Shown one piece after another: positions 1 through 64,000 of a stretch of DNA of 64,000 nt. The notes beneath the pieces are model-generated. The model was not told the DNA's origin, searched no databases, and saw only the letters and a list, made by a program, of their open reading frames with translations. Both the position numbers and the translations under genes were made by a program. The stretch's first letter is position 1. Each line of letters opens with the position of its first letter. The DNA is taken from contig NZ_SJRX01000003.1 of NCBI RefSeq assembly GCF_004352845.1, positions 62,001 to 126,000 of the forward strand. The letters run 5' to 3'. This DNA comes from Luteimonas terricola (GTDB taxonomy: Bacteria > Pseudomonadota > Gammaproteobacteria > Xanthomonadales > Xanthomonadaceae).

Positions 1-768
1 CAGCTGGCGGGCCAGCGCATCCTGATCGACCCGGTGTTCAGCGCCAACGCGGCACCGCTGCCGGGCTTCATCGAGGCGTTCACCGGCACCAGCATCTACT
101 CGGCGGACGACCTGCCGCGGATCGATGTCCTGCTGATCACGCACGACCATTTCGACCACCTGGACTATCCGACGATCCTGGCGATCGAGCCCTTGATCGA
201 TCGCGTGGTCACCGGGCTCGGCGTCGGCGCGCATTTCGCGTCCTGGGGCTACGACGCCGCGCGGATCGATGAGCTCGACTGGAACGACACGCTCGCGCTC
301 ACGGAAGACCTGACGCTTCATGCCACGCCTGCGCGCCACTACTCCGGTCGCACGTTCAGCCGCAACAAGTCGCTGTGGGTCGGCTTCGCCATGCAGACGC
401 CGCAGCGGCGGATCTTTTTCAGTGGCGACTCCGGTTATGGCGACCATTTCGCCGCGATCGGGGAACGTCACGGACCATTCGACTGGGTGGCGCTCGACAC
501 CGGCCAGTACGACCCGCGCTGGGCGAACCTGCACATGAATCCGGAACAGGCGGCCCAGGCCGCGGTGGATCTCGGGGCGAGGGCGCTGACGCCGCAGCAC
601 GTGGGCCGTTTCACGCTCGCGCCACACGACTGGAACGACCCGTTCGAACGTCTTGTCGAAGCCAGCAAGGGGCGCGACTACGCCCTGTGGACGCCGACGA
701 TCGGCCAGCCGGTGCACTTCGACAACCGCTTGCAGGTGTTTGAACCGTGGTGGACGTCCGCGCCATGA
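1..768 (+). CDS. MBL-fold metal-dependent hydrolase (5' end outside window)
   Basis: The reading frame is open from the first base, so the true start lies upstream; an internal GTG at 34 is not the start. The protein carries the metallo-beta-lactamase signature HDHFDHLDY (HxHxDH) encoded near 142-168, and SGDSGYGDH and a late HVGRF histidine follow as further metal ligands. This spacing and the opening phrase (GQRILIDPVF) fit the UlaG/RomA-like branch, related to NAPE-hydrolysing phospholipase D, rather than true beta-lactamases. Two zinc ions are expected; the substrate cannot be told. Its stop overlaps the ATG of the next gene (ATGA at 765-768), so the two were probably co-transcribed. Confidence 0.85.
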   Translation, partial: QLAGQRILIDPVFSANAAPLPGFIEAFTGTSIYSADDLPRIDVLLITHDHFDHLDYPTILAIEPLIDRVVTGLGVGAHFASWGYDAARIDELDWNDTLALTEDLTLHATPARHYSGRTFSRNKSLWVGFAMQTPQRRIFFSGDSGYGDHFAAIGERHGPFDWVALDTGQYDPRWANLHMNPEQAAQAAVDLGARALTPQHVGRFTLAPHDWNDPFERLVEASKGRDYALWTPTIGQPVHFDNRLQVFEPWWTSAP

Positions 769-1892
769 CATCCGCGAATCCTGGCGGCGCGGCGCAACCC
801 GCGTACTGGAGCGGCGTCTTCGCGATGACGATGTGCGTGTTCGCGCTCATCGCCTCGGAGTTCATGCCGGTCAGCCTGCTGACGCCGATCGCCACCGGTC
901 TCGGGGTCAGTGAGGGCAGGGCGGGCTACGGGATCGCCATCTCCGGCGCCTTTGCGGTGCTGACCAGCCTGTCCATCTCGACGCTCGCCGGCACGATGAA
1001 CCGCAAGACCCTGCTGCTGGGGATGACCGGGCTGATGTGTGTGTCGGGCCTCGTCGTCGGCCTGGCGCCCGACTATCCGACCTACATGATCGGCCGTGCG
1101 CTGATCGGTGTGGTGGTGGGCGGATTCTGGTCCCTGTCGGCGGCGGTGGCGATGCGGCTGGTGCCGATCGACAAGGTGCCCAGGGCGCTGGCCATCTTCA
1201 ATGGCGGCAACGCGCTGGCGGTGGTGGTGGCCGCACCACTTGGCAGTTATCTCGGCGGCATCATCGGTTGGCGCGGTGCGTTCCTGTGCCTGGTGCCGGT
1301 CGCGCTGATCGCCCTTGTCTGGCAGTGGATCAGCCTGCCGTCGATGCCGCCCGGCCCGCGCAGCGCGGGTTCCGGCAACGTCTTCCGCCTGTTCAAGCGC
1401 CGCGTGGTGACCCTCGGCATGCTGGCGGTCGGCGCCTTCTTCATGGGGCAGTTCGTGCTGTTCACCTACGTGCGGCCGTTTCTCGAGTTGGTGACGCTGG
1501 TGGACGTGGCCACGCTGTCCTTCATCCTGCTGATCATCGGCGTCGCGGGCCTCCTCGGCACCGCGATCATCGGCACGCTCCTGAGGATGGATTTCCATCG
1601 CACGCTGATCGTGATTCCGCTGCTGATGGCGGTGATCGCCGTGGCGCTGGTCGCGTTCGGAGGCTGGCTCGCCGGCGTGGTGGTCCTGTTCGGCCTCTGG
1701 GGCCTGCTGTTCCTGTTCTCGTCCCCGGGTTTCCAGGCGATGTCCGCACAGCTCCGGCCGAAGACATCGAACTCGGCTATCGCACCGGCTCGCTGGCACT
1801 GGCCGACGTGCTGGAAGCCATGCGGAATGCCGGCACCCACCACGCGCTTCTCAACCTCGTGCCGAACGGCATGGACAGCCCGACCTGCCTGA
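765..1892 (+). pseudogene. MFS transporter, C-terminally truncated and joined to an unrelated tail
   Basis: The start is the ATG at 765, overlapping the upstream TGA. Residues 1 to about 325 read as a drug/nucleoside-efflux-type MFS protein (NepI/YdhP-like): N-terminal helix with FALIASEFMPVSLL, an RALIGVVVGGFWSLS segment, and further helices to LFGLWGLLFLFSS. The family then needs two to three more helices, but after about 1735 the frame yields Trp/Pro/Arg-rich text with no membrane character. Another frame over about 1740-1912 instead reads like natural protein (GYRTGSLALADVLEAM then HALLNLVPNG). The simplest reading is a deletion or recombination joint that fused the MFS gene out of frame to the 3' end of another gene. 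Confidence 0.6.
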
Positions 1893-1908
1893 TTGCGCTC
1901 GCCCAGAC

Positions 1909-2277
1909 CTAGCAGGCCCCGTTCTGCGTCCAGTTGCTGCCATCGACGCGGAATCGGGTTCCGTCGATGCAGTGCTCATCGCTGGCCAAAGGCTGCTCGT
2001 GCACGGAACCGCGCTGGCGGCGTTGTGCGGGCGCAGCGGGTGTCGGGGCAGGGTAGGCGCCAGGGCCGGCTACGGGCCTGCCATCCGGCGTCTGGTAGAT
2101 CACGCGCTCTGTTTGTCGCGGCTCGGGTGCCGACGCTGCGGCTTCCGCTCTGACAACCCGTACGTTGTAGAACCATGCGGCATTGGTCAGCGCAAGGATC
2201 CCCAGCAGCACGAGGGCCAGAGCCTGCCACGCGCCGGCTGAGAATCCCCACGGTTGGATCTCTCGGTGTCGATTCAT
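1909..2277 (-). CDS. Small single-pass membrane protein, function unknown
   Basis: The 122-residue protein has one hydrophobic segment at about residues 19-37 (ALALVLLGILALTNAAWFY), so a short cytoplasmic N-terminus and a periplasmic C-terminal part are likely. The middle is Pro/Ala-rich and disordered. It ends with a cysteine-bounded module, CIDGTRFRVDGSNWTQNGAC. Similar terminal motifs (C-x-G-x-R-F...W...C) are common in small uncharacterised envelope proteins of Xanthomonadaceae; the two Cys could form a disulfide. It is transcribed toward the truncated MFS gene, and its stop lies beside that gene's shifted-frame end. Confidence 0.55.
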   Translation of the reverse strand: MNRHREIQPWGFSAGAWQALALVLLGILALTNAAWFYNVRVVRAEAAASAPEPRQTERVIYQTPDGRPVAGPGAYPAPTPAAPAQRRQRGSVHEQPLASDEHCIDGTRFRVDGSNWTQNGAC

Positions 2278-3183
2278 GGTGTCCCCCTGGTACGGGAGGG
2301 ACCATATCAGTCCGGATGGCGGCCGGCCGGGTCTTGCTTCATGGCTGGAGGATCTCCGGCGCTGGCTTTCGAAGCCTGTCTCGCCAGCTGTGAAAAACCC
2401 TGCGCAACACGATGGGGATCTGAGAGCCTTGAGCGCCCGTAATTTACATAATGTGCATTATGCGAAGTGGCGGATGGGGTGGAACAGTGCGATCCCCGCG
2501 GCAATCCGCCAGCTGCTGCGCCGGCTGGCACGGTGGACCGCCCCACTGCAAGGACGCCGCAATGCCTGCATGCTTCCACTGTAGTCGCGAGAGCGACGCC
2601 GCCCACCATGATCGCGTGGTCTACAACAAGACCGACCTGCACGGACCATGGCGAGGCTGGCGCATGTGGGCACCGCACTCTTTGGTGTACCGCGTGAACA
2701 CTTTCGGTGTACATCCGACGCACTCACGCCTGTACATCCAAATTTCTACCGTACAAAGGCTTGTGCACTCTTGCGACTTCCGTAGATTTCGGTGTGCACC
2801 GATCCCGCTGTCTGCCGCGGACAACTTTGAGCCTCCTGCGCGGAAAGTCTGCGCCGTTTCGGCAGGCCACTTTGGGCCGAATCCGATATGCGAGGACAAC
2901 CCTGTACCAGTTTCGTCGTCGGCGCGGAGAGCCCTATGCCGGTTCGCGCCTGCCTCGGCGACCTGTCTGGATGTCTAAGGTTGCGACCTTCGGCGCGCCC
3001 GCTGCCGCTCAACTAGCGATTCATTGATGTCTCACCCTAGGCCAGTCCCGCGCCGATGGCTTGTATGGCGTCCTTATCTCCCGGACCATAATTGGCTGCC
3101 ACCCCAATGAGGGATGCGCCGATAACTGATTGAATCCATGGAATTAGCTGAGTCCGGCTAAGATTAGCGAGCGATGGAAATCC
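2278..3183. other. Gene-free stretch with dif-like site and GTGTAC repeats
   Basis: No open frame here reads as a plausible protein. The stretch holds a dif-like XerCD site (2441-2468). From 2681 to 2800 it holds a cluster of related short words: TTTGGTGTAC (2681), TTTCGGTGTAC (2702), CTGTACATCC (2730) and TTTCGGTGTGCACC (2787). The base composition is more even than in the flanking backbone. It may be the worn edge of an element integrated at dif; otherwise I see nothing in it. Confidence 0.4.
2441..2468 (-). other. dif-like XerC/XerD recombination site
   Basis: Read on the minus strand, the 28 bp divide into an 11-base XerC-type arm ACTTCGCATAA, a 6-base spacer TGCACA and an 11-base XerD-type arm TTATGTAAATT. 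The E. coli dif arms are GGTGCGCATAA and TTATGTTAAAT around TGTATA, so the inner arms and spacer length match closely. Such a site resolves chromosome dimers at the terminus and is also the integration point of filamentous phages and XerCD-dependent elements in Xanthomonadaceae. It lies about 2.5 kb from the recombinase gene of the defence island. No second copy was found in the window. Confidence 0.7.
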
Positions 3184-3759
3184 TTGCTAATCCACTTGCA
3201 CCGCGGGGCGGGTCCCGTAATCGGCTGCACCGTCGCGCGGGTTGTTACACCCAATACAGCGGCAACAGAACAACGCGCTGCTGTTGCCTTTGAGTTCGTA
3301 TATGGAGGTTCCAGCACGCACTCACTCCTTGAGGCCTCCGCTGCGCGCCGCGATGAACTCTCATGTCTCTGGCCTACGGCAGGCCAGGTTGACCAGATGC
3401 TGTCGGATGCATGCGGCGCGTCAATTGGAACCGCAACGGAGCTTCGCCATTCGGGCAGACTTCTGGGCGTCTACATGACAGAACCGCATCACCACTACAG
3501 GTTCCCGAGCTGGCAGTGCTCACCGGACGGCCACCCGATCCCTCACGTCGCCGAGATTCTGAGCGTCCTGCGTGGGTTCGGCCCTTACCTCGATGAACAA
3601 GGTCGCACTACAGGCTGGGGCGAAACGGAATGGTTTTTGTCGGCACACGTGCTCCTGGACGACCAAGCGCCATGTGACATGCTCAGACACAATCCCCAAG
3701 CAGTCTTGGCCCCAGCGCAAGTCGAATACATCGAAAACGACAACACGGGCGGGACCTGA
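3184..3759 (+). CDS. DUF2384 (MbcA/ParS/Xre-type) antitoxin-like protein, start uncertain
   Basis: The C-terminal 120 or so residues resemble the DNA-binding protein family that combines a helix-turn-helix with a DUF2384-type end: GRLLGVYM, RFPSWQCSPDG, a VAEILSVL helix, then TEWFLSAHVLLDDQAPCDMLRHNPQAVL. In Res/Xre toxin-antitoxin pairs this C-terminus contacts a RES-domain NAD-degrading toxin. No toxin gene is visible up to 3911, so it may be an orphan antitoxin or a stand-alone regulator. The first 55 residues do not look like the family, and the TTG at 3184 is only the most upstream start; the real start is probably nearer 3300. Lower GC than the flanks suggests acquired DNA. Confidence 0.5.
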   Translation: MLIHLHRGAGPVIGCTVARVVTPNTAATEQRAAVAFEFVYGGSSTHSLLEASAARRDELSCLWPTAGQVDQMLSDACGASIGTATELRHSGRLLGVYMTEPHHHYRFPSWQCSPDGHPIPHVAEILSVLRGFGPYLDEQGRTTGWGETEWFLSAHVLLDDQAPCDMLRHNPQAVLAPAQVEYIENDNTGGT

Positions 3760-3910
3760 CTAGTTCGAGAGACGTTAGCCATCTCGGATCGAAACGTCCT
3801 TCAGCTTTAGACCACCATTGCGGTCATCAGGCCGCTATTCGCACAGCGCTTCGAGGAGCTTGGGGATGCATCGCGTTACTGAGATGCATGGATGGGCCTG
3901 ATGCATGAGC

Positions 3911-4867
3911 CTATTTGTTGTCGGCAGTGACTTTCGGGGGATTGCCTGACCTCCGAGCGGCCTTCTTGGTACCGGACTTGCGCGGTTTCAGGGGGGATGT
4001 GGAGCGGCGTAGGGTGGCCTCCAGAGCCGCGGGCAGATCCCGTAGCCTGGCCAACTGGTCCTCCAGCGCATCGGCCCGCGCCCGCTGGATCTCAGCCTGA
4101 CGGGAGGCCTCGGCGGCTTTGGCGTTGCCCTGCTCCACCGCCCGGAGGTGCGACTTCTCCGACGATGCTCGCTCCTTCTTTAGGGCTGCGAGAAGACCCT
4201 TGAACTCCTTGCTCTCCTGCCGGGCGCGATCAACTTCGGCATGGGCACGATCCTCGATCGCCCGCACATGGTTGGTCAGCGTCTCACGCTCAGATTGGCC
4301 GGCGTCCTGGAGGTCCTGCAGCCGTCTCTCGGCCGCTTGCCGCGCGGATTCGGCGTCCGCTGCTCGGGCCAGCGTGGCGTCTCGCTGCTGAGCTAACTCG
4401 GTGAGCTGGCCTTCAAGCTGGATGGTAAGCCGCTTGAGCTCAGCTGCTTGGGCGGTAGCCACGCGTTCAGCGTGGGCAGCGGCCTCCACGTCGCTGCGCA
4501 GGGACGAGGCTTCGACAGCAAAAGCCTTGCGTTCGGCCTGGAGCGCGGCCTGTGCCTCCTGGAGGACTATGCGGTCTGCCGCCACGGCCTTGTGGGCGTT
4601 GTCACTGGCGCTCTCCAGCGCCAGCCGCCACAGATCCCCCGCGAGCGCGGCCACGGCGTCTGGGGCTTCCGGCAACGAAAGACGGGCCTGCTGGGCGTGA
4701 AGCCGCTGGCCGAGCCCTTGCCACCAAGTCTCGAGCCAACGCGTCACGGTGTTTGGGGACCCGGTGCCAAGGTGTGTACGGATGCGCTCCACGGTCGGCC
4801 GTTCGCCGGCGGCGACGATCTCGTCTGCCGCGGTGTGGACGTCGGATTCGGTGATGCCACGTGCCAT
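3911..4867 (-). CDS. KfrA-type DNA-binding coiled-coil protein
   Basis: The N-terminal 100 residues match the KfrA_N domain (VHTAADEIVAAGERPTVERI, then GTGSPNTVTRWLETWW), a helix-turn-helix region. Residues 115-285 form a long Ala/Glu/Arg/Gln-rich coiled coil, and a Lys/Arg-rich tail follows (KPRKSGTKKAARR). KfrA proteins are DNA-binding autorepressors first described on plasmids such as RK2. Here the gene is divergent from a tyrosine recombinase, with a shared 104-bp promoter region containing a dyad, so it is the probable regulator of the recombinase. The same two-gene arrangement is common on mobile islands; that is general knowledge, not shown here. Confidence 0.85.
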   Translation of the reverse strand: MARGITESDVHTAADEIVAAGERPTVERIRTHLGTGSPNTVTRWLETWWQGLGQRLHAQQARLSLPEAPDAVAALAGDLWRLALESASDNAHKAVAADRIVLQEAQAALQAERKAFAVEASSLRSDVEAAAHAERVATAQAAELKRLTIQLEGQLTELAQQRDATLARAADAESARQAAERRLQDLQDAGQSERETLTNHVRAIEDRAHAEVDRARQESKEFKGLLAALKKERASSEKSHLRAVEQGNAKAAEASRQAEIQRARADALEDQLARLRDLPAALEATLRRSTSPLKPRKSGTKKAARRSGNPPKVTADNK

Positions 4868-4948
4868 GGAACTGCCTCCTACGCGGGCGCCCTACTCTGT
4901 TGCTTCCGTACTCGCGATAAGTGATGATTATCGTTAGTAGAGACTCTA

Positions 4949-4977
4949 TTTCATAGCATACATTACATAGTATGAAA
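4949..4977. promoter_or_regulatory. Inverted repeat between kfrA-like gene and integrase
   Basis: TTTCATA at 4949-4955 is mirrored by TATGAAA at 4971-4977, with further ATAG/TATG echoes between. The right arm overlaps the integrase ATG at 4972, so a bound protein would block its translation start and promoter. The AT-rich stretch around it can serve both divergent genes. It is a candidate KfrA-type autorepressor operator, inferred from position. Confidence 0.4.
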
Positions 4978-6051
4978 CGAAATAACACATTACCGACAAC
5001 AGCAGAGACGGTCACCAGCCTGGTACTGCCAGAACAACTTGCCCAGCAAGCTGCCGATGCCGTGCGCGAACTACTCGCTGAAGCGGCCGCCGCTAACACG
5101 ACGCGCAGTTACGCAACCGCTCTGCGCTATTGGGCGGGCTGGCATCAAGGCCGTTATGGGGTCGAATTGGCGCTGCCTGTCAGTGAGGCCGTGATGATCC
5201 AGTTCCTGGTCGACCACATCCAGCGCAAAGGCAAGACCGGGCTGGTTAGCGAATTGCCGCCAGCGCTGGACCAGGCTTTGGTGTCGGCTGGCCTCAAGGC
5301 CAAGGTCGGGCCGCTCAAGCTCTCGACCGTGGTCCAGCGGGTAGCCGTACTCTCGACCGCCCATAAGCTCAAGCGGCTGCCGAACCCCTGCGAACTGCCC
5401 ACTGTCAGGACGCTTCTCAGCCGAGCTCGGCGTGCCTCGGTCAAACGCGGCGAGCGCCCCACCAAGAAGACAGCCATCACTCGGGCCGAGCTGGAAGCCA
5501 TGCTGGCCACCTGTGATGACAGCCTGGAAGGCCTGCGTGACCGTGCCCTGCTCTGCTTTGGGTTCGCCAGCGGCGGACGACGGCGCAGCGAGATTGCAGC
5601 AGCCGACATGCGAGACCTGCGCAAGGTGGGCGACGACGGCTACATCTATCGTCTGGAGTACTCGAAGACTCAGCAGGCCGGGGTGAAGGCGGATTCGACA
5701 CCGGACAAGCCGATCCTGGGGCGCAGTGCTGAGGCACTGGCCGCTTGGCTGGGCGCTGCGGGGATAGATGAGGGGGCGATCTTCCGACGTATCTGGAAGG
5801 GGCGGATCGGCCCTGCCCTCCTCCCGGGCTCGGTGGCCATGATCGTGAAGCGGCGCACTAAACTAGCGGGGTTGGAGGGGGATTTCGGGGCTCACAGTCT
5901 AAGATCGGGATTCGTTACCGAAGCTGGCAAGCAAGGGGTGCCGCTACCAGCGGTGATGGCAATGACCGAGCACCGCTCCGTGGCGAGCGTGATCGGGTAC
6001 TTCCAGTCTGGGCAGGCCGAGGATAACCCAGCTGCACGGTTGCTCAGGTGA
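4972..6051 (+). CDS. Tyrosine recombinase (site-specific integrase)
   Basis: The 359-residue protein has an N-terminal SAM-like/core-binding region (residues 25-155) and a catalytic domain with the family residues: Arg205 (GGRRRSE), Lys232 (EYSKTQ), His308 and Arg311 (HSLRSGF), His334 (TEHRS) and the nucleophile Tyr343 (IGYFQSG). All catalytic residues are present, so it should be active. It is divergent from the KfrA-like gene and precedes the restriction operon, and it is the likely mobility gene of the defence island. An attachment site could not be located. It is not one of the housekeeping XerC/XerD proteins, judged by its length and N-terminus. Confidence 0.9.
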   Translation: MKRNNTLPTTAETVTSLVLPEQLAQQAADAVRELLAEAAAANTTRSYATALRYWAGWHQGRYGVELALPVSEAVMIQFLVDHIQRKGKTGLVSELPPALDQALVSAGLKAKVGPLKLSTVVQRVAVLSTAHKLKRLPNPCELPTVRTLLSRARRASVKRGERPTKKTAITRAELEAMLATCDDSLEGLRDRALLCFGFASGGRRRSEIAAADMRDLRKVGDDGYIYRLEYSKTQQAGVKADSTPDKPILGRSAEALAAWLGAAGIDEGAIFRRIWKGRIGPALLPGSVAMIVKRRTKLAGLEGDFGAHSLRSGFVTEAGKQGVPLPAVMAMTEHRSVASVIGYFQSGQAEDNPAARLLR

Positions 6052-6059
6052 GCCCATTT

Positions 6060-6071
6060 GGGGGGGGGGGG
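6060..6071 (+). repeat. 12-G homopolymer upstream of hsdR
   Basis: A run of twelve G lies eight bases after the integrase stop and 45 bases before the hsdR start codon. Runs of this length change length by slipped-strand mispairing, and when placed upstream of a restriction gene they can vary expression. The run may also be hard to sequence, so its exact length is uncertain. Confidence 0.7.
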
Positions 6072-6116
6072 AGCTATCAGAAGACTTAGCGGACCGTTGA
6101 GCCGGGAGAGACATGT

Positions 6117-8654
6117 TTGAACCAGAAAGAAGCCACCGCTCGCATCAAAATCAACAAGCTGCTTGAAGCAGCCGGTTGGCGCTTCTTCCCCGAAGGTACT
6201 TCGCCGGCGAACATCCGCCTCGAACCGTCGGTAGCAATCAAGCCCACAGACATCGAAGCCCTCGGCAGCAACTTCGAGAAGCTTGTGAGGGGCTTCGTGG
6301 ATTTCCTCTTGCTCGATACCCGCGGCTTCCCCTTGATCGTTCTCGAGGCCAAAGCAGAGGACAAGGACCCACTCATCGGAAAGGAACAAGCCAGAAAGTA
6401 CGCGCGCTCGCAGAACTGTCGATTCGTCATCCTGTCGAACGGAAACCTGCATTACTTCTGGGACCTCGACCGCGGCAGTCCCTACGTCATCACGACTTTC
6501 CCGACGCCAGAATCGGTCCAAGGGTATAAGGATGTCGCCCCCGACTCCCAAAGAGTCATCGACGAAAGGGTTGAGGCAGATTACATCGCCCTCACACAAC
6601 GCCCCACCTACGCCACTGAGGCGGCATGGAAGAACGAGGCGGAGCGATCCGACTTCATCCGCGACAACAAGCTCCGATTCCTGCGTCCCTATCAGCTGAA
6701 GGCGCTGCATCAGTTGCAGGCGGCTGTGCGCGAGGGCAAAGACCGCTTCCTGTTCGAGATGGCGACAGGCACCGGCAAGACCTTGACCGCGGCGGCTGTG
6801 ATCAAGCTGTTCCTGCGATCCCGCAATGCGCGACGTGTGCTCTTCCTGGTCGACCGTCTCGAATTGGAGGATCAGGCGAAGAAGGCCTTCGCCGCCTACC
6901 TGTCAGCCGACTTCCAGACCGTGGTCTACAAGGAGAACCGGGACGACTGGCGGCGCGCCGAGATTGTGGTGACGACGGTCCAGTCCCTCCAGTTCAACAA
7001 CAAGTATCAGCGCCTCTTCTCACCGACCGACTTCGACCTGGTGATCTCCGACGAAGCCCATCGCTCGATCGGCGGCAACGCGCGGGCGGTGTTCGACTAC
7101 TTCATCGGCTACAAGCTGGGTCTCACCGCCACCCCACGCGACTACTTGCGCCGATTCGATGCAACCAGGCCCACGACGCGCGACCCGCGCGAGTCCGAGC
7201 GGCGCTTGCTACTCGACACCTACCGCACCTTCGGCTGCGAAGGTGGCCAGCCCACCTTCCGCTATTCTCTGCTCGACGGCGTCAAGGACGGCTATCTGGT
7301 CAACCCGACGGTGGTCGATGCCCGCACCGACATCACCACGGCGTTGCTTTCCGAGGAAGGATTCATCGTGGCCTTCACCGACGACACCGGAGACGACCAA
7401 CAGGAGACCTACAAGCAGCGCGAGTTCGAAAAGCGCTTCTTCTCGGAGGCCACCAATGCGCTGTTCTGCAAGACCTTCCTGGAGAATGCCCTACGAGACC
7501 CTGTCAGCGGCGAGATCGGCAAGTCCATCGTCTTCGCAGTCAGTCAGCAGCATGCCGCGAAGCTGGCCCAGCTCTTCAATCTGATGGCCGATCGGATGTT
7601 TCCAGGCAAGTACCAGTCCGATTTCGCCGTCCAGGTCACCTCGCAGATCCCTGATGCCCAGCAGTTCTCGATCAACTTCGCCAATAACAACCTACTCGGC
7701 TCCGGTAACTTCATCGCCGACTACAAGACCAGCAAGGCCCGCGTATGCGTGACCGTCGGCATGATGACCACGGGCTACGACTGCACCGACATCCTGAACC
7801 TCGGCCTGTTTCGACCGATCTTTTCCCCGACCGACTTTATCCAGATCAAAGGGCGCGGCACCCGCAAGCACGACTTTCGCGAGCAGTTGTTCGACGTGTC
7901 GCGGCGGGACGACCTCGCCGAGCCGCAGAAAACCGCCTTCAAGCTGTTCGACTTCTTCGCCAACTGCGAATACTTCGAGACCGAGTTCAACTACGACGAG
8001 GTGCTCAAGCTCCCCAAGCCTGCCTCAAACAAAGGCGAAGGACCCGTTCAACCTCCTCCTCCGCCGGGAGGTCAGTACGAGCACCTCGGCGCCGACATCC
8101 TGGCCTCGATCCGCGTCGAGGAGATCACGACCGAGGGGATGCGAATCGACCGCATGTTCTTCGAGCGCTTCGGAGAGACCGTGCGCGAGAACCCGGTGAT
8201 CGCTGAGGCGGTCGAAGCTGGCCAATGGGACCGCGTCATCGATTACGTGAACCGTGAGGTCTTCGACAAGCCCGAGGAGTTCTACTCGCTCGACAAGCTG
8301 CGTAGAGCCGCAGCGGTGGATCGCCGTCTGACCTTGCGGGAGATCCTGGAGAAGATCTTCGGCCTCATCCCCCGCTTCAAGTCGCGCGACGAGCTGCTGG
8401 AGGAGGAGTTCGCCAAGTTCGTGTCTGATCGTAAGCCTGAGGAAGCTATCGAGATCTCCGCCATCAAGAGCTACTTCAAAGCCTACGCATCCAGTCCGCG
8501 CACCCGCGAGATCATCGACAGCCGGCACTACCAGGATCTTGCGACCAATCCCTTCTTCAACAGCCGCGACTTCAAGGCCGTGCCTGCACGCTACCGCCAA
8601 CTCGTTCCCGACTACATCAAGGACTACCTGCCCTTGAACCAGTTCCTGCCCTGA
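6117..8654 (+). CDS. hsdR: Type I restriction enzyme, HsdR motor/nuclease subunit
   Basis: The 845-residue protein starts at TTG 6117, six bases after GGGAGAG; an ATG at 6113 is out of frame. An N-terminal nuclease domain shows the PD-(D/E)xK pattern with Glu77-x-Lys79 (VLEAKAEDKDP). The SF2 translocase follows: ATGTGKT at 216-222, DEAH at 312-315 (SDEAHRSIGG), GLTATPRDYL, and the second RecA-like lobe with KGRGTRKHDF. The C-terminus resembles the EcoEI-type HsdR end. HsdR cleaves DNA after ATP-driven translocation, in complex with the methylase and specificity subunits encoded next. It is seven bases upstream of hsdMS, in the same operon. Confidence 0.93.
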   Translation: MNQKEATARIKINKLLEAAGWRFFPEGTSPANIRLEPSVAIKPTDIEALGSNFEKLVRGFVDFLLLDTRGFPLIVLEAKAEDKDPLIGKEQARKYARSQNCRFVILSNGNLHYFWDLDRGSPYVITTFPTPESVQGYKDVAPDSQRVIDERVEADYIALTQRPTYATEAAWKNEAERSDFIRDNKLRFLRPYQLKALHQLQAAVREGKDRFLFEMATGTGKTLTAAAVIKLFLRSRNARRVLFLVDRLELEDQAKKAFAAYLSADFQTVVYKENRDDWRRAEIVVTTVQSLQFNNKYQRLFSPTDFDLVISDEAHRSIGGNARAVFDYFIGYKLGLTATPRDYLRRFDATRPTTRDPRESERRLLLDTYRTFGCEGGQPTFRYSLLDGVKDGYLVNPTVVDARTDITTALLSEEGFIVAFTDDTGDDQQETYKQREFEKRFFSEATNALFCKTFLENALRDPVSGEIGKSIVFAVSQQHAAKLAQLFNLMADRMFPGKYQSDFAVQVTSQIPDAQQFSINFANNNLLGSGNFIADYKTSKARVCVTVGMMTTGYDCTDILNLGLFRPIFSPTDFIQIKGRGTRKHDFREQLFDVSRRDDLAEPQKTAFKLFDFFANCEYFETEFNYDEVLKLPKPASNKGEGPVQPPPPPGGQYEHLGADILASIRVEEITTEGMRIDRMFFERFGETVRENPVIAEAVEAGQWDRVIDYVNREVFDKPEEFYSLDKLRRAAAVDRRLTLREILEKIFGLIPRFKSRDELLEEEFAKFVSDRKPEEAIEISAIKSYFKAYASSPRTREIIDSRHYQDLATNPFFNSRDFKAVPARYRQLVPDYIKDYLPLNQFLP

Positions 8655-8661
8655 GACCGAC

Positions 8662-11184
8662 ATGCTGGATACCGACACCAAGCGCCGCATCGATACCGCC
8701 CGCGACATCCTCGTGGGCAAGGTGCCTGACCCCAAGAGCCAGGTCGAGCAGATCACGATCGCGCTGATCTACAAGTTCATGGACGACATGGACGCCGAAG
8801 CCGAGGAGTTTGGCGGCCGGCGGAAGTTCTTTGCCGGCGACTACGCGCGCTACGGCTGGGCCAAGCTGATGCGCTCGGGTTTGGGTGGCCACGAGACGCT
8901 GAACCTGTACGCCGAGGCCATCGGCAAGATGCCGGAGAACCCAGGAATCCCGGCGCTGTTCCGCGACATCTTCAAGAATGCCTACCTGCCCTACCGTGAT
9001 CCGGAGACGCTGCGAGCCTTCCTGAAGATCATCGACGAGTTCGAGTACGACCATTCCGAACGGTTGGGCGATGCCTTTGAGTACCTGCTTTCCGTGCTCG
9101 GCAGCCAGGGCGATGCCGGTCAGTTCCGTACCCCGCGCCACATCATCGACTTCGTGGTCGCGATCCTAGGCCCGAAGAAGACCGAGACGGTGCTCGACCC
9201 CGCCTGCGGCACCGCGGGCTTCCTGATCTCATCGTTCAAGCACATCCTCAAGGCCAACGTCGATGCAGACGGCAACAGCACGTTGACCCCGGACGAGAGC
9301 GGGCGCCTCGCAGCCAACTTCAAGGGCTATGACATCTCGCCGGACATGGTGCGGCTGTCGCTGGTGAACCTGTACCTTCACGGCTTCACCGACCCCCACA
9401 TCTTCGAGTACGACACTCTCACCAGCCAGGACCGCTGGAACGAGTACGCCGACGTCATCCTCGCCAATCCGCCCTTCATGTCGCCGAAGGGCGGCATCAA
9501 GCCGCACAACCGCTTCGGCGTGCAGAGCAAACGCAGCGAGGTGCTGTTCGTCGACTACATCGCCGAACACCTCACTCCCAACGGGCGAGCCGGCATCATC
9601 GTGCCCGAGGGCATCATCTTCCAGAGTCAGACGGCCTACCGGCAACTGCGCAGGATGTTGGTCGAGGACTATCTCGTGGCCGTGGTGTCGCTGCCAGCGG
9701 GCGTGTTCAATCCCTACTCCGGCGTCAAGACCTCGATCCTGATCCTCGACAAGGCGCTGGCGAAGCAGTCACACAGCGTTGCATTCTTCAAGATTGAGAA
9801 CGATGGATTCGGATTGGGTTCCCAGCGCCGTCCGATTCAGAAGGACGACCTGCCCCAAGCGCAAGCCGAGATCACCGAATTTCTGCGGCGGCTGCGCGCA
9901 CGGGAGTCGGTGGAGGAGCTTCAACCGACGCTGGGAATGGTGGTGCCGAAAGCAAGGATCGCGGAAAATGAGGACTACAACCTCAGTGGGGAGCGGTATC
10001 GGGCCAGTGCGGCGAGTAACCATACGTTCCCGCTCGTGTCTCTAGGTGACACCAGCCTGTTTCGGGTCGAGAGCGGCGGCACTCCGAAGTCAGACATCGA
10101 GGAGTATTGGGGTGGCGGGATTCCGTGGGCGACGCTTGTGGACCTGCCTTCATCCGATTTCATTACCCAGATCACATCGACGCAGCGAACGATTTCCGAC
10201 AGGGGACTTCGTGAGTCTTCGGCCAAGCTGCTACCGACCAACTCCGTCATCGTCTCGACCCGCGCAACCATCGGTCGCATTGCGATCAACCGTGTGCCGA
10301 TGGCGACGAACCAAGGCTTCAAGAGCGTTGTGATCGAGGACGAACAGCGCGCGGTCGCCGAGTACGTCGCGTTGGCGCTCACCAAGCTGGTGCCAACCAT
10401 GCAGTCATGGGCAACTGGAGGGACTTTCGCTGAGCTCTCGAAGTCCAAGTTCTGCGAGCTTGAGATTCCCCTACCGCCACTGGAAGTGCAGAAGGAAATC
10501 GTGGCGGAGATCGATGGCTACCGGAAGGTCATCGACGGTGCCCGTGCCATCCTCGACAACTACCGCCCCCGCATCCCCATCCAACCGGAATGGCCGACGG
10601 TGGAGATCGGCGAGGTATGCACGCTTCTGAATGGTCGCGCCTTTAAACCCTCAGACTGGGAGAAGGCGGAGAGCGGCGGGTTGCCGATCGTGAGGATTCA
10701 GAACCTCAACAATCCTACCGCTGAGTTCAACTACTTCACGGGCGAAGTGTCCCCTCGACATATCGTCGAGCCTGGAGAACTCCTGTTCTCCTGGTCAGGG
10801 TCGCGCGGAACCTCCTTCGGTGCCCATGTCTGGCCCGGACCAAGGGCGGTTCTCAACCAGCACATATTCAAGGTCGAGTTTCCGCCAGACCGCGCCAACA
10901 GGACCTTCCTGCTTCATGCCCTGAACGGCGCCGTTGCGGAGGTAGAGGAAAACCTCCATGGCGGAGTCGGCCTTGTGCACATAACGAAGGGCAACCTTGA
11001 GCGGATCAAGATTCCACTCCCTGTGCTGCCGGAACAGAACGCCGTCGCCGCCGAGATGGAAGCCGAGCATGCCCTTGTCGCCGCCAACCGCAAGTTGGTC
11101 GCCCGCTTCGAGAAGAAGATTCACGCCACCCTCGCCCACATCTGGGGCGGGGCGCCCATCACACTCGCCAATCAGGAGGCATAG
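8662..11184 (+). CDS. hsdM: Type I restriction-modification HsdM-HsdS fusion
   Basis: The 840-residue chain joins two subunits that are usually separate. Residues 1-430 are an N6-adenine methylase: helical HsdM_N start, SAM-binding DPACGTAG at 179-186 and catalytic NPPF at 269-272. From about 450 two target-recognition domains follow (GGTPKSDIEEYWGGGIPW, then GRAFKPSDWEKAESGGLPIV), each closed by a conserved helix (PLPPLEVQKEIVAEIDGYRKVI; PLPVLPEQNAVAAEME). Two TRDs imply a bipartite recognition sequence. No separate hsdS exists between hsdR and the next gene, which supports a real fusion. There is no sign of a frameshift at the junction. Confidence 0.9.
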   Translation: MLDTDTKRRIDTARDILVGKVPDPKSQVEQITIALIYKFMDDMDAEAEEFGGRRKFFAGDYARYGWAKLMRSGLGGHETLNLYAEAIGKMPENPGIPALFRDIFKNAYLPYRDPETLRAFLKIIDEFEYDHSERLGDAFEYLLSVLGSQGDAGQFRTPRHIIDFVVAILGPKKTETVLDPACGTAGFLISSFKHILKANVDADGNSTLTPDESGRLAANFKGYDISPDMVRLSLVNLYLHGFTDPHIFEYDTLTSQDRWNEYADVILANPPFMSPKGGIKPHNRFGVQSKRSEVLFVDYIAEHLTPNGRAGIIVPEGIIFQSQTAYRQLRRMLVEDYLVAVVSLPAGVFNPYSGVKTSILILDKALAKQSHSVAFFKIENDGFGLGSQRRPIQKDDLPQAQAEITEFLRRLRARESVEELQPTLGMVVPKARIAENEDYNLSGERYRASAASNHTFPLVSLGDTSLFRVESGGTPKSDIEEYWGGGIPWATLVDLPSSDFITQITSTQRTISDRGLRESSAKLLPTNSVIVSTRATIGRIAINRVPMATNQGFKSVVIEDEQRAVAEYVALALTKLVPTMQSWATGGTFAELSKSKFCELEIPLPPLEVQKEIVAEIDGYRKVIDGARAILDNYRPRIPIQPEWPTVEIGEVCTLLNGRAFKPSDWEKAESGGLPIVRIQNLNNPTAEFNYFTGEVSPRHIVEPGELLFSWSGSRGTSFGAHVWPGPRAVLNQHIFKVEFPPDRANRTFLLHALNGAVAEVEENLHGGVGLVHITKGNLERIKIPLPVLPEQNAVAAEMEAEHALVAANRKLVARFEKKIHATLAHIWGGAPITLANQEA

Positions 11185-11186
11185 TC

Positions 11187-12233
11187 ATGGCAGTCTGGTT
11201 GGTTCGCGCTGGGGGGCATGGGGAGTTCCAGGACAAGTTCATCAGCGAAGGACGCGTTTACGTGACCTGGGATGGCCTGGACGTCGATCTCTCCAGGCTG
11301 CGTGGCCGCGATGCATTGATCGCTGCGATGGAAGAGCGCTACCCCGGCAGCAAGCCCAAGAGTCTGCTCAACCAAGCCAGTCAGATCTGGCCCTTCGCGC
11401 ACGAGATGAAGAAGGGCGACTGGATCGTGCTGCCGCTGAAGCACCAGCGCGCCATACAGATTGGTGAACTGACCGGAGACTACGCCTTCGAGCCTGACGG
11501 CCCTGATCCGTTCTTCCACTGGCGCCCGGTGAAGTGGATCGGCGAAGCCATTCCGCGCAGCCACTTCGGCAAGGACCTGCTCAACACGTTCGGCGCCTTT
11601 ATGACCATCTGCCGCGTTCAGAAGAACGATGCCGAAGCGCGGTTGAAGGCAATGCGCAAAAACAGCTGGAAGCCGGAATCCGGCACCCAGGCCGTGGCTG
11701 CCCTCACCCCATTACCCGACAGTGTTGAGCCGGACGCAGGAGCCGAAGTCGACCTGGAAGAGCGCGCACGCGACGGCATCGTTCGCTTGATCCTCAGCCG
11801 CTTCAAGGGCGAAGGACTGGAGCGCCTGGTGGAGGGCATCTTGCGCGCGCAGGGTTACACCACGTGGCGAAGCGGCGGCAGCAGCGATGGCGGCGCAGAC
11901 ATCCTCGCCGGTGCCGGGCCACTCGGCTTCGGCTCGCCACGGTTGGTGGTGGAGGTCAAGTCTGGCGACAGTCCCATCGACCGACCCACGGTCGACAAGC
12001 TGCTCGGTTCGGTGACCAAGTTCGGTGCCAACGAAGGGCTGTTCGTCTCCTGGAGCGGCTTCAAGAACAACGTACAGAAGGAGTTGGCGAGCAGCTTCTT
12101 CCGCGTCCGGATGTGGTCCCAGACCGAATTACTCGATGCCCTCTACGAAGTCTACGATCGCCTCGATCCGGACCTTCGTGCGGAACTCCCGCTGAAGCGG
12201 ATCTGGGCCGTAGCGCTACCGGACGAGGAATGA
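11187..12233 (+). CDS. Mrr-family restriction endonuclease-like protein
   Basis: Residues 1-165 form an N-terminal module common in Mrr-like proteins (WLVRAGGHGEFQDKF, then KKGDWIVLPLK). The C-terminal nuclease core begins near 207 (FKGEGLERLVEGILRAQGY) and has Asp238 (DGGADIL) and Glu256-x-Lys258 (VVEVKSG), the PD-(D/E)xK residues of Mrr enzymes. Mrr-type nucleases cut modified DNA. Here the gene sits two bases after hsdMS and before the HEPN-like gene, so it belongs to the restriction operon and probably adds a second, modification-dependent barrier; that combined role is inference. Confidence 0.85.
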   Translation: MAVWLVRAGGHGEFQDKFISEGRVYVTWDGLDVDLSRLRGRDALIAAMEERYPGSKPKSLLNQASQIWPFAHEMKKGDWIVLPLKHQRAIQIGELTGDYAFEPDGPDPFFHWRPVKWIGEAIPRSHFGKDLLNTFGAFMTICRVQKNDAEARLKAMRKNSWKPESGTQAVAALTPLPDSVEPDAGAEVDLEERARDGIVRLILSRFKGEGLERLVEGILRAQGYTTWRSGGSSDGGADILAGAGPLGFGSPRLVVEVKSGDSPIDRPTVDKLLGSVTKFGANEGLFVSWSGFKNNVQKELASSFFRVRMWSQTELLDALYEVYDRLDPDLRAELPLKRIWAVALPDEE

Positions 12234-12234
12234 C

Positions 12235-12960
12235 ATGGAAGAGGCCGCCGAACTCGCGGACTACCTCCCGCTCTCCTTCAGGAGCCCGCAGGAGCAGGAG
12301 TACGTCGCCTTCCTCTGGGACGCCTTCCAGACGAACTATACGCACGGCAAATACCAGTTCGCCTTCCTCGCCTACCACATGCTGGCGATGAGCTTCGTGT
12401 ACTTCAACATCTGGCAGATCAAGAACGCCGAGCCCGTCGACTTCGCGAAGGGCCTGATCGGCTTTGGCAAGGATGTCGAGAAGAACATGATGGAGGCCAC
12501 ATCGCCCTTCACCTTCAGCAAGGTCAATGAGCGCACCATCCTACGCTTTCTCAAGCTGATCGCCTGCGACAACGGCAAGATCGGAACTTACAGCAAGCTG
12601 GTGGACGATCGCAACGAAACGGCACATCCGAACGGCAACATCTTTTTCAGTACGCAGGCTTCTCTCGATGCCAAGATCAGGGAGATCTTGCGAGTAGTGA
12701 GCGAGATACAAGACCACTCAACGCCGATCATCGAGCGATGCTACAAGGATTTCTTGGCTAGCAACGCGGATCCAGAGGAGCGCGAGTATCCAGAGCCAGC
12801 AGATCAGATACGAGAGGTCTTGGTTCACGCCAACTACATGGCGCAGAAAGACATGGAGATCTGCATGCGAACTGACATCAGTATGCTCATCGAAGGCTCT
12901 CATGCGGAACAGATTTCCGCCATGCACGAGGATGTGATTGCAATCTACGGACATGACTGA
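12235..12960 (+). CDS. HEPN-like protein of the restriction operon, uncharacterised
   Basis: The 241-residue, mainly helical and soluble protein starts one base after the Mrr stop, so translation is coupled. I do not recognise a named family. It contains DDRNETAHP, with Arg126-x4-His131, which fits the R-x4-6-H active-site motif of HEPN RNases found in abortive-infection and toxin systems. A hydrophobic helix around residues 43-62 could be a HEPN core helix rather than a membrane span. Position suggests a defence role, perhaps as RNase effector or partner of the R-M complex. The motif is short and could be coincidental. Confidence 0.6.
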   Translation: MEEAAELADYLPLSFRSPQEQEYVAFLWDAFQTNYTHGKYQFAFLAYHMLAMSFVYFNIWQIKNAEPVDFAKGLIGFGKDVEKNMMEATSPFTFSKVNERTILRFLKLIACDNGKIGTYSKLVDDRNETAHPNGNIFFSTQASLDAKIREILRVVSEIQDHSTPIIERCYKDFLASNADPEEREYPEPADQIREVLVHANYMAQKDMEICMRTDISMLIEGSHAEQISAMHEDVIAIYGHD

Positions 12961-13027
12961 AGGCCGAGTTCTAGCTACCCGAACGGCAGGACGTCGACAA
13001 TCCAAGTTACGCAGGGATGGAAGCCAA

Positions 13028-13055
13028 CCCTACCCCTGATATATCCATCTAATCC
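13028..13055 (+). repeat. Intergenic 26-bp motif, copy 1 (upstream of Argonaute operon)
   Basis: CCTACCCCTGATAT, five bases, then TCTAATC. This is the most divergent of four copies (others at 16737, 21754 and 50522). It lies about 150 bp before the GTG of the Argonaute-partner gene, in a 240-bp gap that otherwise shows nothing. Confidence 0.5.
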
Positions 13056-13200
13056 TTACCCCAAAGTCCGCTTCCAGCCAGAAGTGGGCATTCTCAATGC
13101 CGACTTGGCCGCCCCTAACCTGTTCGCTGACGCTCGCTTGAACTTGATAGGACTGGCCTATAGCCTGTGAAGACATGCGACGAGAAGGGATACTCCGCCT

Positions 13201-15048
13201 GTGTCTGCTGATGCCATCACCTATTGTCTAGAGCAGCTCTCGGACTACAGGCAGTTCGAGCGGCTGTGCTCCGCACTGCTCGCCAGCGCAGGCTATTCAA
13301 CAATCGATCCCTTGGGCGGTACCGGAGACGAAGGACGCGACGCAATCATCCGTACCGACTCCGCGGGACGCACAATTTGTTTTGCATACACCGTGCGCAC
13401 CGACTGGCGTATCAAGCTGCGCAGTGACTGCAAACGCGTCAGAGAAGTAGAACATAAGCCTGATGTCTTCGTGTTTGCCTGCACTGAAGCCATCGCCGCT
13501 AGAGACAAGGACGCGGCAGTGAAGATGGTTAAGGACGATTTCGGCTGGAGACTCGACCTGTTCGATCTTGAGCGACTTCGCGTCCAGCTTTCCGGGCCAC
13601 AGCGTCATCTACTCGCGCAGCACCCGTCCATCTTCGTGCCGCCGTTCTTCCCGCAGCGAGGCGGCGAATCGATCGCTGACAGCCACGATACGATCCTCAT
13701 CGATCACGTCACTTCCGACCATGCGATCGCCGCATGGCTTTCCAGGCGACTATCCCTGTCAGGCTTTCGCACCTGGTGTAGAGGCACGGCACCATTGGCC
13801 GGCGAAGACGCAGACGAGACGGTGAGGACGTTGATTGCACACCGGGCCAATCGTTACCTGCCGATCCTCTCAAGCGCGAGCCTGGCCGACCCCCTGTTTC
13901 TTGAACGCTGCGCGATCGCGACCGCGCGCAACCGAGACCTCGTGATTCCCTGCAAGGGGATCATTTCGGAGGATTGGACCTTGCCCTCGCGCCTGACCAA
14001 GCTGGTCGCGGCCGACTTCTCCTCGTCATGGCGTGAGGGTCTGAACGCGGTGCTCGACGCCTTGTCCTCGTCCGGCATCCGACCTTCGCTCGCTGCTGAG
14101 CGCGGCGCGCAGATCGCGTTGCGCGACTTCCTGCCATCGCAGGTGACCATCGCCAAACCCGAACCGGTCTTCGCCAATGTCTTCGCCATGACCGTGCCCA
14201 CCAGCATGCTCGACATCAGGGTGCCGTATGCGCTGACCATGGCCGAGCGCTACGAGTTGTCAAGGAAGTGGGCGTTCTACGTCGCCAACGAACGCACGCT
14301 GATCGCCTTCGACCTCCCTCCTTCCGGCTCATGTCTCGGCGACGTGAGCGGCCGCTATTCGGAGTTCTCCTGGCGTGATGCCGAGCACACACACGGACAT
14401 CTCACAATCAACGTCGCCAAATTCCTGTTGCGTCGCAGCCTGGATGTCGCCTGTGAAGCCAAAGGGCTGGTGTTCTGTCACGACCGCAAGGGATATCACT
14501 TCACCCGCGATGGCGAGCAAGAGTTGGCGCAGGCCATCACCCATGTTGACGGGCAGAAGACTACCGTCCAACTCACCGGAAAACGCACTAAAGGCTACGG
14601 TGAGCGCGCCTCGGAGTTCCGCTATCAGCTCGGCCCCCGATTCCGTTGCGACCAGGATAAGCAGGGACAATGGACCGCTGTCATCAGGCTTTACGTCAGG
14701 GTCACCACACTCGAAGGCGCGATGTTCGAGGGCAAGGAGATCAACCGACGCAGAAAAGTGGTGACCAAATCCTGGTGGAACAAGCAATGGCTTGCCCGTC
14801 TACTCGGCGTCGTGCAAGGACTTGAGACCCATCCGGGCAAGGTGACGGTCGGCAATGGCCACAGAGCCGTGACAATGACCACGGCGCCCATGCGATGGGA
14901 GTGTCCGGTCGGTCTGGATGTGTCTGCATTAACCGATGCATCGGAGATCGGGCAGGAGATGGCGCTGTATCGCGCGCACCAGGATGACGGAGACGATACA
15001 GGCGATGCCGGCATGCCTACCCCCACCGCCATATTGACGACACCATGA
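13201..15048 (+). CDS. Mrr-TIR-APAZ partner of a short prokaryotic Argonaute
   Basis: The 615-residue protein starts at GTG 13201 (SADAITYCLEQL). Residues 10-130 resemble an Mrr/RecB-type nuclease fold (RQFERLCSALLASAGYSTID, GDEGRDA), but the expected E-x-K strand reads FAYTVRT, so that site may be degenerate. Residues 162-290 read as a TIR domain (DTILIDHVTSD, AAWLSRRLSLSGFRTWC, PILSSASLADPLFLERC; Glu235 is the candidate catalytic residue). From about 310 comes APAZ, ending with KVVTKSWWNKQWLARLL. TIR-APAZ proteins bind short pAgo and, when it recognises invader nucleic acid, degrade NAD(P). The stop overlaps the pAgo start (ATGA), so the two are translated together. Confidence 0.85.
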   Translation: MSADAITYCLEQLSDYRQFERLCSALLASAGYSTIDPLGGTGDEGRDAIIRTDSAGRTICFAYTVRTDWRIKLRSDCKRVREVEHKPDVFVFACTEAIAARDKDAAVKMVKDDFGWRLDLFDLERLRVQLSGPQRHLLAQHPSIFVPPFFPQRGGESIADSHDTILIDHVTSDHAIAAWLSRRLSLSGFRTWCRGTAPLAGEDADETVRTLIAHRANRYLPILSSASLADPLFLERCAIATARNRDLVIPCKGIISEDWTLPSRLTKLVAADFSSSWREGLNAVLDALSSSGIRPSLAAERGAQIALRDFLPSQVTIAKPEPVFANVFAMTVPTSMLDIRVPYALTMAERYELSRKWAFYVANERTLIAFDLPPSGSCLGDVSGRYSEFSWRDAEHTHGHLTINVAKFLLRRSLDVACEAKGLVFCHDRKGYHFTRDGEQELAQAITHVDGQKTTVQLTGKRTKGYGERASEFRYQLGPRFRCDQDKQGQWTAVIRLYVRVTTLEGAMFEGKEINRRRKVVTKSWWNKQWLARLLGVVQGLETHPGKVTVGNGHRAVTMTTAPMRWECPVGLDVSALTDASEIGQEMALYRAHQDDGDDTGDAGMPTPTAILTTP

Positions 15049-16622
15049 CCGACACCTTTCATTATCTCGGCGAGCCGGCGCTCCTATTCGGAAATGGCCA
15101 GACCGCTGAAGATCCTCATGATGGACTGGCCTTGTTCGGGCCGGCCGAACCTTGCTCGCAACTGCCCCAACACGTTGTCGTGGGCACACCAGAGGGGCTG
15201 GCGCTGTGGAAGAGCTGGTGCGACGACCTCAACAGCCCAGCCGCTTGCATCGACGAGAACCGGCATCGTGCCTGGCCGCCCTACCCTAGTTTCGATGTCG
15301 CCTTCGGAACGCGCTGGCCATCGCCGATCCGCAACTATGAGGTAGATGCTCAGACGCTGTCTGAAGCCTCGCGCAAGAGCGACAAGCACGAGCGTGCCTA
15401 TGCAGTCACCGGACTGTTCATGCAGGCGATCGAGCGCACCGCCAAACTCGATGCCAAACCCGCGCTGGCGATCTGCATCGTTCCCGACGAGGTGTATGAG
15501 AATTGTCATCCCCATTCGAGCGTGGCGTTGGACGAACGCAGTGACACTCAACGCACGCGGAAGGAAAAGAGGTTTCTTGACCAAGCGCTATGCGACCGCA
15601 AGCGCGGCCAGACCAGGATGTTCGATGATGCTGACGACAATGTAGCAGCCGCGATCAGCAACATTGACGCCTATGAGCAGGCGCTTGGGCTGTCACCGGA
15701 CTTCCGGCGCCAGCTCAAGGCTCGAATGATGGCGCACGATCTGCCGGTACAAATCATTCGGGAGGCGACGCTTCGCGTAAGCGCGCAGGTGCGTAATGGC
15801 GAGAAAGGCACCAATCCGCTCTCCGACCGCCTTTGGAATTTCAGCACCGCGCTGTACTACAAGTGTGGCGCCAAGCCTTGGAAAACGCCTTGGGCACGCG
15901 AGGGCGTGTGTTACGTCGGGCTCGCATACAAGATCACCCAAGACGGACGCCAGGCCTGTTGCGCCGCCCAGTTGTTCCTCGACAGCGGCGATGGCGTAGT
16001 GTTCGTCGGCGAATTCGGTCCTTGGTACTCCAAGGAGCGCGGCGAATTCCACTTGCCGCCTGAGAAGGCCGAAGCGCTGCTGCGCGGCACGATCGCCACT
16101 TACACCCAGGAACACGGACTACCGCTCAAGGAAATCTTCCTGCATGCTCATTCAGGGATCGATGCCGACGAGTATCAAGGATTCCTCAATGCCTGTCCGC
16201 CGGGGGTTAAGCTCACCGCGATCCGCGTGAGGCAGGATTCGCAGGGACTGCGCTTGTATCGTTATGACGCGCATCCCGATGCCACCAAGCGCGGCCAGCA
16301 ACCAGTCCAGCGCGGCGTCTTCTGGCAACGCTCTGCGAACCATGGCTTGCTATTCACCAACGGCTTTAAGGCCAGGATTGCGACCTACGATGGGTTCGAG
16401 GTTCCGGTGCCCCTGGAGATCACGCTGCAGCATGGCGAGGGCGACATTCTGGAGATCGCCAAGGATATCCTTGGCCTGACCAAGCTCAACTACAACGCCT
16501 GCCAGTTGGGTGAGGGTCGGCCGATCACCATCAAGTATTCCGATCGGGTGGGCGAGATCCTATTGGCAAACCGCGGGGTCAGTCCCGACAAGTGGAAGCC
16601 GAATTTTAAGTACTACATCTAA
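15045..16622 (+). CDS. Short prokaryotic Argonaute (MID-PIWI)
   Basis: The 525-residue protein matches short pAgo in length and in lacking N and PAZ domains. The MID region lies around 140-250 (IVPDEVYENC; ARMMAHDLPVQIIREATL) and PIWI from 285 to the end (CYVGLAYK, FVGEFGPWYSKERGEFHLP, GRPITIKYSDRVGEILLANRGV). The first catalytic Asp of active PIWI is replaced (VGLA at 291-294), as in other short pAgos, so it should recognise a guide-target duplex without cutting. It ends in a hydrophobic FKYYI typical of the family. Effector function must come from the TIR partner encoded immediately upstream with a 4-base overlap. Confidence 0.9.
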   Translation: MTDTFHYLGEPALLFGNGQTAEDPHDGLALFGPAEPCSQLPQHVVVGTPEGLALWKSWCDDLNSPAACIDENRHRAWPPYPSFDVAFGTRWPSPIRNYEVDAQTLSEASRKSDKHERAYAVTGLFMQAIERTAKLDAKPALAICIVPDEVYENCHPHSSVALDERSDTQRTRKEKRFLDQALCDRKRGQTRMFDDADDNVAAAISNIDAYEQALGLSPDFRRQLKARMMAHDLPVQIIREATLRVSAQVRNGEKGTNPLSDRLWNFSTALYYKCGAKPWKTPWAREGVCYVGLAYKITQDGRQACCAAQLFLDSGDGVVFVGEFGPWYSKERGEFHLPPEKAEALLRGTIATYTQEHGLPLKEIFLHAHSGIDADEYQGFLNACPPGVKLTAIRVRQDSQGLRLYRYDAHPDATKRGQQPVQRGVFWQRSANHGLLFTNGFKARIATYDGFEVPVPLEITLQHGEGDILEIAKDILGLTKLNYNACQLGEGRPITIKYSDRVGEILLANRGVSPDKWKPNFKYYI

Positions 16623-16736
16623 CACGCAGTTCGGGCAGAGCTTTAATCAAAGCCCTGCCGCGGAGGATCTCATGGACAACTTCGCAGGATGCCTGAACGT
16701 TCAAGTGGGTCCGCCTTGGGTCGGAAGCTACCCTCT

Positions 16737-16764
16737 CCTACCCCCGATAAACATCCCTAATCGG
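16737..16764 (+). repeat. Intergenic 26-bp motif, copy 2 (after Argonaute)
   Basis: CCTACCCCCGATAA, five bases, then CCTAATC, a perfect form of the motif. It sits in the 333-bp gap between the Argonaute stop (16622) and the DUF924 gene (16956), which shows nothing else apart from a possible leader for DUF924. It may mark the right edge of the defence island. Confidence 0.55.
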
Positions 16765-16955
16765 TCCCCTTTGCCCAACCGCGGTTGCGGGCACGACGCG
16801 TCGGATCGCAGGCATACTCGGCGCGAGTCTGCTGTATGCGACGAAGTCTCTCCAGTACATGCGCTAACCTTGGCCACATGATGCGGTCAATCGTCCCAAC
16901 CGCCCAGCAGTAGCATTCGATTGCTCCCGCCCTCCAAGCGCGGCGCAGCGCGGAG

Positions 16956-17513
16956 ATGAGCACCTTGACGGCGCAACCCTGCATCACCGAGCTGGCCGAT
17001 TTTTGGCGGAACGTCGTCGCCGAGGGACTGTGGATGGTGAAGGATCCCGATTTCGACCGCCTCTTCCGCGAGCGCTTCCTGACCGCGCACATGGAGGCTG
17101 CCGCGCGCCGCTGCGATGACTGGATCCGGACCCCGCACGGCGCGCTGGCGCTGCTGGTACTGCTTGACCAGTTCCCGCGCAACGCTTTCCGCGGCACCGC
17201 GCATATGTTTGCCACCGACGGCCTGGCGCTGATGTTCGGTCGCGAGGCGGAAAAGCTGGGGCACATGCAGCGCGTTGAGGACGGGTTCCGGGTGTTCTTC
17301 GTGTATCCCTTCACCCATTCCGAGGATCCCGTCGACCAGACGCTGTCGCTGACGCTGGCAGCCCGGCTCGGTGGCAGGCGCGCCGACGGGATGCGGGGGC
17401 ACCATGACATCATCCGCCGCTTCGGCCGCTTTCCACACCGCAATTGGCTCCTTGGGCGTGAATCCACGGCCGAAGAGCGGGCCTTTCTGGCCGATGGCGG
17501 CTTCGCCGGCTGA
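16956..17513 (+). CDS. DUF924 family protein
   Basis: The 185-residue soluble protein shows DUF924 hallmarks: DFWRNVV near the start, LVLLDQFPRNAFRGTAHMFATD in the middle, then FVYPFTHSEDPVDQ and HHDIIRRFGRFPHRNWLLGR near the end. The many conserved aromatic and histidine residues suggest a helical repeat fold, but no activity is known for the family. It is probably backbone: it resumes the GC-rich style after the defence island and stands alone, with a 93-bp gap before the next gene. Confidence 0.88.
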   Translation: MSTLTAQPCITELADFWRNVVAEGLWMVKDPDFDRLFRERFLTAHMEAAARRCDDWIRTPHGALALLVLLDQFPRNAFRGTAHMFATDGLALMFGREAEKLGHMQRVEDGFRVFFVYPFTHSEDPVDQTLSLTLAARLGGRRADGMRGHHDIIRRFGRFPHRNWLLGRESTAEERAFLADGGFAG

Positions 17514-17606
17514 ACTTCCAGCGCCGCAGCGGGCTTTGCATACCCGCCGCCCCCGCGCCAGACTGGGCTCTGAAGATCTTTCGATTTTCCTTACACGGAG
17601 CCTTGT

Positions 17607-18170
17607 ATGAATGTGAAGCAGATTCCCCTCGTCGCGGCACTCGCACTCGCGCTGGGCACGCTGGCCCCCGGCTGCACACAAGACACTTCGTCGGCTGCGT
17701 CCGCTGCCTCGGACGCGACGGCAACGGCGCAGGCCGACCAGGCGGCCACCAGTGCCTCTGACGCGGCGGGTGCGCACGACGACGACCACCATGGCCACGA
17801 CACGGCGCACGCGGCCGGCGTGGATTTCCCGGTGCCCGACCACCACGTCCAGTGGGAGCCGGACGCGCCGCTGATCGAGGGCATGTCGCGGGTGCGCGCC
17901 GCCATCGGCAGCCTGGAGCAGGCCTCCGACGAAGCCACGATCCTGGCAGGAGCCGCCGAGGTCGATGCCGCCGTCGAATACATGTTCGAGAACTGCAGCC
18001 TGCCGGTCGAACCCGACGTCGCCCTGCACGCCGTGCTTGCCCGCTTTATGGCCGGTACCCAGGCGCTGCAGGCCGATCCGTCCGACGCCGCCCCCGTGCA
18101 TGACATGCACGGTGCCGTTGCCAATTACGAGGCGCTGTTCGACGATCCCAACGAAGGGGCGGGCTCCTGA
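17607..18170 (+). CDS. His-rich periplasmic lipoprotein, function unknown
   Basis: The N-terminus is a lipoprotein signal with lipobox LAPGC (Cys about residue 23), followed by an Ala/Ser/Thr linker and a metal-binding-like run HDDDHHGHDTAH. The rest is a compact acidic helical domain (HHVQWEPDAPLIEGMSRVRAAIGSLEQ, then VEYMFENCSLPVEPDVALHAVL). Such histidine clusters suggest copper or zinc buffering in the periplasm. Start ATG 17607 follows ACACGGAGCC. It probably works with the barrel protein encoded 120 bp downstream, but that is only proximity. Confidence 0.6.
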   Translation: MNVKQIPLVAALALALGTLAPGCTQDTSSAASAASDATATAQADQAATSASDAAGAHDDDHHGHDTAHAAGVDFPVPDHHVQWEPDAPLIEGMSRVRAAIGSLEQASDEATILAGAAEVDAAVEYMFENCSLPVEPDVALHAVLARFMAGTQALQADPSDAAPVHDMHGAVANYEALFDDPNEGAGS

Positions 18171-18183
18171 CCACCCCTTGCGG

Positions 18184-18197
18184 TTGATCTGGGTCAA
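18184..18197 (+). promoter_or_regulatory. Candidate FNR/Anr-type box
   Basis: TTGATCTGGGTCAA differs at one position from the FNR/Anr consensus TTGAT-N4-ATCAA. It lies 94 bp upstream of the barrel gene ATG, a spacing compatible with class II activation if the leader is about 60 bases. No clear -10 was seen at the predicted position. Confidence 0.4.
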
Positions 18198-18290
18198 AGA
18201 CGCACATGTTTACGGCGCGCAAAGTCTCCACGACGATCAGGCGCAGTCGATAACCCGCCACCTGCGCCTCCCGACCCGGAGGCCAAACCC

Positions 18291-19454
18291 ATGCGTACCC
18301 GGCGAGCCCTGCCTGCCCGACGGCCCTACCCCTTCGCGTGGCTCGCCGTCACGCTGCTCGCACTGGTGACGGCCGACGCGACTGCGGCAGATGCCTGGAA
18401 GACCAGCGGCGATATGCGCTTCGGCTACGTCGCCTCGGAGACCCGCAGCCGCAGCGGCACCGAATCGGATGCCGACAGCCTGCGCGCCCGCCTCCGCTTC
18501 CGCCTGCAGGGCGAGCTGGGCGGCGGCTGGCACTTCAGCGGCCGGGTCGCCGCCCGGCTCGACGGCGACCAGGACAGCGAGGAGTTCTGGATGCGCACCT
18601 GGGCGCCGGGTCCGGCGGGCCTGGAGAACGGCCAGGGCACGATCGACGAGGCCTGGCTGGAATACCGCCCGGCCGAGGCGCCATGGAGCGTTCGCGTCGG
18701 CCGCTTCCAGGCCGCATGGGGCCTGGACGACGTGATGAAGAAGTCGCTGGACCAGAACGACAGCACCAACTTCGACGTCACCTGGACCGATGGCGCCTGG
18801 CTGCAGTGGCGCCCCGGCGACGACTGGACCACCCACCTGGTCCTGCGCCACAACGACCGCCGCGGCCCGACCGGCACCCTGCGCCGGCCGCTGGAGTTCA
18901 GCGACAGCGGCTCGCGCCTGGGCATGCTGGCCGTCCTCGAATCCAAGACGCCGATCGGACCGCTGATCCAGCGTGTGGTCACGGTCAACTGGCTCCCGTC
19001 CGCGCTGCATCCCTACGGCGTCGCCGATGCCCGGACGGAGGACTACTTCGCCGTGACCGCCAAGGCCACCGCCCAGTGGCGACTTGGCGACGGCGAAACC
19101 AGGCTGCGGCTCGGCGGCGAACTCGGCTATGCCCCCAACACTCCGCGTCGGGAAGCCATGAACTCCGGCAGCGGCAGTTCGGATTCGCTGTCCTGGCAGG
19201 CGTCGCTCAACTTCATGGACATCCTGCCGGGGCACAACTTCGGCATCGTCTACGGCCGCGTCGCCGACGGCTGGCTGCTGTCGAGTGACTTCCGCCCGAA
19301 CGACGAACTGATCGAGGCGCGCTGGGTGTGGCAGGCGACACAGGCCTGGCAGCTGGACGCGCGCCTGCGGCGGCGCAAGGAAATCGACCTCCCCGCCGCC
19401 GCCGGTCCACGCCGGGATGACGATCTGTACGTGCGCGCCACCTGGAGGTTTTGA
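18291..19454 (+). CDS. Outer-membrane beta-barrel protein
   Basis: The 387-residue protein has an Arg-rich start and a signal peptide ending near ADATAADA (about residue 33). The body alternates amphipathic strands with Gly/Arg/Trp, such as MRFGYVASETRSRSGTESD, LRARLRFRLQGELGGGWHFSGRV, YRPAEAPWSVRVGRFQAAWGL and LEARWVWQATQAWQLDARLR-like text, and it ends in ATWRF with a terminal Phe, the BamA recognition signal. It looks like a 14- to 16-strand porin-like barrel with no recognised specificity. It is downstream of a candidate Anr box and upstream of the truncated ferric-reductase-like gene; a respiratory or metal-uptake link is possible. Confidence 0.7.
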   Translation: MRTRRALPARRPYPFAWLAVTLLALVTADATAADAWKTSGDMRFGYVASETRSRSGTESDADSLRARLRFRLQGELGGGWHFSGRVAARLDGDQDSEEFWMRTWAPGPAGLENGQGTIDEAWLEYRPAEAPWSVRVGRFQAAWGLDDVMKKSLDQNDSTNFDVTWTDGAWLQWRPGDDWTTHLVLRHNDRRGPTGTLRRPLEFSDSGSRLGMLAVLESKTPIGPLIQRVVTVNWLPSALHPYGVADARTEDYFAVTAKATAQWRLGDGETRLRLGGELGYAPNTPRREAMNSGSGSSDSLSWQASLNFMDILPGHNFGIVYGRVADGWLLSSDFRPNDELIEARWVWQATQAWQLDARLRRRKEIDLPAAAGPRRDDDLYVRATWRF

Positions 19455-19488
19455 GTGATCCCTTCACGGCTATTCGCAACGGTGCCTC

Positions 19489-19971
19489 ATGCGTAAGCTG
19501 AGGCATGTGTTTGCCGGAGCCGTGGTGCTCCTGGTGGTCCTGTGGCTCATCGCGGAGCCCACGATCTTTCGGTCAACCACCTTCTTCGGGCTGCGCACCA
19601 CCATGCTGCAGCTGACCGGCGTGGTTGCGATGGGCTGCATGGGTTTTGCCATGGTGCTGGCGCTTCGGCCCATGTGGCCGCAGGCCTGGCTGGGCGGCCT
19701 CGACAAGATGTATCGCCTGCACAAATGGCTCGGTATCGCCGCGCTAGTCACCTCCCTCCTCCACTGGTTGTGGGCGAAGGGGCCGAAATGGGCCGTAGGC
19801 TGGGGATGGTTGGAGCGGCCGGCGCGCGGCGAACGGGCCGGACCCGGAAACTCGGTCGCCGACTGGTTGTCCGACCAGCGCGGACTGGCCGAAAGCATTG
19901 GCGAATGGACCTTCTACGCCGTCGTCGTGCTGATCCTGCTGGCGCTGATTGAATCGCCCCGGGTTTCGTAG
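19489..19971 (+). pseudogene. Ferric-reductase-like transmembrane gene truncated by IS3-family element
   Basis: Residues 1-153 contain four to five transmembrane helices typical of the ferric-reductase/NOX heme-binding domain (LLVVLWLIAEPTI; LQLTGVVAMGCMGFAMVLAL; RLHKWLGIAALVTSLLHWL with paired His). The FAD- and NAD-binding half, about 250 residues, is missing. The frame runs into the inverted repeat of the IS at 19950 and stops at 19971 (ESPRVS). The remainder of the gene is not found after the IS ends at 21180, so the insertion was followed by a deletion. Four intact upstream genes suggest this was the end of a native operon. Confidence 0.75.
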
Positions 19972-19975
19972 ACAC

Positions 19976-20830
19976 CTACAAGCCTGAATGTCCCGCCTGC
20001 CGTTCGAACTCTACCGGAGACCGTCCTCCATTGGATCCGTGCCGGCGCTTGGGGTTGTAGAACATCTCGATGTAGTCGAACACGTCGCTGCGCGCCGTGG
20101 CCCGATCCGGGTAGGTCCGCCGCTTGATCCGCTCCCGTTTGAGCAACTGGAAGAAGCTCTCCGCCACGGCATTGTCGTGGCAGTTTCCGCGACGGCTCAT
20201 GCTGCAGACGATGCCGTGGGCCCTCAGGAACGCCTGCCATTCTCCACCCGTGAACTGGCTCCCCTGGTCGGAGTGCAGCATCAGCCCCGGAGCCGGCTTG
20301 CGCCGCCATACCGCCGCCAGTAAGGCCTGCAGCACCAGATCGGCCTGCATCCGGCCCTGCATCGCCCAGCCGACCACCTGACGCGAGTACAGGTCCAGCA
20401 CCACGGCCAGGTACAGCCAGCCCTCGTGGGTCCGGATGTAGGTGATGTCGGTGACCCAGTGCGTGTTCGGTGCCGGAGCGTCGAACTGGCGATCCAGGTG
20501 GTTCGGAGCCACCGTCGACGGCTTCCCGCCTCCATGCTGTGGGCGCCGACCATAGCCCACCTGCGCCTGCAGACCTTCGGCCCTCATCAACCGGGCCACC
20601 CGGTGCTTGCCGCACGATTCGCCCAGGTCGCGCAGATCGTCGGTGACTTTCCTGTAGCCGTACACCGTGCCGCTCTCCAGCCATGCCTGCTTGATCAGGC
20701 CCAGAAGACGCTGATCTTCCGTGGCCCGTGCGCTTTGTGGCTGGCGGCGCCACGCGTAGAAGCCGCTGCGCTGCACCCCCAGAACCCGGCACATGCTGGT
20801 CACGCGGAACTCCTCCTGGTGCGCTTGCAT
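19976..20830 (-). CDS. IS3-family transposase OrfB (DDE integrase domain)
   Basis: The 284-residue frame begins with an HTH_21-like region (MCRVLGVQRSGFYAWRR) and carries the rve DDE core: WVTDITYI (first Asp), LHSDQGSQF (second Asp) and NAVAESFF (Glu). It is normally made as an OrfAB fusion by -1 frameshifting at AAAAAAG (CCTAAAAAAGGCC on the minus strand, about 20874-20886) within orfA; the separate ATG at 20830 is a secondary start at best. All catalytic residues are present. Confidence 0.9.
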   Translation of the reverse strand: MQAHQEEFRVTSMCRVLGVQRSGFYAWRRQPQSARATEDQRLLGLIKQAWLESGTVYGYRKVTDDLRDLGESCGKHRVARLMRAEGLQAQVGYGRRPQHGGGKPSTVAPNHLDRQFDAPAPNTHWVTDITYIRTHEGWLYLAVVLDLYSRQVVGWAMQGRMQADLVLQALLAAVWRRKPAPGLMLHSDQGSQFTGGEWQAFLRAHGIVCSMSRRGNCHDNAVAESFFQLLKRERIKRRTYPDRATARSDVFDYIEMFYNPKRRHGSNGGRSPVEFERQAGHSGL

Positions 20831-20847
20831 GAACGCGTCCTTCGCCC

Positions 20848-21123
20848 TTACCCCTTGGCAAAGTACGCCGCGGCCTTTTTTAGGATGTCGCGCTCCTCGG
20901 TCACCCGCCGCAGCTCGGCCTGCAGCCGTCGAACCTCGGCGGCCTGGTCGGCTTCGGCCCGACGTACCTCAGGCTGCTTGCGGCGCTCGCGGACCCACGT
21001 GTACAGGGACTCCGCCCCCACCCCAAGCCGCATCGCCACCTCGCGTGTCGGCAAACCATGCTCGATGACCTGCTTGGCCGCCTCCGCCTTGAACTCTTCC
21101 GTATATCGCTTGCGCATACACAC
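20848..21123 (-). CDS. IS3-family OrfA (helix-turn-helix protein)
   Basis: The 91-residue protein matches the HTH_Tnp_1 family: KRYTEEFKAEAAKQVIEHG, LPTREVAMRLGVGAESLYTWV, then a leucine-zipper-like end with VRRLQAELRRVTEERDILKKAAAYFAKG. It binds the IS ends. The slippery AAAAAAG encoding LKK near the C-terminus is the expected site of the frameshift into orfB. Confidence 0.9.
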   Translation of the reverse strand: MCMRKRYTEEFKAEAAKQVIEHGLPTREVAMRLGVGAESLYTWVRERRKQPEVRRAEADQAAEVRRLQAELRRVTEERDILKKAAAYFAKG

Positions 21124-21297
21124 CTCCTCAGTTGCCGTAATGTACGGCTTGGAGATGTCTAGTGAACCCGGGGCGATTCATTTTGGCTACTCAGTAGATC
21201 CGGTACAAGTAACTACTCGCTAGGCCTAACAGCCTGATTTATCAGTGATTGTCATGTTGCAGCGCTACTGACTCCGGCTCCAGCTCGCCGATGTCAC

Positions 21298-21671
21298 GCG
21301 TCTAAGCGCGGCCTGCCTGAGGTGATCCGCACCGACAACGGCAAGGAGTTCTGCGGCAAGGCCATGCTCGAGTGGGCTCACAACCGTGGCGTCGCCCTGC
21401 GCCTGATCGAGCCGGGCAAGCCGAACCAGAACGCCTACGTCGAGAGCTTCAACGGCCGCCTGCGCGACGAATGCCTCAACGAGCACTGGTTCACCAGCCT
21501 GCTGCACGCCCGCACGGTCATCGAAACCTGGCGCCGCGAATACAACGAAGAACGGCCAAAGAACGCGCTCGACGGGCTGACCCCAGAAGCCTATGCCAAA
21601 ACCCTGGCCAGCTCGGATACCCTAACCACGGACTCTAAAGCCGACCGCTACTGAAGGCGGGGGGACGTCGA
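21298..21671 (+). pseudogene. Remnant of a second IS3-family transposase
   Basis: Only the C-terminal third of OrfB survives: [17 protein letters not shown] (second Asp), [16 protein letters not shown] (Glu), [19 protein letters not shown], with stop at 21654. After the stop, GGCGGGGGGACGTCG resembles the right end of IS407-group elements. The 5' part is lost in the 117 bp after the first IS, where nothing else is recognisable. It is a different IS from the complete one: orientation and sequence do not match. Confidence 0.8.
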
Positions 21672-21753
21672 ACGCGGGCGCCCTGATCGTCGGCTCGAAA
21701 TTTTCCACGCCTCAAGCATGACTGAAGGATCCGTCATGCAAATGGGCGTCGCC

Positions 21754-21780
21754 CCTACCCCCGATAACCGGCCCTAATCC
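21754..21780 (+). repeat. Intergenic 26-bp motif, copy 3 (before CDF gene)
   Basis: CCTACCCCCGATAA, five bases, then CCTAATC, identical at conserved positions to copies 2 and 4. It lies in the 386-bp gap between the IS remnant and the cation exporter gene at 22058. The rest of the gap shows no gene; the last 60 bp presumably hold the promoter of the CDF gene. Confidence 0.55.
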
Positions 21781-22057
21781 GCGCGCTCAGGCGAACACCC
21801 GCTTCGGGCAAGCAAACAGCCAACCTCGCTCAACGCAGGACGGCTGGCTAGGGGCTTGCTGTGCCCTTCTCATCGTGTGAATCTGATGCCTGCCAGCCTA
21901 TGCGCGCTCCGCTTAGGATCGACCGGCGCGCAAGCGGTGCCGACCCGCGCCGGAACGACGACGCCTGCTGCGGGCGGTCGAGGTTCTGAGCGGACCTGCC
22001 GACTGCGCGACATGCGCCGGCTGGCCCGGCCCGCGGTCGCAGCGGACAATAGTCCCC

Positions 22058-22978
22058 ATGAAACCCCATGACAGACCGGCCGAAGCCACGCCGGACCTGA
22101 GGAAGTACGCGTGGCTGGCGATCGTGACGGCGGTGCTGACGGTGCTGCTCAAGGGCAGTGCCTGGGCGATCACCGGCTCGGTGGGCCTGCTGTCGGACGC
22201 CGCCGAATCGATGGTCAACCTCGTGGCCGCCATCGTGGCTCTGGTCTCGCTGACCATCGCCGCCCAGCCGGCCGACGACGACCACCACTTCGGCCACAGC
22301 AAGGCGGAGTATTTCTCCGCCGCGCTGGAAGGGATCATGATCTTCGTCGCCGCGGCCTCGATCATCTACTTGGGCATCGATCGCCTGCTCAATCCGCGGC
22401 CACTGGGAGCGCTCGGCATCGGCCTCGCCATTTCGATCGTGGCCGCCGTCCTCAACGGTGTCGTCGGGCGGATCCTGATCCAGGTCGGCACCGAGCACCG
22501 CTCCATCACCCTGCGCGCCGACGGCAAGCATCTGATGGCCGACGTGTACACCTCGGTCGGGGTCGTGGTGGGCCTGGGGCTGGCGTGGCTGACGGGCTGG
22601 GACTGGCTGGATCCGGTGATCGCGATCCTGGTGGGCGTCAACATCCTGGTTGTCGGCTACCGGCTGATGTCCGAATCCGCCTCCGGCCTGATGGACGCGA
22701 CCCTGTCCCCCGAGGACAACGCCCGGATCCAGGCCATCCTGGACGCGCACGCCGAACCGGGCCGGATCGAGTTCCACGCCGTGCGGACCCGCGAATCGGG
22801 GGCCCGCCAGTTCATGGAGATGCACATGCTGGTGCCCGGCGACTGGACCGTCTTGCGCGGGCATGACGCCATGGAAGACCTGGTGGAGAAGATCGTGGCG
22901 GAGTTCCCGGCCATGCGCGTGACCGGGCACCTGGAGCCGGTCTCTGATCCCCGCAGCTACGAAGACATGGCCCTGTAG
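22058..22978 (+). CDS. Cation diffusion facilitator (CzcD/FieF-type) exporter
   Basis: The 306-residue inner-membrane protein has six helices and the CDF metal-site motifs: LSDAAESMVNL in TM2 and KHLMADVYTSVGV in TM5 (HxxxD), with the His-rich HHFGHSKAEYFSA loop between TM2 and TM3. The C-terminal 90 residues form the cytoplasmic ferredoxin-like domain (RIEFHAVRTRESGARQFMEMHMLVPG). It exchanges cytoplasmic Zn(II), Fe(II) or Cd(II) for protons; which metal cannot be told. ATG 22058 follows a weak GC-rich leader. It opens the metal-resistance block. Confidence 0.92.
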   Translation: MKPHDRPAEATPDLRKYAWLAIVTAVLTVLLKGSAWAITGSVGLLSDAAESMVNLVAAIVALVSLTIAAQPADDDHHFGHSKAEYFSAALEGIMIFVAAASIIYLGIDRLLNPRPLGALGIGLAISIVAAVLNGVVGRILIQVGTEHRSITLRADGKHLMADVYTSVGVVVGLGLAWLTGWDWLDPVIAILVGVNILVVGYRLMSESASGLMDATLSPEDNARIQAILDAHAEPGRIEFHAVRTRESGARQFMEMHMLVPGDWTVLRGHDAMEDLVEKIVAEFPAMRVTGHLEPVSDPRSYEDMAL

Positions 22979-23108
22979 CCGAAAAACTGCTGCAGGCGCG
23001 TTGGGCTAGGCAGGCGACGAAGGGCTGGGGGCTCGATATTCGAGCTGCGTCCCGTGCGGTTGTCGCTGCGTTCATCCGGCGTTTATATCCGCACGTATAC
23101 TAGGGCGC

Positions 23109-23534
23109 ATGCCTTTCCGCGCGCTCATGATGCGGTTGTTCCTGATCGTTGCCTTGCTGGCGAACGGTCCGGGCATCGCTGGCGCGTCCATGCACATGGA
23201 GCACGTGCGCGACTCCCTGGGCGACGCGACCTACGCGACCACGGCGTCGACAGCAGCCGAGGCCATGGCTGCCTGCCACGGGGCCTCAGCGGCTGCTCCG
23301 GGGGCCGATGATCACCATTACCCCAAGGCCGCTGACCATGCCGGTGCAGCATCGCCGTTGGACGACTGCTGTCAGTCAGGCGATTGCGATGCGTGCATGC
23401 ACCATTGCTCCGCGGCACTTGCCGGGTCGGCACTCGCCGACTTCACCGTCCGGTACCGGCAGACCGCCGAACCCTTCCTGTCGGTTCACGCGTCCGCGGC
23501 TCTGAGAAATCTCTTCCGACCTCCGATCGGCTAA
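23109..23534 (+). CDS. copL: CopL-family metal-binding regulatory protein (cluster 1)
   Basis: The 141-residue secreted protein has a signal peptide (FLIVALLANGPGIAGA) and a Cys/His-rich centre, DDCCQSGDCDACMHHCSAAL, flanked by MHMEH and DDHHYPK. It ends with LRNLFRPPIG, the same short tail style as the second CopL (RPPIA). In Xanthomonas, CopL lies just before copA-copB and is needed for copper-inducible expression. Here it is 103 bp before copA. Start may be 23109 or the in-frame ATG at 23127. Confidence 0.85.
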   Translation: MPFRALMMRLFLIVALLANGPGIAGASMHMEHVRDSLGDATYATTASTAAEAMAACHGASAAAPGADDHHYPKAADHAGAASPLDDCCQSGDCDACMHHCSAALAGSALADFTVRYRQTAEPFLSVHASAALRNLFRPPIG

Positions 23535-23637
23535 GTGTCCCTGCGCGCCTCCCGAGGCGCTGATGGATCCTGTCCGCTGCTCCGCACTGACAGGATAACG
23601 CTCGTCCCGCGAGCCTTCGACCTTTCCCGGAGTTCCC

Positions 23638-25476
23638 ATGTCATCCGATTCTTTCGGCCGTGCCGAGGGGCTGTCTGCCCCGTCGCGCCGCCGCTTCGTC
23701 CAGGGCCTTGCTGTTGGCGGGGCCGTCGCAACCTTGGGTCTGTGGCCCCGTTCCAGCTGGGCCGTCAAGGCCGAGGGCCTGCCCAACGTGCTCTCGGGCA
23801 CCGACTTCGATCTGACCATCGGCGAGACGCCGATGAACTTCACCGGCGCCACGCGCCCCGCGATCACGGTCAACGGATCCGTTCCGGCGCCGCTGCTGCG
23901 CTGGCGCGAGGGCACGACCGTCAACCTGCGGGTCCGCAATGCCCTGCCCCCCGGTTCCATCCATGGCAACCAGACATCGATCCACTGGCACGGCATCCTG
24001 CTGCCGGCCAACATGGATGGTGTACCCGGGCTGAGCTTCGACGGCATCAACCGCGGCGAGGCCTACCAGTACCGCTTCAACGTGGTGCAGGGCGGCACCT
24101 ACTGGTACCACAGCCACTCCGGCTTCCAGGAGCAGGCCGGCCTGTATGGGCCGCTGGTGATCGAGCCGCTCGAGCCCGAACCTTTCGCCTATGACCGCGA
24201 TTACGTGGTCATGCTGTCGGACTGGACCGACCTGGACCCACGCCACCTGTTCGCCAGGCTCAAGAAGCGGTCGGATTTCGACAATTACGCCAAGCAGACG
24301 GTCGGCGACTTCTTCGACGACGTGAAGCAGCACGGCTGGGCCCCCACGGTCGAAGACCGCAAGATGTGGGCGGGTGCGATGCGGATGACGCCGACCGACC
24401 TGTCGGACGTCAATGGCAACACCTACACCTTCCTCATGAACGGCACGACCTCGCTCGGCAACTGGACCGGCCTCTTCCGGTCTGGTGAGAAGGTCCGCCT
24501 TCGCTTCATCAACGGCTCCGCGATGACGCACTTCGACGTGCGCATCCCGGGTCTGAAGATGACGGTGGTCGCGGCCGACGGCCAGTACGTGCATCCGGTC
24601 ACGGTTGACGAATTCCGCATTGCCACCGCCGAGACCTTCGACGTCATCGTCGAACCCACCGGGCAGGATGCGTTCACCATCTTCGCGCAGGACCTGGGGC
24701 GCACCGGCTACATCAGCGGCACCCTCGCTGTCCGAGACGGTTTGCGTGCGCCTGTGCCCGACGTCGGTCCCAAGCCGCTCCTTACCATGGACGACATGGG
24801 CCACGGCGGCATGGGCGGCGGCGGTCACGACATGTCCTCGATGTCTAGCTCAATGGCTGGGATGGACCACAGCGGCCACGACATGTCGTCGATGGCCGGA
24901 AGCGCAATGGCCGGCGGAAGCATGGCAGGCATGGATCACGGCGCCGGCGGAATGCAGCAGCACCCGGCCACCGAGACCGGCAACCCGCTCGTCGACATGC
25001 AGACAATGACACCCGCGCCCAAGCTGGACGATCCGGGCATTGGCCTGCGCGACAACGGCCGACGCGTGCTGACCTACGCCGATCTGCGCAGCACGTTCCG
25101 CGACCCGGACGGCCGCGAACCCGGCCGCACGGTCGAGCTGCACCTCACCGGCCACATGGAGCGCTTCGCCTGGTCGTTCGACGGACTGAAGTTCGCCGAC
25201 GCAGAGCCCCTGCGGCTGAACTATGGCGAGCGCATGCGGATCGTGCTGGTCAACGACACGATGATGTCGCACCCGATCCACCTCCACGGCCTGTGGAGCG
25301 ACCTCGAGGACGAGTCCGGCAACTTCATGGTGCGCAAGCACACCATCGACATGCCGCCAGGCACCAAGCGCAGCTACCGGGTGCGCGCCGATGCGCTCGG
25401 CCGCTGGGCCTACCACTGCCACCTGCTCTACCACATGGAAGCCGGCATGTTCCGCGAAGTGCGGGTGGAGGAATGA
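23638..25476 (+). CDS. copA: Copper resistance multicopper oxidase CopA (cluster 1)
   Basis: The 612-residue periplasmic protein has a twin-arginine signal (SRRRFVQGLAVGG). Cupredoxin copper ligands appear as HWHGILLPANMDG, YWYHSHSGFQEQ, HPIHLHGLW and HCHLLYHMEAGM, which supply types 1, 2 and 3 copper. Between about residues 380 and 440 is a Met/His-rich insertion (repeats of MDHSGHDM, MAGMDH) that binds extra Cu(I). CopA oxidises Cu(I) to the less toxic Cu(II) and sequesters it. Its stop overlaps copB (ATGA at 25473). ATG 23638 follows a CGGAG-like site. Confidence 0.95.
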   Translation: MSSDSFGRAEGLSAPSRRRFVQGLAVGGAVATLGLWPRSSWAVKAEGLPNVLSGTDFDLTIGETPMNFTGATRPAITVNGSVPAPLLRWREGTTVNLRVRNALPPGSIHGNQTSIHWHGILLPANMDGVPGLSFDGINRGEAYQYRFNVVQGGTYWYHSHSGFQEQAGLYGPLVIEPLEPEPFAYDRDYVVMLSDWTDLDPRHLFARLKKRSDFDNYAKQTVGDFFDDVKQHGWAPTVEDRKMWAGAMRMTPTDLSDVNGNTYTFLMNGTTSLGNWTGLFRSGEKVRLRFINGSAMTHFDVRIPGLKMTVVAADGQYVHPVTVDEFRIATAETFDVIVEPTGQDAFTIFAQDLGRTGYISGTLAVRDGLRAPVPDVGPKPLLTMDDMGHGGMGGGGHDMSSMSSSMAGMDHSGHDMSSMAGSAMAGGSMAGMDHGAGGMQQHPATETGNPLVDMQTMTPAPKLDDPGIGLRDNGRRVLTYADLRSTFRDPDGREPGRTVELHLTGHMERFAWSFDGLKFADAEPLRLNYGERMRIVLVNDTMMSHPIHLHGLWSDLEDESGNFMVRKHTIDMPPGTKRSYRVRADALGRWAYHCHLLYHMEAGMFREVRVEE

Positions 25477-26645
25477 ACGCCATGACCCTATCCCGCCGCA
25501 ACCCGCTCACCCTCGGCTTGGCCACCGCGCTGCTCCTCACTGCCGGTGTCGCGCCGGCGTGGGGCCAGGAGACAGATCACGCCTCGCACCATCCGGCAGC
25601 GAAGCCGACTGCCGCACAGTCGCAGGCCAAGCCGGTTGACCCACGCCCCAGCGACCATGCGCACCACGCAACCCCGTCAAAGCCACCGGCGGAACCGATG
25701 GAACATGGAACGCAGGATCACGGATCCATGGACCACGGAAACATGGACCACGGCGCCATGAAACAGGGGGCGGCGGACCCTGCCGGCAGCGATCACTCCA
25801 CGATGGACCATTCCTCGATGGATCACTCTGGAATGGATGGATCGAACATGGACCACTCGGGCATGGACCACGCTTCCATGGGCCACCAGGCAGGTGCCAG
25901 CCAGGATCTCCCGGCCACGGCCGAACCACACGAGCCTATTCCTGTCGTCACGCCGGCCGATCGTGCCGCAGCGTTCCAGGACCTCGACGAGCACCTGATG
26001 CACGGCGAATCGATCCACTCCTATTGGGCGCTTGATCGGCTTGAGGTGTGGGACGCGGATGAAGACGGCACCGGTGTGGCTTGGGAAGCGATGGGCTGGG
26101 TCGGCTCCGACTTGAACCGGCTCTGGCTGCGCAGCGAGGGCGAGCGCGTTGGTGGATCCACCGAGTCCGCCGACGTGGAGGTCCTATACGGCCGCGCCAT
26201 CGCCCGGTGGTGGGATGCGGTCGCCGGTGTCCGCCATGACTTTGGCTTTGATGGCGGCTCGTCCCGCACCTACGCGGCGCTCGGCGTGATCGGTCTGGCA
26301 CCGTACATGTTCGAAGTCTCAGCCACGGCGTACCTGGGCGAGTCCGGCCAGGTGGGGATCGGGGCGGAAGCCGAGTACGAAATGTTGTTCACCAATCGAC
26401 TGATCGGCCAGTGGCTGGTCGAAGGTGAGGCCTGGAGCAAGGACGATCCCGAGGTCGGAATTGGCAGTGGGCTGAGCACGGTCGAGGCCGGGTTCCGCCT
26501 GCGCTACGAGTTCCATCGTCAATTCGCTCCCTATGTCGGGGTGGTCTGGGAGCGCGCCTACGGCGGAACGGCGGACCACCGTCGTGCGCAGTCCGGGGAC
26601 ATCGACGACACCCGGATCGTGGCCGGCGTTCGAATCTGGTTCTGA
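25473..26645 (+). CDS. copB: Outer-membrane copper resistance protein CopB (cluster 1)
   Basis: The 390-residue protein starts at ATG 25473, overlapping the copA stop. A signal peptide (GLATALLLTAGVAPAWG) is followed by a long Met/His-rich region, residues about 70-140, with eight to nine MDH-type repeats (SMDHGNMDHGAMK, SSMDHSGMDGSNMDHSGMDH). The C-terminal 220 residues form a CopB beta-barrel (YWALDRLEVWDADEDG, LWLRSEGERVGG, YEFHRQFAPYVGVVWER) ending in VRIWF with terminal Phe. CopB binds copper at the outer membrane with CopA. The repeat region is about twice as long as in the second cluster. Confidence 0.92.
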   Translation: MNAMTLSRRNPLTLGLATALLLTAGVAPAWGQETDHASHHPAAKPTAAQSQAKPVDPRPSDHAHHATPSKPPAEPMEHGTQDHGSMDHGNMDHGAMKQGAADPAGSDHSTMDHSSMDHSGMDGSNMDHSGMDHASMGHQAGASQDLPATAEPHEPIPVVTPADRAAAFQDLDEHLMHGESIHSYWALDRLEVWDADEDGTGVAWEAMGWVGSDLNRLWLRSEGERVGGSTESADVEVLYGRAIARWWDAVAGVRHDFGFDGGSSRTYAALGVIGLAPYMFEVSATAYLGESGQVGIGAEAEYEMLFTNRLIGQWLVEGEAWSKDDPEVGIGSGLSTVEAGFRLRYEFHRQFAPYVGVVWERAYGGTADHRRAQSGDIDDTRIVAGVRIWF

Positions 26646-26746
26646 CAGGCAACAGGACATTGAAACCCGACACACCCGAAGCACGCCCGGCTGATCGGCG
26701 TTTCCGCAGGCCAAGCACACAACCACTGACCCCCTGGAGTCCATGC

Positions 26747-27256
26747 ATGAAAGCAATAGCAACCTCCTTCACCCTCGCCTTTGCACTGGCCGTCGCATCG
26801 CCCGCGATGGCACAGGCGTCGCAGTCGCATGCTCATCACCCGGCCGCCGCGGCATCCGTGGACGTGGACGTCCCAGCCGCCGCAGCGGCCGCTGTCGCCG
26901 TGGCGGAGCGGTTCAACACCGCCCTGTCCAGCGGCGACCTGGCCACGGTCGAAGCCCTGCTCGCTGCCGACGTCCTCATCCAGGAATCCGGAGGCGCCGA
27001 GCACAGTCGTGAGGAATACATGGGCCATCACGCCGCCAGCGATGCGGCGTTCCTCAAGGGCGCCCATCGCCAGCTGCTCCGTCAGCGTGCACGAACCGCT
27101 GGCGAGTTCGCATGGGTCGGAACCGAAAGCGAGTTGCATGCCCAGAAGGACGGAAAGCCACTGACCGTCCTGAGCGCCGAGACGATGGTGCTGAAGCAGG
27201 CTGCGGACGGCTGGCGGATCGTCCACATCCACTGGTCCTCGCGGACCAAGCGCTGA
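26747..27256 (+). CDS. Secreted NTF2-like (SnoaL-type) protein
   Basis: The 169-residue protein starts at ATG 26747 with signal peptide TSFTLAFALAVASPAMAQA, then HAHHP. An NTF2-like alpha/beta cone follows (VAERFNTALSSGDLATVEALLAADVLIQESGG, then LTVLSAETMVLKQAADGWRIVHIHWSS). The family includes small-molecule binding proteins and enzymes such as DUF4440 proteins. Position between copB and DUF411 and the mature-end His cluster suggest a periplasmic copper role. It has no counterpart in the second cop cluster. Confidence 0.8.
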   Translation: MKAIATSFTLAFALAVASPAMAQASQSHAHHPAAAASVDVDVPAAAAAAVAVAERFNTALSSGDLATVEALLAADVLIQESGGAEHSREEYMGHHAASDAAFLKGAHRQLLRQRARTAGEFAWVGTESELHAQKDGKPLTVLSAETMVLKQAADGWRIVHIHWSSRTKR

Positions 27257-27269
27257 ACGGAGAACCAAG

Positions 27270-27794
27270 ATGAAAGCTTGCAAATTGAGCCGCCTGACGT
27301 GGGTGACTCTCGTCGTGGCCGGTCTGGGTGCTTGCACACAGGCCGCTTCACCCGCGCAATCCACCATCGCGCCCGCCGCACAGGCCACCTCGGGAACGGC
27401 CGACTCGACTCCAGCAGCCCTGCCACGCATGACCGTCTACAAGAGCCCGACCTGCGGGTGCTGCAGTGCCTGGATCGACCACGTGCAGAAAGCGGGCTTC
27501 ACCGTGGATGTGCACGACATGGGTGACCTCGGTCCGGTCAAGGAGCGCCTGGGTGTTCCGTATGCAAAGGGCTCCTGCCACACGGCCGAGGTTGGCGGCT
27601 ACGTCATCGAAGGCCATGTCCCGGTCGCGGACATCAAGCGCCTCCTCGAAGAAAAGCCGGACGCACGCGGCCTGGTCCTCCCGGGAATGCCGCTTGGTTC
27701 GCCGGGCATGGAGGTTCCGGATGGGCGCCAGCAGCCGTACACGGTCGAGCTGGTCCATCACGACGGGACCATCGAACCGTTCGCACAGCACTGA
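27270..27794 (+). CDS. DUF411 metal-binding lipoprotein (cluster 1)
   Basis: The 174-residue protein begins with a lipobox (LVVAGLGACTQ) and carries the DUF411 domain: MTVYKSPTCGCCSAWIDHVQKAGF with a CGCC motif resembling a thioredoxin fold, then YAKGSCHTAEVGGYVIEGHVP and LPGMPLGSPGMEV. DUF411 proteins are periplasmic copper-binding or metallochaperone-like proteins often found in cop/cus clusters. A close paralogue occurs at 61187. Start ATG 27270 follows AACGGAGAACC, 13 bases after the previous stop. Confidence 0.88.
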   Translation: MKACKLSRLTWVTLVVAGLGACTQAASPAQSTIAPAAQATSGTADSTPAALPRMTVYKSPTCGCCSAWIDHVQKAGFTVDVHDMGDLGPVKERLGVPYAKGSCHTAEVGGYVIEGHVPVADIKRLLEEKPDARGLVLPGMPLGSPGMEVPDGRQQPYTVELVHHDGTIEPFAQH

Positions 27795-27852
27795 CTGTCA
27801 GGGCAACGCCCATGAACAACGTTGCATCACATTCGCAATGAGGAATATCCGT

Positions 27853-28236
27853 ATGAAATCGTCAAACGTCATTCGCTCCTTCGCGCTAGTCCTCGCAATT
27901 GCGGCGGGGCAGTTTTCGCTGCAGGTGGCGCACGCCCACGCGGCGCTGCAACAGTCCACGCCGGCGGCAGATGCGGTCGTGGCATCTCCAGAGGCAATCG
28001 ATCTCGTCTTCAACGAAACATTGCTGCCGCGGGCGTCCCGCCTGAAGCTGCTCATGATGCACGGCAGTTCCACCATGCCGATCGAGAACTTTACGACCGA
28101 GATCGTCAATGGCGGCAAGACCCTGCGTGCCAAGTTGTCTCGGCCGCTGGCTCCGGGCGTCTATACCGTGGAATACCGTGCCGTGGGAGGCGACAACCAT
28201 CCCATGACGGGCAGCTTCACATTCACGGTGCGCTGA
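27853..28236 (+). CDS. copC: Copper resistance protein CopC
   Basis: The 127-residue periplasmic protein has signal peptide ALVLAIAAGQFSLQVAHA, so the mature chain begins with His (HAALQQSTPA), the N-terminal Cu(II) ligand of CopC. Later ligands fit GGDNHPMTGSFTF (Asp and His). It has the beta-sandwich pattern (VDLVFNE-like AIDLVFNETLLPRASRLKL; PLAPGVYTVEYRAVGGDNHP). Met-rich Cu(I) sites are reduced, as in Cu(II)-only CopC proteins. GAGGA eight bases upstream selects ATG 27853 over ATG 27838. It hands Cu(II) to CopD, encoded next. Confidence 0.93.
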   Translation: MKSSNVIRSFALVLAIAAGQFSLQVAHAHAALQQSTPAADAVVASPEAIDLVFNETLLPRASRLKLLMMHGSSTMPIENFTTEIVNGGKTLRAKLSRPLAPGVYTVEYRAVGGDNHPMTGSFTFTVR

Positions 28237-28246
28237 GGAGTCGCGA

Positions 28247-29176
28247 ATGTTCGACTTGTCGGCTTATACACTGAGATTCCTGGAATACCTTGTTCTCATG
28301 GTTCTTTTCGGGGTTCCACTGTTCGGATGGTTCGGTTCGCGTCGATCGGCACACGCCGACGCCCTGGCCGGGTGGCCACTCATGGGCGTCCTATTGGTGA
28401 GTGCTATCGTCGGTATCGTGCTCACCGGCGCCGATGTCGTCTTCAAGACCGCGGGCATCATGGGAATGCCGGTTGCCGACGTTGATCGCGCATCGCTTGG
28501 CTGGTATCTGCTCGAGACGTCCGCGGGCCGGGCAGCGATGGCGAGAGGCGCGCTGCTGCTCGCCCTGATGTTTGTGCTCGGATGGCATCGTCGCCGCGGG
28601 AAGGTGGAGCCCGCCTTCCCGCTGGCGGCGACGCTGGCGGGCGGCGCACTCGCTTCGCTGGCATGGAACGGCCACGCCGCCGCTGGCGAGGGCTTGGCAG
28701 GCGCGGTCCGGCTTGCTGCAGGCATCGTCCATCTTCTCGCGGCAGGCGGCTGGATCGCAGCGGTCCTGATGTTCCTGGGGATGCTCCTGCGCGGCAAGGA
28801 GGCCTCCGGCAGCGGGCGTCTGCGATCAACACATGACTTTCTGCATGGGTTTTCGACGCTGGGAACGATTTTCGTTGGTGCGCTCATCGTGTCCGGCATC
28901 GCGCACTACGGGGATCTCACCGCGTGGTCGTTTTCGGCCCTGTTCCAGAGCACCTACGGGAAGTTGCTGCTGTTCAAACTGGCCCTGTTCGCTGGAATGC
29001 TGGGTTTGGGAGCGCTGCACCGATGGACGCTGGTGCCGCGCTTGGAACGAGCGCTGACCAGCGGAGATCCCGCGCAGGAGGTGCGGGCTTTGCGGCAGAG
29101 TGTTACGGCTGAGGCCGCGCTGGCCATCTTGATCCTGATTGTTGTTTCAGTGCTCGGGACGCTCAACCCCGAATAG
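28247..29176 (+). CDS. copD: Copper uptake/homeostasis membrane protein CopD
   Basis: The 309-residue inner-membrane protein has eight predicted helices and CopD-family signatures: GVPLFGWFG in the first helix, [14 protein letters not shown] with the conserved His in the centre, and [46 protein letters not shown]. CopD works with CopC to move copper across the inner membrane. It is ten bases after copC, so the two form an operon. The end of its coding region lies 61 bp before the start of the ATPase gene. Confidence 0.93.
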
Positions 29177-29237
29177 CTGTTTAACCCGCAATGGCACACT
29201 GCCTTGGCAGTCCATCCTCACTAAAGCGAGCATCGGC

Positions 29238-31664
29238 ATGAACTCACCGTCGTCCCATGACCATCACCATTCCGCAGGCGAAGCCCCTGTCGAGACTGCG
29301 GATGGACGGGTAACCGACCCGGTCTGTGGCATGCAGGTAGATCCCGCCACCACGCCGCATCATGCGGACCACGCCGGCGCCCATTTTCACTTCTGCTCGG
29401 AGCGATGCCGCGCGAAGTTCGTGGCTGAGCCCGAGCGCTACCTGACGTCCCGGGATGAGCCCGAGGTGACCCAGCCCGGCGCCATCTACACCTGCCCGAT
29501 GCACCCTGAAGTCCGGCAACAGGGTCCGGGCAACTGTCCTTTCTGCGGCATGGCGCTGGAACCGGAAATGCCGAGCCTGGAGGACGATGACAATCCGGAA
29601 CTTCGCGACTTCTCACGCCGGTTCTGGTGGACGCTTCCGCTGACGGTGGTGACGCTCGTGCTGGCCATGTTCGGCCAGTACCTCCCGCGTGTCGTGCTGG
29701 GCGGCGTACAGATGTTGCCGCTGTCGATCGACGTGCAGACCTGGGTCGAGCTGGTTCTGACCACGCCCGTCGTGCTGTGGGCTGGCTGGCCGTTCTTCGA
29801 ACGCTGCGTGCAGTCGATCCGCAACCGCAGCCCGAACATGTTCACCCTCATCGGCATTGGCGTCGCGGCCGCCTTTGGCTACAGCCTGGTCGCCACGCTG
29901 GCACCCGGGTTGTTCCCGCCGTCGTTTACCGAACATGGGCGCGTCGGCGTGTATTACGAGGCGGCGGCAGTGATCGTGTCGCTGACGCTGCTCGGCCAGA
30001 TGCTGGAACTGCGGGCTCGCTCGAAAACCTCCGCGGCGATCAAGGGGCTGCTTGGACTGGCACCGAAGGAAGCCCGGCGGGTCAATCCCGACGGCACCGA
30101 GGAGGACATCCCGCTGACCCATGTCCATGTCGGCGACCACCTGCGCGTGCGCCCCGGCGAGAAGGTGCCGGTCGATGGCGAGGTGGTGGAAGGCCATTCC
30201 AGCGTCGACGAGTCGATGCTCACGGGCGAACCGATCCCGGTCGAGAAGACCGCTGGCGACCAGGTCATCGGCGCGACCCAGAACGGCACCGGCGCGCTGG
30301 TGATCCGCGCCGCCAAGGTGGGTTCCGATACCGTGCTTTCGCAGATCGTGCAGCTGGTCGCGCAGGCGCAGCGTTCCCGCGCGCCGATGCAGCGCATGGC
30401 CGATACCGTCGCCTACTGGTTCGTGCTCGCGGTGCTGGCGATCGCGGTGGCCACCTTCTTCATCTGGGGCATCTTCGGCCCGGAGCCGGCCTGGACCTAC
30501 GCCGTGCTCAACGCGGTCTCGGTGCTGATCATCGCCTGCCCATGCGCGCTGGGCCTGGCGACGCCGATGTCGATCATGGTCGCCACGGGCAAGGCGGCAC
30601 AGGTCGGCGTGCTGTTCCGGGATGCCGAGGCCATCGAGCACATGCGCCGCATCGATACGCTGATCGTCGACAAGACCGGCACCCTCACCGAAGGGCGCCC
30701 CGCCTTCAAGGAAGTCGTGGCCTTCGAGGGCTTCGACGCCGACCGGGTCCTGCACTTGGCCGCCAGCCTGGACCAGGGCAGCGAGCATCCGCTGGCCGAC
30801 GCCATCGTCGCCGAGGCCCGGCGCCGGAACTTCGAGTTCGACCGCGTGGAGGGCTTCGACTCGGTGACCGGCATGGGCGTGCGTGGGACGGTAGCCGGCC
30901 ACGCGCTTGCGCTGGGCAATACCGCACTCATGGACGACCTGGGCGCCAATCCCGGTGCGCATGTCGACGTGGCCGAACGTCTGCGCCGCGAAGGCGCGAG
31001 CGCCATGTTCCTTGCCGTGGACGGCCGCCTGGCGGGCCTGATCGCGGTCGCCGACCCCATCAAGGCCTCGGCCGCGGCCGCCATTGATGAGCTGCATGCC
31101 GCGGGGCTGCGCATCATCATGGCCACCGGCGATGGGCTCACCACCGCACGCGCCGTGGCCGCCGAGCTGGGCCTGGACGAAGTGCATGGCGAGGTCCGCC
31201 CCGAGGACAAGGCCGAGCTGGTGCAGCGCCTCAAGCGCGAAGGCCGGCGGGTGGCGATGGCGGGCGACGGCATCAACGACGCGCCGGCGCTGGCCGCAGC
31301 CGACGTCGGGATCGCCATGGGCACGGGCACCGACGTCGCGATGTCCAGCGCGCAGATCACCCTGGTCAAGGGCGACCTGCGCGGCATCCTGCGCGCTCGG
31401 AAGATCTCCCAGGCCACGGTGGCCAACATGAAGCAGAACCTCACCTTCGCGTTCCTGTACAACGCGCTGGGGGTTCCGGTCGCGGCCGGGGTGCTCTACC
31501 CCGCATTCGGGATCCTGCTGAGCCCGATGGTCGCGGCGCTCGCCATGAGCCTGAGCTCGGTATCGGTGGTGGCCAATGCACTTCGCCTGGCCAAGTCCGC
31601 GTCGGTCCCGGCAGGACCGACGACGACGGCATCAGACCAGGCGCCTGGCTTGGCCCGGACTTGA
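29238..31664 (+). CDS. Copper-exporting P1B-type ATPase with YHS and metal-binding N-terminus
   Basis: The start is ATG 29238; the upstream frame extension overlaps copD and is not coding. The 808-residue protein has HDHHH, a YHS metal-binding domain ([18 protein letters not shown]; residues about 27-70) and a second domain [21 protein letters not shown] at about 83-105. Eight helices follow, with the Cu(I) site [10 protein letters not shown], phosphorylation site [10 protein letters not shown], the TGE loop and [16 protein letters not shown]. It pumps Cu(I) from the cytoplasm. It has no classical N-terminal CxxC HMA domain, as in CopF/SilP-type pumps. Confidence 0.94.
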
Positions 31665-31708
31665 TATGGGTCAGTTGCTTCAGTCCCGGTAAGAAGTAAG
31701 CTCAAGTC

Positions 31709-32131
31709 ATGACCCGCCTTCGCCATCGGAAATGGTTCCAGCGCACCGTCCTCCTCGCGATGGCGGCGCTGCTCTGGTCCCAGTTCGCGCTGGCCGGCCA
31801 TGGCGAGTGCCTGGATCTCCCAGGCACGCCGGCGGCGTTTGTCGCTGCCGCCACCGACACCCATCACGACCATGGCCACGGCTGCGATGCCGAGGTTCAC
31901 TCGGCGAGCAAGGCGTTGTGCGGCGCACACTGCACCGAGGGTGACCTCTCGGCGGATAGCGGGCGCATTCCTTCGATTCCGCCGCTGCTTGTCGGAGCAT
32001 GGCTCTCCTGGTTTGCGGTCGCCGAGATTGCGAATGGTGCGCCGGGCGCCACGTCCACATGGGTGGACTCGCCACCCAGGCCCTCGTGGCACCGGCCGAC
32101 CGCCCATCCCGCGGCCCTCCTGCTGATTTGA
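31709..32131 (+). CDS. Secreted His/Cys-rich small protein upstream of the cus operon
   Basis: The 140-residue protein has a signal peptide (VLLAMAALLWSQFALAG) and a possible metal-binding segment, HHDHGHGCDAEVH, then KALCGAHCTEG. The C-terminal part has a hydrophobic stretch (PPLLVGAWLSWFAVAEI). It lies 130 bp before the TolC-like gene, in the position that CopL- or CzcI-like proteins occupy in other efflux operons. It is probably a periplasmic metal sensor or buffer; similarity to CopL is only in composition. Confidence 0.6.
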   Translation: MTRLRHRKWFQRTVLLAMAALLWSQFALAGHGECLDLPGTPAAFVAAATDTHHDHGHGCDAEVHSASKALCGAHCTEGDLSADSGRIPSIPPLLVGAWLSWFAVAEIANGAPGATSTWVDSPPRPSWHRPTAHPAALLLI

Positions 32132-32260
32132 TGCCCGAACGCTGACTGCGCCGCACGTCTGTGCGGCGCAGTACTGTGCGTTCACGCCGTGCCTCGTCAC
32201 GGCATGTGTTCCTGCCCTCGTCCGAGCGACTTGCGTCGCGTCGGCCCAAGGACATCTGAC

Positions 32261-33583
32261 ATGGCATCCCTGTTCGACCGACTGCAGGCCCGGCGCCTGC
32301 ACCCTCGCCCGCTGTTCCGCCGTCGGCCACCGCTCCGGCACCTGCTTCCCTGCCTGCTCGCCAGCGCCTTGTGGACGCTGGCGCTGCCGGCGTCGGCCAC
32401 CGACCCTGTCCCGGGGCACAACCTCGAGTCGATCCGCGCCTGGGTTCTCGAACACAACCCCGAGCTACGGGCCATGGACTTCGAGGCCCAGGCTGCCGAA
32501 GCGCGGATCCTGCCGGCAGGCGCCCTGCCCGACCCGACGGCCTCCGTGGGATTCCGCGGCCTTGATCCGGACGAGCCCTGGCGCACCCCCGATGCCGGCC
32601 GCGAGGTCGACTACGCGCTGCGCCAGCGCTTCCCGCTTTGGGGCAAGCGCGGCTTGGCGCGGACCGCGGCCAGCCAAGATGCGATCGCGGTCGGGCTCGA
32701 CCGCATCACCACTGCGCGCGACCTGCTGGTTGTTGCCGAGGTCGCCTACGTGCGCTATTGGCATGCTGACCAAGCCGTCGCCGTGCTCGATCGTCGCATC
32801 GCCCTGCTCCGCCAGGTCGAAGAGATGGCCGGCGTCCGCTACGCCCTCGGCCAAGCGGCACAGCAGGACGCGATCCGCGCCCAGGTCGAGCAGACCAGCC
32901 TCCAGCGCGAGCGGATCGAGCGCATTGCCGCTAAACAGGAGGCCGTCGCCACATTGAACGCGGTGCTGGGTCGCCGCTCCGATGCGCCCCTGGTCAGCCC
33001 CGATGAGGCGCCCCGCCTCTTCGTTCGCAGCGCTTCGCTGGCCGAAGCACTGGATGGCGCCGATGCGCATCCGGCAGTGCGTTCGCAGTGGGCCCGCGCC
33101 GAGGCCGCCCGCACGAACGTGGTGCTGGAGCGTCGCAACCGGTATCCCGATATCACCGTGGGCGTGGGCGCGATGCAACTCGGCAATGGGATCGAAAGCA
33201 CCGAGCTGATGTTGGAGGTGGAGATCCCGTTCCAGCAGCGCGCCCGACGCGAGCGCGAGCGCGAATCCCGCCTGCTCGAAGACGCAGCACTCGCCCGCAT
33301 GGACGCCACGCTCCGGAACGTCGAAGAACGCGGTGCCTCCGCCTGGACGCAGTGGACCAGCGCACGCGAACGGCGCGAGCTGATCGAGAACACGCTGCTG
33401 CCGCAAGCGGACGCCAACTGGCAGTCCGCGCTGGCCAGCTACCAGGTCGGTGAAGTCGACTTCGGAACGCTGCTCGAAGCACTCAATGAATGGCAGGGCG
33501 CCGACCTCGCACGGGTCGATGCGCTGCGTGACGAACTGTCGGGCGCCGCCGCCGTGCGCGCCATCGAAGGAGACATCCAATGA
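32261..33583 (+). CDS. cusC: Outer-membrane efflux protein, CusC/TolC family
   Basis: The 440-residue protein starts at ATG 32261 (the upstream extension lacks signal character). An Arg-rich n-region and signal HLLPCLLASALWTLALPASA are followed by two outer-membrane efflux (OEP) repeats with long coiled helices (ESIRAWVLEHNPELRAMDFEAQAAEAR; VGVRYALGQ-like segments; LLEALNEWQGADLARVDALRDEL). It forms the trimeric outer-membrane duct for the CusBA pump encoded next. Its stop overlaps the cusB start (ATGA at 33580). Confidence 0.9.
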   Translation: MASLFDRLQARRLHPRPLFRRRPPLRHLLPCLLASALWTLALPASATDPVPGHNLESIRAWVLEHNPELRAMDFEAQAAEARILPAGALPDPTASVGFRGLDPDEPWRTPDAGREVDYALRQRFPLWGKRGLARTAASQDAIAVGLDRITTARDLLVVAEVAYVRYWHADQAVAVLDRRIALLRQVEEMAGVRYALGQAAQQDAIRAQVEQTSLQRERIERIAAKQEAVATLNAVLGRRSDAPLVSPDEAPRLFVRSASLAEALDGADAHPAVRSQWARAEAARTNVVLERRNRYPDITVGVGAMQLGNGIESTELMLEVEIPFQQRARRERERESRLLEDAALARMDATLRNVEERGASAWTQWTSARERRELIENTLLPQADANWQSALASYQVGEVDFGTLLEALNEWQGADLARVDALRDELSGAAAVRAIEGDIQ

Positions 33584-35034
33584 CCCGTGTCCAGACTCTG
33601 TCGCTCGCCATTGGCGTCGCGCTCGCCGCCCTCGCCGTCGGCTGGATGGCCGGCCGCGCCACGAACAATTCACCGGCCGCAGGCACCTCGGTCGACGCGC
33701 CGGCCGCCGAACGCAAGGTGCTCTATTACCGCAATCCCATGGGCCTCCCGGACACGTCGCCGGTGCCGAAGAAGGACCCGATGGGCATGGACTACGTCCC
33801 GGTCTATGCCGGCGACGCACCGCCGGCGGCGCCGGGCACGGTGGTGATGCCCCCAGACAAGGTGCAGGCGCTGGGCGTGCGCACCGAAGCGGTCACGCGC
33901 GGGGCCCTGGCCACCACCGTGCGCACCAGCGGCACGGTCGAGGTCGACGAGACCCGGCAGTACGCGATCGCCCCGCGCTTCGAAGGCTGGGTGGAGCGGT
34001 TGTATGCGAACCAGACCGGCATGCGGGTCGGCGCCGGGCAGCCCCTGCTGTCCGTTTACAGCCCGCAGCTGGCCGCAGCGCAGCAGGAATACCGGCTGGC
34101 CGACGAGACTGCCCGCCGGCTGGCCGAGTCCGATCCCGCGAGCGCGGCGTCAATGGTCCGCCTGCGCGATGCCGCACGCACCCGCCTGCGCAACTGGGAA
34201 ATCAGCGATTCGCAACTGGGCAAGACGGCCTTGGTCCTCACTGCGCCCGCGGACGCGGTCGTGATCGAGAAGCCGGTGGTCCAGGGCGCGCGCTTCGAGC
34301 CGGGCGAAACCATCCTGCGCCTGGCCGACCTGTCAACGGTCTGGGTGATCGCCAAGGTGCCGGCGGCGCAGGCCTCGGAGATCAGGGTCGGACAGCCGGC
34401 GCGCTTCGAAACCGTGGCCCTGCCAGGCCAGGTGACCGAGGGCGAGGTCACGTTTGTGCAGCCGGTCGTCGATGCGCAGACGCGCACCGTGGATGTGCGT
34501 ATCGCGCTGCCCAATCCCGACGGCGACCTGCGGCCCGGGCTCTACGGGACCGTGCTGCTCGAGGAGCGGGGGGCAGGACCGGTCCTGACCGTTCCGCGCT
34601 CGGCCGTGCTCGACAGCGGCACGCGCCAGATGGTGCTGATTGAAACCGGCCCGGGACGTTTCGCGCCGCGCGACGTCACCTTGGGGCGGCGCGGCGGGGA
34701 TCGCATCGAGGTTCTGGACGGGGTCGCCGAGGGCGAGCAGGTCGTGGTCTCCGCCAACTTCCTGATCGACGCCGAAAGCAACCTGCAGTCCGCGCTCGAA
34801 GGTTTGGCCGGTCACGCGGGCCACGGCTCGCCCTCGGACGCCAGCGAGGATCCACACGCAGGGCACGACGAGGCCACCGCCGATCCACATGCCGGTCACA
34901 CCATGCCGGCCGCCCCGGAGTCGACGCCGCCCCCCGACAGCGGCAACGGCGCCCATGACGATCATGATGGCCAAGGCGACCACGGGGCCGTGAGCGACCA
35001 CGACGCTCCCGTTACCGACCACGAGGGGCACTGA
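33580..35034 (+). CDS. cusB: Periplasmic adaptor CusB with heavy-metal-binding domain and His-rich tail
   Basis: The 484-residue protein has one N-terminal membrane anchor (LSLAIGVALAALAVGWMAGR) and a heavy-metal-binding domain YYRNPMGLPDTSPVPKKDPMG (residues about 48-75) typical of CusB. The lipoyl/barrel-sandwich and alpha-hairpin regions follow (YAIAPRFEGWVERLYANQTG; LSVYSPQLAAAQQEYRL). The last 75 residues are His/Asp-rich (HAGHGSPSDASEDPHAGHD, DDHDGQGDHGAVSDHD), an extension not standard for CusB. It bridges CusC and CusA and hands Cu(I)/Ag(I) to CusA. Confidence 0.93.
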   Translation: MTRVQTLSLAIGVALAALAVGWMAGRATNNSPAAGTSVDAPAAERKVLYYRNPMGLPDTSPVPKKDPMGMDYVPVYAGDAPPAAPGTVVMPPDKVQALGVRTEAVTRGALATTVRTSGTVEVDETRQYAIAPRFEGWVERLYANQTGMRVGAGQPLLSVYSPQLAAAQQEYRLADETARRLAESDPASAASMVRLRDAARTRLRNWEISDSQLGKTALVLTAPADAVVIEKPVVQGARFEPGETILRLADLSTVWVIAKVPAAQASEIRVGQPARFETVALPGQVTEGEVTFVQPVVDAQTRTVDVRIALPNPDGDLRPGLYGTVLLEERGAGPVLTVPRSAVLDSGTRQMVLIETGPGRFAPRDVTLGRRGGDRIEVLDGVAEGEQVVVSANFLIDAESNLQSALEGLAGHAGHGSPSDASEDPHAGHDEATADPHAGHTMPAAPESTPPPDSGNGAHDDHDGQGDHGAVSDHDAPVTDHEGH

Positions 35035-35035
35035 C

Positions 35036-38000
35036 ATGCTTGCCCGCCTCATCGAATGGTCGGTCCGCAACGTTTTCCTTGTGCTGGTAATGGCGCTGGC
35101 GATCGTCGCCGGTGGCGTCTACGCCCTGCTGCAGACGCCGCTTGATGCACAGCCGGACCTGTCGGACGTCCAGGTGATCGTGTTCACCGAGTACCCGGGG
35201 CAAGCGCCCCAGGTGGTCGAGGACCAGGTGACCTACCCGTTGACCAGCGCGCTGCTCGCGGTGCCGAAGTCGAAGGACGTCCGTGGCTTCTCGTTCTTCG
35301 GCGCCTCCTTCATCTACGTCATCTTCGAGGAAGGCACGGACCTCTATTGGGCGCGCTCGCGCGTGCTCGAGAACCTGAACGTCGCCTCGAAGAACTTGCC
35401 GGCCGGCGTGGCGCCAGCGCTGGGACCCGACGCCTCGGGCGTGGGCTGGGTCTACCAGTACGTGCTGAAAAGCGATCGCCACTCGCTGGACGAGCTGCGG
35501 GCGATGCAGGACTGGTACCTGCGCTACCAGCTCACCACCGCGCCCGGCGTGGCCGAGGTCGCCAGCGTCGGCGGCTTCGTGCGCCAGTACTCGATCACCG
35601 TCGACCCGGTCCGGCTGCGCGAGTTCGACATCCCGCTATCGCGGGTGTCCGAAGTGATCGCCGCGAGCAACCGCGACGTCGGCGGCCGCGTGATCGAGAT
35701 GGCCGAGACCGAGTACATGGTGCGGGGCCGTGGCTACCTGCGCGGTATCGAGGACATCGAGAGCCTGGTGCTGCGCGCCGAAGGAGGCGCACCGGTGCTG
35801 ATCGGCGACGTCGCCCGGGTCGAACTGGTGCCCGACGAACGCCGTGGCATCGCCGACCTGGACGGCGAAGGCGATGTCGTGGCCGGGATTGTCATTGCGC
35901 GCTTCGGCGAAAACGCCCTGGCCGTGATCGGCGGGGTAAAGGACAAGATCGCCGAACTTGCACGCGGCTTGCCCGAAGGCGTCAGCGTCCAGGCGGTCTA
36001 CGACCGGTCCGATCTCATCGTGCGTGCGATCAAGACGCTGCGCACGACATTGCTCGAGGAGAGCCTGATCGTCGCGCTGGTGTGTCTGGTGTTCCTGTTC
36101 CATGCGCGCAGCGCGCTGGTCGCGATCGTCATGCTACCGGTCGGCGTGCTGATCGCGGTGATCGCAATGCGTGCGCTCGGCATGAACTCGAACATCATGA
36201 GCCTGGGCGGCATCGCGATCTCGATCGGCGTGATGGTCGACGCGGCGATCGTGATGATCGAGAACGCGCACAAGCACATCGAGCGCTCCGACGGCTCCCG
36301 AAGCCGAACCCAGCTGATCATCGACGCCTGCCGCGAGGTCGGCCCGGCGCTGTTCTTCAGCCTGATGATCATCACCGTCTCGTTCCTGCCGGTCTTCGCC
36401 CTGGAAGCGCAGGAAGGCCGCCTGTTCAAGCCGCTGGCGTTCACCAAGACGTTTGCCATGGCCGGGGGCGCGCTGCTCTCGGTGACGCTGGTGCCGGTGC
36501 TCATGCTGCTGTTCGTGCGCGGCAAGATCGTGCCCGAGCAGAAGAATCCGGTGAACCGGTTCCTGGTCGCGGCCTACCGCCCGGTGATCGACGTCGTGCT
36601 GCGGTACCGGATGGCCACGATCGCGATCGCCCTCGTCGCCCTGTTCGCCAGCCTGTGGCCCGCGTCGCGGCTGGGCAGCGAGTTCATGCCCACGCTCAAC
36701 GAAGGGACGCTCCTGTACATGCCCACCTCGCTCCCGGGCATGTCGGTGACCAAGGCCTCGGAGCTGCTGCAGCAGCAGGACCGGATCATCAAGGGCTTCC
36801 CGGAGGTGGAATCCGTGTTCGGCAAGGCCGGTCGTGCCCTGACAGCGACCGACCCGGCGCCCCTGGAGATGTTCGAAACGACCATCAACCTCAAGCCCGA
36901 GGACGAGTGGCGCGACGGCATGACCACCGACAAGCTCATCGCCGAGATGGACGCGGCGCTGAAGTTCCCGGGTGTCGCCAACTCGTGGACGATGCCGATC
37001 AAGGCACGCACCGACATGTTGGCCACCGGCATCCGCACGCCCGTGGGCATCAAGCTCTTCGGCAACGATCTGGAGCAGCTCGACGCCCTCGCCACCGAGA
37101 TCGAAGCAGTGGTGCGCGAGGTGCCGGGGACGACCAGCGCGTTCGCCGAACGCCTGACCGGCGCCTACTACCTCGACATCACCCCGGATCTGCGCAGCCT
37201 GGCCCAGTACAGCGTGACTCTGGGCGAGGTGCAGGACGTGGTGGCGGCCGCGCTGGGCGGCGAGATCGTCACCACCATCCTCCAGGGGCGCGAGCGTTTC
37301 AGCGCGATCGTGCGCTATCCACGCGAGCTGCGCGACGACCCGCACCGTATCGGGACGCAGGTCCTGGTGCCGGTACCCGGCGGCGCCCAGGTGCCGTTGG
37401 GCGAGCTCGCGCGCATCGAGGTCACGATGGGCGCGCCCAGCATCCGCACCGAGAACGCGATGCTGGCGGCCTACATCTACGTCGATACGCGCGAGAGCGA
37501 CCTGGGCCGCTACGTGCAGGCCGCGCAGGACGCGGTCGCCGGGCAGGTGCAATTCCCGCCGGGCTACTACGTGACCTGGAGCGGACAGTACGAATACATG
37601 CAGCGTGCCGCGGAGAAGATGCGCGTCGTCATCCCGGTGACGCTGGCGCTGATCTTCCTGCTGCTGTACCTCAACTTCCGTCGCGTCACCGAGTCGTTGA
37701 TCGTGATGTTGTCGGTGCCGTTCGCACTGGTCGGCGGCATCTGGCTGATGTGGATGCTCGACTACAACGTCAGCGTCGCGGTGATCGTGGGTTTCATCGC
37801 GCTGGCGGGCGTCGCCGCGGAAACCGGCGTGGTGATGCTGATCTACCTCGACCACGCGCTCGAGGCGCGCGCCGCACAGAGCCAGGCCGAAGGCCGCTTG
37901 CTGGACGCACGCGACCTCCGCGAGGCGATCATCGAGGGTGCGGTCGACCGCGTGCGCCCAAAGATGATGACCGTGGTCGCGATCATGGCCGGCCTGCTGC

Positions 38001-38188
38001 CGATCATGTGGAGCAGCGGCACTGGCTCGGAGGTGATGCGCCGCATCGCCGCGCCGATGGTGGGTGGCATGGTCTCGTCGACGGTGCTGACCCTGGTGGT
38101 GATTCCGGCGCTGTACTCGCTGATCAAGCAACGGCAGCTGGCCAGGAAGCCGCAGACACCCGCCGCGCTGTCCGTGGAAGTGCCGTGA
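35036..38188 (+). CDS. cusA: Cu(I)/Ag(I) RND efflux permease CusA
   Basis: The 1050-residue protein has twelve transmembrane helices and two large periplasmic loops, as in heavy-metal RND pumps. TM4 contains GGIAISIGVMVDAAIVMIENAHKH, the monovalent-metal (HME4) pattern, in contrast to the DFGxxxDGA pattern of CzcA. Periplasmic Met residues for Cu(I)/Ag(I) fit SLPGMSVTK and LEMFETTINL. It starts two bases after the cusB stop. It expels periplasmic or membrane-delivered Cu(I) through CusB-CusC. A perfect 13-bp dyad follows about 110 bp after its stop. Confidence 0.95.
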   Translation: MLARLIEWSVRNVFLVLVMALAIVAGGVYALLQTPLDAQPDLSDVQVIVFTEYPGQAPQVVEDQVTYPLTSALLAVPKSKDVRGFSFFGASFIYVIFEEGTDLYWARSRVLENLNVASKNLPAGVAPALGPDASGVGWVYQYVLKSDRHSLDELRAMQDWYLRYQLTTAPGVAEVASVGGFVRQYSITVDPVRLREFDIPLSRVSEVIAASNRDVGGRVIEMAETEYMVRGRGYLRGIEDIESLVLRAEGGAPVLIGDVARVELVPDERRGIADLDGEGDVVAGIVIARFGENALAVIGGVKDKIAELARGLPEGVSVQAVYDRSDLIVRAIKTLRTTLLEESLIVALVCLVFLFHARSALVAIVMLPVGVLIAVIAMRALGMNSNIMSLGGIAISIGVMVDAAIVMIENAHKHIERSDGSRSRTQLIIDACREVGPALFFSLMIITVSFLPVFALEAQEGRLFKPLAFTKTFAMAGGALLSVTLVPVLMLLFVRGKIVPEQKNPVNRFLVAAYRPVIDVVLRYRMATIAIALVALFASLWPASRLGSEFMPTLNEGTLLYMPTSLPGMSVTKASELLQQQDRIIKGFPEVESVFGKAGRALTATDPAPLEMFETTINLKPEDEWRDGMTTDKLIAEMDAALKFPGVANSWTMPIKARTDMLATGIRTPVGIKLFGNDLEQLDALATEIEAVVREVPGTTSAFAERLTGAYYLDITPDLRSLAQYSVTLGEVQDVVAAALGGEIVTTILQGRERFSAIVRYPRELRDDPHRIGTQVLVPVPGGAQVPLGELARIEVTMGAPSIRTENAMLAAYIYVDTRESDLGRYVQAAQDAVAGQVQFPPGYYVTWSGQYEYMQRAAEKMRVVIPVTLALIFLLLYLNFRRVTESLIVMLSVPFALVGGIWLMWMLDYNVSVAVIVGFIALAGVAAETGVVMLIYLDHALEARAAQSQAEGRLLDARDLREAIIEGAVDRVRPKMMTVVAIMAGLLPIMWSSGTGSEVMRRIAAPMVGGMVSSTVLTLVVIPALYSLIKQRQLARKPQTPAALSVEVP

Positions 38189-38300
38189 TGCGTTCCACTT
38201 TCAACGCACCTGGGCAATGGCGGTCCGCATACGCGCGGGCCCGTCGTTATCGCCGCGGGAGCACCAGGCGTCTTGTCATTGAGGGCATCGCGTCAGTCGA

Positions 38301-38331
38301 GCTTGACCTGTGTGCGAGACACAGGTCAAGC
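38301..38331. promoter_or_regulatory. Perfect 13-bp inverted repeat upstream of MerD-like fragment
   Basis: GCTTGACCTGTGT at 38301-38313 and its exact complement at 38319-38331 enclose a 5-base loop. No T run follows, so a terminator is unlikely. It contains TTGACC like the -35 elements of MerR-family promoters and lies 30 bp before the truncated regulator start, so an operator is the better guess. Confidence 0.5.
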
Positions 38332-38360
38332 GTGATTAACATCTTAGCGGGAGTGCGCCA

Positions 38361-38543
38361 ATGGCGGCCAAAGACGAAGCAGCGCCGCCGCTGATGACGG
38401 TACGCCAGCTGGCACAGCAGGGCGACGTCACGGTGCATGTAGTGCGCAACTATCTGCGGCGCGGCCTGCTGCGAGCGGCCACGCATACCGAGAGCGGCTA
38501 CCAGCTGTTTGATCCTGCCCCTCTTTCCCGGACACCCGGATAA
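38361..38543 (+). pseudogene. Truncated MerD/MerR-family regulator
   Basis: The 60-residue frame contains a MerR-type winged HTH: LMTVRQLAQQGDVTVHVVRNYLRRGLLRAATHTESGYQLFD. The VxVHxVRxYLxRGLLR pattern is closest to MerD. A full MerD is about 120 residues; here it breaks off after QLFD and continues as DPAPLSRTPG. The break reads like an IS end (TGATCCTGCCCCTCTTTCCC, about 38512 on). A MerD remnant next to the mer genes about 500 bp away suggests a mer operon was cut and rearranged. Confidence 0.6.
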
Positions 38544-38663
38544 GCGATTCAATATCGCAATCCGAGGTGAAGCAGATGAAGAGGGTCGGCATGGATTCGT
38601 GTAAAAAAACAGCCAAAAGTTAGCTAAGAAGTTGATCAGTCTCGTTATTTTGTCGGTACCGGG

Positions 38664-38765
38664 TCAGATGCTGCCGATGCTGTTCAACGTCTCGACCGTC
38701 GGCTCGCCACTGCCGCTCTCCACCCGCTTGAGGGTCAGCAAGCTCAGGTCCCGATGCTTGGCGAC
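38664..38765 (-). pseudogene. Fragment of XRE-family HTH regulator
   Basis: On the minus strand the frame reads HRDLSLLTLKRVESGSGEP then TVETLNSIGSI and stops. This is the end of an XRE/HipB-like helix-turn-helix (usual form LSxxTLxRxExGxxxPxxxTL). The upstream part is missing, replaced by the hairpin-repeat sequence at 38782. Confidence 0.55.
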
Positions 38766-38781
38766 TGTTTATGAGACGTAG

Positions 38782-38947
38782 TAAGTATCCCTCGGCAAAG
38801 CCGTGGGCTTTAAGCGATTGGGACCCCTCAAAGGGGTCTTTTCCAATCGCTAAGAGCAACAGCAACATCAACTGCAAGAAGCACTGGGGTGAAGCCGACC
38901 GCGGTATAGGTCAAACCCTAAGCGTCCCGCGGCAGAGCCGGGGGCTT
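38782..38947. repeat. Pair of related 29-bp hairpin repeats
   Basis: The 29-base units at 38782-38810 and 38919-38947 agree at 24 positions, sharing TAAG, TCCC, CGGCA, AGCCG and GGGCTT. Each can fold as a stem (CGGC with GCCG) around AAA or AGA. The first is followed at once by a terminator-like hairpin. Type III antitoxin RNAs and IS605-type element ends also have such hairpins, but no toxin, TnpA or TnpB gene is nearby. Confidence 0.5.
38813..38851. terminator. Nested hairpin, terminator-like
   Basis: GACCCCT (38822-38828) pairs with AGGGGTC (38832-38838), followed by TTTT. An outer stem AGCGATTGG/CCAATCGCT encloses it. The inner hairpin plus T run fits a rho-independent terminator on the plus strand. 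The outer stem makes it unusually long. Confidence 0.6.
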
Positions 38948-39060
38948 ACCTCACTGAATTACGGCCCGTTGTCCGGTCCCCAGGAGAAGAAATGCCCCGC
39001 TTGCCGCGGGGCGTTCGTTCGCCGGGTTTGCTGATGAGCGGCAACCACTTGCCACGGCCG

Positions 39061-39273
39061 TTATCCGCAACAGGGCTTCTGTTGTTGGATCGGCGGACAC
39101 GGCACAGTTCCGAATGAGCAGAACACGCAACAGTCGCCTTGATTGGGCCGCAAGACCACTCCACAGCCCGTGCACTCATAGAAAAACTGGCATGCTGTGA
39201 CCGGCATTGTCTCCGTTGCCCGATGCCCACACTCCGGGCAGGTCAAGACACTCTGGAGCTCGACGTCACTCAC
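39061..39273 (-). CDS. GDCCVxC-domain small Cys-rich protein of the mer operon
   Basis: The 70-residue protein starts at GTG 39273 (SDVELQSVLTCPECGH), overlapping the merP stop by eight bases. It has zinc-ribbon-like pairs CPECGH and CTGCG, then the signature QGDCCVFCSFGTVPCPPIQ and a final CC. Small GDCCVxC proteins, some with selenocysteine, are repeatedly found in merA-less or variant mer operons; they probably bind Hg(II) in the cytoplasm. No function is established to my knowledge. Translational coupling to merP supports one operon. Confidence 0.8.
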   Translation of the reverse strand: MSDVELQSVLTCPECGHRATETMPVTACQFFYECTGCGVVLRPNQGDCCVFCSFGTVPCPPIQQQKPCCG

Positions 39274-39556
39274 CGCCGGTTCGCGCCTTGGCCGGGAAAC
39301 CTGCCTCCGTGACTGCACGCGCGATCGCGGATATATCCGTCTGGCTCGAATCGAAAGCCACCGTGACTGTTTCAGCTCGGGTGTCCACCTTCGTCTCGGC
39401 CACGCCCAGCACCTTCTCCAGTGCCTTTTTGATGGTGATGCCACAGGCGGGACAAGTCATGTTCTCGGCATCGAGCACAACCACGGTCGCCGGCGTCGCC
39501 GCCAGAGCAGCACCGATCGAAAGAGCAGCCACGAGGGCCAGTATCCACTTGCGCAT
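39266..39556 (-). CDS. merP: Periplasmic mercury-binding protein MerP
   Basis: The 96-residue protein has signal peptide WILALVAALSIGAALA and one HMA domain with MTCPACGITIKKALEKVLGV, the variant MTCxxC metal site of MerP, and a typical beta-alpha-beta tail (KVDTRAETVTVAFDSSQTD). It scavenges Hg(II) in the periplasm and passes it to MerT. It lies eight bases after the merT stop. Confidence 0.92.
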   Translation of the reverse strand: MRKWILALVAALSIGAALAATPATVVVLDAENMTCPACGITIKKALEKVLGVAETKVDTRAETVTVAFDSSQTDISAIARAVTEAGFPAKARTGGE

Positions 39557-39564
39557 CGCGCCTC

Positions 39565-39921
39565 CTACAGAATCCAGACGATGTAATAGGGAAAGAGCAG
39601 CAACAGGGCGACGAGGGCCGTCGCGAGCCAGAGCCAACGCCGCCTGCGTCGCAGGGTGCCCGGCTCGATGCAGCGGCCATCCACACCACACTGCGCTGCC
39701 GGTCGATACACCAACCAGAACGCCACGGCCAAGGACAGCACGGCAGCGGCGCTGAACCAGGGTCTCAAGGGATCCAGCGCCGTGAGGGTGCTGATCCAGG
39801 CGCCGCTGATCCCCATGAGCACCAGCACCAGCGGCACCACACAGCAAATCGAAGCTCCGAGGGTGGCGAGGCCAGCACCAATCAGGGCGATGACCGGGGT
39901 TTTCGGGTGCGCGCGGGACAT
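39565..39921 (-). CDS. merT: Mercuric ion transporter MerT
   Basis: The 118-residue protein starts at ATG 39921. It has three helices with vicinal cysteines in TM1 (GASICCVVPLVLVLMG), a cytoplasmic Cys pair CGVDGRC between TM2 and TM3, and a last helix LWLATALVALLLLFPYYIVW. These four cysteines are the MerT Hg(II) relay. It is the first gene after the mer operator and imports Hg(II), normally for reduction by MerA, which is absent here. Confidence 0.93.
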   Translation of the reverse strand: MSRAHPKTPVIALIGAGLATLGASICCVVPLVLVLMGISGAWISTLTALDPLRPWFSAAAVLSLAVAFWLVYRPAAQCGVDGRCIEPGTLRRRRRWLWLATALVALLLLFPYYIVWIL

Positions 39922-39929
39922 GAGGGTTA

Positions 39930-39960
39930 TACTAACTTCCGTACCATAGTACGGAGTCAA
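39930..39960 (-). promoter_or_regulatory. mer operator/promoter
   Basis: TCCGTAC (39938-39944) and GTACGGA (39949-39955) flank CATA, the same 7-4-7 dyad as the Tn501/Tn21 mer operator. On the minus strand a TTGACT -35 (39960-39955) and TTAGTA -10 (39935-39930) are separated by 19 bases, the long spacer typical of MerR-activated promoters. Confidence 0.9.
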
Positions 39961-39965
39961 GACAA

Positions 39966-40364
39966 TTGGGTAACCCGACGCTGACCATCGGACGGCTCGC
40001 AACGGCCGCCAACGTAAACGTGGAAACCGTCCGCTACTACCAGCGCAGGGGATTGATTCCGGAACCTGAGCGTCCTGCAGGCAGCGTACGCCGCTACGGG
40101 CCTGATGACGTGAAGCGACTTCAGTTCATACGCCGTGCCCAGACCATGGGGTTCAGCCTCGCAGAGGTTCAAGCACTCCAGCAGGTGGTTGGGGCTTCTT
40201 CCTGCCAACAGACGCAGTTGCTCACCGAGCGCAAGCTAACCAATGTCCGCGGACGGATTTCTGATCTGCGAAAGCTGGAGGCCGACCTGGAAAAGCAACT
40301 GGACAAGTGTGCCCAGGCACCCGCCGGAGCGCCCTGCCCCACTCTGAAAGCATTCATGGGCTAG
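39966..40364 (+). CDS. merR: Mercury-responsive regulator MerR
   Basis: The 132-residue protein starts at TTG 39966, six bases from the operator, divergent from merT. It has the winged HTH (LTIGRLATAANVNVETVRYYQRRGL), the dimer helix and the three Hg(II)-ligand cysteines at 80, 115 and 124. Their spacing of 35 and 9 residues equals that of Tn501 MerR (82, 117, 126). It represses and, with Hg(II), activates the merT promoter by twisting the 19-bp spacer. The leader is too short for a strong ribosome site. Confidence 0.95.
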   Translation: MGNPTLTIGRLATAANVNVETVRYYQRRGLIPEPERPAGSVRRYGPDDVKRLQFIRRAQTMGFSLAEVQALQQVVGASSCQQTQLLTERKLTNVRGRISDLRKLEADLEKQLDKCAQAPAGAPCPTLKAFMG

Positions 40365-40409
40365 GGGTACCGCACCAGCGCCCTGCGCGCTGGTGCGGTA
40401 CCCTTTTTT
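40365..40409 (+). terminator. Rho-independent terminator of merR
   Basis: A perfect 16-bp stem (GGGTACCGCACCAGCG at 40365-40380 with its complement at 40388-40403), a 7-base loop and six T. It overlaps the last bases after the merR stop. Confidence 0.92.
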
Positions 40410-40417
40410 CGCATCGC

Positions 40418-40549
40418 CTAGCGGGTCACCTCGTTCTCGAGCATCGGCTCCGCCAGAAGCCTCGTCAGCCGGCCGTTCTCGGTCTCCAGCTCCTTCAAGC
40501 GCTTGGCGCCGGGCACGCCCATGCCCCCAACTTGCTTCGCCACAAGCAT
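40418..40549 (-). pseudogene. IS3-family OrfA remnant
   Basis: The minus-strand frame reads QVGGMGVPGAKRLKELE then TENGRLTRLLAEPMLENEVTR and stop, the conserved C-terminal part of IS407-type OrfA (usual YGGMxxSxxxRLKxLExENxRLKxLLA). The HTH half is missing; beyond 40549 the sequence switches to the chrA-like fragment on the other strand. It marks a deleted insertion element beside the mer genes. Confidence 0.8.
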
Positions 40550-40555
40550 CGTCGC

Positions 40556-40762
40556 GACATTGCCGAGTTCCTCGGGGGCGCGACGGCCGCCGTGGTCGGG
40601 CTGATCACCGGGACCAACCTCGCGCTTTTGCTTGGCAGCTCCAGGGACCTGAGCGGCGCTGTGGTGTTTGCGGTCGCGCTGGGCGTGCTGTTCCGGTCCA
40701 CCTGGCGTTGGCTGGTGGGTGCCGCCGGTTATGGACGGCTGGTGGACGTGGCAGGCGGGTGA
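40556..40762 (+). pseudogene. 3' fragment of a chromate transporter (ChrA)-like gene
   Basis: The frame from 40556 reads DIAEFLGGATAAVVGLITGT, then NLALLLGSSRDLSGAVVFAVALGVLF and a Trp/Arg linker to a final VGAAGYGRLVDVAGG. This resembles the last two to three helices of ChrA, which end with a GATAAAVGxI helix pattern. The remaining 300 or more residues are missing. The IS3 remnant lies directly upstream, so the gene was probably truncated by that element. Confidence 0.5.
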
Positions 40763-40782
40763 TGTCGACCGACGAATATTCT

Positions 40783-41217
40783 TCAACGTGCGCCGAGAAC
40801 CACGGCCGCCAATGCAATGTAGCGCCCCACCTTGGCAATCGCCACCAGCACGAGGAAGCTCGAAAGGGGTTCGCGCAGGACACCGGCAACAACCGTCAGC
40901 GGATCGCCAACCACGGGAACCCAGCTGAGCAACAGCGACCATTTTCCGTAACGCCGGTACCAACGCCGGGCGCGATCGAGTTGTGCTTCATTCGCCGGGA
41001 ACCAACGGCGATTCCTGAAGCGTTCCAACTGGCGCCCGATGACCCAGTTCACGGTGGAGCCCAGCACATTGCCGGCGCCGGCGATGACGATCAGCAACGC
41101 CGGCTCGTACTCCGCCATCAGCAAGCCGGTGAGCAGGACTTCCGACGAGAGCGGCAGCAGCGTCGCCGCCCCGAAGGCGATCGCGAACAACGCGGCATAA
41201 ACGCCCAGTTCCGTCAT
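40783..41217 (-). CDS. YqaA-family (DedA/SNARE-like) membrane protein
   Basis: The 144-residue inner-membrane protein has about four helices and the family pattern AATLLPLSSEVLLTGLL, NVLGSTVNWVIGRQLERFRNRRWF, WYRRYGKWSLLLSWVPVVGDPLTVVAGVLR. YqaA/DedA relatives are flippase- or transporter-like proteins of the inner membrane. It is the last gene of the long czc-type operon, 34 bp after the MFS stop. Confidence 0.85.
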   Translation of the reverse strand: MTELGVYAALFAIAFGAATLLPLSSEVLLTGLLMAEYEPALLIVIAGAGNVLGSTVNWVIGRQLERFRNRRWFPANEAQLDRARRWYRRYGKWSLLLSWVPVVGDPLTVVAGVLREPLSSFLVLVAIAKVGRYIALAAVVLGAR

Positions 41218-41251
41218 CGATCACGTGGCGGGCCGCTCGTGCCGCGCCTCC

Positions 41252-42586
41252 TCATTGGGGCCAGCGTCCGTGCAACTCGTCGATCCTGTAGGGATGCATA
41301 TGCTTTCCCTCGAGGACCTGATGGTCGACGAGGTGCGGGTGATCGTCGGACAACTCGGGATGGCTGTGTTCAACCACGTCCGGATCGTGGCAAGGCCAGG
41401 CGCGCCAGGCAACAAACAGTCCCAGCACGGCCACGCAACTCAAGGCGACGAGCGCGCTGCCGAGTCCGATGGCGGCCCCTACCCAGCCCGCCAGCGGGTA
41501 TGCCAGCAACCAACACACGTGGGATAGCGAAAACTGCGCCGCAAACAGGAACGGGAGATCATCCGCCTGCGCGGATCGTCGCAACAGCCGTCCGCCGGGT
41601 GTTACAAGGCCGGCGTATGCCGCTCCAAGCACGCACCAGAGCGGGATGAGCAGGGCCCAGCCCAGCCTTCCCTGCGTGGCGGCCCACAGCCCGGTGGCCG
41701 CGAACAGCGCGCCCACCATGACCGAAGCGGCACCGAGCATCACGCTCCGGTCCTGGATACGTTCGAGCAGCTTCGGCAGCAGCAACGCCACGGCCATCGA
41801 GCCGGCACCAAACGCTGCGAGCGCCCACGCGACTTCACGTTCGCCCCCCTGAAGCGGGCCACGCACGATCACGACGGTGTTGACGAACACCATGGCGCCG
41901 CCGGCGGCGGCGCACAGGTTCAGTGCAAGCAGGCCACGCAGGCGCGGCGTGTGCAGGTAGATACGCATGCCCCGAAGCGCGCGGGCGTAGGGGCTGCCTG
42001 CGGCACGCGCCGCATGAACCACCGGGAACGTGGTCGCCATGACCAGCAGGGCCGAGGCGATGAAACCCGCCGACGTCCCTGCAAACAGTCCATGAAAGCT
42101 GATCATCGTCAGCAGCGCCGCCGCAATCGCCGGGCTCAGCAGGCTCTCCAGGTCGTAGGCAAGGCGCGACAAGGACAGGGCGCGCGTGTAATCGCGTTCT
42201 TCCGGGAGGATCTCCGGGATCAATGACTGAAACAGCGGCGTGAAGCATGCGGATGCCGACTGCAGCAGCGCGATCAACACGTAGACCTGCCAGATCTCGG
42301 TGACGAACGGCAGCATCAGCGCCGCCGCGGCCCGGACCAGATCAAGCCCGATGAGCACCGCTTTGCGTAGTCGCGGTGGAACGGTGGCGCCGGCCAGCGG
42401 CGCCAGAGTCACGTATACGACCATCTTGATGGCCAAGGCGGTGCCAAGCACTGAGCCTGCCTGCGCGCCAGCCAGGTCGTAAGCCAGCAGCGCAAGTGCC
42501 ACGGTCGCCAGGCCGGTGCCGACAAGGGCGACCACCTGGGCACCGAACAACCGGCGAAACGTGCGTTCACGCAGAATTTCGAGCAT
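41252..42586 (-). CDS. MFS transporter with His-rich C-terminal tail (metal efflux type)
   Basis: The 444-residue protein has twelve helices of MFS_3/enterobactin-exporter-like type (RLFGAQVVALVGTGLATVALALL, SLIPEILPEERDYTRALSLSR). About 50 C-terminal cytoplasmic residues are metal-binding in character: DPDVVEHSHPELSDDHPHLV, EGKHMHPYRIDELHGRWP. Similar His-tailed MFS proteins (NreB type) export nickel or other divalent cations. It lies in the czc operon between the anchor protein and YqaA. Confidence 0.85.
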   Translation of the reverse strand: MLEILRERTFRRLFGAQVVALVGTGLATVALALLAYDLAGAQAGSVLGTALAIKMVVYVTLAPLAGATVPPRLRKAVLIGLDLVRAAAALMLPFVTEIWQVYVLIALLQSASACFTPLFQSLIPEILPEERDYTRALSLSRLAYDLESLLSPAIAAALLTMISFHGLFAGTSAGFIASALLVMATTFPVVHAARAAGSPYARALRGMRIYLHTPRLRGLLALNLCAAAGGAMVFVNTVVIVRGPLQGGEREVAWALAAFGAGSMAVALLLPKLLERIQDRSVMLGAASVMVGALFAATGLWAATQGRLGWALLIPLWCVLGAAYAGLVTPGGRLLRRSAQADDLPFLFAAQFSLSHVCWLLAYPLAGWVGAAIGLGSALVALSCVAVLGLFVAWRAWPCHDPDVVEHSHPELSDDHPHLVDHQVLEGKHMHPYRIDELHGRWPQ

Positions 42587-42661
42587 GTGCCTGCCTCCGG
42601 AGAATCAAATGCGACAAGACATGGCAGGGGTCACCCGATCTCGCCGCGCGCAGCCTTGACC

Positions 42662-43330
42662 TCATATCACCCGTTTCATGGCGCTGTACGCGCCACCCGT
42701 CCGGATGATCACTGTGACTGGAGCGCTCCCGCGATTGCGCCAGAACCAGCCGTGGTTGCCGTCGAATGCGGCCTCGAGCACGCCTTCATCGGCAGGAACG
42801 CCCCGGCCCTTCTCGTAGCTTGTGGAGCGGCCACCGCCATCACCGTGGGTATCGAAGTTCACGACGCCGCCCTCGACCATCCAGGAGAACGTGGCTTGCT
42901 CCCCGGCGTTCATCGCAAGCTTCACTTCTGCGCCCTGCCCCGTCGAGAGCTCCACCCGCATTTCGTCGCGCCAGGCCGACTTCGCCTCCGGCACCGGCTC
43001 GACCGCCGCAGCGGATGCGGAGCCTGCAGCTCCGGCAGCTCCCGCGACATCCAAAGCCTGGGCCGGTTGCGGCGGCTGGATGATCGCCGCGTCGGCACTG
43101 GCCGCGTCAAGGATGGCATCCGCATCGCGTTCCTCTGCCAGCTGGGTCTTGATCTCGCCCATCTCGGCCAGGCCAAGCGCGCGTCCGATGCCCGTGGGAT
43201 CAATGCCGTACTCAGCCGGCAACACGATGGTCACCAGGAAGAGCACCGCCACGGCGGCGGCGATGATCGTCGATTTGAGCAGGCGCGAGGACGACGGAAG
43301 ATCGGAGTTCGTGGGTTTCGAGTTGTACAT
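42662..43330 (-). CDS. Transmembrane anchor protein of metal-resistance clusters
   Basis: The 222-residue protein has one N-terminal helix (LKSTIIAAAVAVLFLVTIVLPAEYGIDP), an Ala/Pro linker and a periplasmic beta-rich domain (MRVELSTGQGAEVKLAMNAGEQATFSW, GGVVNFDTHGDGGG, GNHGWFWRNRGSAPVTVIIRT). This family is annotated as transmembrane anchor protein and usually sits next to a HupE/UreJ gene, as here, 20 bp away. It may hold metal or redox partners at the membrane; no biochemical function is established. Confidence 0.8.
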   Translation of the reverse strand: MYNSKPTNSDLPSSSRLLKSTIIAAAVAVLFLVTIVLPAEYGIDPTGIGRALGLAEMGEIKTQLAEERDADAILDAASADAAIIQPPQPAQALDVAGAAGAAGSASAAAVEPVPEAKSAWRDEMRVELSTGQGAEVKLAMNAGEQATFSWMVEGGVVNFDTHGDGGGRSTSYEKGRGVPADEGVLEAAFDGNHGWFWRNRGSAPVTVIIRTGGAYSAMKRVI

Positions 43331-43349
43331 GGATAGGCCTCTTGAGTGT

Positions 43350-44090
43350 TCAGGAAACGAAGTAACCCGTCAGCTGCATGCCGACGAGGATGAAGCCGGC
43401 CGACATCATCACGACGTTTGCGGTGTAGGCGTGTTTCAGGAAGCTGTCCGTCCTGCGCCAGTAGCCCATGGCGATGAGGATGGCGCCCAGCGCCAACAAC
43501 TGGCCAATCTCCACGCCCACGTTGAAGGCGAGGAGGTTCGGGACGAGGCCATCGGGCGAGATCTCGTACTCGATGATCTTTGTCGACAGGCCGAAACCAT
43601 GGAACAGGCCGAAGACCAGGGTCGCGACCTTCGTATTTGGCTGGAAGCCAAACCAGCGCTGGTACGCACCCATGTTGTCGAGCGCCTTGTAGACCACTGA
43701 CAGGCCAATGATGGCGTCGATCAGGTAGCTGTTGATGCCGACGTTGAAGTAGACCCCGAGCAGCATCGTGGTGGAATGGCCGATCGCGAACAGGGTGACG
43801 TAGAGCGCGATCTGGTTCATCCGGTACAGGAAGAAGATCACGCCCAGGAGAAACAGGATGTGGTCGTAGCCTGTCGCCATGTGCTTCGCGCCCAGATAGG
43901 CGAAGGACACGAGGTGCACGCCAGTGATTTCCTGGATGTAGCCCTTGTCGCCTTCCGCGATGGCATGTGCGTACGCGAGGTCGGGCAGCACCAGCATGAA
44001 CAGTGCAGCGAGTACGGCGAGGAGTGCCGGGAGCCAGTTCCGCGCGGGGGCGTCTGTGGCCGGAAGGAATTGCGTTGGTTTGAACATCAT
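43350..44090 (-). CDS. HupE/UreJ-family membrane protein
   Basis: The 246-residue protein has a cleavable or first membrane segment (LLAVLAALFMLVLPDLAYAH) and about six further helices. The family motifs appear: HAIAEGDKGYI, GYDHILFLLGVIFFLY, IGHSTTMLLGVYFN, VFGLFHGFGLSTKI. HupE/UreJ proteins are putative nickel or cobalt transporters. Placement between czcA and the anchor gene suggests metal movement linked to the Czc pump. ATG 44090 is followed by a second ATG. Confidence 0.88.
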   Translation of the reverse strand: MMFKPTQFLPATDAPARNWLPALLAVLAALFMLVLPDLAYAHAIAEGDKGYIQEITGVHLVSFAYLGAKHMATGYDHILFLLGVIFFLYRMNQIALYVTLFAIGHSTTMLLGVYFNVGINSYLIDAIIGLSVVYKALDNMGAYQRWFGFQPNTKVATLVFGLFHGFGLSTKIIEYEISPDGLVPNLLAFNVGVEIGQLLALGAILIAMGYWRRTDSFLKHAYTANVVMMSAGFILVGMQLTGYFVS

Positions 44091-44161
44091 GTGGAAACGA
44101 TTTCCAGGTCAGGTAATGAGAGAGGCACGGAGCGGCCGCGGGGACCGCTCCGCGCCTCGGG

Positions 44162-48592
<4,431 letters not shown>

Positions 48593-48596
<4 letters not shown>

Positions 48597-49843
48597 GGGA
48601 TGGTGTCCTGGACGGTGGCCGTGAGACTTTCGATTTCGGCCAACAGGGTGTGATAGCGGGCAGTGGCTTCGAGCTGGCGGATGCGGAGGTCGAAGAGCTT
48701 CCGCTGGCTCTGATCGAGCATGAGGAAGGCGAAACGGCCCTGTTCGAACCCGCGACGCGTGATCGCGACCGCCTCCTCGGCCTTCGGAATCATTGCCGTC
48801 CTCAGGCGCTCTACTTCGTGTCGCGCGTGGGCGAGTTCCTGGTAGGCGGCGAAGAGCTGCTGATGACGCTCGTAGCGCTGCGACAGCATGCGGGCGTCGA
48901 TCGCGGCGATCTCAGCGTCGGCTTCGGAAACCGAGTGCCCGGCCCGGGCCCGCGTGCCGAGTGGCACGCTGACCGACATCACCAGGCCCTGGTCGTCCAG
49001 GCCTTCCAGCCGCCGGACTCCAAGGCTCAGGTCGATGTCCGGCTTCGCGCTCGCCATCGCCACGCGCCGCCTGGCGTCCGCCGTTTCGCGCTGCAGCGCC
49101 GCGTGGCGCTGCCCCGGAGTGAGGGGCAGCCGGGCAGCGAGCGCAGCGAGTTGCGGCAACTCGGGCAGCACGTCGAAGTCGCCGACGGCATCGGAGAAGT
49201 CCGGTTCGAGCGTGCCCCAGATGGCCGCAAGCGTGACCCGCGCACTCTCGAGCTCGTGCTGTGCGTCCTCGAGTTCCAGCTCCGCCTCCGCGAGCGCGAT
49301 CTCGGCGGACCGGAGGTCCGACTCGGGGTTGCGCGCCGCGTTGACCCAGGAGGCCACCTCCCGCCGCGTCCGCTCCGCGAGCTGCACGCGCTCCCTTGCG
49401 AATGCGAGGCGCTCCTGGTCGGCAACCACGTCGATGAACCGGGAGGTCGCCTCACGGACGAGCGCGACGCGGACGGCATCCGCCTGGTTGAGCTGCTCGT
49501 CGACTTCGGCCCGCCCCAGCGCCTCCCGGGCCGGTCGCTTGCCGCCAAGCTCCAGCACCTTGCCGATCCGCAGTGTGGTTTCGCTGGAGCGCACACCGGA
49601 CAGCATCCCGCTTCCGGCGAAGTTCTCGAATTCACCGCCGATCGTCAGCGGTTTGGGTAATGCCCCCCGGGCGGACCGCGCTTCGGCAGCCCGCAGTTCC
49701 GCCTTCTCGGCGACGAGCAGTGGATTGGCGCCCAGCGCCCTGGACACGGCCTGATCCAGACGCAAGGGTTCGGCGGCATAGCCGGGCAAGGCAACGCCGC
49801 AGGTTCCGGCCAGGGCCAGAACCAGCAAGTAACGCAGATTCAC
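48593..49843 (-). CDS. czcC: CzcC outer-membrane efflux protein (TolC family)
   Basis: The 416-residue protein has signal peptide YLLVLALAGTCGVALPGYA and two OEP domains with coiled helices (LDQAVSRALGANPLLVAEKAELRAAEARSA-type start; LAFARERVQLAERTRREV; YQELAHARHEVERLR; RRGFEQGRFAFLMLDQSQRK). It forms the outer-membrane exit of the Czc pump. It lies 66 bp after the czcI-like gene and overlaps czcB. Confidence 0.93.
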
Positions 49844-49909
49844 GGAGAACCTCCGATTCGGTTGACGGGATACGCAAGAGCAACTGCCCGCAGGCAGCCG
49901 GAAGCGTCG

Positions 49910-50269
49910 TCAGGCGATCGGAGGTCGGAACGGAAGGGTCAGAACAGACCTGGGCAGTCCCGGCGCGTCTGCGCCCGAGAGATCGACCGTCGCGGGCAGG
50001 AACGAAGGCACCGGCAACGCGGCGGAGAGCACGGCATAAGCGCCGCCGCAGGTCGACTGGTGGAGGAGCGCGTGGGCGCCCAACGCATGGGCGGGATCGT
50101 CCTCCTCGTGGGGTACATGGTCGTCGTCGTGCGCGCTCGCCACGTGCGACCCATGCTCCACGGCATGCAGCTCCCCAACCGCTGCAAGCATTGGCTGCAC
50201 GAGCATGGCGAGGGCAAGCAGCAGCAATGCTGCTTTACCCGAGAGTCGGCGGCGGAGCCAGAGAAGCAT
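49910..50269 (-). CDS. CzcI-like His-rich periplasmic protein
   Basis: Start was set at the codon 30 ATG of a longer frame (about 50269), because a signal peptide begins there: MLLWLRRRLSGKAALLLLALAMLVQPMLA. The mature part contains HAVEHGSHVASAHDDDHVPH, rich in His/Asp. It ends LPFRPPIA, a tail shared with the CopL proteins. Position in front of czcCBA matches czcI of Cupriavidus, which modulates czc expression. About 119 residues. Confidence 0.65.
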   Translation of the reverse strand: MLLWLRRRLSGKAALLLLALAMLVQPMLAAVGELHAVEHGSHVASAHDDDHVPHEEDDPAHALGAHALLHQSTCGGAYAVLSAALPVPSFLPATVDLSGADAPGLPRSVLTLPFRPPIA

Positions 50270-50285
50270 TTTGCGACGATACCTC

Positions 50286-50308
50286 GAATTGATACAGTGT
50301 TTCAATTG
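50286..50308. promoter_or_regulatory. Dyad upstream of the czcI-like gene
   Basis: GAATTGATACA and GTTTCAATTG form imperfect arms of a 23-bp palindrome, AT-rich against a GC-rich background and 17 bp from the likely start codon. It is a candidate operator for a metal-responsive regulator; no cognate regulator gene was recognised in the window. Confidence 0.35.
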
Positions 50309-50520
50309 GCGTCGGAGATTGCCATCCTGGCGGACAAGCTGCAGCCGAACCAGCATTTAACGGGTCTGGGGCGCGCGGTCCGCACGCCCGTCAAGGCCGG
50401 ACCAGGGCGTCGACCCATCCCGGGGGCCAAACGATGGCCGACCCACCAGTCCGAGCACGTGCGGGAGCGTGTCCGCCGCGCTCCTCATGCCATGTCCGCT
50501 TCGGCTCGAATGCAGCCCTT

Positions 50521-50547
50521 CCCTACCCCCGATAATGCTGCCTAATC
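50521..50547 (+). repeat. Intergenic 26-bp motif, copy 4 (upstream of czc)
   Basis: CCTACCCCCGATAA, five bases, then CCTAATC, as in copies 2 and 3. It lies between the czc operon start and the lipase-like gene, both of which run leftward. Confidence 0.55.
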
Positions 50548-50810
50548 ACCCCTGGCTAATACCGTTTCGCGACCAAAGACGCGCGCGAACCCACGTGTTG
50601 CTGCCAGTGCGCAGGGAACTACCGTGAATCGTTGCCCCGACTATCGCCAACGGCATGCAAGTGCGGTGGAAACCGAACTCGGCGAGACCATGCCGGATGG
50701 CGCCGCCGAGAAGCCGGGCCAACACGCCGACGACATGGCCAGCGCCACCGACGCCGAACCGACATAGCCCCTCCCCCACCCGGCACATTGGCGACATGGG
50801 GAGGTCCCCG

Positions 50811-52652
50811 TCACTCCGCCGTGGCTGGCTGCGGGGTTGGCTGTGAGACTGGCAGCCTGGCCAGCAGGATCCGCTTGAGCACGGTGATGGTTTCCGGGAG
50901 GGTCTGCAGGTCGTGGCCGCCACGCACGCGGTACTCGGCACCATCGGGCCATGAGGCGCTCTGCAGCGAGACGACGCCGTCGCCGCGCGCCGCATCCTCG
51001 GGATCGAGTATGCCGATGATGGAGTGCACGCCCACGCCCGGCGCCGTCGGCAGTTCACTCGCCGCGCGGCTCACCGGTTGCGCGGGCGACAGCGTCGCCA
51101 GGCTGTCCGGCCCGCCGGCCAGGTAGTTGTCGCGCACCTCGGGCTGCACCTGGCCGGGATGTCCGAGGGTCATCCGGACCAGATAGTCGAGCACGTCCCG
51201 CGGACCGCCGATGAACCTCCGGACCAGGCGCGCCATCATTCCCTCCGCCATCAGGCTGCCCCGGTGCGGTGCGGCGATCAGCACGACGTCGTCCACGCCC
51301 TCCAGGGGTTCGAACATGAAAAGACCGCGGGCGGCCTCGATGTCGGCGGCATCGGCCTGCAAGGCATCCGGCGGCACGGTGAATGCCGCATCCCACAGCG
51401 CTGTTCCGGACTCGGTGACCAGCAGCCGCGTCAGCACACCACCCATCGAGTGGCCCACGATCACCATGGGCGGCTGGGGATGATAGGGCGACAGGCGTCC
51501 GCGTTCGCGAAAGTCGGTGATGGTGCGGGCCAGCCCCTGCCGGTTGACGAGGAACGGCAAGCCGGTGGGATAGCGCGCAAGCCAGAACTGGTAGCGGTCG
51601 GAAATCCTCGGATCGCCGAGCAGCTCGTTGACCATGTTGGCCCAGGTCATCGGGCTGCTCGCGAAGCCGTGCACCAGCAGGACGACGTCCTTGTGGTAAT
51701 CGATCGGCGCCAGCAGCCTGATCTGGGGTTCGCCATCACCGTCCGGCGCGCCGCGGAGGAGCCGCCACATGTCCAGCTCCTCTTCGAACGCGATCGCGGC
51801 GCTGGCATAGGCCGCGCTCAGGTCGCGTGCGAGCGGGATGTCGCCGAAGACGGTCGCGACCGACGCTTCACGCGAGGCGTCGGTGGCGAGCAGGCTGGCG
51901 TTGCCCTCCGCATCGACGACCAACTGCACCGTGACCGGCAGCGCGAAGGGCTGCGCCGGGAACGCACCCACTGCTTCTTCCGTGCGCCCGAATGCCACGG
52001 CAGGCGCACCGATGCCGTCCTTGATCTGGCGGGTGCGCAGCCCTTTCGGCCTCAGCGCCGCGGCCAGCTCGAGCCGCTCCACGGCGGACCTGGGGAAGCG
52101 GCGCTCGTCCACCCGCCAGGCGATCGCCTGCGGACGGTCGACGACGTCCTGCACCAGGCCCGAAGTACAGGCGTTGTGCAGGCGCAGCGCCATCTGCGAA
52201 CGCGCATCCAGCGGGCCGAAGCGCCCGGGCAGGTTGGGTCCGAAAAGATAGCGATGGGTCAGGATGCCGCAGCGGGTGAGCGCCTGCGTCCGCGCGTCAC
52301 CGGTCGCAGCGCGGCCATGCAGGAACAGCACGTCCGCGGCCGCGATCAGGCGGACCCCCGGGCGCATGGGGTCGGACGCATCAAGGATCGCGTCCGCGCA
52401 GATGGGACCGGAACTGCTGCACGCCTCCTCCAGCCCCAGCATCGAGATGACCTCGCGCGTGGTCGCCCAGGGGCGCGCCGGCAGGCGCAGGCCATCGATC
52501 CTGGTGGAGACCGTCATGCGGTCGTCGCGGTCGAGGCCGAGGGTCTGGCAACCCGCGACCAGCAGGCACGCGGCCAGGGCGGGCATCCAGGCCTTCCAGA
52601 ATCGAATTGCCCTGCTCAACCTTCCTCCGGAGCCGCCGCGGTGCCGGGCCAT
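50811..52652 (-). CDS. Alpha/beta-hydrolase (lipase-like) lipoprotein
   Basis: The start is ATG 52652; the longer frame lacks signal character. The 613-residue protein has a lipobox (LAACLLVAGCQTLG). An N-terminal region of about 300 residues of unclear fold follows. Then comes a lipase-type alpha/beta-hydrolase: VVLLVHGFASSPMTWANMVNEL (oxyanion region), MVIVGHSMGGVLTRLL with nucleophile Ser (GHSMG), and later APHRGSLMAEG. The Asp/His of the triad are probably GILDPEDAARGDGVV and RGGHDL. It is exported to the periplasm or outer membrane. The substrate is unknown. Confidence 0.85.
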   Translation of the reverse strand: MARHRGGSGGRLSRAIRFWKAWMPALAACLLVAGCQTLGLDRDDRMTVSTRIDGLRLPARPWATTREVISMLGLEEACSSSGPICADAILDASDPMRPGVRLIAAADVLFLHGRAATGDARTQALTRCGILTHRYLFGPNLPGRFGPLDARSQMALRLHNACTSGLVQDVVDRPQAIAWRVDERRFPRSAVERLELAAALRPKGLRTRQIKDGIGAPAVAFGRTEEAVGAFPAQPFALPVTVQLVVDAEGNASLLATDASREASVATVFGDIPLARDLSAAYASAAIAFEEELDMWRLLRGAPDGDGEPQIRLLAPIDYHKDVVLLVHGFASSPMTWANMVNELLGDPRISDRYQFWLARYPTGLPFLVNRQGLARTITDFRERGRLSPYHPQPPMVIVGHSMGGVLTRLLVTESGTALWDAAFTVPPDALQADAADIEAARGLFMFEPLEGVDDVVLIAAPHRGSLMAEGMMARLVRRFIGGPRDVLDYLVRMTLGHPGQVQPEVRDNYLAGGPDSLATLSPAQPVSRAASELPTAPGVGVHSIIGILDPEDAARGDGVVSLQSASWPDGAEYRVRGGHDLQTLPETITVLKRILLARLPVSQPTPQPATAE

Positions 52653-52763
52653 GGTAGCGGCTCCAGTGCCTTCGTGAAGGCGTGCGCGGGTGCTCCTGAT
52701 GTGCCCTGCCCTTCGCCAACGCAGGACCACCAGGGTCCTGCATCGTGCGTCCGGCAGCCTGGA

Positions 52764-52991
52764 TCAGCCCGCGAGCCTGGTGGCGACCTCGGCCACCAGG
52801 CGACCCTGGAAGCGGGCGCCTTCGAGTTCGTTCCCGCTCGGCTGGCGCGAGCCGTCGCCGCCAGCGGATGGATCCCGCGCGTCCCGCGCCCACCATTTCG
52901 TGAGGCCTGCGATGACGGACGGCACGAAACGATACGGCCGCGTGAGAACGGTGCGGATCGTGTCAAGCGGATGTGGGCCTGGATTCTTCAT
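52764..52991 (-). CDS. Possible small hypothetical protein
   Basis: The 75-residue frame between the aldehyde dehydrogenase stop and the lipase-like gene reads [20 protein letters not shown], then a Gly/Asp-rich part and a C-terminal helix [15 protein letters not shown]. No family is recognised. The gap 52653-53025 shows nothing else. It could be a truncated remnant or noncoding. Confidence 0.3.
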
Positions 52992-53025
52992 GCCGCTGCC
53001 TTGAACCTCGCCCCGCAGGCGCGCC

Positions 53026-54459
53026 TTACGGTCGGCGAATCACCAGGTTGCGGATTTCGGTCATGTCTTCCATCGCGAAACGCACGCCTTCGCGGCCCAG
53101 GCCCGAATCCTTGACTCCGCCATAGGGCATGTTGTCGACGCGGTAGCTGGGCACGTCGTTGATCACCACCCCGCCGACATCGAGATGATCCCAGGCGTCG
53201 AACATCTTGAACAGGTCGCGCGTGAAGACGCCCGCCTGCAATCCGAACTTCGAGGCGTTGCCTTCGGCGAGTGCGGCATTGAAATCGGTGAAGCTTGACA
53301 GCACCGCGACAGGGCCGAACGCCTCTTCGGTGACGATCCTGGTGTGGGCAGGCACGGCTTCGAGCAGGGTCGCGCCGAGCATCGCGCCGTCGCGGCTGCC
53401 GCCGCAGAGCAGAGTGCCGCCGGCGGCGACCGCCTCATTGATCCAGGTTTCGAGCCGTGTCGCCTCCTTGACATCGATCATCGGGCCGATGAACGTGTCG
53501 CGCTGCTTGGGATCGCCCGCCACCAGCGTCTTCGTCCTGGCGACCAGCATGTCGCGGAAGCGGTCGTAGACATCGGCATGGATGATGATGCGCTGCACCC
53601 CGATACAGCTCTGCCCCGACTGGTAGAAGGCGCCGAAAATGACGCGCTCGAGCGCATCGTCGAGATCGGCATCGGCATCGACGATCACCGCGGCATTCCC
53701 GCCGAGTTCGAGCACCACCTTTTTCTTGCCGCTGCGCGTCTTGAGATCCCAGCCGACATCGGGCGATCCGGTGAACGAGAGCAGCTTGAGCCGGTCGTCG
53801 GTGGTGAACAGGTCGGCACCGTCGCGGCTGGTGGGCAGGATCGAGAATGCGCCCTTGGGCAGGTCGGTTTCGGCAAGCACTTCGCCGATGATGATCGCGC
53901 CCAGTGGGGTCCGGCTCGCCGGCTTCATCACGAACGGACAGCCCACCGCGAGCGCCGGGGCGATCTTGTGCGCGGCCAGGTTGAGCGGGAAGTTGAACGG
54001 CGATATGAAGGAACACGGCCCGATGGGCACGCGCTTCCACATGCCCTGGTAGCCCTTGGCGCGCGCCGAGATGTCGAGCGTCTGGACCTCGCCGTTCATC
54101 CGCACCGACTCCTCGGCAGCGATGCGGAAGGTGTCGATCAGTCGGCCGACCTCGCCCTCGCTGTCCTTGATCGGCTTGCCCGCCTCGACGCACAGCGCGT
54201 AGGCGAGCTCGTCGTACCGCTCGGTGAAGCGGGTGACGCAATGGGTGAGCACCGCCTGGCGCTCGTAGCTCGCCATCCGCGCCATCGGTTCCGCCGCTTC
54301 GACCGCGCCCGCGATCGCCGTATCGATCGTGGCGACATCGGCCCGCGCGACGCGGAATGCGATCTCGCCGGTGAACTTGTCGGTCACTGCGAGATCGGTG
54401 TTCGGCTGCTGCGCCACATTGTTGAGATAGAGCGGATAGACGGACTTGAGCCTGGTCAT
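53026..54459 (-). CDS. NAD(P)-dependent aldehyde dehydrogenase
   Basis: The 477-residue protein has the ALDH fold: [20 protein letters not shown] (nucleotide site), the general-base Glu in [14 protein letters not shown], the catalytic Cys in [12 protein letters not shown] and C-terminal [24 protein letters not shown]. It resembles the succinate-semialdehyde/glyceraldehyde-type and phosphonoacetaldehyde-type enzymes; the substrate is unknown. It is 57 bp downstream of the ThDP enzyme gene in the same direction, and the pair probably acts in one pathway, the ThDP enzyme producing or consuming the aldehyde or acyloin. Confidence 0.93.
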
Positions 54460-54516
54460 TCGAAACTCCCGGGGCGCATCCCGCTTTCCGGCGAAAGCCG
54501 GGGAAAGGGACAGCGA

Positions 54517-56163
54517 TTACAGTTCTTTCGACAGCTTCTTGATGTCGATGTTGAGGATCTGGTCGTTTTCCGAGTAGTCGACCGGGCACTCGATCAGATG
54601 GACGCCAGGCGTGTCGCGGGTATGCGCGAGCAGCTGCTTGAGATGCTCGGCGCTTTCGGCGCGATGGCCGAACGCGCCATAGCTTTCCGCGTACTTGACG
54701 AAATCGGGGTTGCCATAGGTCAAGCCCCAGTCCTTGAAGCCCATGTCCGCCTGCTTCCAGCGAATCATGCCGTAGCTGTCGTCATTGACGATCAGCACGG
54801 TGAGGTTGAGCTTCAGGCGAACGGCGGTTTCCATCTCCTGGCTGTTCATCATGAAGCCGCCATCGCCGCAGATCGCCATCACCTTGCGATCGGGATAGAC
54901 CATCGCCGAGGCCATGGCCGAGGGCAGGCCCGCGCCCATCGTGGCGAGCGCATTGTCTAGCAGCACGGTATTGGGGCGATACGCCGTATAGCCGCGCGCG
55001 AACCAGATCTTGTAGATCCCATTGTCGAGACAAATGATGCCGTCTTCGGGCATCGCCGCGCGGACCTGTTCGACCAGAAAGGGCGGGAAGATGGGGAAGC
55101 GTGCATCGCCCGAGATCGACGCGGTGTGCGCGACCTCGGCCTTGCGCACCGCCAGCATCGCGTCGAACGTCCAGCCGCCATTGGGAACGATGTCCTGCTT
55201 GATCTGCCAGATCGCGTTGGCGATGTCGCCGATCACCTCGATCTGCGGGAAATAGACCGGATCGACCTCGGCGGTCCTGGACGAGATATGGATCACCTGC
55301 GCGCCGCCCGCCCGCATGAAGAACGGCGGCTTCTCGATCACGTCATGGCCGATATTGACGATCAGGTCCGCGGCCTCGACCGCACGGTGTACAAAGTCGC
55401 CTGCCGACAGGGCCGCGCAGCCGACAAACCCGGGATGACGCTCGTCGACCACGCCCTTGCCGAGCTGGGTGGTCAGGAACGGAATGCCGGTCTTCTCGAT
55501 GAACTGGAGCAGCATCCGGCAGGTCATGGTGCGGTTGGCGCCTGCGCCGATCACCAGGATCGGCGACCTGGCGTTTTCAAGCGCATGCACCGCAGCGCGG
55601 ATCGACTTCACATCGGCATTGGGGCGCCGCGTGTGGCTGCGTTTGAGCGGCACCGATGCGGTCTTCTCGCCGGCGACGTCCTCGGGAAACTCGATATGCG
55701 TCGCCCCGGGCTTCTCCTCTTCGGCGAGCCGGAACGCCTCGCGCACCCGGCTGGGAATGTTGTCGGCGCTGGCGAGCTGATGGGTGAACTTGGTCAGCGG
55801 CTTCATCATGCCGACCACGTCGAGGATCTGGAAGCGGCCCTGTTTCGACTTCTTGATCGGCTTCTGCCCTGTGACCATCAGGATCGGCATGCCGCCAAGC
55901 TGCGCATAGGCGGCGGCGGTGACCAGATTGGTCGCGCCCGGCCCCAGTGTCGCCATGCATACCCCGGTCTTGCCGGTATGCCGGCCATAGGTCGCGGCCA
56001 TGAAGCCAGCGGCCTGTTCGTGCCGGGTAAGGATCAGCCGGATCGTGGTCGAGCGGCTGAGGCTGTCGAGCATGTCGAGATTCTCCTCGCCGGGAACCCC
56101 GAAAATGTACTCAACATCCTCTTCTTCCAGGCACTGGATGAACAGATCGGATGCTTTTGTCAT
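54517..56163 (-). CDS. ThDP-dependent acetolactate-synthase-like enzyme
   Basis: The start is ATG 56163 after a GGGGG-rich site; the longer frame is rejected. The 548-residue protein has the three domains of the family: Pyr (FGVPGEENLDMLDSL, catalytic Glu in TRHEQAAGFMA), central, and PP with GDGGFMMNSQEMETAVRLKLN, the ThDP motif GDG...N. It resembles AlsS/large-subunit acetolactate synthase (EC 2.2.1.6) but has no FAD-dependent small subunit nearby. It forms a pair with the ALDH gene. The codon and dinucleotide style of the two differs from the neighbouring lipase and copper genes and recalls sphingomonads. Confidence 0.88.
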   Translation of the reverse strand: MTKASDLFIQCLEEEDVEYIFGVPGEENLDMLDSLSRSTTIRLILTRHEQAAGFMAATYGRHTGKTGVCMATLGPGATNLVTAAAYAQLGGMPILMVTGQKPIKKSKQGRFQILDVVGMMKPLTKFTHQLASADNIPSRVREAFRLAEEEKPGATHIEFPEDVAGEKTASVPLKRSHTRRPNADVKSIRAAVHALENARSPILVIGAGANRTMTCRMLLQFIEKTGIPFLTTQLGKGVVDERHPGFVGCAALSAGDFVHRAVEAADLIVNIGHDVIEKPPFFMRAGGAQVIHISSRTAEVDPVYFPQIEVIGDIANAIWQIKQDIVPNGGWTFDAMLAVRKAEVAHTASISGDARFPIFPPFLVEQVRAAMPEDGIICLDNGIYKIWFARGYTAYRPNTVLLDNALATMGAGLPSAMASAMVYPDRKVMAICGDGGFMMNSQEMETAVRLKLNLTVLIVNDDSYGMIRWKQADMGFKDWGLTYGNPDFVKYAESYGAFGHRAESAEHLKQLLAHTRDTPGVHLIECPVDYSENDQILNIDIKKLSKEL

Positions 56164-56363
56164 GCTGGAATCCCCCCGGAGAAGGCTGCTTGTCGGGACA
56201 AAGTCTGGCACACCGTATGTCTGCGTCACGTTCCTGCGTCCGCGACACGGCTTGACGCGAAACAGTGCTACCACGCGCTGCAGCCGGCCGCGAAGTTACA
56301 CTTCGGTCTGGCCGCTTGCGCCATTCGCCCGCGTCTACACGGAAGACTGCCGGAGACGATGCC

Positions 56364-57263
56364 ATGCGCTTTTCATTCTTTCTGCTCACCTTGTTGCTGG
56401 CGTCACCCGTGCTGGCCCAGTCTTACCAGGGGCCGATCATCGACGTGCACCTGCACGCCGGTCCGGCCGCGCCCGGTGCGCCCAACCCAGCCACCGGCAA
56501 GCCGACGGCCGCCGGCACCGATGCCAATCGGCAACGCCTGACCCTCGATGCCATGCGCCAGCACGGCATCGTGCTCGGCCTCGCCAGCGGTCCGGATCCC
56601 TACATGGCCAGCCTCCGCCAGGCCGGCGGCGATGCGATCTGGGCCGGCGCCTTCCTCGATGACGGTCGCACTCCCCTGCCCCCGCCGGAGGTCGTGCGGG
56701 CGGCCTTCGCCAGCGGCGATCTGAAGGTACTCGGCGAGATCGGCGCGCAGTATCACGGGCTCGACCCGAGCGACCCGTGGTTCGAACCCTATCTCGCGCT
56801 GGCCGAGGAATTCGATATTCCCGTCGGCATCCACACAGGCCTGGGCCCACCCGGCACGCCGCACGGCTGCTGCCCGGACTTCAGCGTGGAGCTCGGCAAT
56901 CCGAAGCTGCTGGAGCCGATGCTGAAGCGCCATCCGAAGTTGCGCGTGTGGCTGATGCACGCCGGCTGGCCCTACCTGCAGGAAACCAAGGCGCTGATGT
57001 ACGTCTACCCGCATCTGCATGCAGATGTGTCGGTGATCAACTGGATCATCCCGCGGCAGGAATTCCACGACTATCTGCAGGCATTGATGACCGCCGGCCT
57101 GGGCGACCGCCTGATGTTCGGATCCGACCAGATGGTGTGGCCGGAGGCGATCGGCCTGGCGGTGGAGGGCGTGGATAGCGCGGGCTTCCTGACGCCCGCG
57201 CAGAAGCGGGCGATCTTCCATGACAACGCTGCGCGGTTCCTGAAGCTGCCGCCTGCGGACTGA
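56364..57263 (+). CDS. Secreted amidohydrolase-family protein
   Basis: The start is ATG 56364, where a signal peptide begins (FFLLTLLLASPVLAQ). The 299-residue protein has the metal-dependent hydrolase features: IIDVHLHAG (HxH), GIHTGLG, VWLMHAGWPYLQETKALM and FGSDQMVWPEAIG with the final Asp. It fits the amidohydrolase_2 (decarboxylase-like) group, so a periplasmic hydrolase or decarboxylase. A 26-residue gap separates the VVRAAF helix from the core. It stands alone; the ALS-like gene is divergent 200 bp away. Confidence 0.85.
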   Translation: MRFSFFLLTLLLASPVLAQSYQGPIIDVHLHAGPAAPGAPNPATGKPTAAGTDANRQRLTLDAMRQHGIVLGLASGPDPYMASLRQAGGDAIWAGAFLDDGRTPLPPPEVVRAAFASGDLKVLGEIGAQYHGLDPSDPWFEPYLALAEEFDIPVGIHTGLGPPGTPHGCCPDFSVELGNPKLLEPMLKRHPKLRVWLMHAGWPYLQETKALMYVYPHLHADVSVINWIIPRQEFHDYLQALMTAGLGDRLMFGSDQMVWPEAIGLAVEGVDSAGFLTPAQKRAIFHDNAARFLKLPPAD

Positions 57264-57303
57264 TCCCAGGCCACGGCGCTTCGGCCCGGTGCATACTCCC
57301 GGC

Positions 57304-57978
57304 ATGATCGCGCTCGAGCTACAAGGCACGCTGGAGTTCAATCGCACCCTGGTCCTCGTCCTGGACCTGTGCGGCACCTTCGCGTTCGCGGTCAGCGGCG
57401 CCACGGCCGGCGTGCGCCAGCGTCTGGACCTGTTCGGCGTGCTTGTGCTGTCCTTCGCGGCCTCGACCTTCGGCGGCATCAGCCGCGACGTGCTGATCGG
57501 CGCGACGCCGCCGGCAGCCTTCCAGGACTGGCGTTACCTCGCGGTCGCCATGGCGGCGGGCATGATCGCCTTCTACTGGTCGACCCTGGTCGAACGGTTG
57601 CGCAATCCCGTGCGGATGCTGGATGCGGTCGGTCTCGCCTTCTTCGCCGTCGCCGGCACGCAGAAAGCGCTGGTGTTCGGGCTCAGTCCGGTGATGGCCG
57701 CGCTGATGGGCATGCTCACGGGCATCGGTGGCGGCATGGCGCGGGACATCCTGCTGGCACAGGTTCCAGCGGTGCTGCGTGCCGATCTCTACGCGGTCGC
57801 CGCGCTCGCGGGCGCGGTCATCGTGGTGACGGGCAACATGCTGGAGGCGCCGGTGCTGGTATCCGCCGGCATCGGCGGGCTGGTCTGCTTCGGCCTGCGG
57901 ATGTCAGCCCTGCGCTGGGGCTGGCAGCTGCCCATGGCGCGTGGCCCGCAGCCGCCGGACGGCGGCGGGAAGCGCTAG
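57304..57978 (+). CDS. TRIC-family (UPF0126) cation channel protein
   Basis: The 224-residue inner-membrane protein starts at ATG 57304. It has two repeats of three helices: LDLCGTFAFAVSGATAGVRQRLDLFGVLVLSFAASTFGGISRDVLIG and, in the second half, DAVGLAFFAVAGTQKAL, GMLTGIGGGMARDILL. The GG-x(R/A)D motif at the end of each repeat is diagnostic of trimeric intracellular cation channels. It is 13 bp before the second copL but probably unrelated in function. Confidence 0.9.
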   Translation: MIALELQGTLEFNRTLVLVLDLCGTFAFAVSGATAGVRQRLDLFGVLVLSFAASTFGGISRDVLIGATPPAAFQDWRYLAVAMAAGMIAFYWSTLVERLRNPVRMLDAVGLAFFAVAGTQKALVFGLSPVMAALMGMLTGIGGGMARDILLAQVPAVLRADLYAVAALAGAVIVVTGNMLEAPVLVSAGIGGLVCFGLRMSALRWGWQLPMARGPQPPDGGGKR

Positions 57979-57990
57979 ACTGCCGACACC

Positions 57991-58401
57991 GTGCGCGCAC
58001 ATGCCCTGCCCCTGCAGATCCTGCTGGTCCTCGCCCTGATCCTGAACGGGATCGGCGGTGCGATGGCCAGTGCGCTCGTCGCGCTGCCCGCGCACGCGCA
58101 GGAGGCGGTGTTTGTCGGCGCCCAGGTCGCGCCCGCGCAGCACGGCGATTGCGCCGATCAGGGGCATGGTGTCGCCGCGATGGACCAGCAAGAACCCGCA
58201 TCGGACTGCCATTCCTGCGGGGACTCCGATTGCAGCGACAGTCCGCAGTGCCGCCAGGCCTGCATGCACGCTTCGGTGGCAGTGCCGCCGCTCCTGACCG
58301 TCGGCGTCATCGAGCCGCGCGTGGATGCGGTCCTGCATCGCCTGGACGCCGGCCATCCGGCGCCGATGCTGCCGAGTGCGATCAGGCCTCCCATCGCCTG
58401 A
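57991..58401 (+). CDS. copL: CopL-family metal-binding regulatory protein (cluster 2)
   Basis: The 136-residue protein starts at GTG 57991 and has signal peptide LQILLVLALILNGIGGAMASA. The Cys-rich centre SDCHSCGDSDCSDSPQCRQACMH is the metal-binding part, and AIRPPIA ends the chain. Position directly before copA matches the Xanthomonas copLAB order. It shares little sequence with the CopL at 23109 outside the Cys region and tail, so the two clusters are not a recent duplication. Confidence 0.85.
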   Translation: MRAHALPLQILLVLALILNGIGGAMASALVALPAHAQEAVFVGAQVAPAQHGDCADQGHGVAAMDQQEPASDCHSCGDSDCSDSPQCRQACMHASVAVPPLLTVGVIEPRVDAVLHRLDAGHPAPMLPSAIRPPIA

Positions 58402-58519
58402 TCACGGCGCCCTCGCGCGCCGCCCTTCCCGGCGATCGCCCGATTCAAGGGCGACGATCCCATTGAACCCCGATGTCGCGGCAAGGCCCGCCGGCATCGC
58501 TGCGTAATCCGGAGATTCC

Positions 58520-60328
58520 ATGCATTACCCTCCCCCGCGCCCTGGCGCGAGCATTCCCCGACGCCGTTTCGTGCAGGGCCTGGCCGCCGGCGGCGCCGTC
58601 GCCGCATTGGGCCTCGGCCCCCGGACGGGCCAGGCTGCGCCTGCGTCGCCGGTGCCGGTCCTCACCGGCAGCCATTTCGACCTGTCCATCGGCCGCTCGG
58701 CGGTCGACTTCACCGGCCAGCCGCGCATGGCGACCACGGTCAACGGCAGCCTGCCCGGCCCGATCCTGCGCTTCCGTGAAGGCGATACCGTCACCCTGCG
58801 CGTCACCAACCGTCTGCGCGATGCGTGGTCGTCGATCCACTGGCACGGCCTGCTGCTGCCGGCGAACATGGATGGCGTGCCCGGCCTGAGCTTCGACGGC
58901 ATCGCGCCGGGCGAGTCCTACCTGTACCGCTTCCAGGCCCGGCAGTCGGGAACCTACTGGTACCACAGCCACTCCATGTTCCAGGAGCAGGCCGGTCTCT
59001 ACGGCGCGCTCATCATCGATCCCGCCGAGCCCCCGCCCTACCACCACGACCGCGAGCACGTGCTGTTGCTGTCGGACTGGACCGACATGGATCCGGCCGC
59101 GCTGTTCCGCCGGATGAAGAAGGACTCGGCCTACGACAACTACTACCAGCGCACCGTCGGCGACTTCGTCCGCGACGCGCGCGCCGATGGCCTCGGGGCC
59201 ACGGTGCGCGACCGTGCGATGTGGAACCGGATGCGGATGACACCCACCGACATCTCCGACATCAACGGCCACACCTATACCTACCTGATGAACGGTTCGG
59301 CGCCGGCCGGAAACTGGACCGGCCTGTTCCGCCCCGGCGAGAAGGTGCTGCTGCGCTTCATCAACGGCTCGGCGATGACCTACTTCGACGTGCGCATCCC
59401 GGGACTGAAGATGACCGTGGTTGCCGCCGACGGCCAGTACATCCATCCGGTGACCGTGGACGAGTTCCGGATCGCGGTGGCGGAGACCTTCGACGTGCTG
59501 GTGGAACCGGCCGGCGCGGACGCCTTCGCCATTTTCGCCCAGGACATGGGCCGCACCGGCTACGCGCGCGGCACGCTTGCGGTGCGGCATGGACTGGCTC
59601 CGCCGGTGCCGGCGCTGGACCCGCGACCGCTGCTGACGATGGACGACATGGGCCACGGCGGGATGGACCATGGGGCAATGGACCATGGCGGAAGCCATCG
59701 CGGCACGATGGACCACGCCGCGATGGGACACGCGGGCATGGACCATTCCGCGCACGGGCAGCACGCGATGGCTTCGATGGAGCACGGCAGTGCCGGCATG
59801 CAGCAGCATCCGGCGAGCGAAACCGGCAACCCGCTGGTCGACATGCAGGCGATGTCGCTGGCGCCGAAGCTCGACGACCCGGGCGTCGGCCTGCGTGGCA
59901 ACGGCCGCACGGTGCTGACCTATGGCGCGATGCACAGCCTGTTCGACGACCCCGACGGCCGCGAACCGGGACGCGAGGTGGAGCTGCACCTCACCGGCCA
60001 CATGGAGAAGTTCGCCTGGTCCTTCGACGGCCTCAAGTTCATGGACGCCGAGCCATTGCGCATGTCCTACGGCGAACGCCTGCGCATCGTGCTGGTCAAC
60101 GACACCATGATGTCCCACCCCATCCACCTGCACGGGATGTGGAGCGACGTCGAGGACGAAGCCGGTGCCTTCCAGCTGCGCAAGCACACCGTCGACATGC
60201 CGCCGGGCACGAAGCGCAGCTTCCGCGTGCGCGCGGACGCGCTGGGACGCTGGGCCTTCCACTGCCACCTGCTCTACCACATGGAAGCGGGAATGATGCG
60301 CGAAGTGCGCGTGGAGGAAGGGGCATGA
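58520..60328 (+). CDS. copA: Copper resistance multicopper oxidase CopA (cluster 2)
   Basis: The 602-residue protein has a Tat signal (IPRRRFVQGLAAGG). The copper ligands match cluster 1: HWHGLLLPANMDG, YWYHSHSMFQEQAG, HPIHLHGMW, HCHLLYHMEAGM. The Met/His-rich insertion is shorter and richer in His (HGGMDHGAMDHGGSHRGTMDH). It oxidises and binds periplasmic copper. The stop overlaps copB (ATGA at 60325). Confidence 0.95.
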   Translation: MHYPPPRPGASIPRRRFVQGLAAGGAVAALGLGPRTGQAAPASPVPVLTGSHFDLSIGRSAVDFTGQPRMATTVNGSLPGPILRFREGDTVTLRVTNRLRDAWSSIHWHGLLLPANMDGVPGLSFDGIAPGESYLYRFQARQSGTYWYHSHSMFQEQAGLYGALIIDPAEPPPYHHDREHVLLLSDWTDMDPAALFRRMKKDSAYDNYYQRTVGDFVRDARADGLGATVRDRAMWNRMRMTPTDISDINGHTYTYLMNGSAPAGNWTGLFRPGEKVLLRFINGSAMTYFDVRIPGLKMTVVAADGQYIHPVTVDEFRIAVAETFDVLVEPAGADAFAIFAQDMGRTGYARGTLAVRHGLAPPVPALDPRPLLTMDDMGHGGMDHGAMDHGGSHRGTMDHAAMGHAGMDHSAHGQHAMASMEHGSAGMQQHPASETGNPLVDMQAMSLAPKLDDPGVGLRGNGRTVLTYGAMHSLFDDPDGREPGREVELHLTGHMEKFAWSFDGLKFMDAEPLRMSYGERLRIVLVNDTMMSHPIHLHGMWSDVEDEAGAFQLRKHTVDMPPGTKRSFRVRADALGRWAFHCHLLYHMEAGMMREVRVEEGA

Positions 60329-61164
60329 GCGCCTGGCAGCACGGACTGCTGGCGCTTGCGATCGCGGCGGCAGTGGTCACCCCGGCCGTGGCGCAGGATC
60401 ACAGCGGGCATGGCGACCACGCCGTGCATGCCGAGCACGCCGCTCCCATGCGCCTTGTGACCCCGATCCCCGAGGTCACCGACGCCGATCGGGCCGCAGC
60501 GTTTCCCGGACTCCATCGCAACATGGAGCATGCGCGGGAACTCAACGCCTATCTGCTCTTCAACCGGCTTGAAGCCTGGGATGCCGACCACGGCAGCGGC
60601 CAGGCCTGGGAGGCGGAGGGATGGATCGGCGGCGACATCCACCGCCTGTGGCTGCGCTCCGAAGGCGAGCGCGCCGCCGGCAGCACCGACGCAGCCAACC
60701 TGGAACTGCTGTACGGCCGCGCCGTATCGCCCTGGTGGGACGTCGTCGCCGGCCTCCGGCACGACTTCGCGCCCGGCCGCTCGCGGGACTGGGCCGCGAT
60801 CGGCGTGCAGGGCCTGGCGCCGCGGATGTTCGAAGTGGCGGTGACCGGCTACATCGGCGAGTCGGGCCGGACGATGCTGGGCATCGAGGTCGAGCGCGAA
60901 CTGCTGCTGACCAACCGACTCGTACTCCAGCCCATGATCGAAGCCACCCTCCACGGCAAGCACGACACGGCCCGGGGCATCGGTTCCGGTCTGTCCACGG
61001 TCGAAGCCGGCCTGCGCCTGCGCTACGAAGCCAGTCGACGCTTCGCGCCCTACCTGGGCGTGGTGCACGAGCGCGCCTTCGGTGACACCGCTGCGCTGCA
61101 GCGGGCGTCAGGGGCGCCGCAACGCGACACGCACGTGGTCATCGGCGCGAGAATCTGGTTTTGA
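60325..61164 (+). CDS. copB: Outer-membrane copper resistance protein CopB (cluster 2)
   Basis: The 279-residue protein starts at ATG 60325 with signal peptide LLALAIAAAVVTPAVAQ. Only a short His-rich start follows (DHSGHGDHAVHAEHAAPMRL), then the CopB barrel (YLLFNRLEAWDADHGSG, LWLRSEGERAAGS, DWAAIGVQGLAPRMFEVAVTGYIGESG) ending in ARIWF. It lacks the long MDH-repeat region of the first CopB, so its metal-storage capacity is smaller. It overlaps copA. Confidence 0.93.
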   Translation: MSAWQHGLLALAIAAAVVTPAVAQDHSGHGDHAVHAEHAAPMRLVTPIPEVTDADRAAAFPGLHRNMEHARELNAYLLFNRLEAWDADHGSGQAWEAEGWIGGDIHRLWLRSEGERAAGSTDAANLELLYGRAVSPWWDVVAGLRHDFAPGRSRDWAAIGVQGLAPRMFEVAVTGYIGESGRTMLGIEVERELLLTNRLVLQPMIEATLHGKHDTARGIGSGLSTVEAGLRLRYEASRRFAPYLGVVHERAFGDTAALQRASGAPQRDTHVVIGARIWF

Positions 61165-61186
61165 ATCAATATTTTATTGGAGAAAC

Positions 61187-61717
61187 ATGATAAATTTCAT
61201 GAATAACAAACCTGCCCTGCTCCTCCTCGGCTGTCTCGCCGCCGTGGCCGCCTGCTCGGCCGGCAACGGCGCTCCGGCCGCGGCCTCCGTGGCCCAGGCT
61301 CCGGCCCACAGCCCGGTGCCCGCGACCGATGACGAAGCCTCGCTGCTGGTCGTCCACAAGCACCCCAGCTGCGGCTGCTGCGTGGCCTGGATCGATCACA
61401 TGCGCGAGGCCGGTTTCGCGGTGCAGGTGCACGACCACGAGGACATGGGCCCGATCAAGCAGCGCGCAGGCGTGCCCTATGCCAAGGGGTCCTGCCACAC
61501 CGCGGAAATCGACGGCTACTTCGTGGAAGGCCATGTGCCCGCCACGGACGTGAAGCGGCTGCTCGCCGAGCGTCCCGACGCCCGCGGCCTGACCGTGCCC
61601 GGCATGCCCGCCGGCTCGCCCGGGATGGAGGTGCCCGACGGCACCGTCCATCCCTACGCGGTCGAGCTTGTCGGCCACGACGGCAGCACCGCGGTGTACG
61701 CGCGCCACGGCGAGTAA
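61187..61717 (+). CDS. DUF411 metal-binding lipoprotein (cluster 2)
   Basis: The start is ATG 61187 after TTGGAGAAAC, with a lipobox near residue 22 (LAAVAACSAG). The domain is HKHPSCGCCVAWIDHMREAGF, KGSCHTAEIDGYFVEGHVP, LTVPGMPAGSPGMEV, as in the paralogue at 27270 with over half of the residues shared in the domain. It is 22 bp after copB and belongs to the second cop operon. The leader just upstream (ATCAATATTTTATT) is unusually AT-rich. Confidence 0.88.
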   Translation: MINFMNNKPALLLLGCLAAVAACSAGNGAPAAASVAQAPAHSPVPATDDEASLLVVHKHPSCGCCVAWIDHMREAGFAVQVHDHEDMGPIKQRAGVPYAKGSCHTAEIDGYFVEGHVPATDVKRLLAERPDARGLTVPGMPAGSPGMEVPDGTVHPYAVELVGHDGSTAVYARHGE

Positions 61718-61730
61718 GCGCGCGCCCGGC

Positions 61731-62483
61731 TCAGCACATGTGCTGGCCGCCATTGACGGCGATGTTGGCGCCGGTCACGTAGGCCGCGCCCTCGCTGCAC
61801 AGGAAGGCCACCACGGCGGCGATCTCCTCCGGCTTGCCCAGGCGCCCCATCGGCACCTGGGCGACGATGGACTCGACGATCTCCGGCTTCATCGCCGTCA
61901 CCAGCGCCGTGCCGACATATCCCGGCGACACGCTGTTGACGGTCACGCCCTTGCGCGCGAGTTCTTGCGCAAGCGCCTTGGTGAAGCCCTGCACGCCGGC
62001 CTTGGCCGCGGAATAGTTGGTCTGGCCGAACTGGCCCTTGGTGCCGTTGACCGAGGAGATGTTGACGATGCGGCCCCAGCCGCGTTCGGCCATGCCGTCG
62101 ACGAAGGGCTTGCTGACGTTGAACATCGAATCAAGGTCGGTGCGCAGCACCGCGTCCCACTTCGCCTTGTCCATCTTGCGGAAGCTCGAGTCGCGGGTGA
62201 TGCCGGCGTCGTTGACCAGGATGTCGATGGCGATCCCGCTGTCCTGCAGCCGCGCGGCCAGCGCCTGGCAGCTGTCGTAATCGGCCACGTCCACCGGCTC
62301 CACCTGGAACCCGCGGCCCGCGGCGGCCTGCGCATCGCGCCAGGTGGACGGGTCTTCGACCCCGGCGAAGCAGGTCACGACCACGCGGTGACCGGCCTCG
62401 TGCAGCGCAAGGGCGATGGCCTCGCCGATGCCGCTGGTGCCGCCGGTGACCAGCGCGGTACGCGGGTTTGCGCGATGGGACAT
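61731..62483 (-). CDS. phaB: Acetoacetyl-CoA reductase-like short-chain dehydrogenase (PhaB type)
   Basis: The 250-residue protein has the NADP-binding TGGTSGIG (residues about 12-19) and the catalytic Ser-Tyr-Lys in NISSVNGTKGQFGQTNYSAAKAG, a pattern characteristic of PhaB, which reduces acetoacetyl-CoA to (R)-3-hydroxybutyryl-CoA in PHB synthesis. It ends YVTGANIAVNGGQHMC. The start ATG 62483 is the family start. PhaC/PhaA genes are not in the window. FabG is an alternative, but QFGQTNYSAAKAG favours PhaB. Confidence 0.85.
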   Translation of the reverse strand: MSHRANPRTALVTGGTSGIGEAIALALHEAGHRVVVTCFAGVEDPSTWRDAQAAAGRGFQVEPVDVADYDSCQALAARLQDSGIAIDILVNDAGITRDSSFRKMDKAKWDAVLRTDLDSMFNVSKPFVDGMAERGWGRIVNISSVNGTKGQFGQTNYSAAKAGVQGFTKALAQELARKGVTVNSVSPGYVGTALVTAMKPEIVESIVAQVPMGRLGKPEEIAAVVAFLCSEGAAYVTGANIAVNGGQHMC

Positions 62484-62606
62484 GCAGTACTCCTGGTGGA
62501 AAGACAGCCGCCAAGTATCGCCGCTGCGACGGGCCATGCGGTCGATTCAGCATCCGCGTGTTGACGAGTCCTGCGCCCACCCCTACAATTCCGCGCTCAC
62601 CAACGT

Positions 62607-62682
62607 GGGGCCATAGCTCAGCTGGGAGAGCGCCTGCATGGCATGCAGGAGGTCGGCGGTTCGATCCCGCCTGGCTCCACCA
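62607..62682 (+). tRNA. tRNA-Ala (GGC anticodon)
   Basis: A 76-nt cloverleaf begins GGGGCCATAGCTCAGCTGGG and ends with an encoded CCA. The anticodon stem CCTGC/GCAGG encloses loop ATGGCAT, giving GGC. T arm GGCGGTTCGATCCCGCC is canonical. Confidence 0.97.
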
Positions 62683-62722
62683 CTCATCGATCAGGCCGGT
62701 CGTGAGTGATGGACAGTTTCAA

Positions 62723-62798
62723 GTCCCCATCGTCTAGAGGCCTAGGACACCACCCTTTCACGGTGGACACCGGGGTTCGAATCCCCGTGGGGACGCCA
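62723..62798 (+). tRNA. tRNA-Glu (TTC anticodon)
   Basis: A 76-nt cloverleaf begins GTCCCCATCGTCTAGAGG and ends GCCA. The anticodon stem CCACC/GGTGG encloses loop CTTTCAC, giving TTC. It lies 40 bp after tRNA-Ala and is followed by a terminator, so both may share a transcript. Confidence 0.97.
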
Positions 62799-62805
62799 CA
62801 CGAAG

Positions 62806-62834
62806 AAAAAGCCCGCCTTGATGGCGGGCTTTTT
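62806..62834 (+). terminator. Terminator after the tRNA pair
   Basis: AAAAAGCCCGCC and GGCGGGCTTTTT form a 12-bp stem with a 5-base loop (TTGAT), flanked by A and T runs, so it can terminate transcription from both strands. Confidence 0.92.
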
Positions 62835-62869
62835 CTTTGCGCTTGCCGCGGGCCGGAGGCCGGAACGCC

Positions 62870-63034
62870 TCAGCCGCTGCTTTCGCGCGCGGCGATCTCG
62901 GTCCAGTCGACCTCGACGCCCTTGCGATGTCCTTTCTCCACCAGTTTCAGGCCGGCCGGGTCGATGGTGAGGGTGTAGGCCTTGTCGCCGATCTGCACTT
63001 CGCGCTTCAGTGGCTTGTCGAGCTTCGTCGTCAT
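62870..63034 (-). CDS. Small conserved-looking protein, function unknown
   Basis: The 54-residue frame starts at ATG 63034 and reads TTKLDKPLKREVQIGDKAYT, LTIDPAGLKLVEKGHRKGVE, then VDWTEIAARESSG. The alternating hydrophobic pattern (VQIGDKAYTLTID) suggests a small beta sheet, and its style is typical of Xanthomonadaceae backbone proteins. It lies 4 bp downstream of the DUF1249 gene in the same direction. Confidence 0.65.
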   Translation of the reverse strand: MTTKLDKPLKREVQIGDKAYTLTIDPAGLKLVEKGHRKGVEVDWTEIAARESSG

Positions 63035-63038
63035 GGGT

Positions 63039-63566
63039 TCACCTTGTGCTGTCGGGGGAACTGCCCGCCGAAGATAGCACCGGCGGCCGTGGAGGGCATG
63101 ATGGCAGCGGCCGCAGCGTGGCCACGCCGTGCCCGCGTTCGGCCAGGTACTGCAGCCATTTGCCCAGGAAGGTGTTCATCCGCATCCGGTGGCCCAGCAC
63201 TTCGGCTGGCGGCGGGAACATGCCGATCGCGTCCTGCCAGCGGCGGCCGACATAGCAGTGGGTGGCCTCCACCTGCCGTGCGTCGCGGTAGAGGCGCAGG
63301 TAGGCGGAGGGATCGGGCTCGCCGGTCACCGGATCGGGCAGCCCGACATAGGCCATGCGCAGCTCGCTGGTATAGGCATGGCGCTCGATCACGTCCAGGC
63401 GCAGGTCGAGTGCGTCGTCGACGCGGGAGACGTAGGCACCCACGGCCAGGTCGCCGGGTTCGAACAGGCGCAGCAGGCGCGAATGGTTCTCCGCGTACAG
63501 CGCCATCAGCCAGCCGAAACGGCTCAGGCTGGGGACTTTCAGGCGGCGTGCGACGAGTTGCGACAT
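63039..63566 (-). CDS. DUF1249 family protein (YqiB-like)
   Basis: The 175-residue protein shows the family: PSLSRFGWLMALYAENHSRLLRLF at the start, AYVSRVDDALDLRLDVIERHAYTSELRM, DPSAYLRLYRDARQVEATHCY, then MRMNTFLGKWLQYLAERGH. Its last 25 residues are Pro/Ser-rich and may be poorly conserved. Function unknown; it is a cytoplasmic housekeeping-type protein often next to nudix or cAMP phosphodiesterase genes in E. coli. Confidence 0.9.
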   Translation of the reverse strand: MSQLVARRLKVPSLSRFGWLMALYAENHSRLLRLFEPGDLAVGAYVSRVDDALDLRLDVIERHAYTSELRMAYVGLPDPVTGEPDPSAYLRLYRDARQVEATHCYVGRRWQDAIGMFPPPAEVLGHRMRMNTFLGKWLQYLAERGHGVATLRPLPSCPPRPPVLSSAGSSPDSTR

Positions 63567-63649
63567 GCCCCGATGCTACACGCCGCACGCGCAACCGGGC
63601 AGCTTGACGCGTTCATGTGCGCGGCCCAGTCTGTGAAGTCTGCCGCTGG

Positions 63650-64000
63650 CTAGAACATGCCGCGCCGGATGCCCAGGGTGCTCATCACCTTGCTCGAGAT
63701 TTCCTCGATCGAGGTGTGGGTGGTGCTGAGCACGGGGATGCGCTCGGCGCGGAACAGCGCCTCGGCCGCCGCCACTTCCCGCTTGCAGGTCTCGAGCTCG
63801 GCATAGCGCGAGTTCGGCCGGCGCTCCTGGCGGATCTGCCGCAGGCGCACGGGATCGATCGTCAGTCCGAACAGCTTGGCCCGGTGGGCGCGCAGCCGGG
63901 GCGGCAGGCGATCGTGCTCAAGGTCTTCCTCGGTCAGCGGGTAATTGGCCGCTGCGATCCCGTGGTGCAGCGCCAGGTAGACGCAGGTCGGCGTCTTCCC
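63650..64000 (-). CDS. ppsR: Pyruvate,water dikinase regulatory protein PpsR (5' end outside window)
   Basis: The reading frame is open to the window end, beginning [20 protein letters not shown], which includes the end of the nucleotide-binding loop of the DUF299 family. Then come [35 protein letters not shown] and the C-terminal [19 protein letters not shown]. PpsR is a bifunctional kinase/pyrophosphorylase that switches PEP synthase. The N-terminal 150 or so residues lie beyond position 64000. Confidence 0.95.

Follow-up and report, generated by a model that had tools for sequence, protein, structure and literature searches.

The gene pair and its flanking regions

In the window, i.e., the whole stretch of 64,000 nucleotides under analysis, a partner gene (13201-15048) and a short pAgo gene (15045-16622) lie on the forward strand, and their ORFs overlap by ATGA. 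The former starts with GTG and encodes a protein of 615 aa with a REase-like-TIR-APAZ organization, assigned on the basis of the ORF call, of the PADLOC model PDLC02416, and of the match of its AF2 model to SPARTA TIR-APAZ chains. The latter starts with ATG and encodes a MID-PIWI protein of 525 aa lacking the catalytic PIWI residues. The two genes form a cassette (13126..16623, forward strand) that is common to the window and to the G898 locus, the two loci being 91.2% identical over 3498 bp (blastn). The shared DNA extends from 75 bp upstream of the partner start codon to the pAgo stop codon; at E ≤ 1e-10 (blastn), nothing else in the window is matched by the 18.9 kb surrounding that locus. 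The dN/dS values calculated on this one locus pair are 0.18 for the N-terminal domain, 0.07 for the TIR, 0.19 for the APAZ, and 0.066 for the pAgo; hence, in the closest pair of loci, selection on the N-terminal domain and on the TIR is purifying.

The window lineage comprises four loci (the window, G898, Collimonas, and Zhongshania), in three of which the ORFs are intact; in the Collimonas copy, the partner gene is truncated at the 5' end and the first 27 residues are missing. No third gene common to all four loci was found among ORFs of at least 120 aa (E ≤ 1e-5) in positions 1-30000 of the window, in the 18.9 kb around G898, and in the flanks of the loci L002 and L003 (with only ~330 bp available upstream of L002). 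The two neighbours of the cassette in the window, i.e., a Mrr-type gene (11187-12233) and a HEPN-like gene (12235-12960), have no match in the other three loci. The idea of a conserved third effector gene was rejected, since the four loci share flanking genes only pairwise. The window and L003 have an integrase-like ORF in common (28%), and G898 and L002 one that resembles a transposase (23%). Pattern-based scans of viral contigs and tblastn searches of phage records disclosed no relatives of the window lineage.

The second protein matches the PADLOC pAgo_I model with 550 bits. Its closest solved relatives by sequence are SPARTA pAgos (8qlo_B, E 5e-93), and its scores against five solved SPARTA pAgo sequences range from 309 to 316 bits. 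The PIWI domain has VGLA, without the catalytic Asp, where CrtAgo has LGLV; the absence of this Asp is the rule among short pAgos. The residues of the guide pocket are largely kept, while the interface residues Gln35/Tyr37 are placed differently by two alignments and have no confident placement. The locus harbors, therefore, two features of SPARTA, i.e., a short pAgo without PIWI catalytic residues in an operon with an APAZ protein, and a partner with a TIR-APAZ fold.

The partner protein and its N-terminal domain

The partner protein belongs to the REase-TIR-APAZ type, matching the PADLOC model PDLC02416 ("Aga_REase-TIR-PNTD1-PNTD2") nearly over its full length (730 bits; residues 6-604 aligned to positions 1-562 of the 572 in the model). 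The first matches of its AF2 model are SPARTA TIR-APAZ chains (8qlp_A, E 1.4e-19), with a modest confidence (pLDDT 62.3, and 71.5 for the N-terminal domain); no BFVD entry matches this model at E ≤ 0.001. The APAZ region (14098..14970, forward strand, about residues 300-590) is recognized through the PNTD1-PNTD2 coverage of the PADLOC model and through matches to SPARTA and SPARDA chains. As far as sequence and predicted structure can tell, the presence of Mrr/REase-like, TIR, and APAZ parts in a short-pAgo cassette is confirmed, as the earlier note on this DNA had proposed on the basis of the sequence; the overlapping ORFs, the VGLA reading, and the TIR fold that it described were also recovered, and the structure prediction that it suggested yielded the SPARTA matches mentioned above. 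The architecture itself is already known, the type having been noted by Makarova 2009 and being represented in PADLOC. In a literature search covering papers outside subscription, neither a functional study of the REase-TIR-APAZ branch nor a prior description of the loss of TIR catalytic residues in it was found.

The PD-(D/E)XK-fold N-terminal domain (13201..13635, forward strand, residues 1-145) is matched by Mrr_cat on residues 15-58 of the whole partner (24.8 bits, cut-off 21) and with 27.5 bits when residues 1-150 are searched as a separate domain; hhalign matches it to the alphaproteobacterial REase domain (96.7%). Profile similarity and fold are, therefore, of the Mrr type, even though the fold match is weak: the top PDB match of the AF2 model of this domain is Avs4 (E 0.009), with no match at E ≤ 0.001, and the profile of window-type N-domains has no sequence match in the PDB. 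The canonical D..(E/Q)xK motif is incomplete, the D being kept and the E/Q and K being gone in all four loci. Asp47 (13339..13341, forward strand), the retained acidic residue, is invariant in 10 N-domains, including six haloarchaeal ones. The site occupied by (E/Q)xK in active Mrr-type nucleases reads FAYT (residues 61-64; 13381..13392, forward strand) in the window and FAY(T/S) in its clade, whereas Q54 and K56 are invariant in 12/12 canonical relatives. The reading of FAYTV in place of the E-x-K strand was, thus, correct, and a degenerate Mrr-like part is supported.

It might be supposed that this domain still functions as a nuclease through a non-canonical centre, with Glu20, Asp47, and Lys72/Asp76 of the helix in place of the lost E/Q-x-K, the output being a SPARDA-like DNase activity. 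Asp47, Lys72, and Asp76 are indeed invariant in the 10 N-domains from bacteria and haloarchaea (Glu20 nearly so), and the N-domains of the lineage are 52-92% identical to that of the window, with the dN/dS of 0.18 against G898. However, none of the 10 has E/Q or K in the strand, and a Lys at about the position of Lys72 also occurs in several canonical relatives, so that Lys72 need not be catalytic. We consider a cryptic nuclease of this kind rather unlikely.

The TIR domain and the two clades of REase-type proteins

The TIR domain (13684..14076, forward strand, about residues 162-292) is identified by TIR_2, by phmmer matches to SPARTA TIRs, and by the strand/helix alternation of the AF2 model, the Pfam match being marginal (residues 166-282, 27.9 bits vs. 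a cut-off of 28). Glu77 is the catalytic residue of the SPARTA TIR (PMC10474274, where E77A served as a control; PMC11156904). The window has Arg236 at this position (13906..13908, forward strand), as have all four loci of its lineage; this residue had been overlooked in the earlier note. The Ser8 column holds Ser, Thr, or Asn in 19/19 Glu-bearing proteins and Asp in the four loci. Trp46, required for the CrtSPARTA NADase according to PMC11156904, corresponds to Asp in the window, which is little informative because 8/19 Glu-bearing relatives lack it too. Similarly, Arg114 and Asn116, which belong to the TIR interface of CrtSPARTA, have no conserved counterparts in the window protein, and they vary in Glu-bearing relatives as well. 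A register shift by one residue, which would make Glu235 the catalytic residue, was rejected because Zhongshania has Ala there and the RCAIAT/ELAVAT pairing fits best; in the pairwise tblastn alignment of the window with L007, a two-residue gap shifts the register and Glu235 is still not opposite the catalytic Glu.

The catalytic column was compared across TIR-APAZ proteins, in counts that leave out other weak TIR-only or N-domain-only matches. Glu is present in 24/24 proteins without a REase-like domain (17/17 aligned, plus 7/7 further ones, i.e., L101, L103, L007, L029, L074, L084, and L102) and in 0/13 REase-type proteins, which have Asp (seven), Leu (two), or Arg (four). L016 (short TIR, Glu) matched and was not counted, no APAZ being shown; among the 12 loci compared at this check, L018, L030, L043, and L048 gave no match. 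Some of the sequences compared are near or close copies (L085/L090/L092, L088/L089, L077/L080, and L008/L103), so that the counts are not made up of independent rows. Alignments and trees were built on 30 rows. Omitted from them were L007, L102, and L084 (in-frame stops or split gene), L014/L029 (pieces), and L074, L101, and L103; the broken pAgo of L005 was not used, and the first 178 residues of the overlong L064 ORF were removed.

The 13 REase-TIR-APAZ proteins fall into two clades, and a single origin of all of them is rejected by AU tests (p 0.00098 and 1.8e-5), with the caveat that in the pAgo tree the outgroup and window branches are long and their join was flagged by the tool. The alphaproteobacterial clade is nested among Glu-bearing TIR-APAZ proteins; it keeps the nuclease motif D..QxK in 9/9 cases, has Asp or Leu in the TIR column, and carries a REase homologous to the N-terminal domain found in an nSTAND3 NTPase. 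The association between REase gain and Glu loss falls short of significance in an independent-pairs sign test (p 0.5), because only two independent events are available.

Judging from these residues, both canonical catalytic centres are lost in the window lineage. This fact, the rarity of the lineage, and the 5' truncation in Collimonas might suggest a decaying or inactive remnant, which we regard as improbable given that dN/dS between the window and G898 is low in both genes, that the ORFs are intact in three of the four loci, and that the guide pocket is largely kept. A TIR that still cleaves NAD(P) through other residues, as in SPARTA, with the N-domain as an accessory, is hardly probable: no other part of the partner has as low a dN/dS as the TIR (0.07, window/G898), and all four TIRs retain the WC motif together with a stretch in the region of the BB-loop, but the equivalents of Glu77 and Ser8 are replaced in 4/4 and, with Ala in Zhongshania at the adjacent Glu235, a shift by one residue offers no rescue. 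The two outputs on a single chain envisaged by the earlier note, nuclease and NADase, can be practically dismissed, since both folds are present but E/Q-x-K is missing and the TIR Glu is Arg in 4/4 loci, and 0/13 REase-type proteins keep both centres.

Proposed mode of action and comparison with known systems

The reading that we favor, at roughly even odds, is that of a short pAgo system built on a SPARTA chassis, which has given up the NAD-cleaving output, uses the TIR as a scaffold, and has its output in the REase-like domain. By homology, the pAgo-APAZ pair would load a guide RNA and sense complementary invader DNA; target binding would then lead to the assembly of complexes, in which the TIR domain may serve as a non-catalytic module. 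The output would have moved to the N-terminal REase-fold domain, whose copies might be brought together on DNA by the assembly. The alphaproteobacterial version, with its canonical nuclease motif, should cut; in the window lineage, the N-domain most likely binds DNA or recruits another nuclease, or else uses a non-canonical site. Since both parts lack the usual catalytic residues and yet are conserved, the defence probably differs from that of NAD-destroying systems. A more specific version is tentative: neither protein would have a canonical centre, the TIR would have been demoted to a scaffold upon the gain of the REase, in one of two independent cases, and invaders would be stopped neither by cutting nor by NAD depletion, but by DNA binding/clamping or by recruitment of a host nuclease.

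The loss of the TIR Glu, the split between Glu and REase over the compared proteins, the two clades, and the purifying selection are new. They alter what is to be expected of this catalogued short-Argonaute branch, whose label "REase + TIR" suggests two weapons, while none of the 13 proteins examined keeps both active sites. If the TIR is a scaffold, this branch would offer an RNA-guided counterpart, in prokaryotes, of adaptor TIRs, as well as an evolutionary experiment in which the effector was swapped twice.

The system shares with SPARTA, which forms tetramers upon target binding and depletes NAD(P), the operon, the pAgo, the TIR-APAZ fold, the inactive PIWI, and the MID pocket (RK instead of HK), and differs from it in the additional N-terminal REase-like domain, in the replacement of the TIR Glu by Arg and of Ser8 by Asp, and in the separate branch of its lineage in both trees. 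The alphaproteobacterial PD-(D/E)XK-TIR-APAZ proteins (such as S. medicae WP_011971023.1 and S. fredii NGR234 WP_010875053.1; PADLOC PDLC02400/PDLC02416) have the same domain order and have also lost the TIR Glu; however, they form a separate clade, keep D..QxK, and have Asp/Leu, not Arg, in the TIR. The Mrr/nSTAND3 and Avs-type STAND NTPases likewise carry a Mrr-type N-terminal domain (as in L009), and the N-domain of the window protein finds its best fold match in Avs4, but this system has no NTPase and its canonical residues are gone. As in SPARDA, lastly, a nuclease-type domain is tied to APAZ and a DNA-directed output is possible. According to PMC12205087, target-induced assembly switches on the SPARDA nuclease domain, and the characterised nuclease is active, joined to APAZ by a loop, and not accompanied by a TIR; judged by the canonical motif alone, the window N-domain departs from such an active domain, FAYT standing in place of (E/Q)xK while Asp47 is kept.

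Gene Pair, Cassette, and Distribution

The two ORFs overlapping by ATGA that the earlier note had described were confirmed: the first (13201-15048, +) encodes a partner protein of 615 aa and the second (15045-16622, +) a short pAgo of 525 aa. In the partner, Pfam places Mrr_cat on residues 15-58 and, with a marginal match, TIR_2 on residues 166-282; residues 6-604 match the PADLOC REase-TIR-PNTD1-PNTD2 model (PNTD1-PNTD2 corresponding to APAZ) at 730 bits. The top structural matches of the partner AF2 model (built from 4 sequences, mean pLDDT 62.3) are SPARTA TIR-APAZ chains, with SPARDA chains lower in the list, and SPARTA pAgos are the nearest solved structures to the window pAgo (E 5e-93). 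Since short pAgos are stated by Ryazansky et al. 2018 (PMC6299218) always to carry PIWI active-site substitutions, the VGLA of the window PIWI domain is expected.

The pAgo-partner pair is a discrete cassette. Over 13126-16623 the DNA shares 91% identity with a locus (L059/L093) of G898, another genome of the same order, and nothing else around this segment is common to the two loci at E<=1e-10; one match to the cassette was found within its own genome. The cassette has a G+C content of 0.60, as does the upstream island, against 0.68 in the genes just downstream. The defence island (4972-12960) is associated with an integrase (4972-6051), followed by an HsdR-like gene (6117-8654), an HsdM-HsdS fusion (8662-11184), an Mrr-type gene (11187-12233, PADLOC PDC-S02) 2 bp further on, and, starting 1 bp after it, a gene for a weak HEPN_RiboL-PSP (HEPN-like) match (12235-12960). 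No third gene common to all four loci of the window lineage (window, G898, Collimonas L002, and Zhongshania L003) was found, the L002 comparison covering ~330 bp upstream; an integrase-like ORF is common to the window and L003, and a transposase-like one to G898 and L002. The Collimonas copy (L002:1-2080) lacks the first 27 residues and is preceded by unrelated sequence at the contig start.

Matches spanning the family model, from REase through APAZ, were counted in overlapping genome sets: 1/369 in the class (the window's own genome; again its own, 1/315, at 99% completeness), 2/299 in the order (own and G898), 3/398 in the phylum (own and two alphaproteobacterial), and 1/149 and 1/147 in the families of genomes G625 and G898, respectively, each time that genome itself. 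The protein as query retrieved only the window's own genome among 61, and a pattern-based scan of the contigs of 84,980 species, sensitive to close relatives alone, turned up 2 loci. None of 72,556 plasmid records covered 80% of the partner, and phage records gave no match; the alphaproteobacterial kind, reached via the pAgo, does occur on plasmids. An IMG/VR viral contig (L101:4025-6954) carries a SPARTA-like pair with the TIR Glu present, and at two other loci (L077, L080) SPARTA-type pairs lie close to a separate TIR, a 7-cyano-7-deazaguanine synthase and a DNA lyase gene. The PADLOC model PDLC02400 is labelled TIR-PNTD1-PNTD2; its first ~180 positions are presumably the REase domain, because the S. 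medicae REase-TIR-APAZ protein matches positions 1-637 of 639.

TIR Active Site and the Two REase-Type Clades

In SPARTA, NAD(P) hydrolysis runs through Glu77 (PMC10474274; PMC11156904). In a locally ungapped alignment to CrtSPARTA (RCAIAT versus ELAVAT), and likewise in multiple alignments, this residue is faced by window Arg236. Among 30 aligned proteins, Glu occupies the catalytic column in all 17 without the REase-like domain and in none of the 13 that possess it. Seven REase-less TIRs checked later (L101, L103, L007, L029, L074, L084, L102) all have Glu, giving 24/24, some rows being near-copies. The column holds Arg throughout the window lineage (4/4; identity to the window 90% for G898, 58% for Collimonas, and 45% for Zhongshania), and Asp in seven and Leu in two of the nine alphaproteobacterial proteins (L085, L086, L088-L092, L033, L034). 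At the SPARTA Ser8 column, 19 REase-less proteins have Ser, Thr or Asn, the window lineage Asp, and the alphaproteobacterial clade Ile, Leu or Val. The Trp46 column, Asp in the window lineage, is not diagnostic, since Trp occurs in only 11/19 Glu-bearing proteins. An N-terminal extension as such is not tied to Glu loss, because an R. gallicum TIR-APAZ protein (L083:1265-2977) with a different extension keeps the residue; this N-terminal part is ~155 aa long, without a Pfam match.

Both the TIR-APAZ tree (30 rows, N-domain removed) and the pAgo tree (30 rows; its outgroup join flagged for long branches) resolve the window lineage and the alphaproteobacterial clade as distinct groups with good support, the latter clade sitting within Glu-bearing proteins, beside L062. 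A single group of all 13 REase-type proteins was rejected (AU p 0.00098 in the TIR-APAZ tree and 1.8e-5 in the pAgo tree). The REase-like domain and the catalytic-column trait each require two changes, which coincide; the sign test gives p 0.5, two independent pairs being too few to reach significance. TIR enzymes generally carry this Glu, which makes its loss in the window lineage a simpler assumption than a gain, the root being no proof.

N-Terminal Domain and Sequence Constraint

The suggestion that the Mrr-like part is degenerate was borne out: in the window lineage, FAY[T/S] replaces the expected (E/Q)xK on its strand, with Asp47 kept. Over 10 aligned domains the invariant positions include G42, D43, D47, K72, and D76, with E20 nearly so. 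Haloarchaeal plasmids encode relatives of this domain as separate proteins (8 records; ~370-400 aa in L072, L073, L097-L100), none of the 6 aligned having E/Q-x-K. The alphaproteobacterial domain, homologous to the window type (hhalign 96.7%), is canonical, with D41, Q54, and K56 invariant in 12 sequences and the nuclease motif intact in 9/9 REase-TIR-APAZ proteins; the same domain heads an nSTAND3 NTPase (L009). Modelled alone (pLDDT 71.5), the window N-domain has no PDB match at E<=0.001; the best, Avs4 (E 0.009, prob 0.99), is suggestive only.

Between the window and G898, dN/dS is 0.18 for the N-domain, 0.07 for TIR, 0.19 for APAZ, and 0.066 for the pAgo, rising to 1.3, on few changes, over the last 25 residues; S. 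medicae versus NGR234 gives 0.15 (REase), 0.10 (TIR), and 0.14 (APAZ). To judge from the sequences, the window-lineage system appears to be still in use. All four loci retain the putative guide-pocket residues, placed by alignment (MID RK plus Gln, and Lys of LTKLNYN); the pAgo ends in Ile at the window and G898 loci, in Ala in Collimonas, and in Met in Zhongshania.

Proposed Mechanism

Beside the observed anatomy, residue loss, constraint and two clades, a mechanism may be proposed. By analogy with SPARTA, the system would sense DNA by an RNA guide and undergo target-induced assembly, for which the TIR domain may have been retained. Against this, the CrtSPARTA TIR interface residues Arg114 and Asn116 are not kept in the window, nor in many Glu-bearing relatives, the pAgo interface residues are not alignable with certainty, the lineage has few members, and model confidence is moderate. 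For the window lineage the output could be non-catalytic DNA engagement or recruitment, or could pass through a cryptic active site. With Arg at the catalytic column, NAD depletion is among the least likely outputs, as is the dual output that the earlier note had considered. Output would pass through the REase-fold domain, on the analogy of the SPARDA nuclease, which is reported to be switched on by assembly (PMC12205087); in the alphaproteobacterial clade it is most naturally taken to be that of a nuclease. The nuclease-TIR-APAZ domain order itself is not new, having been described by Makarova et al.
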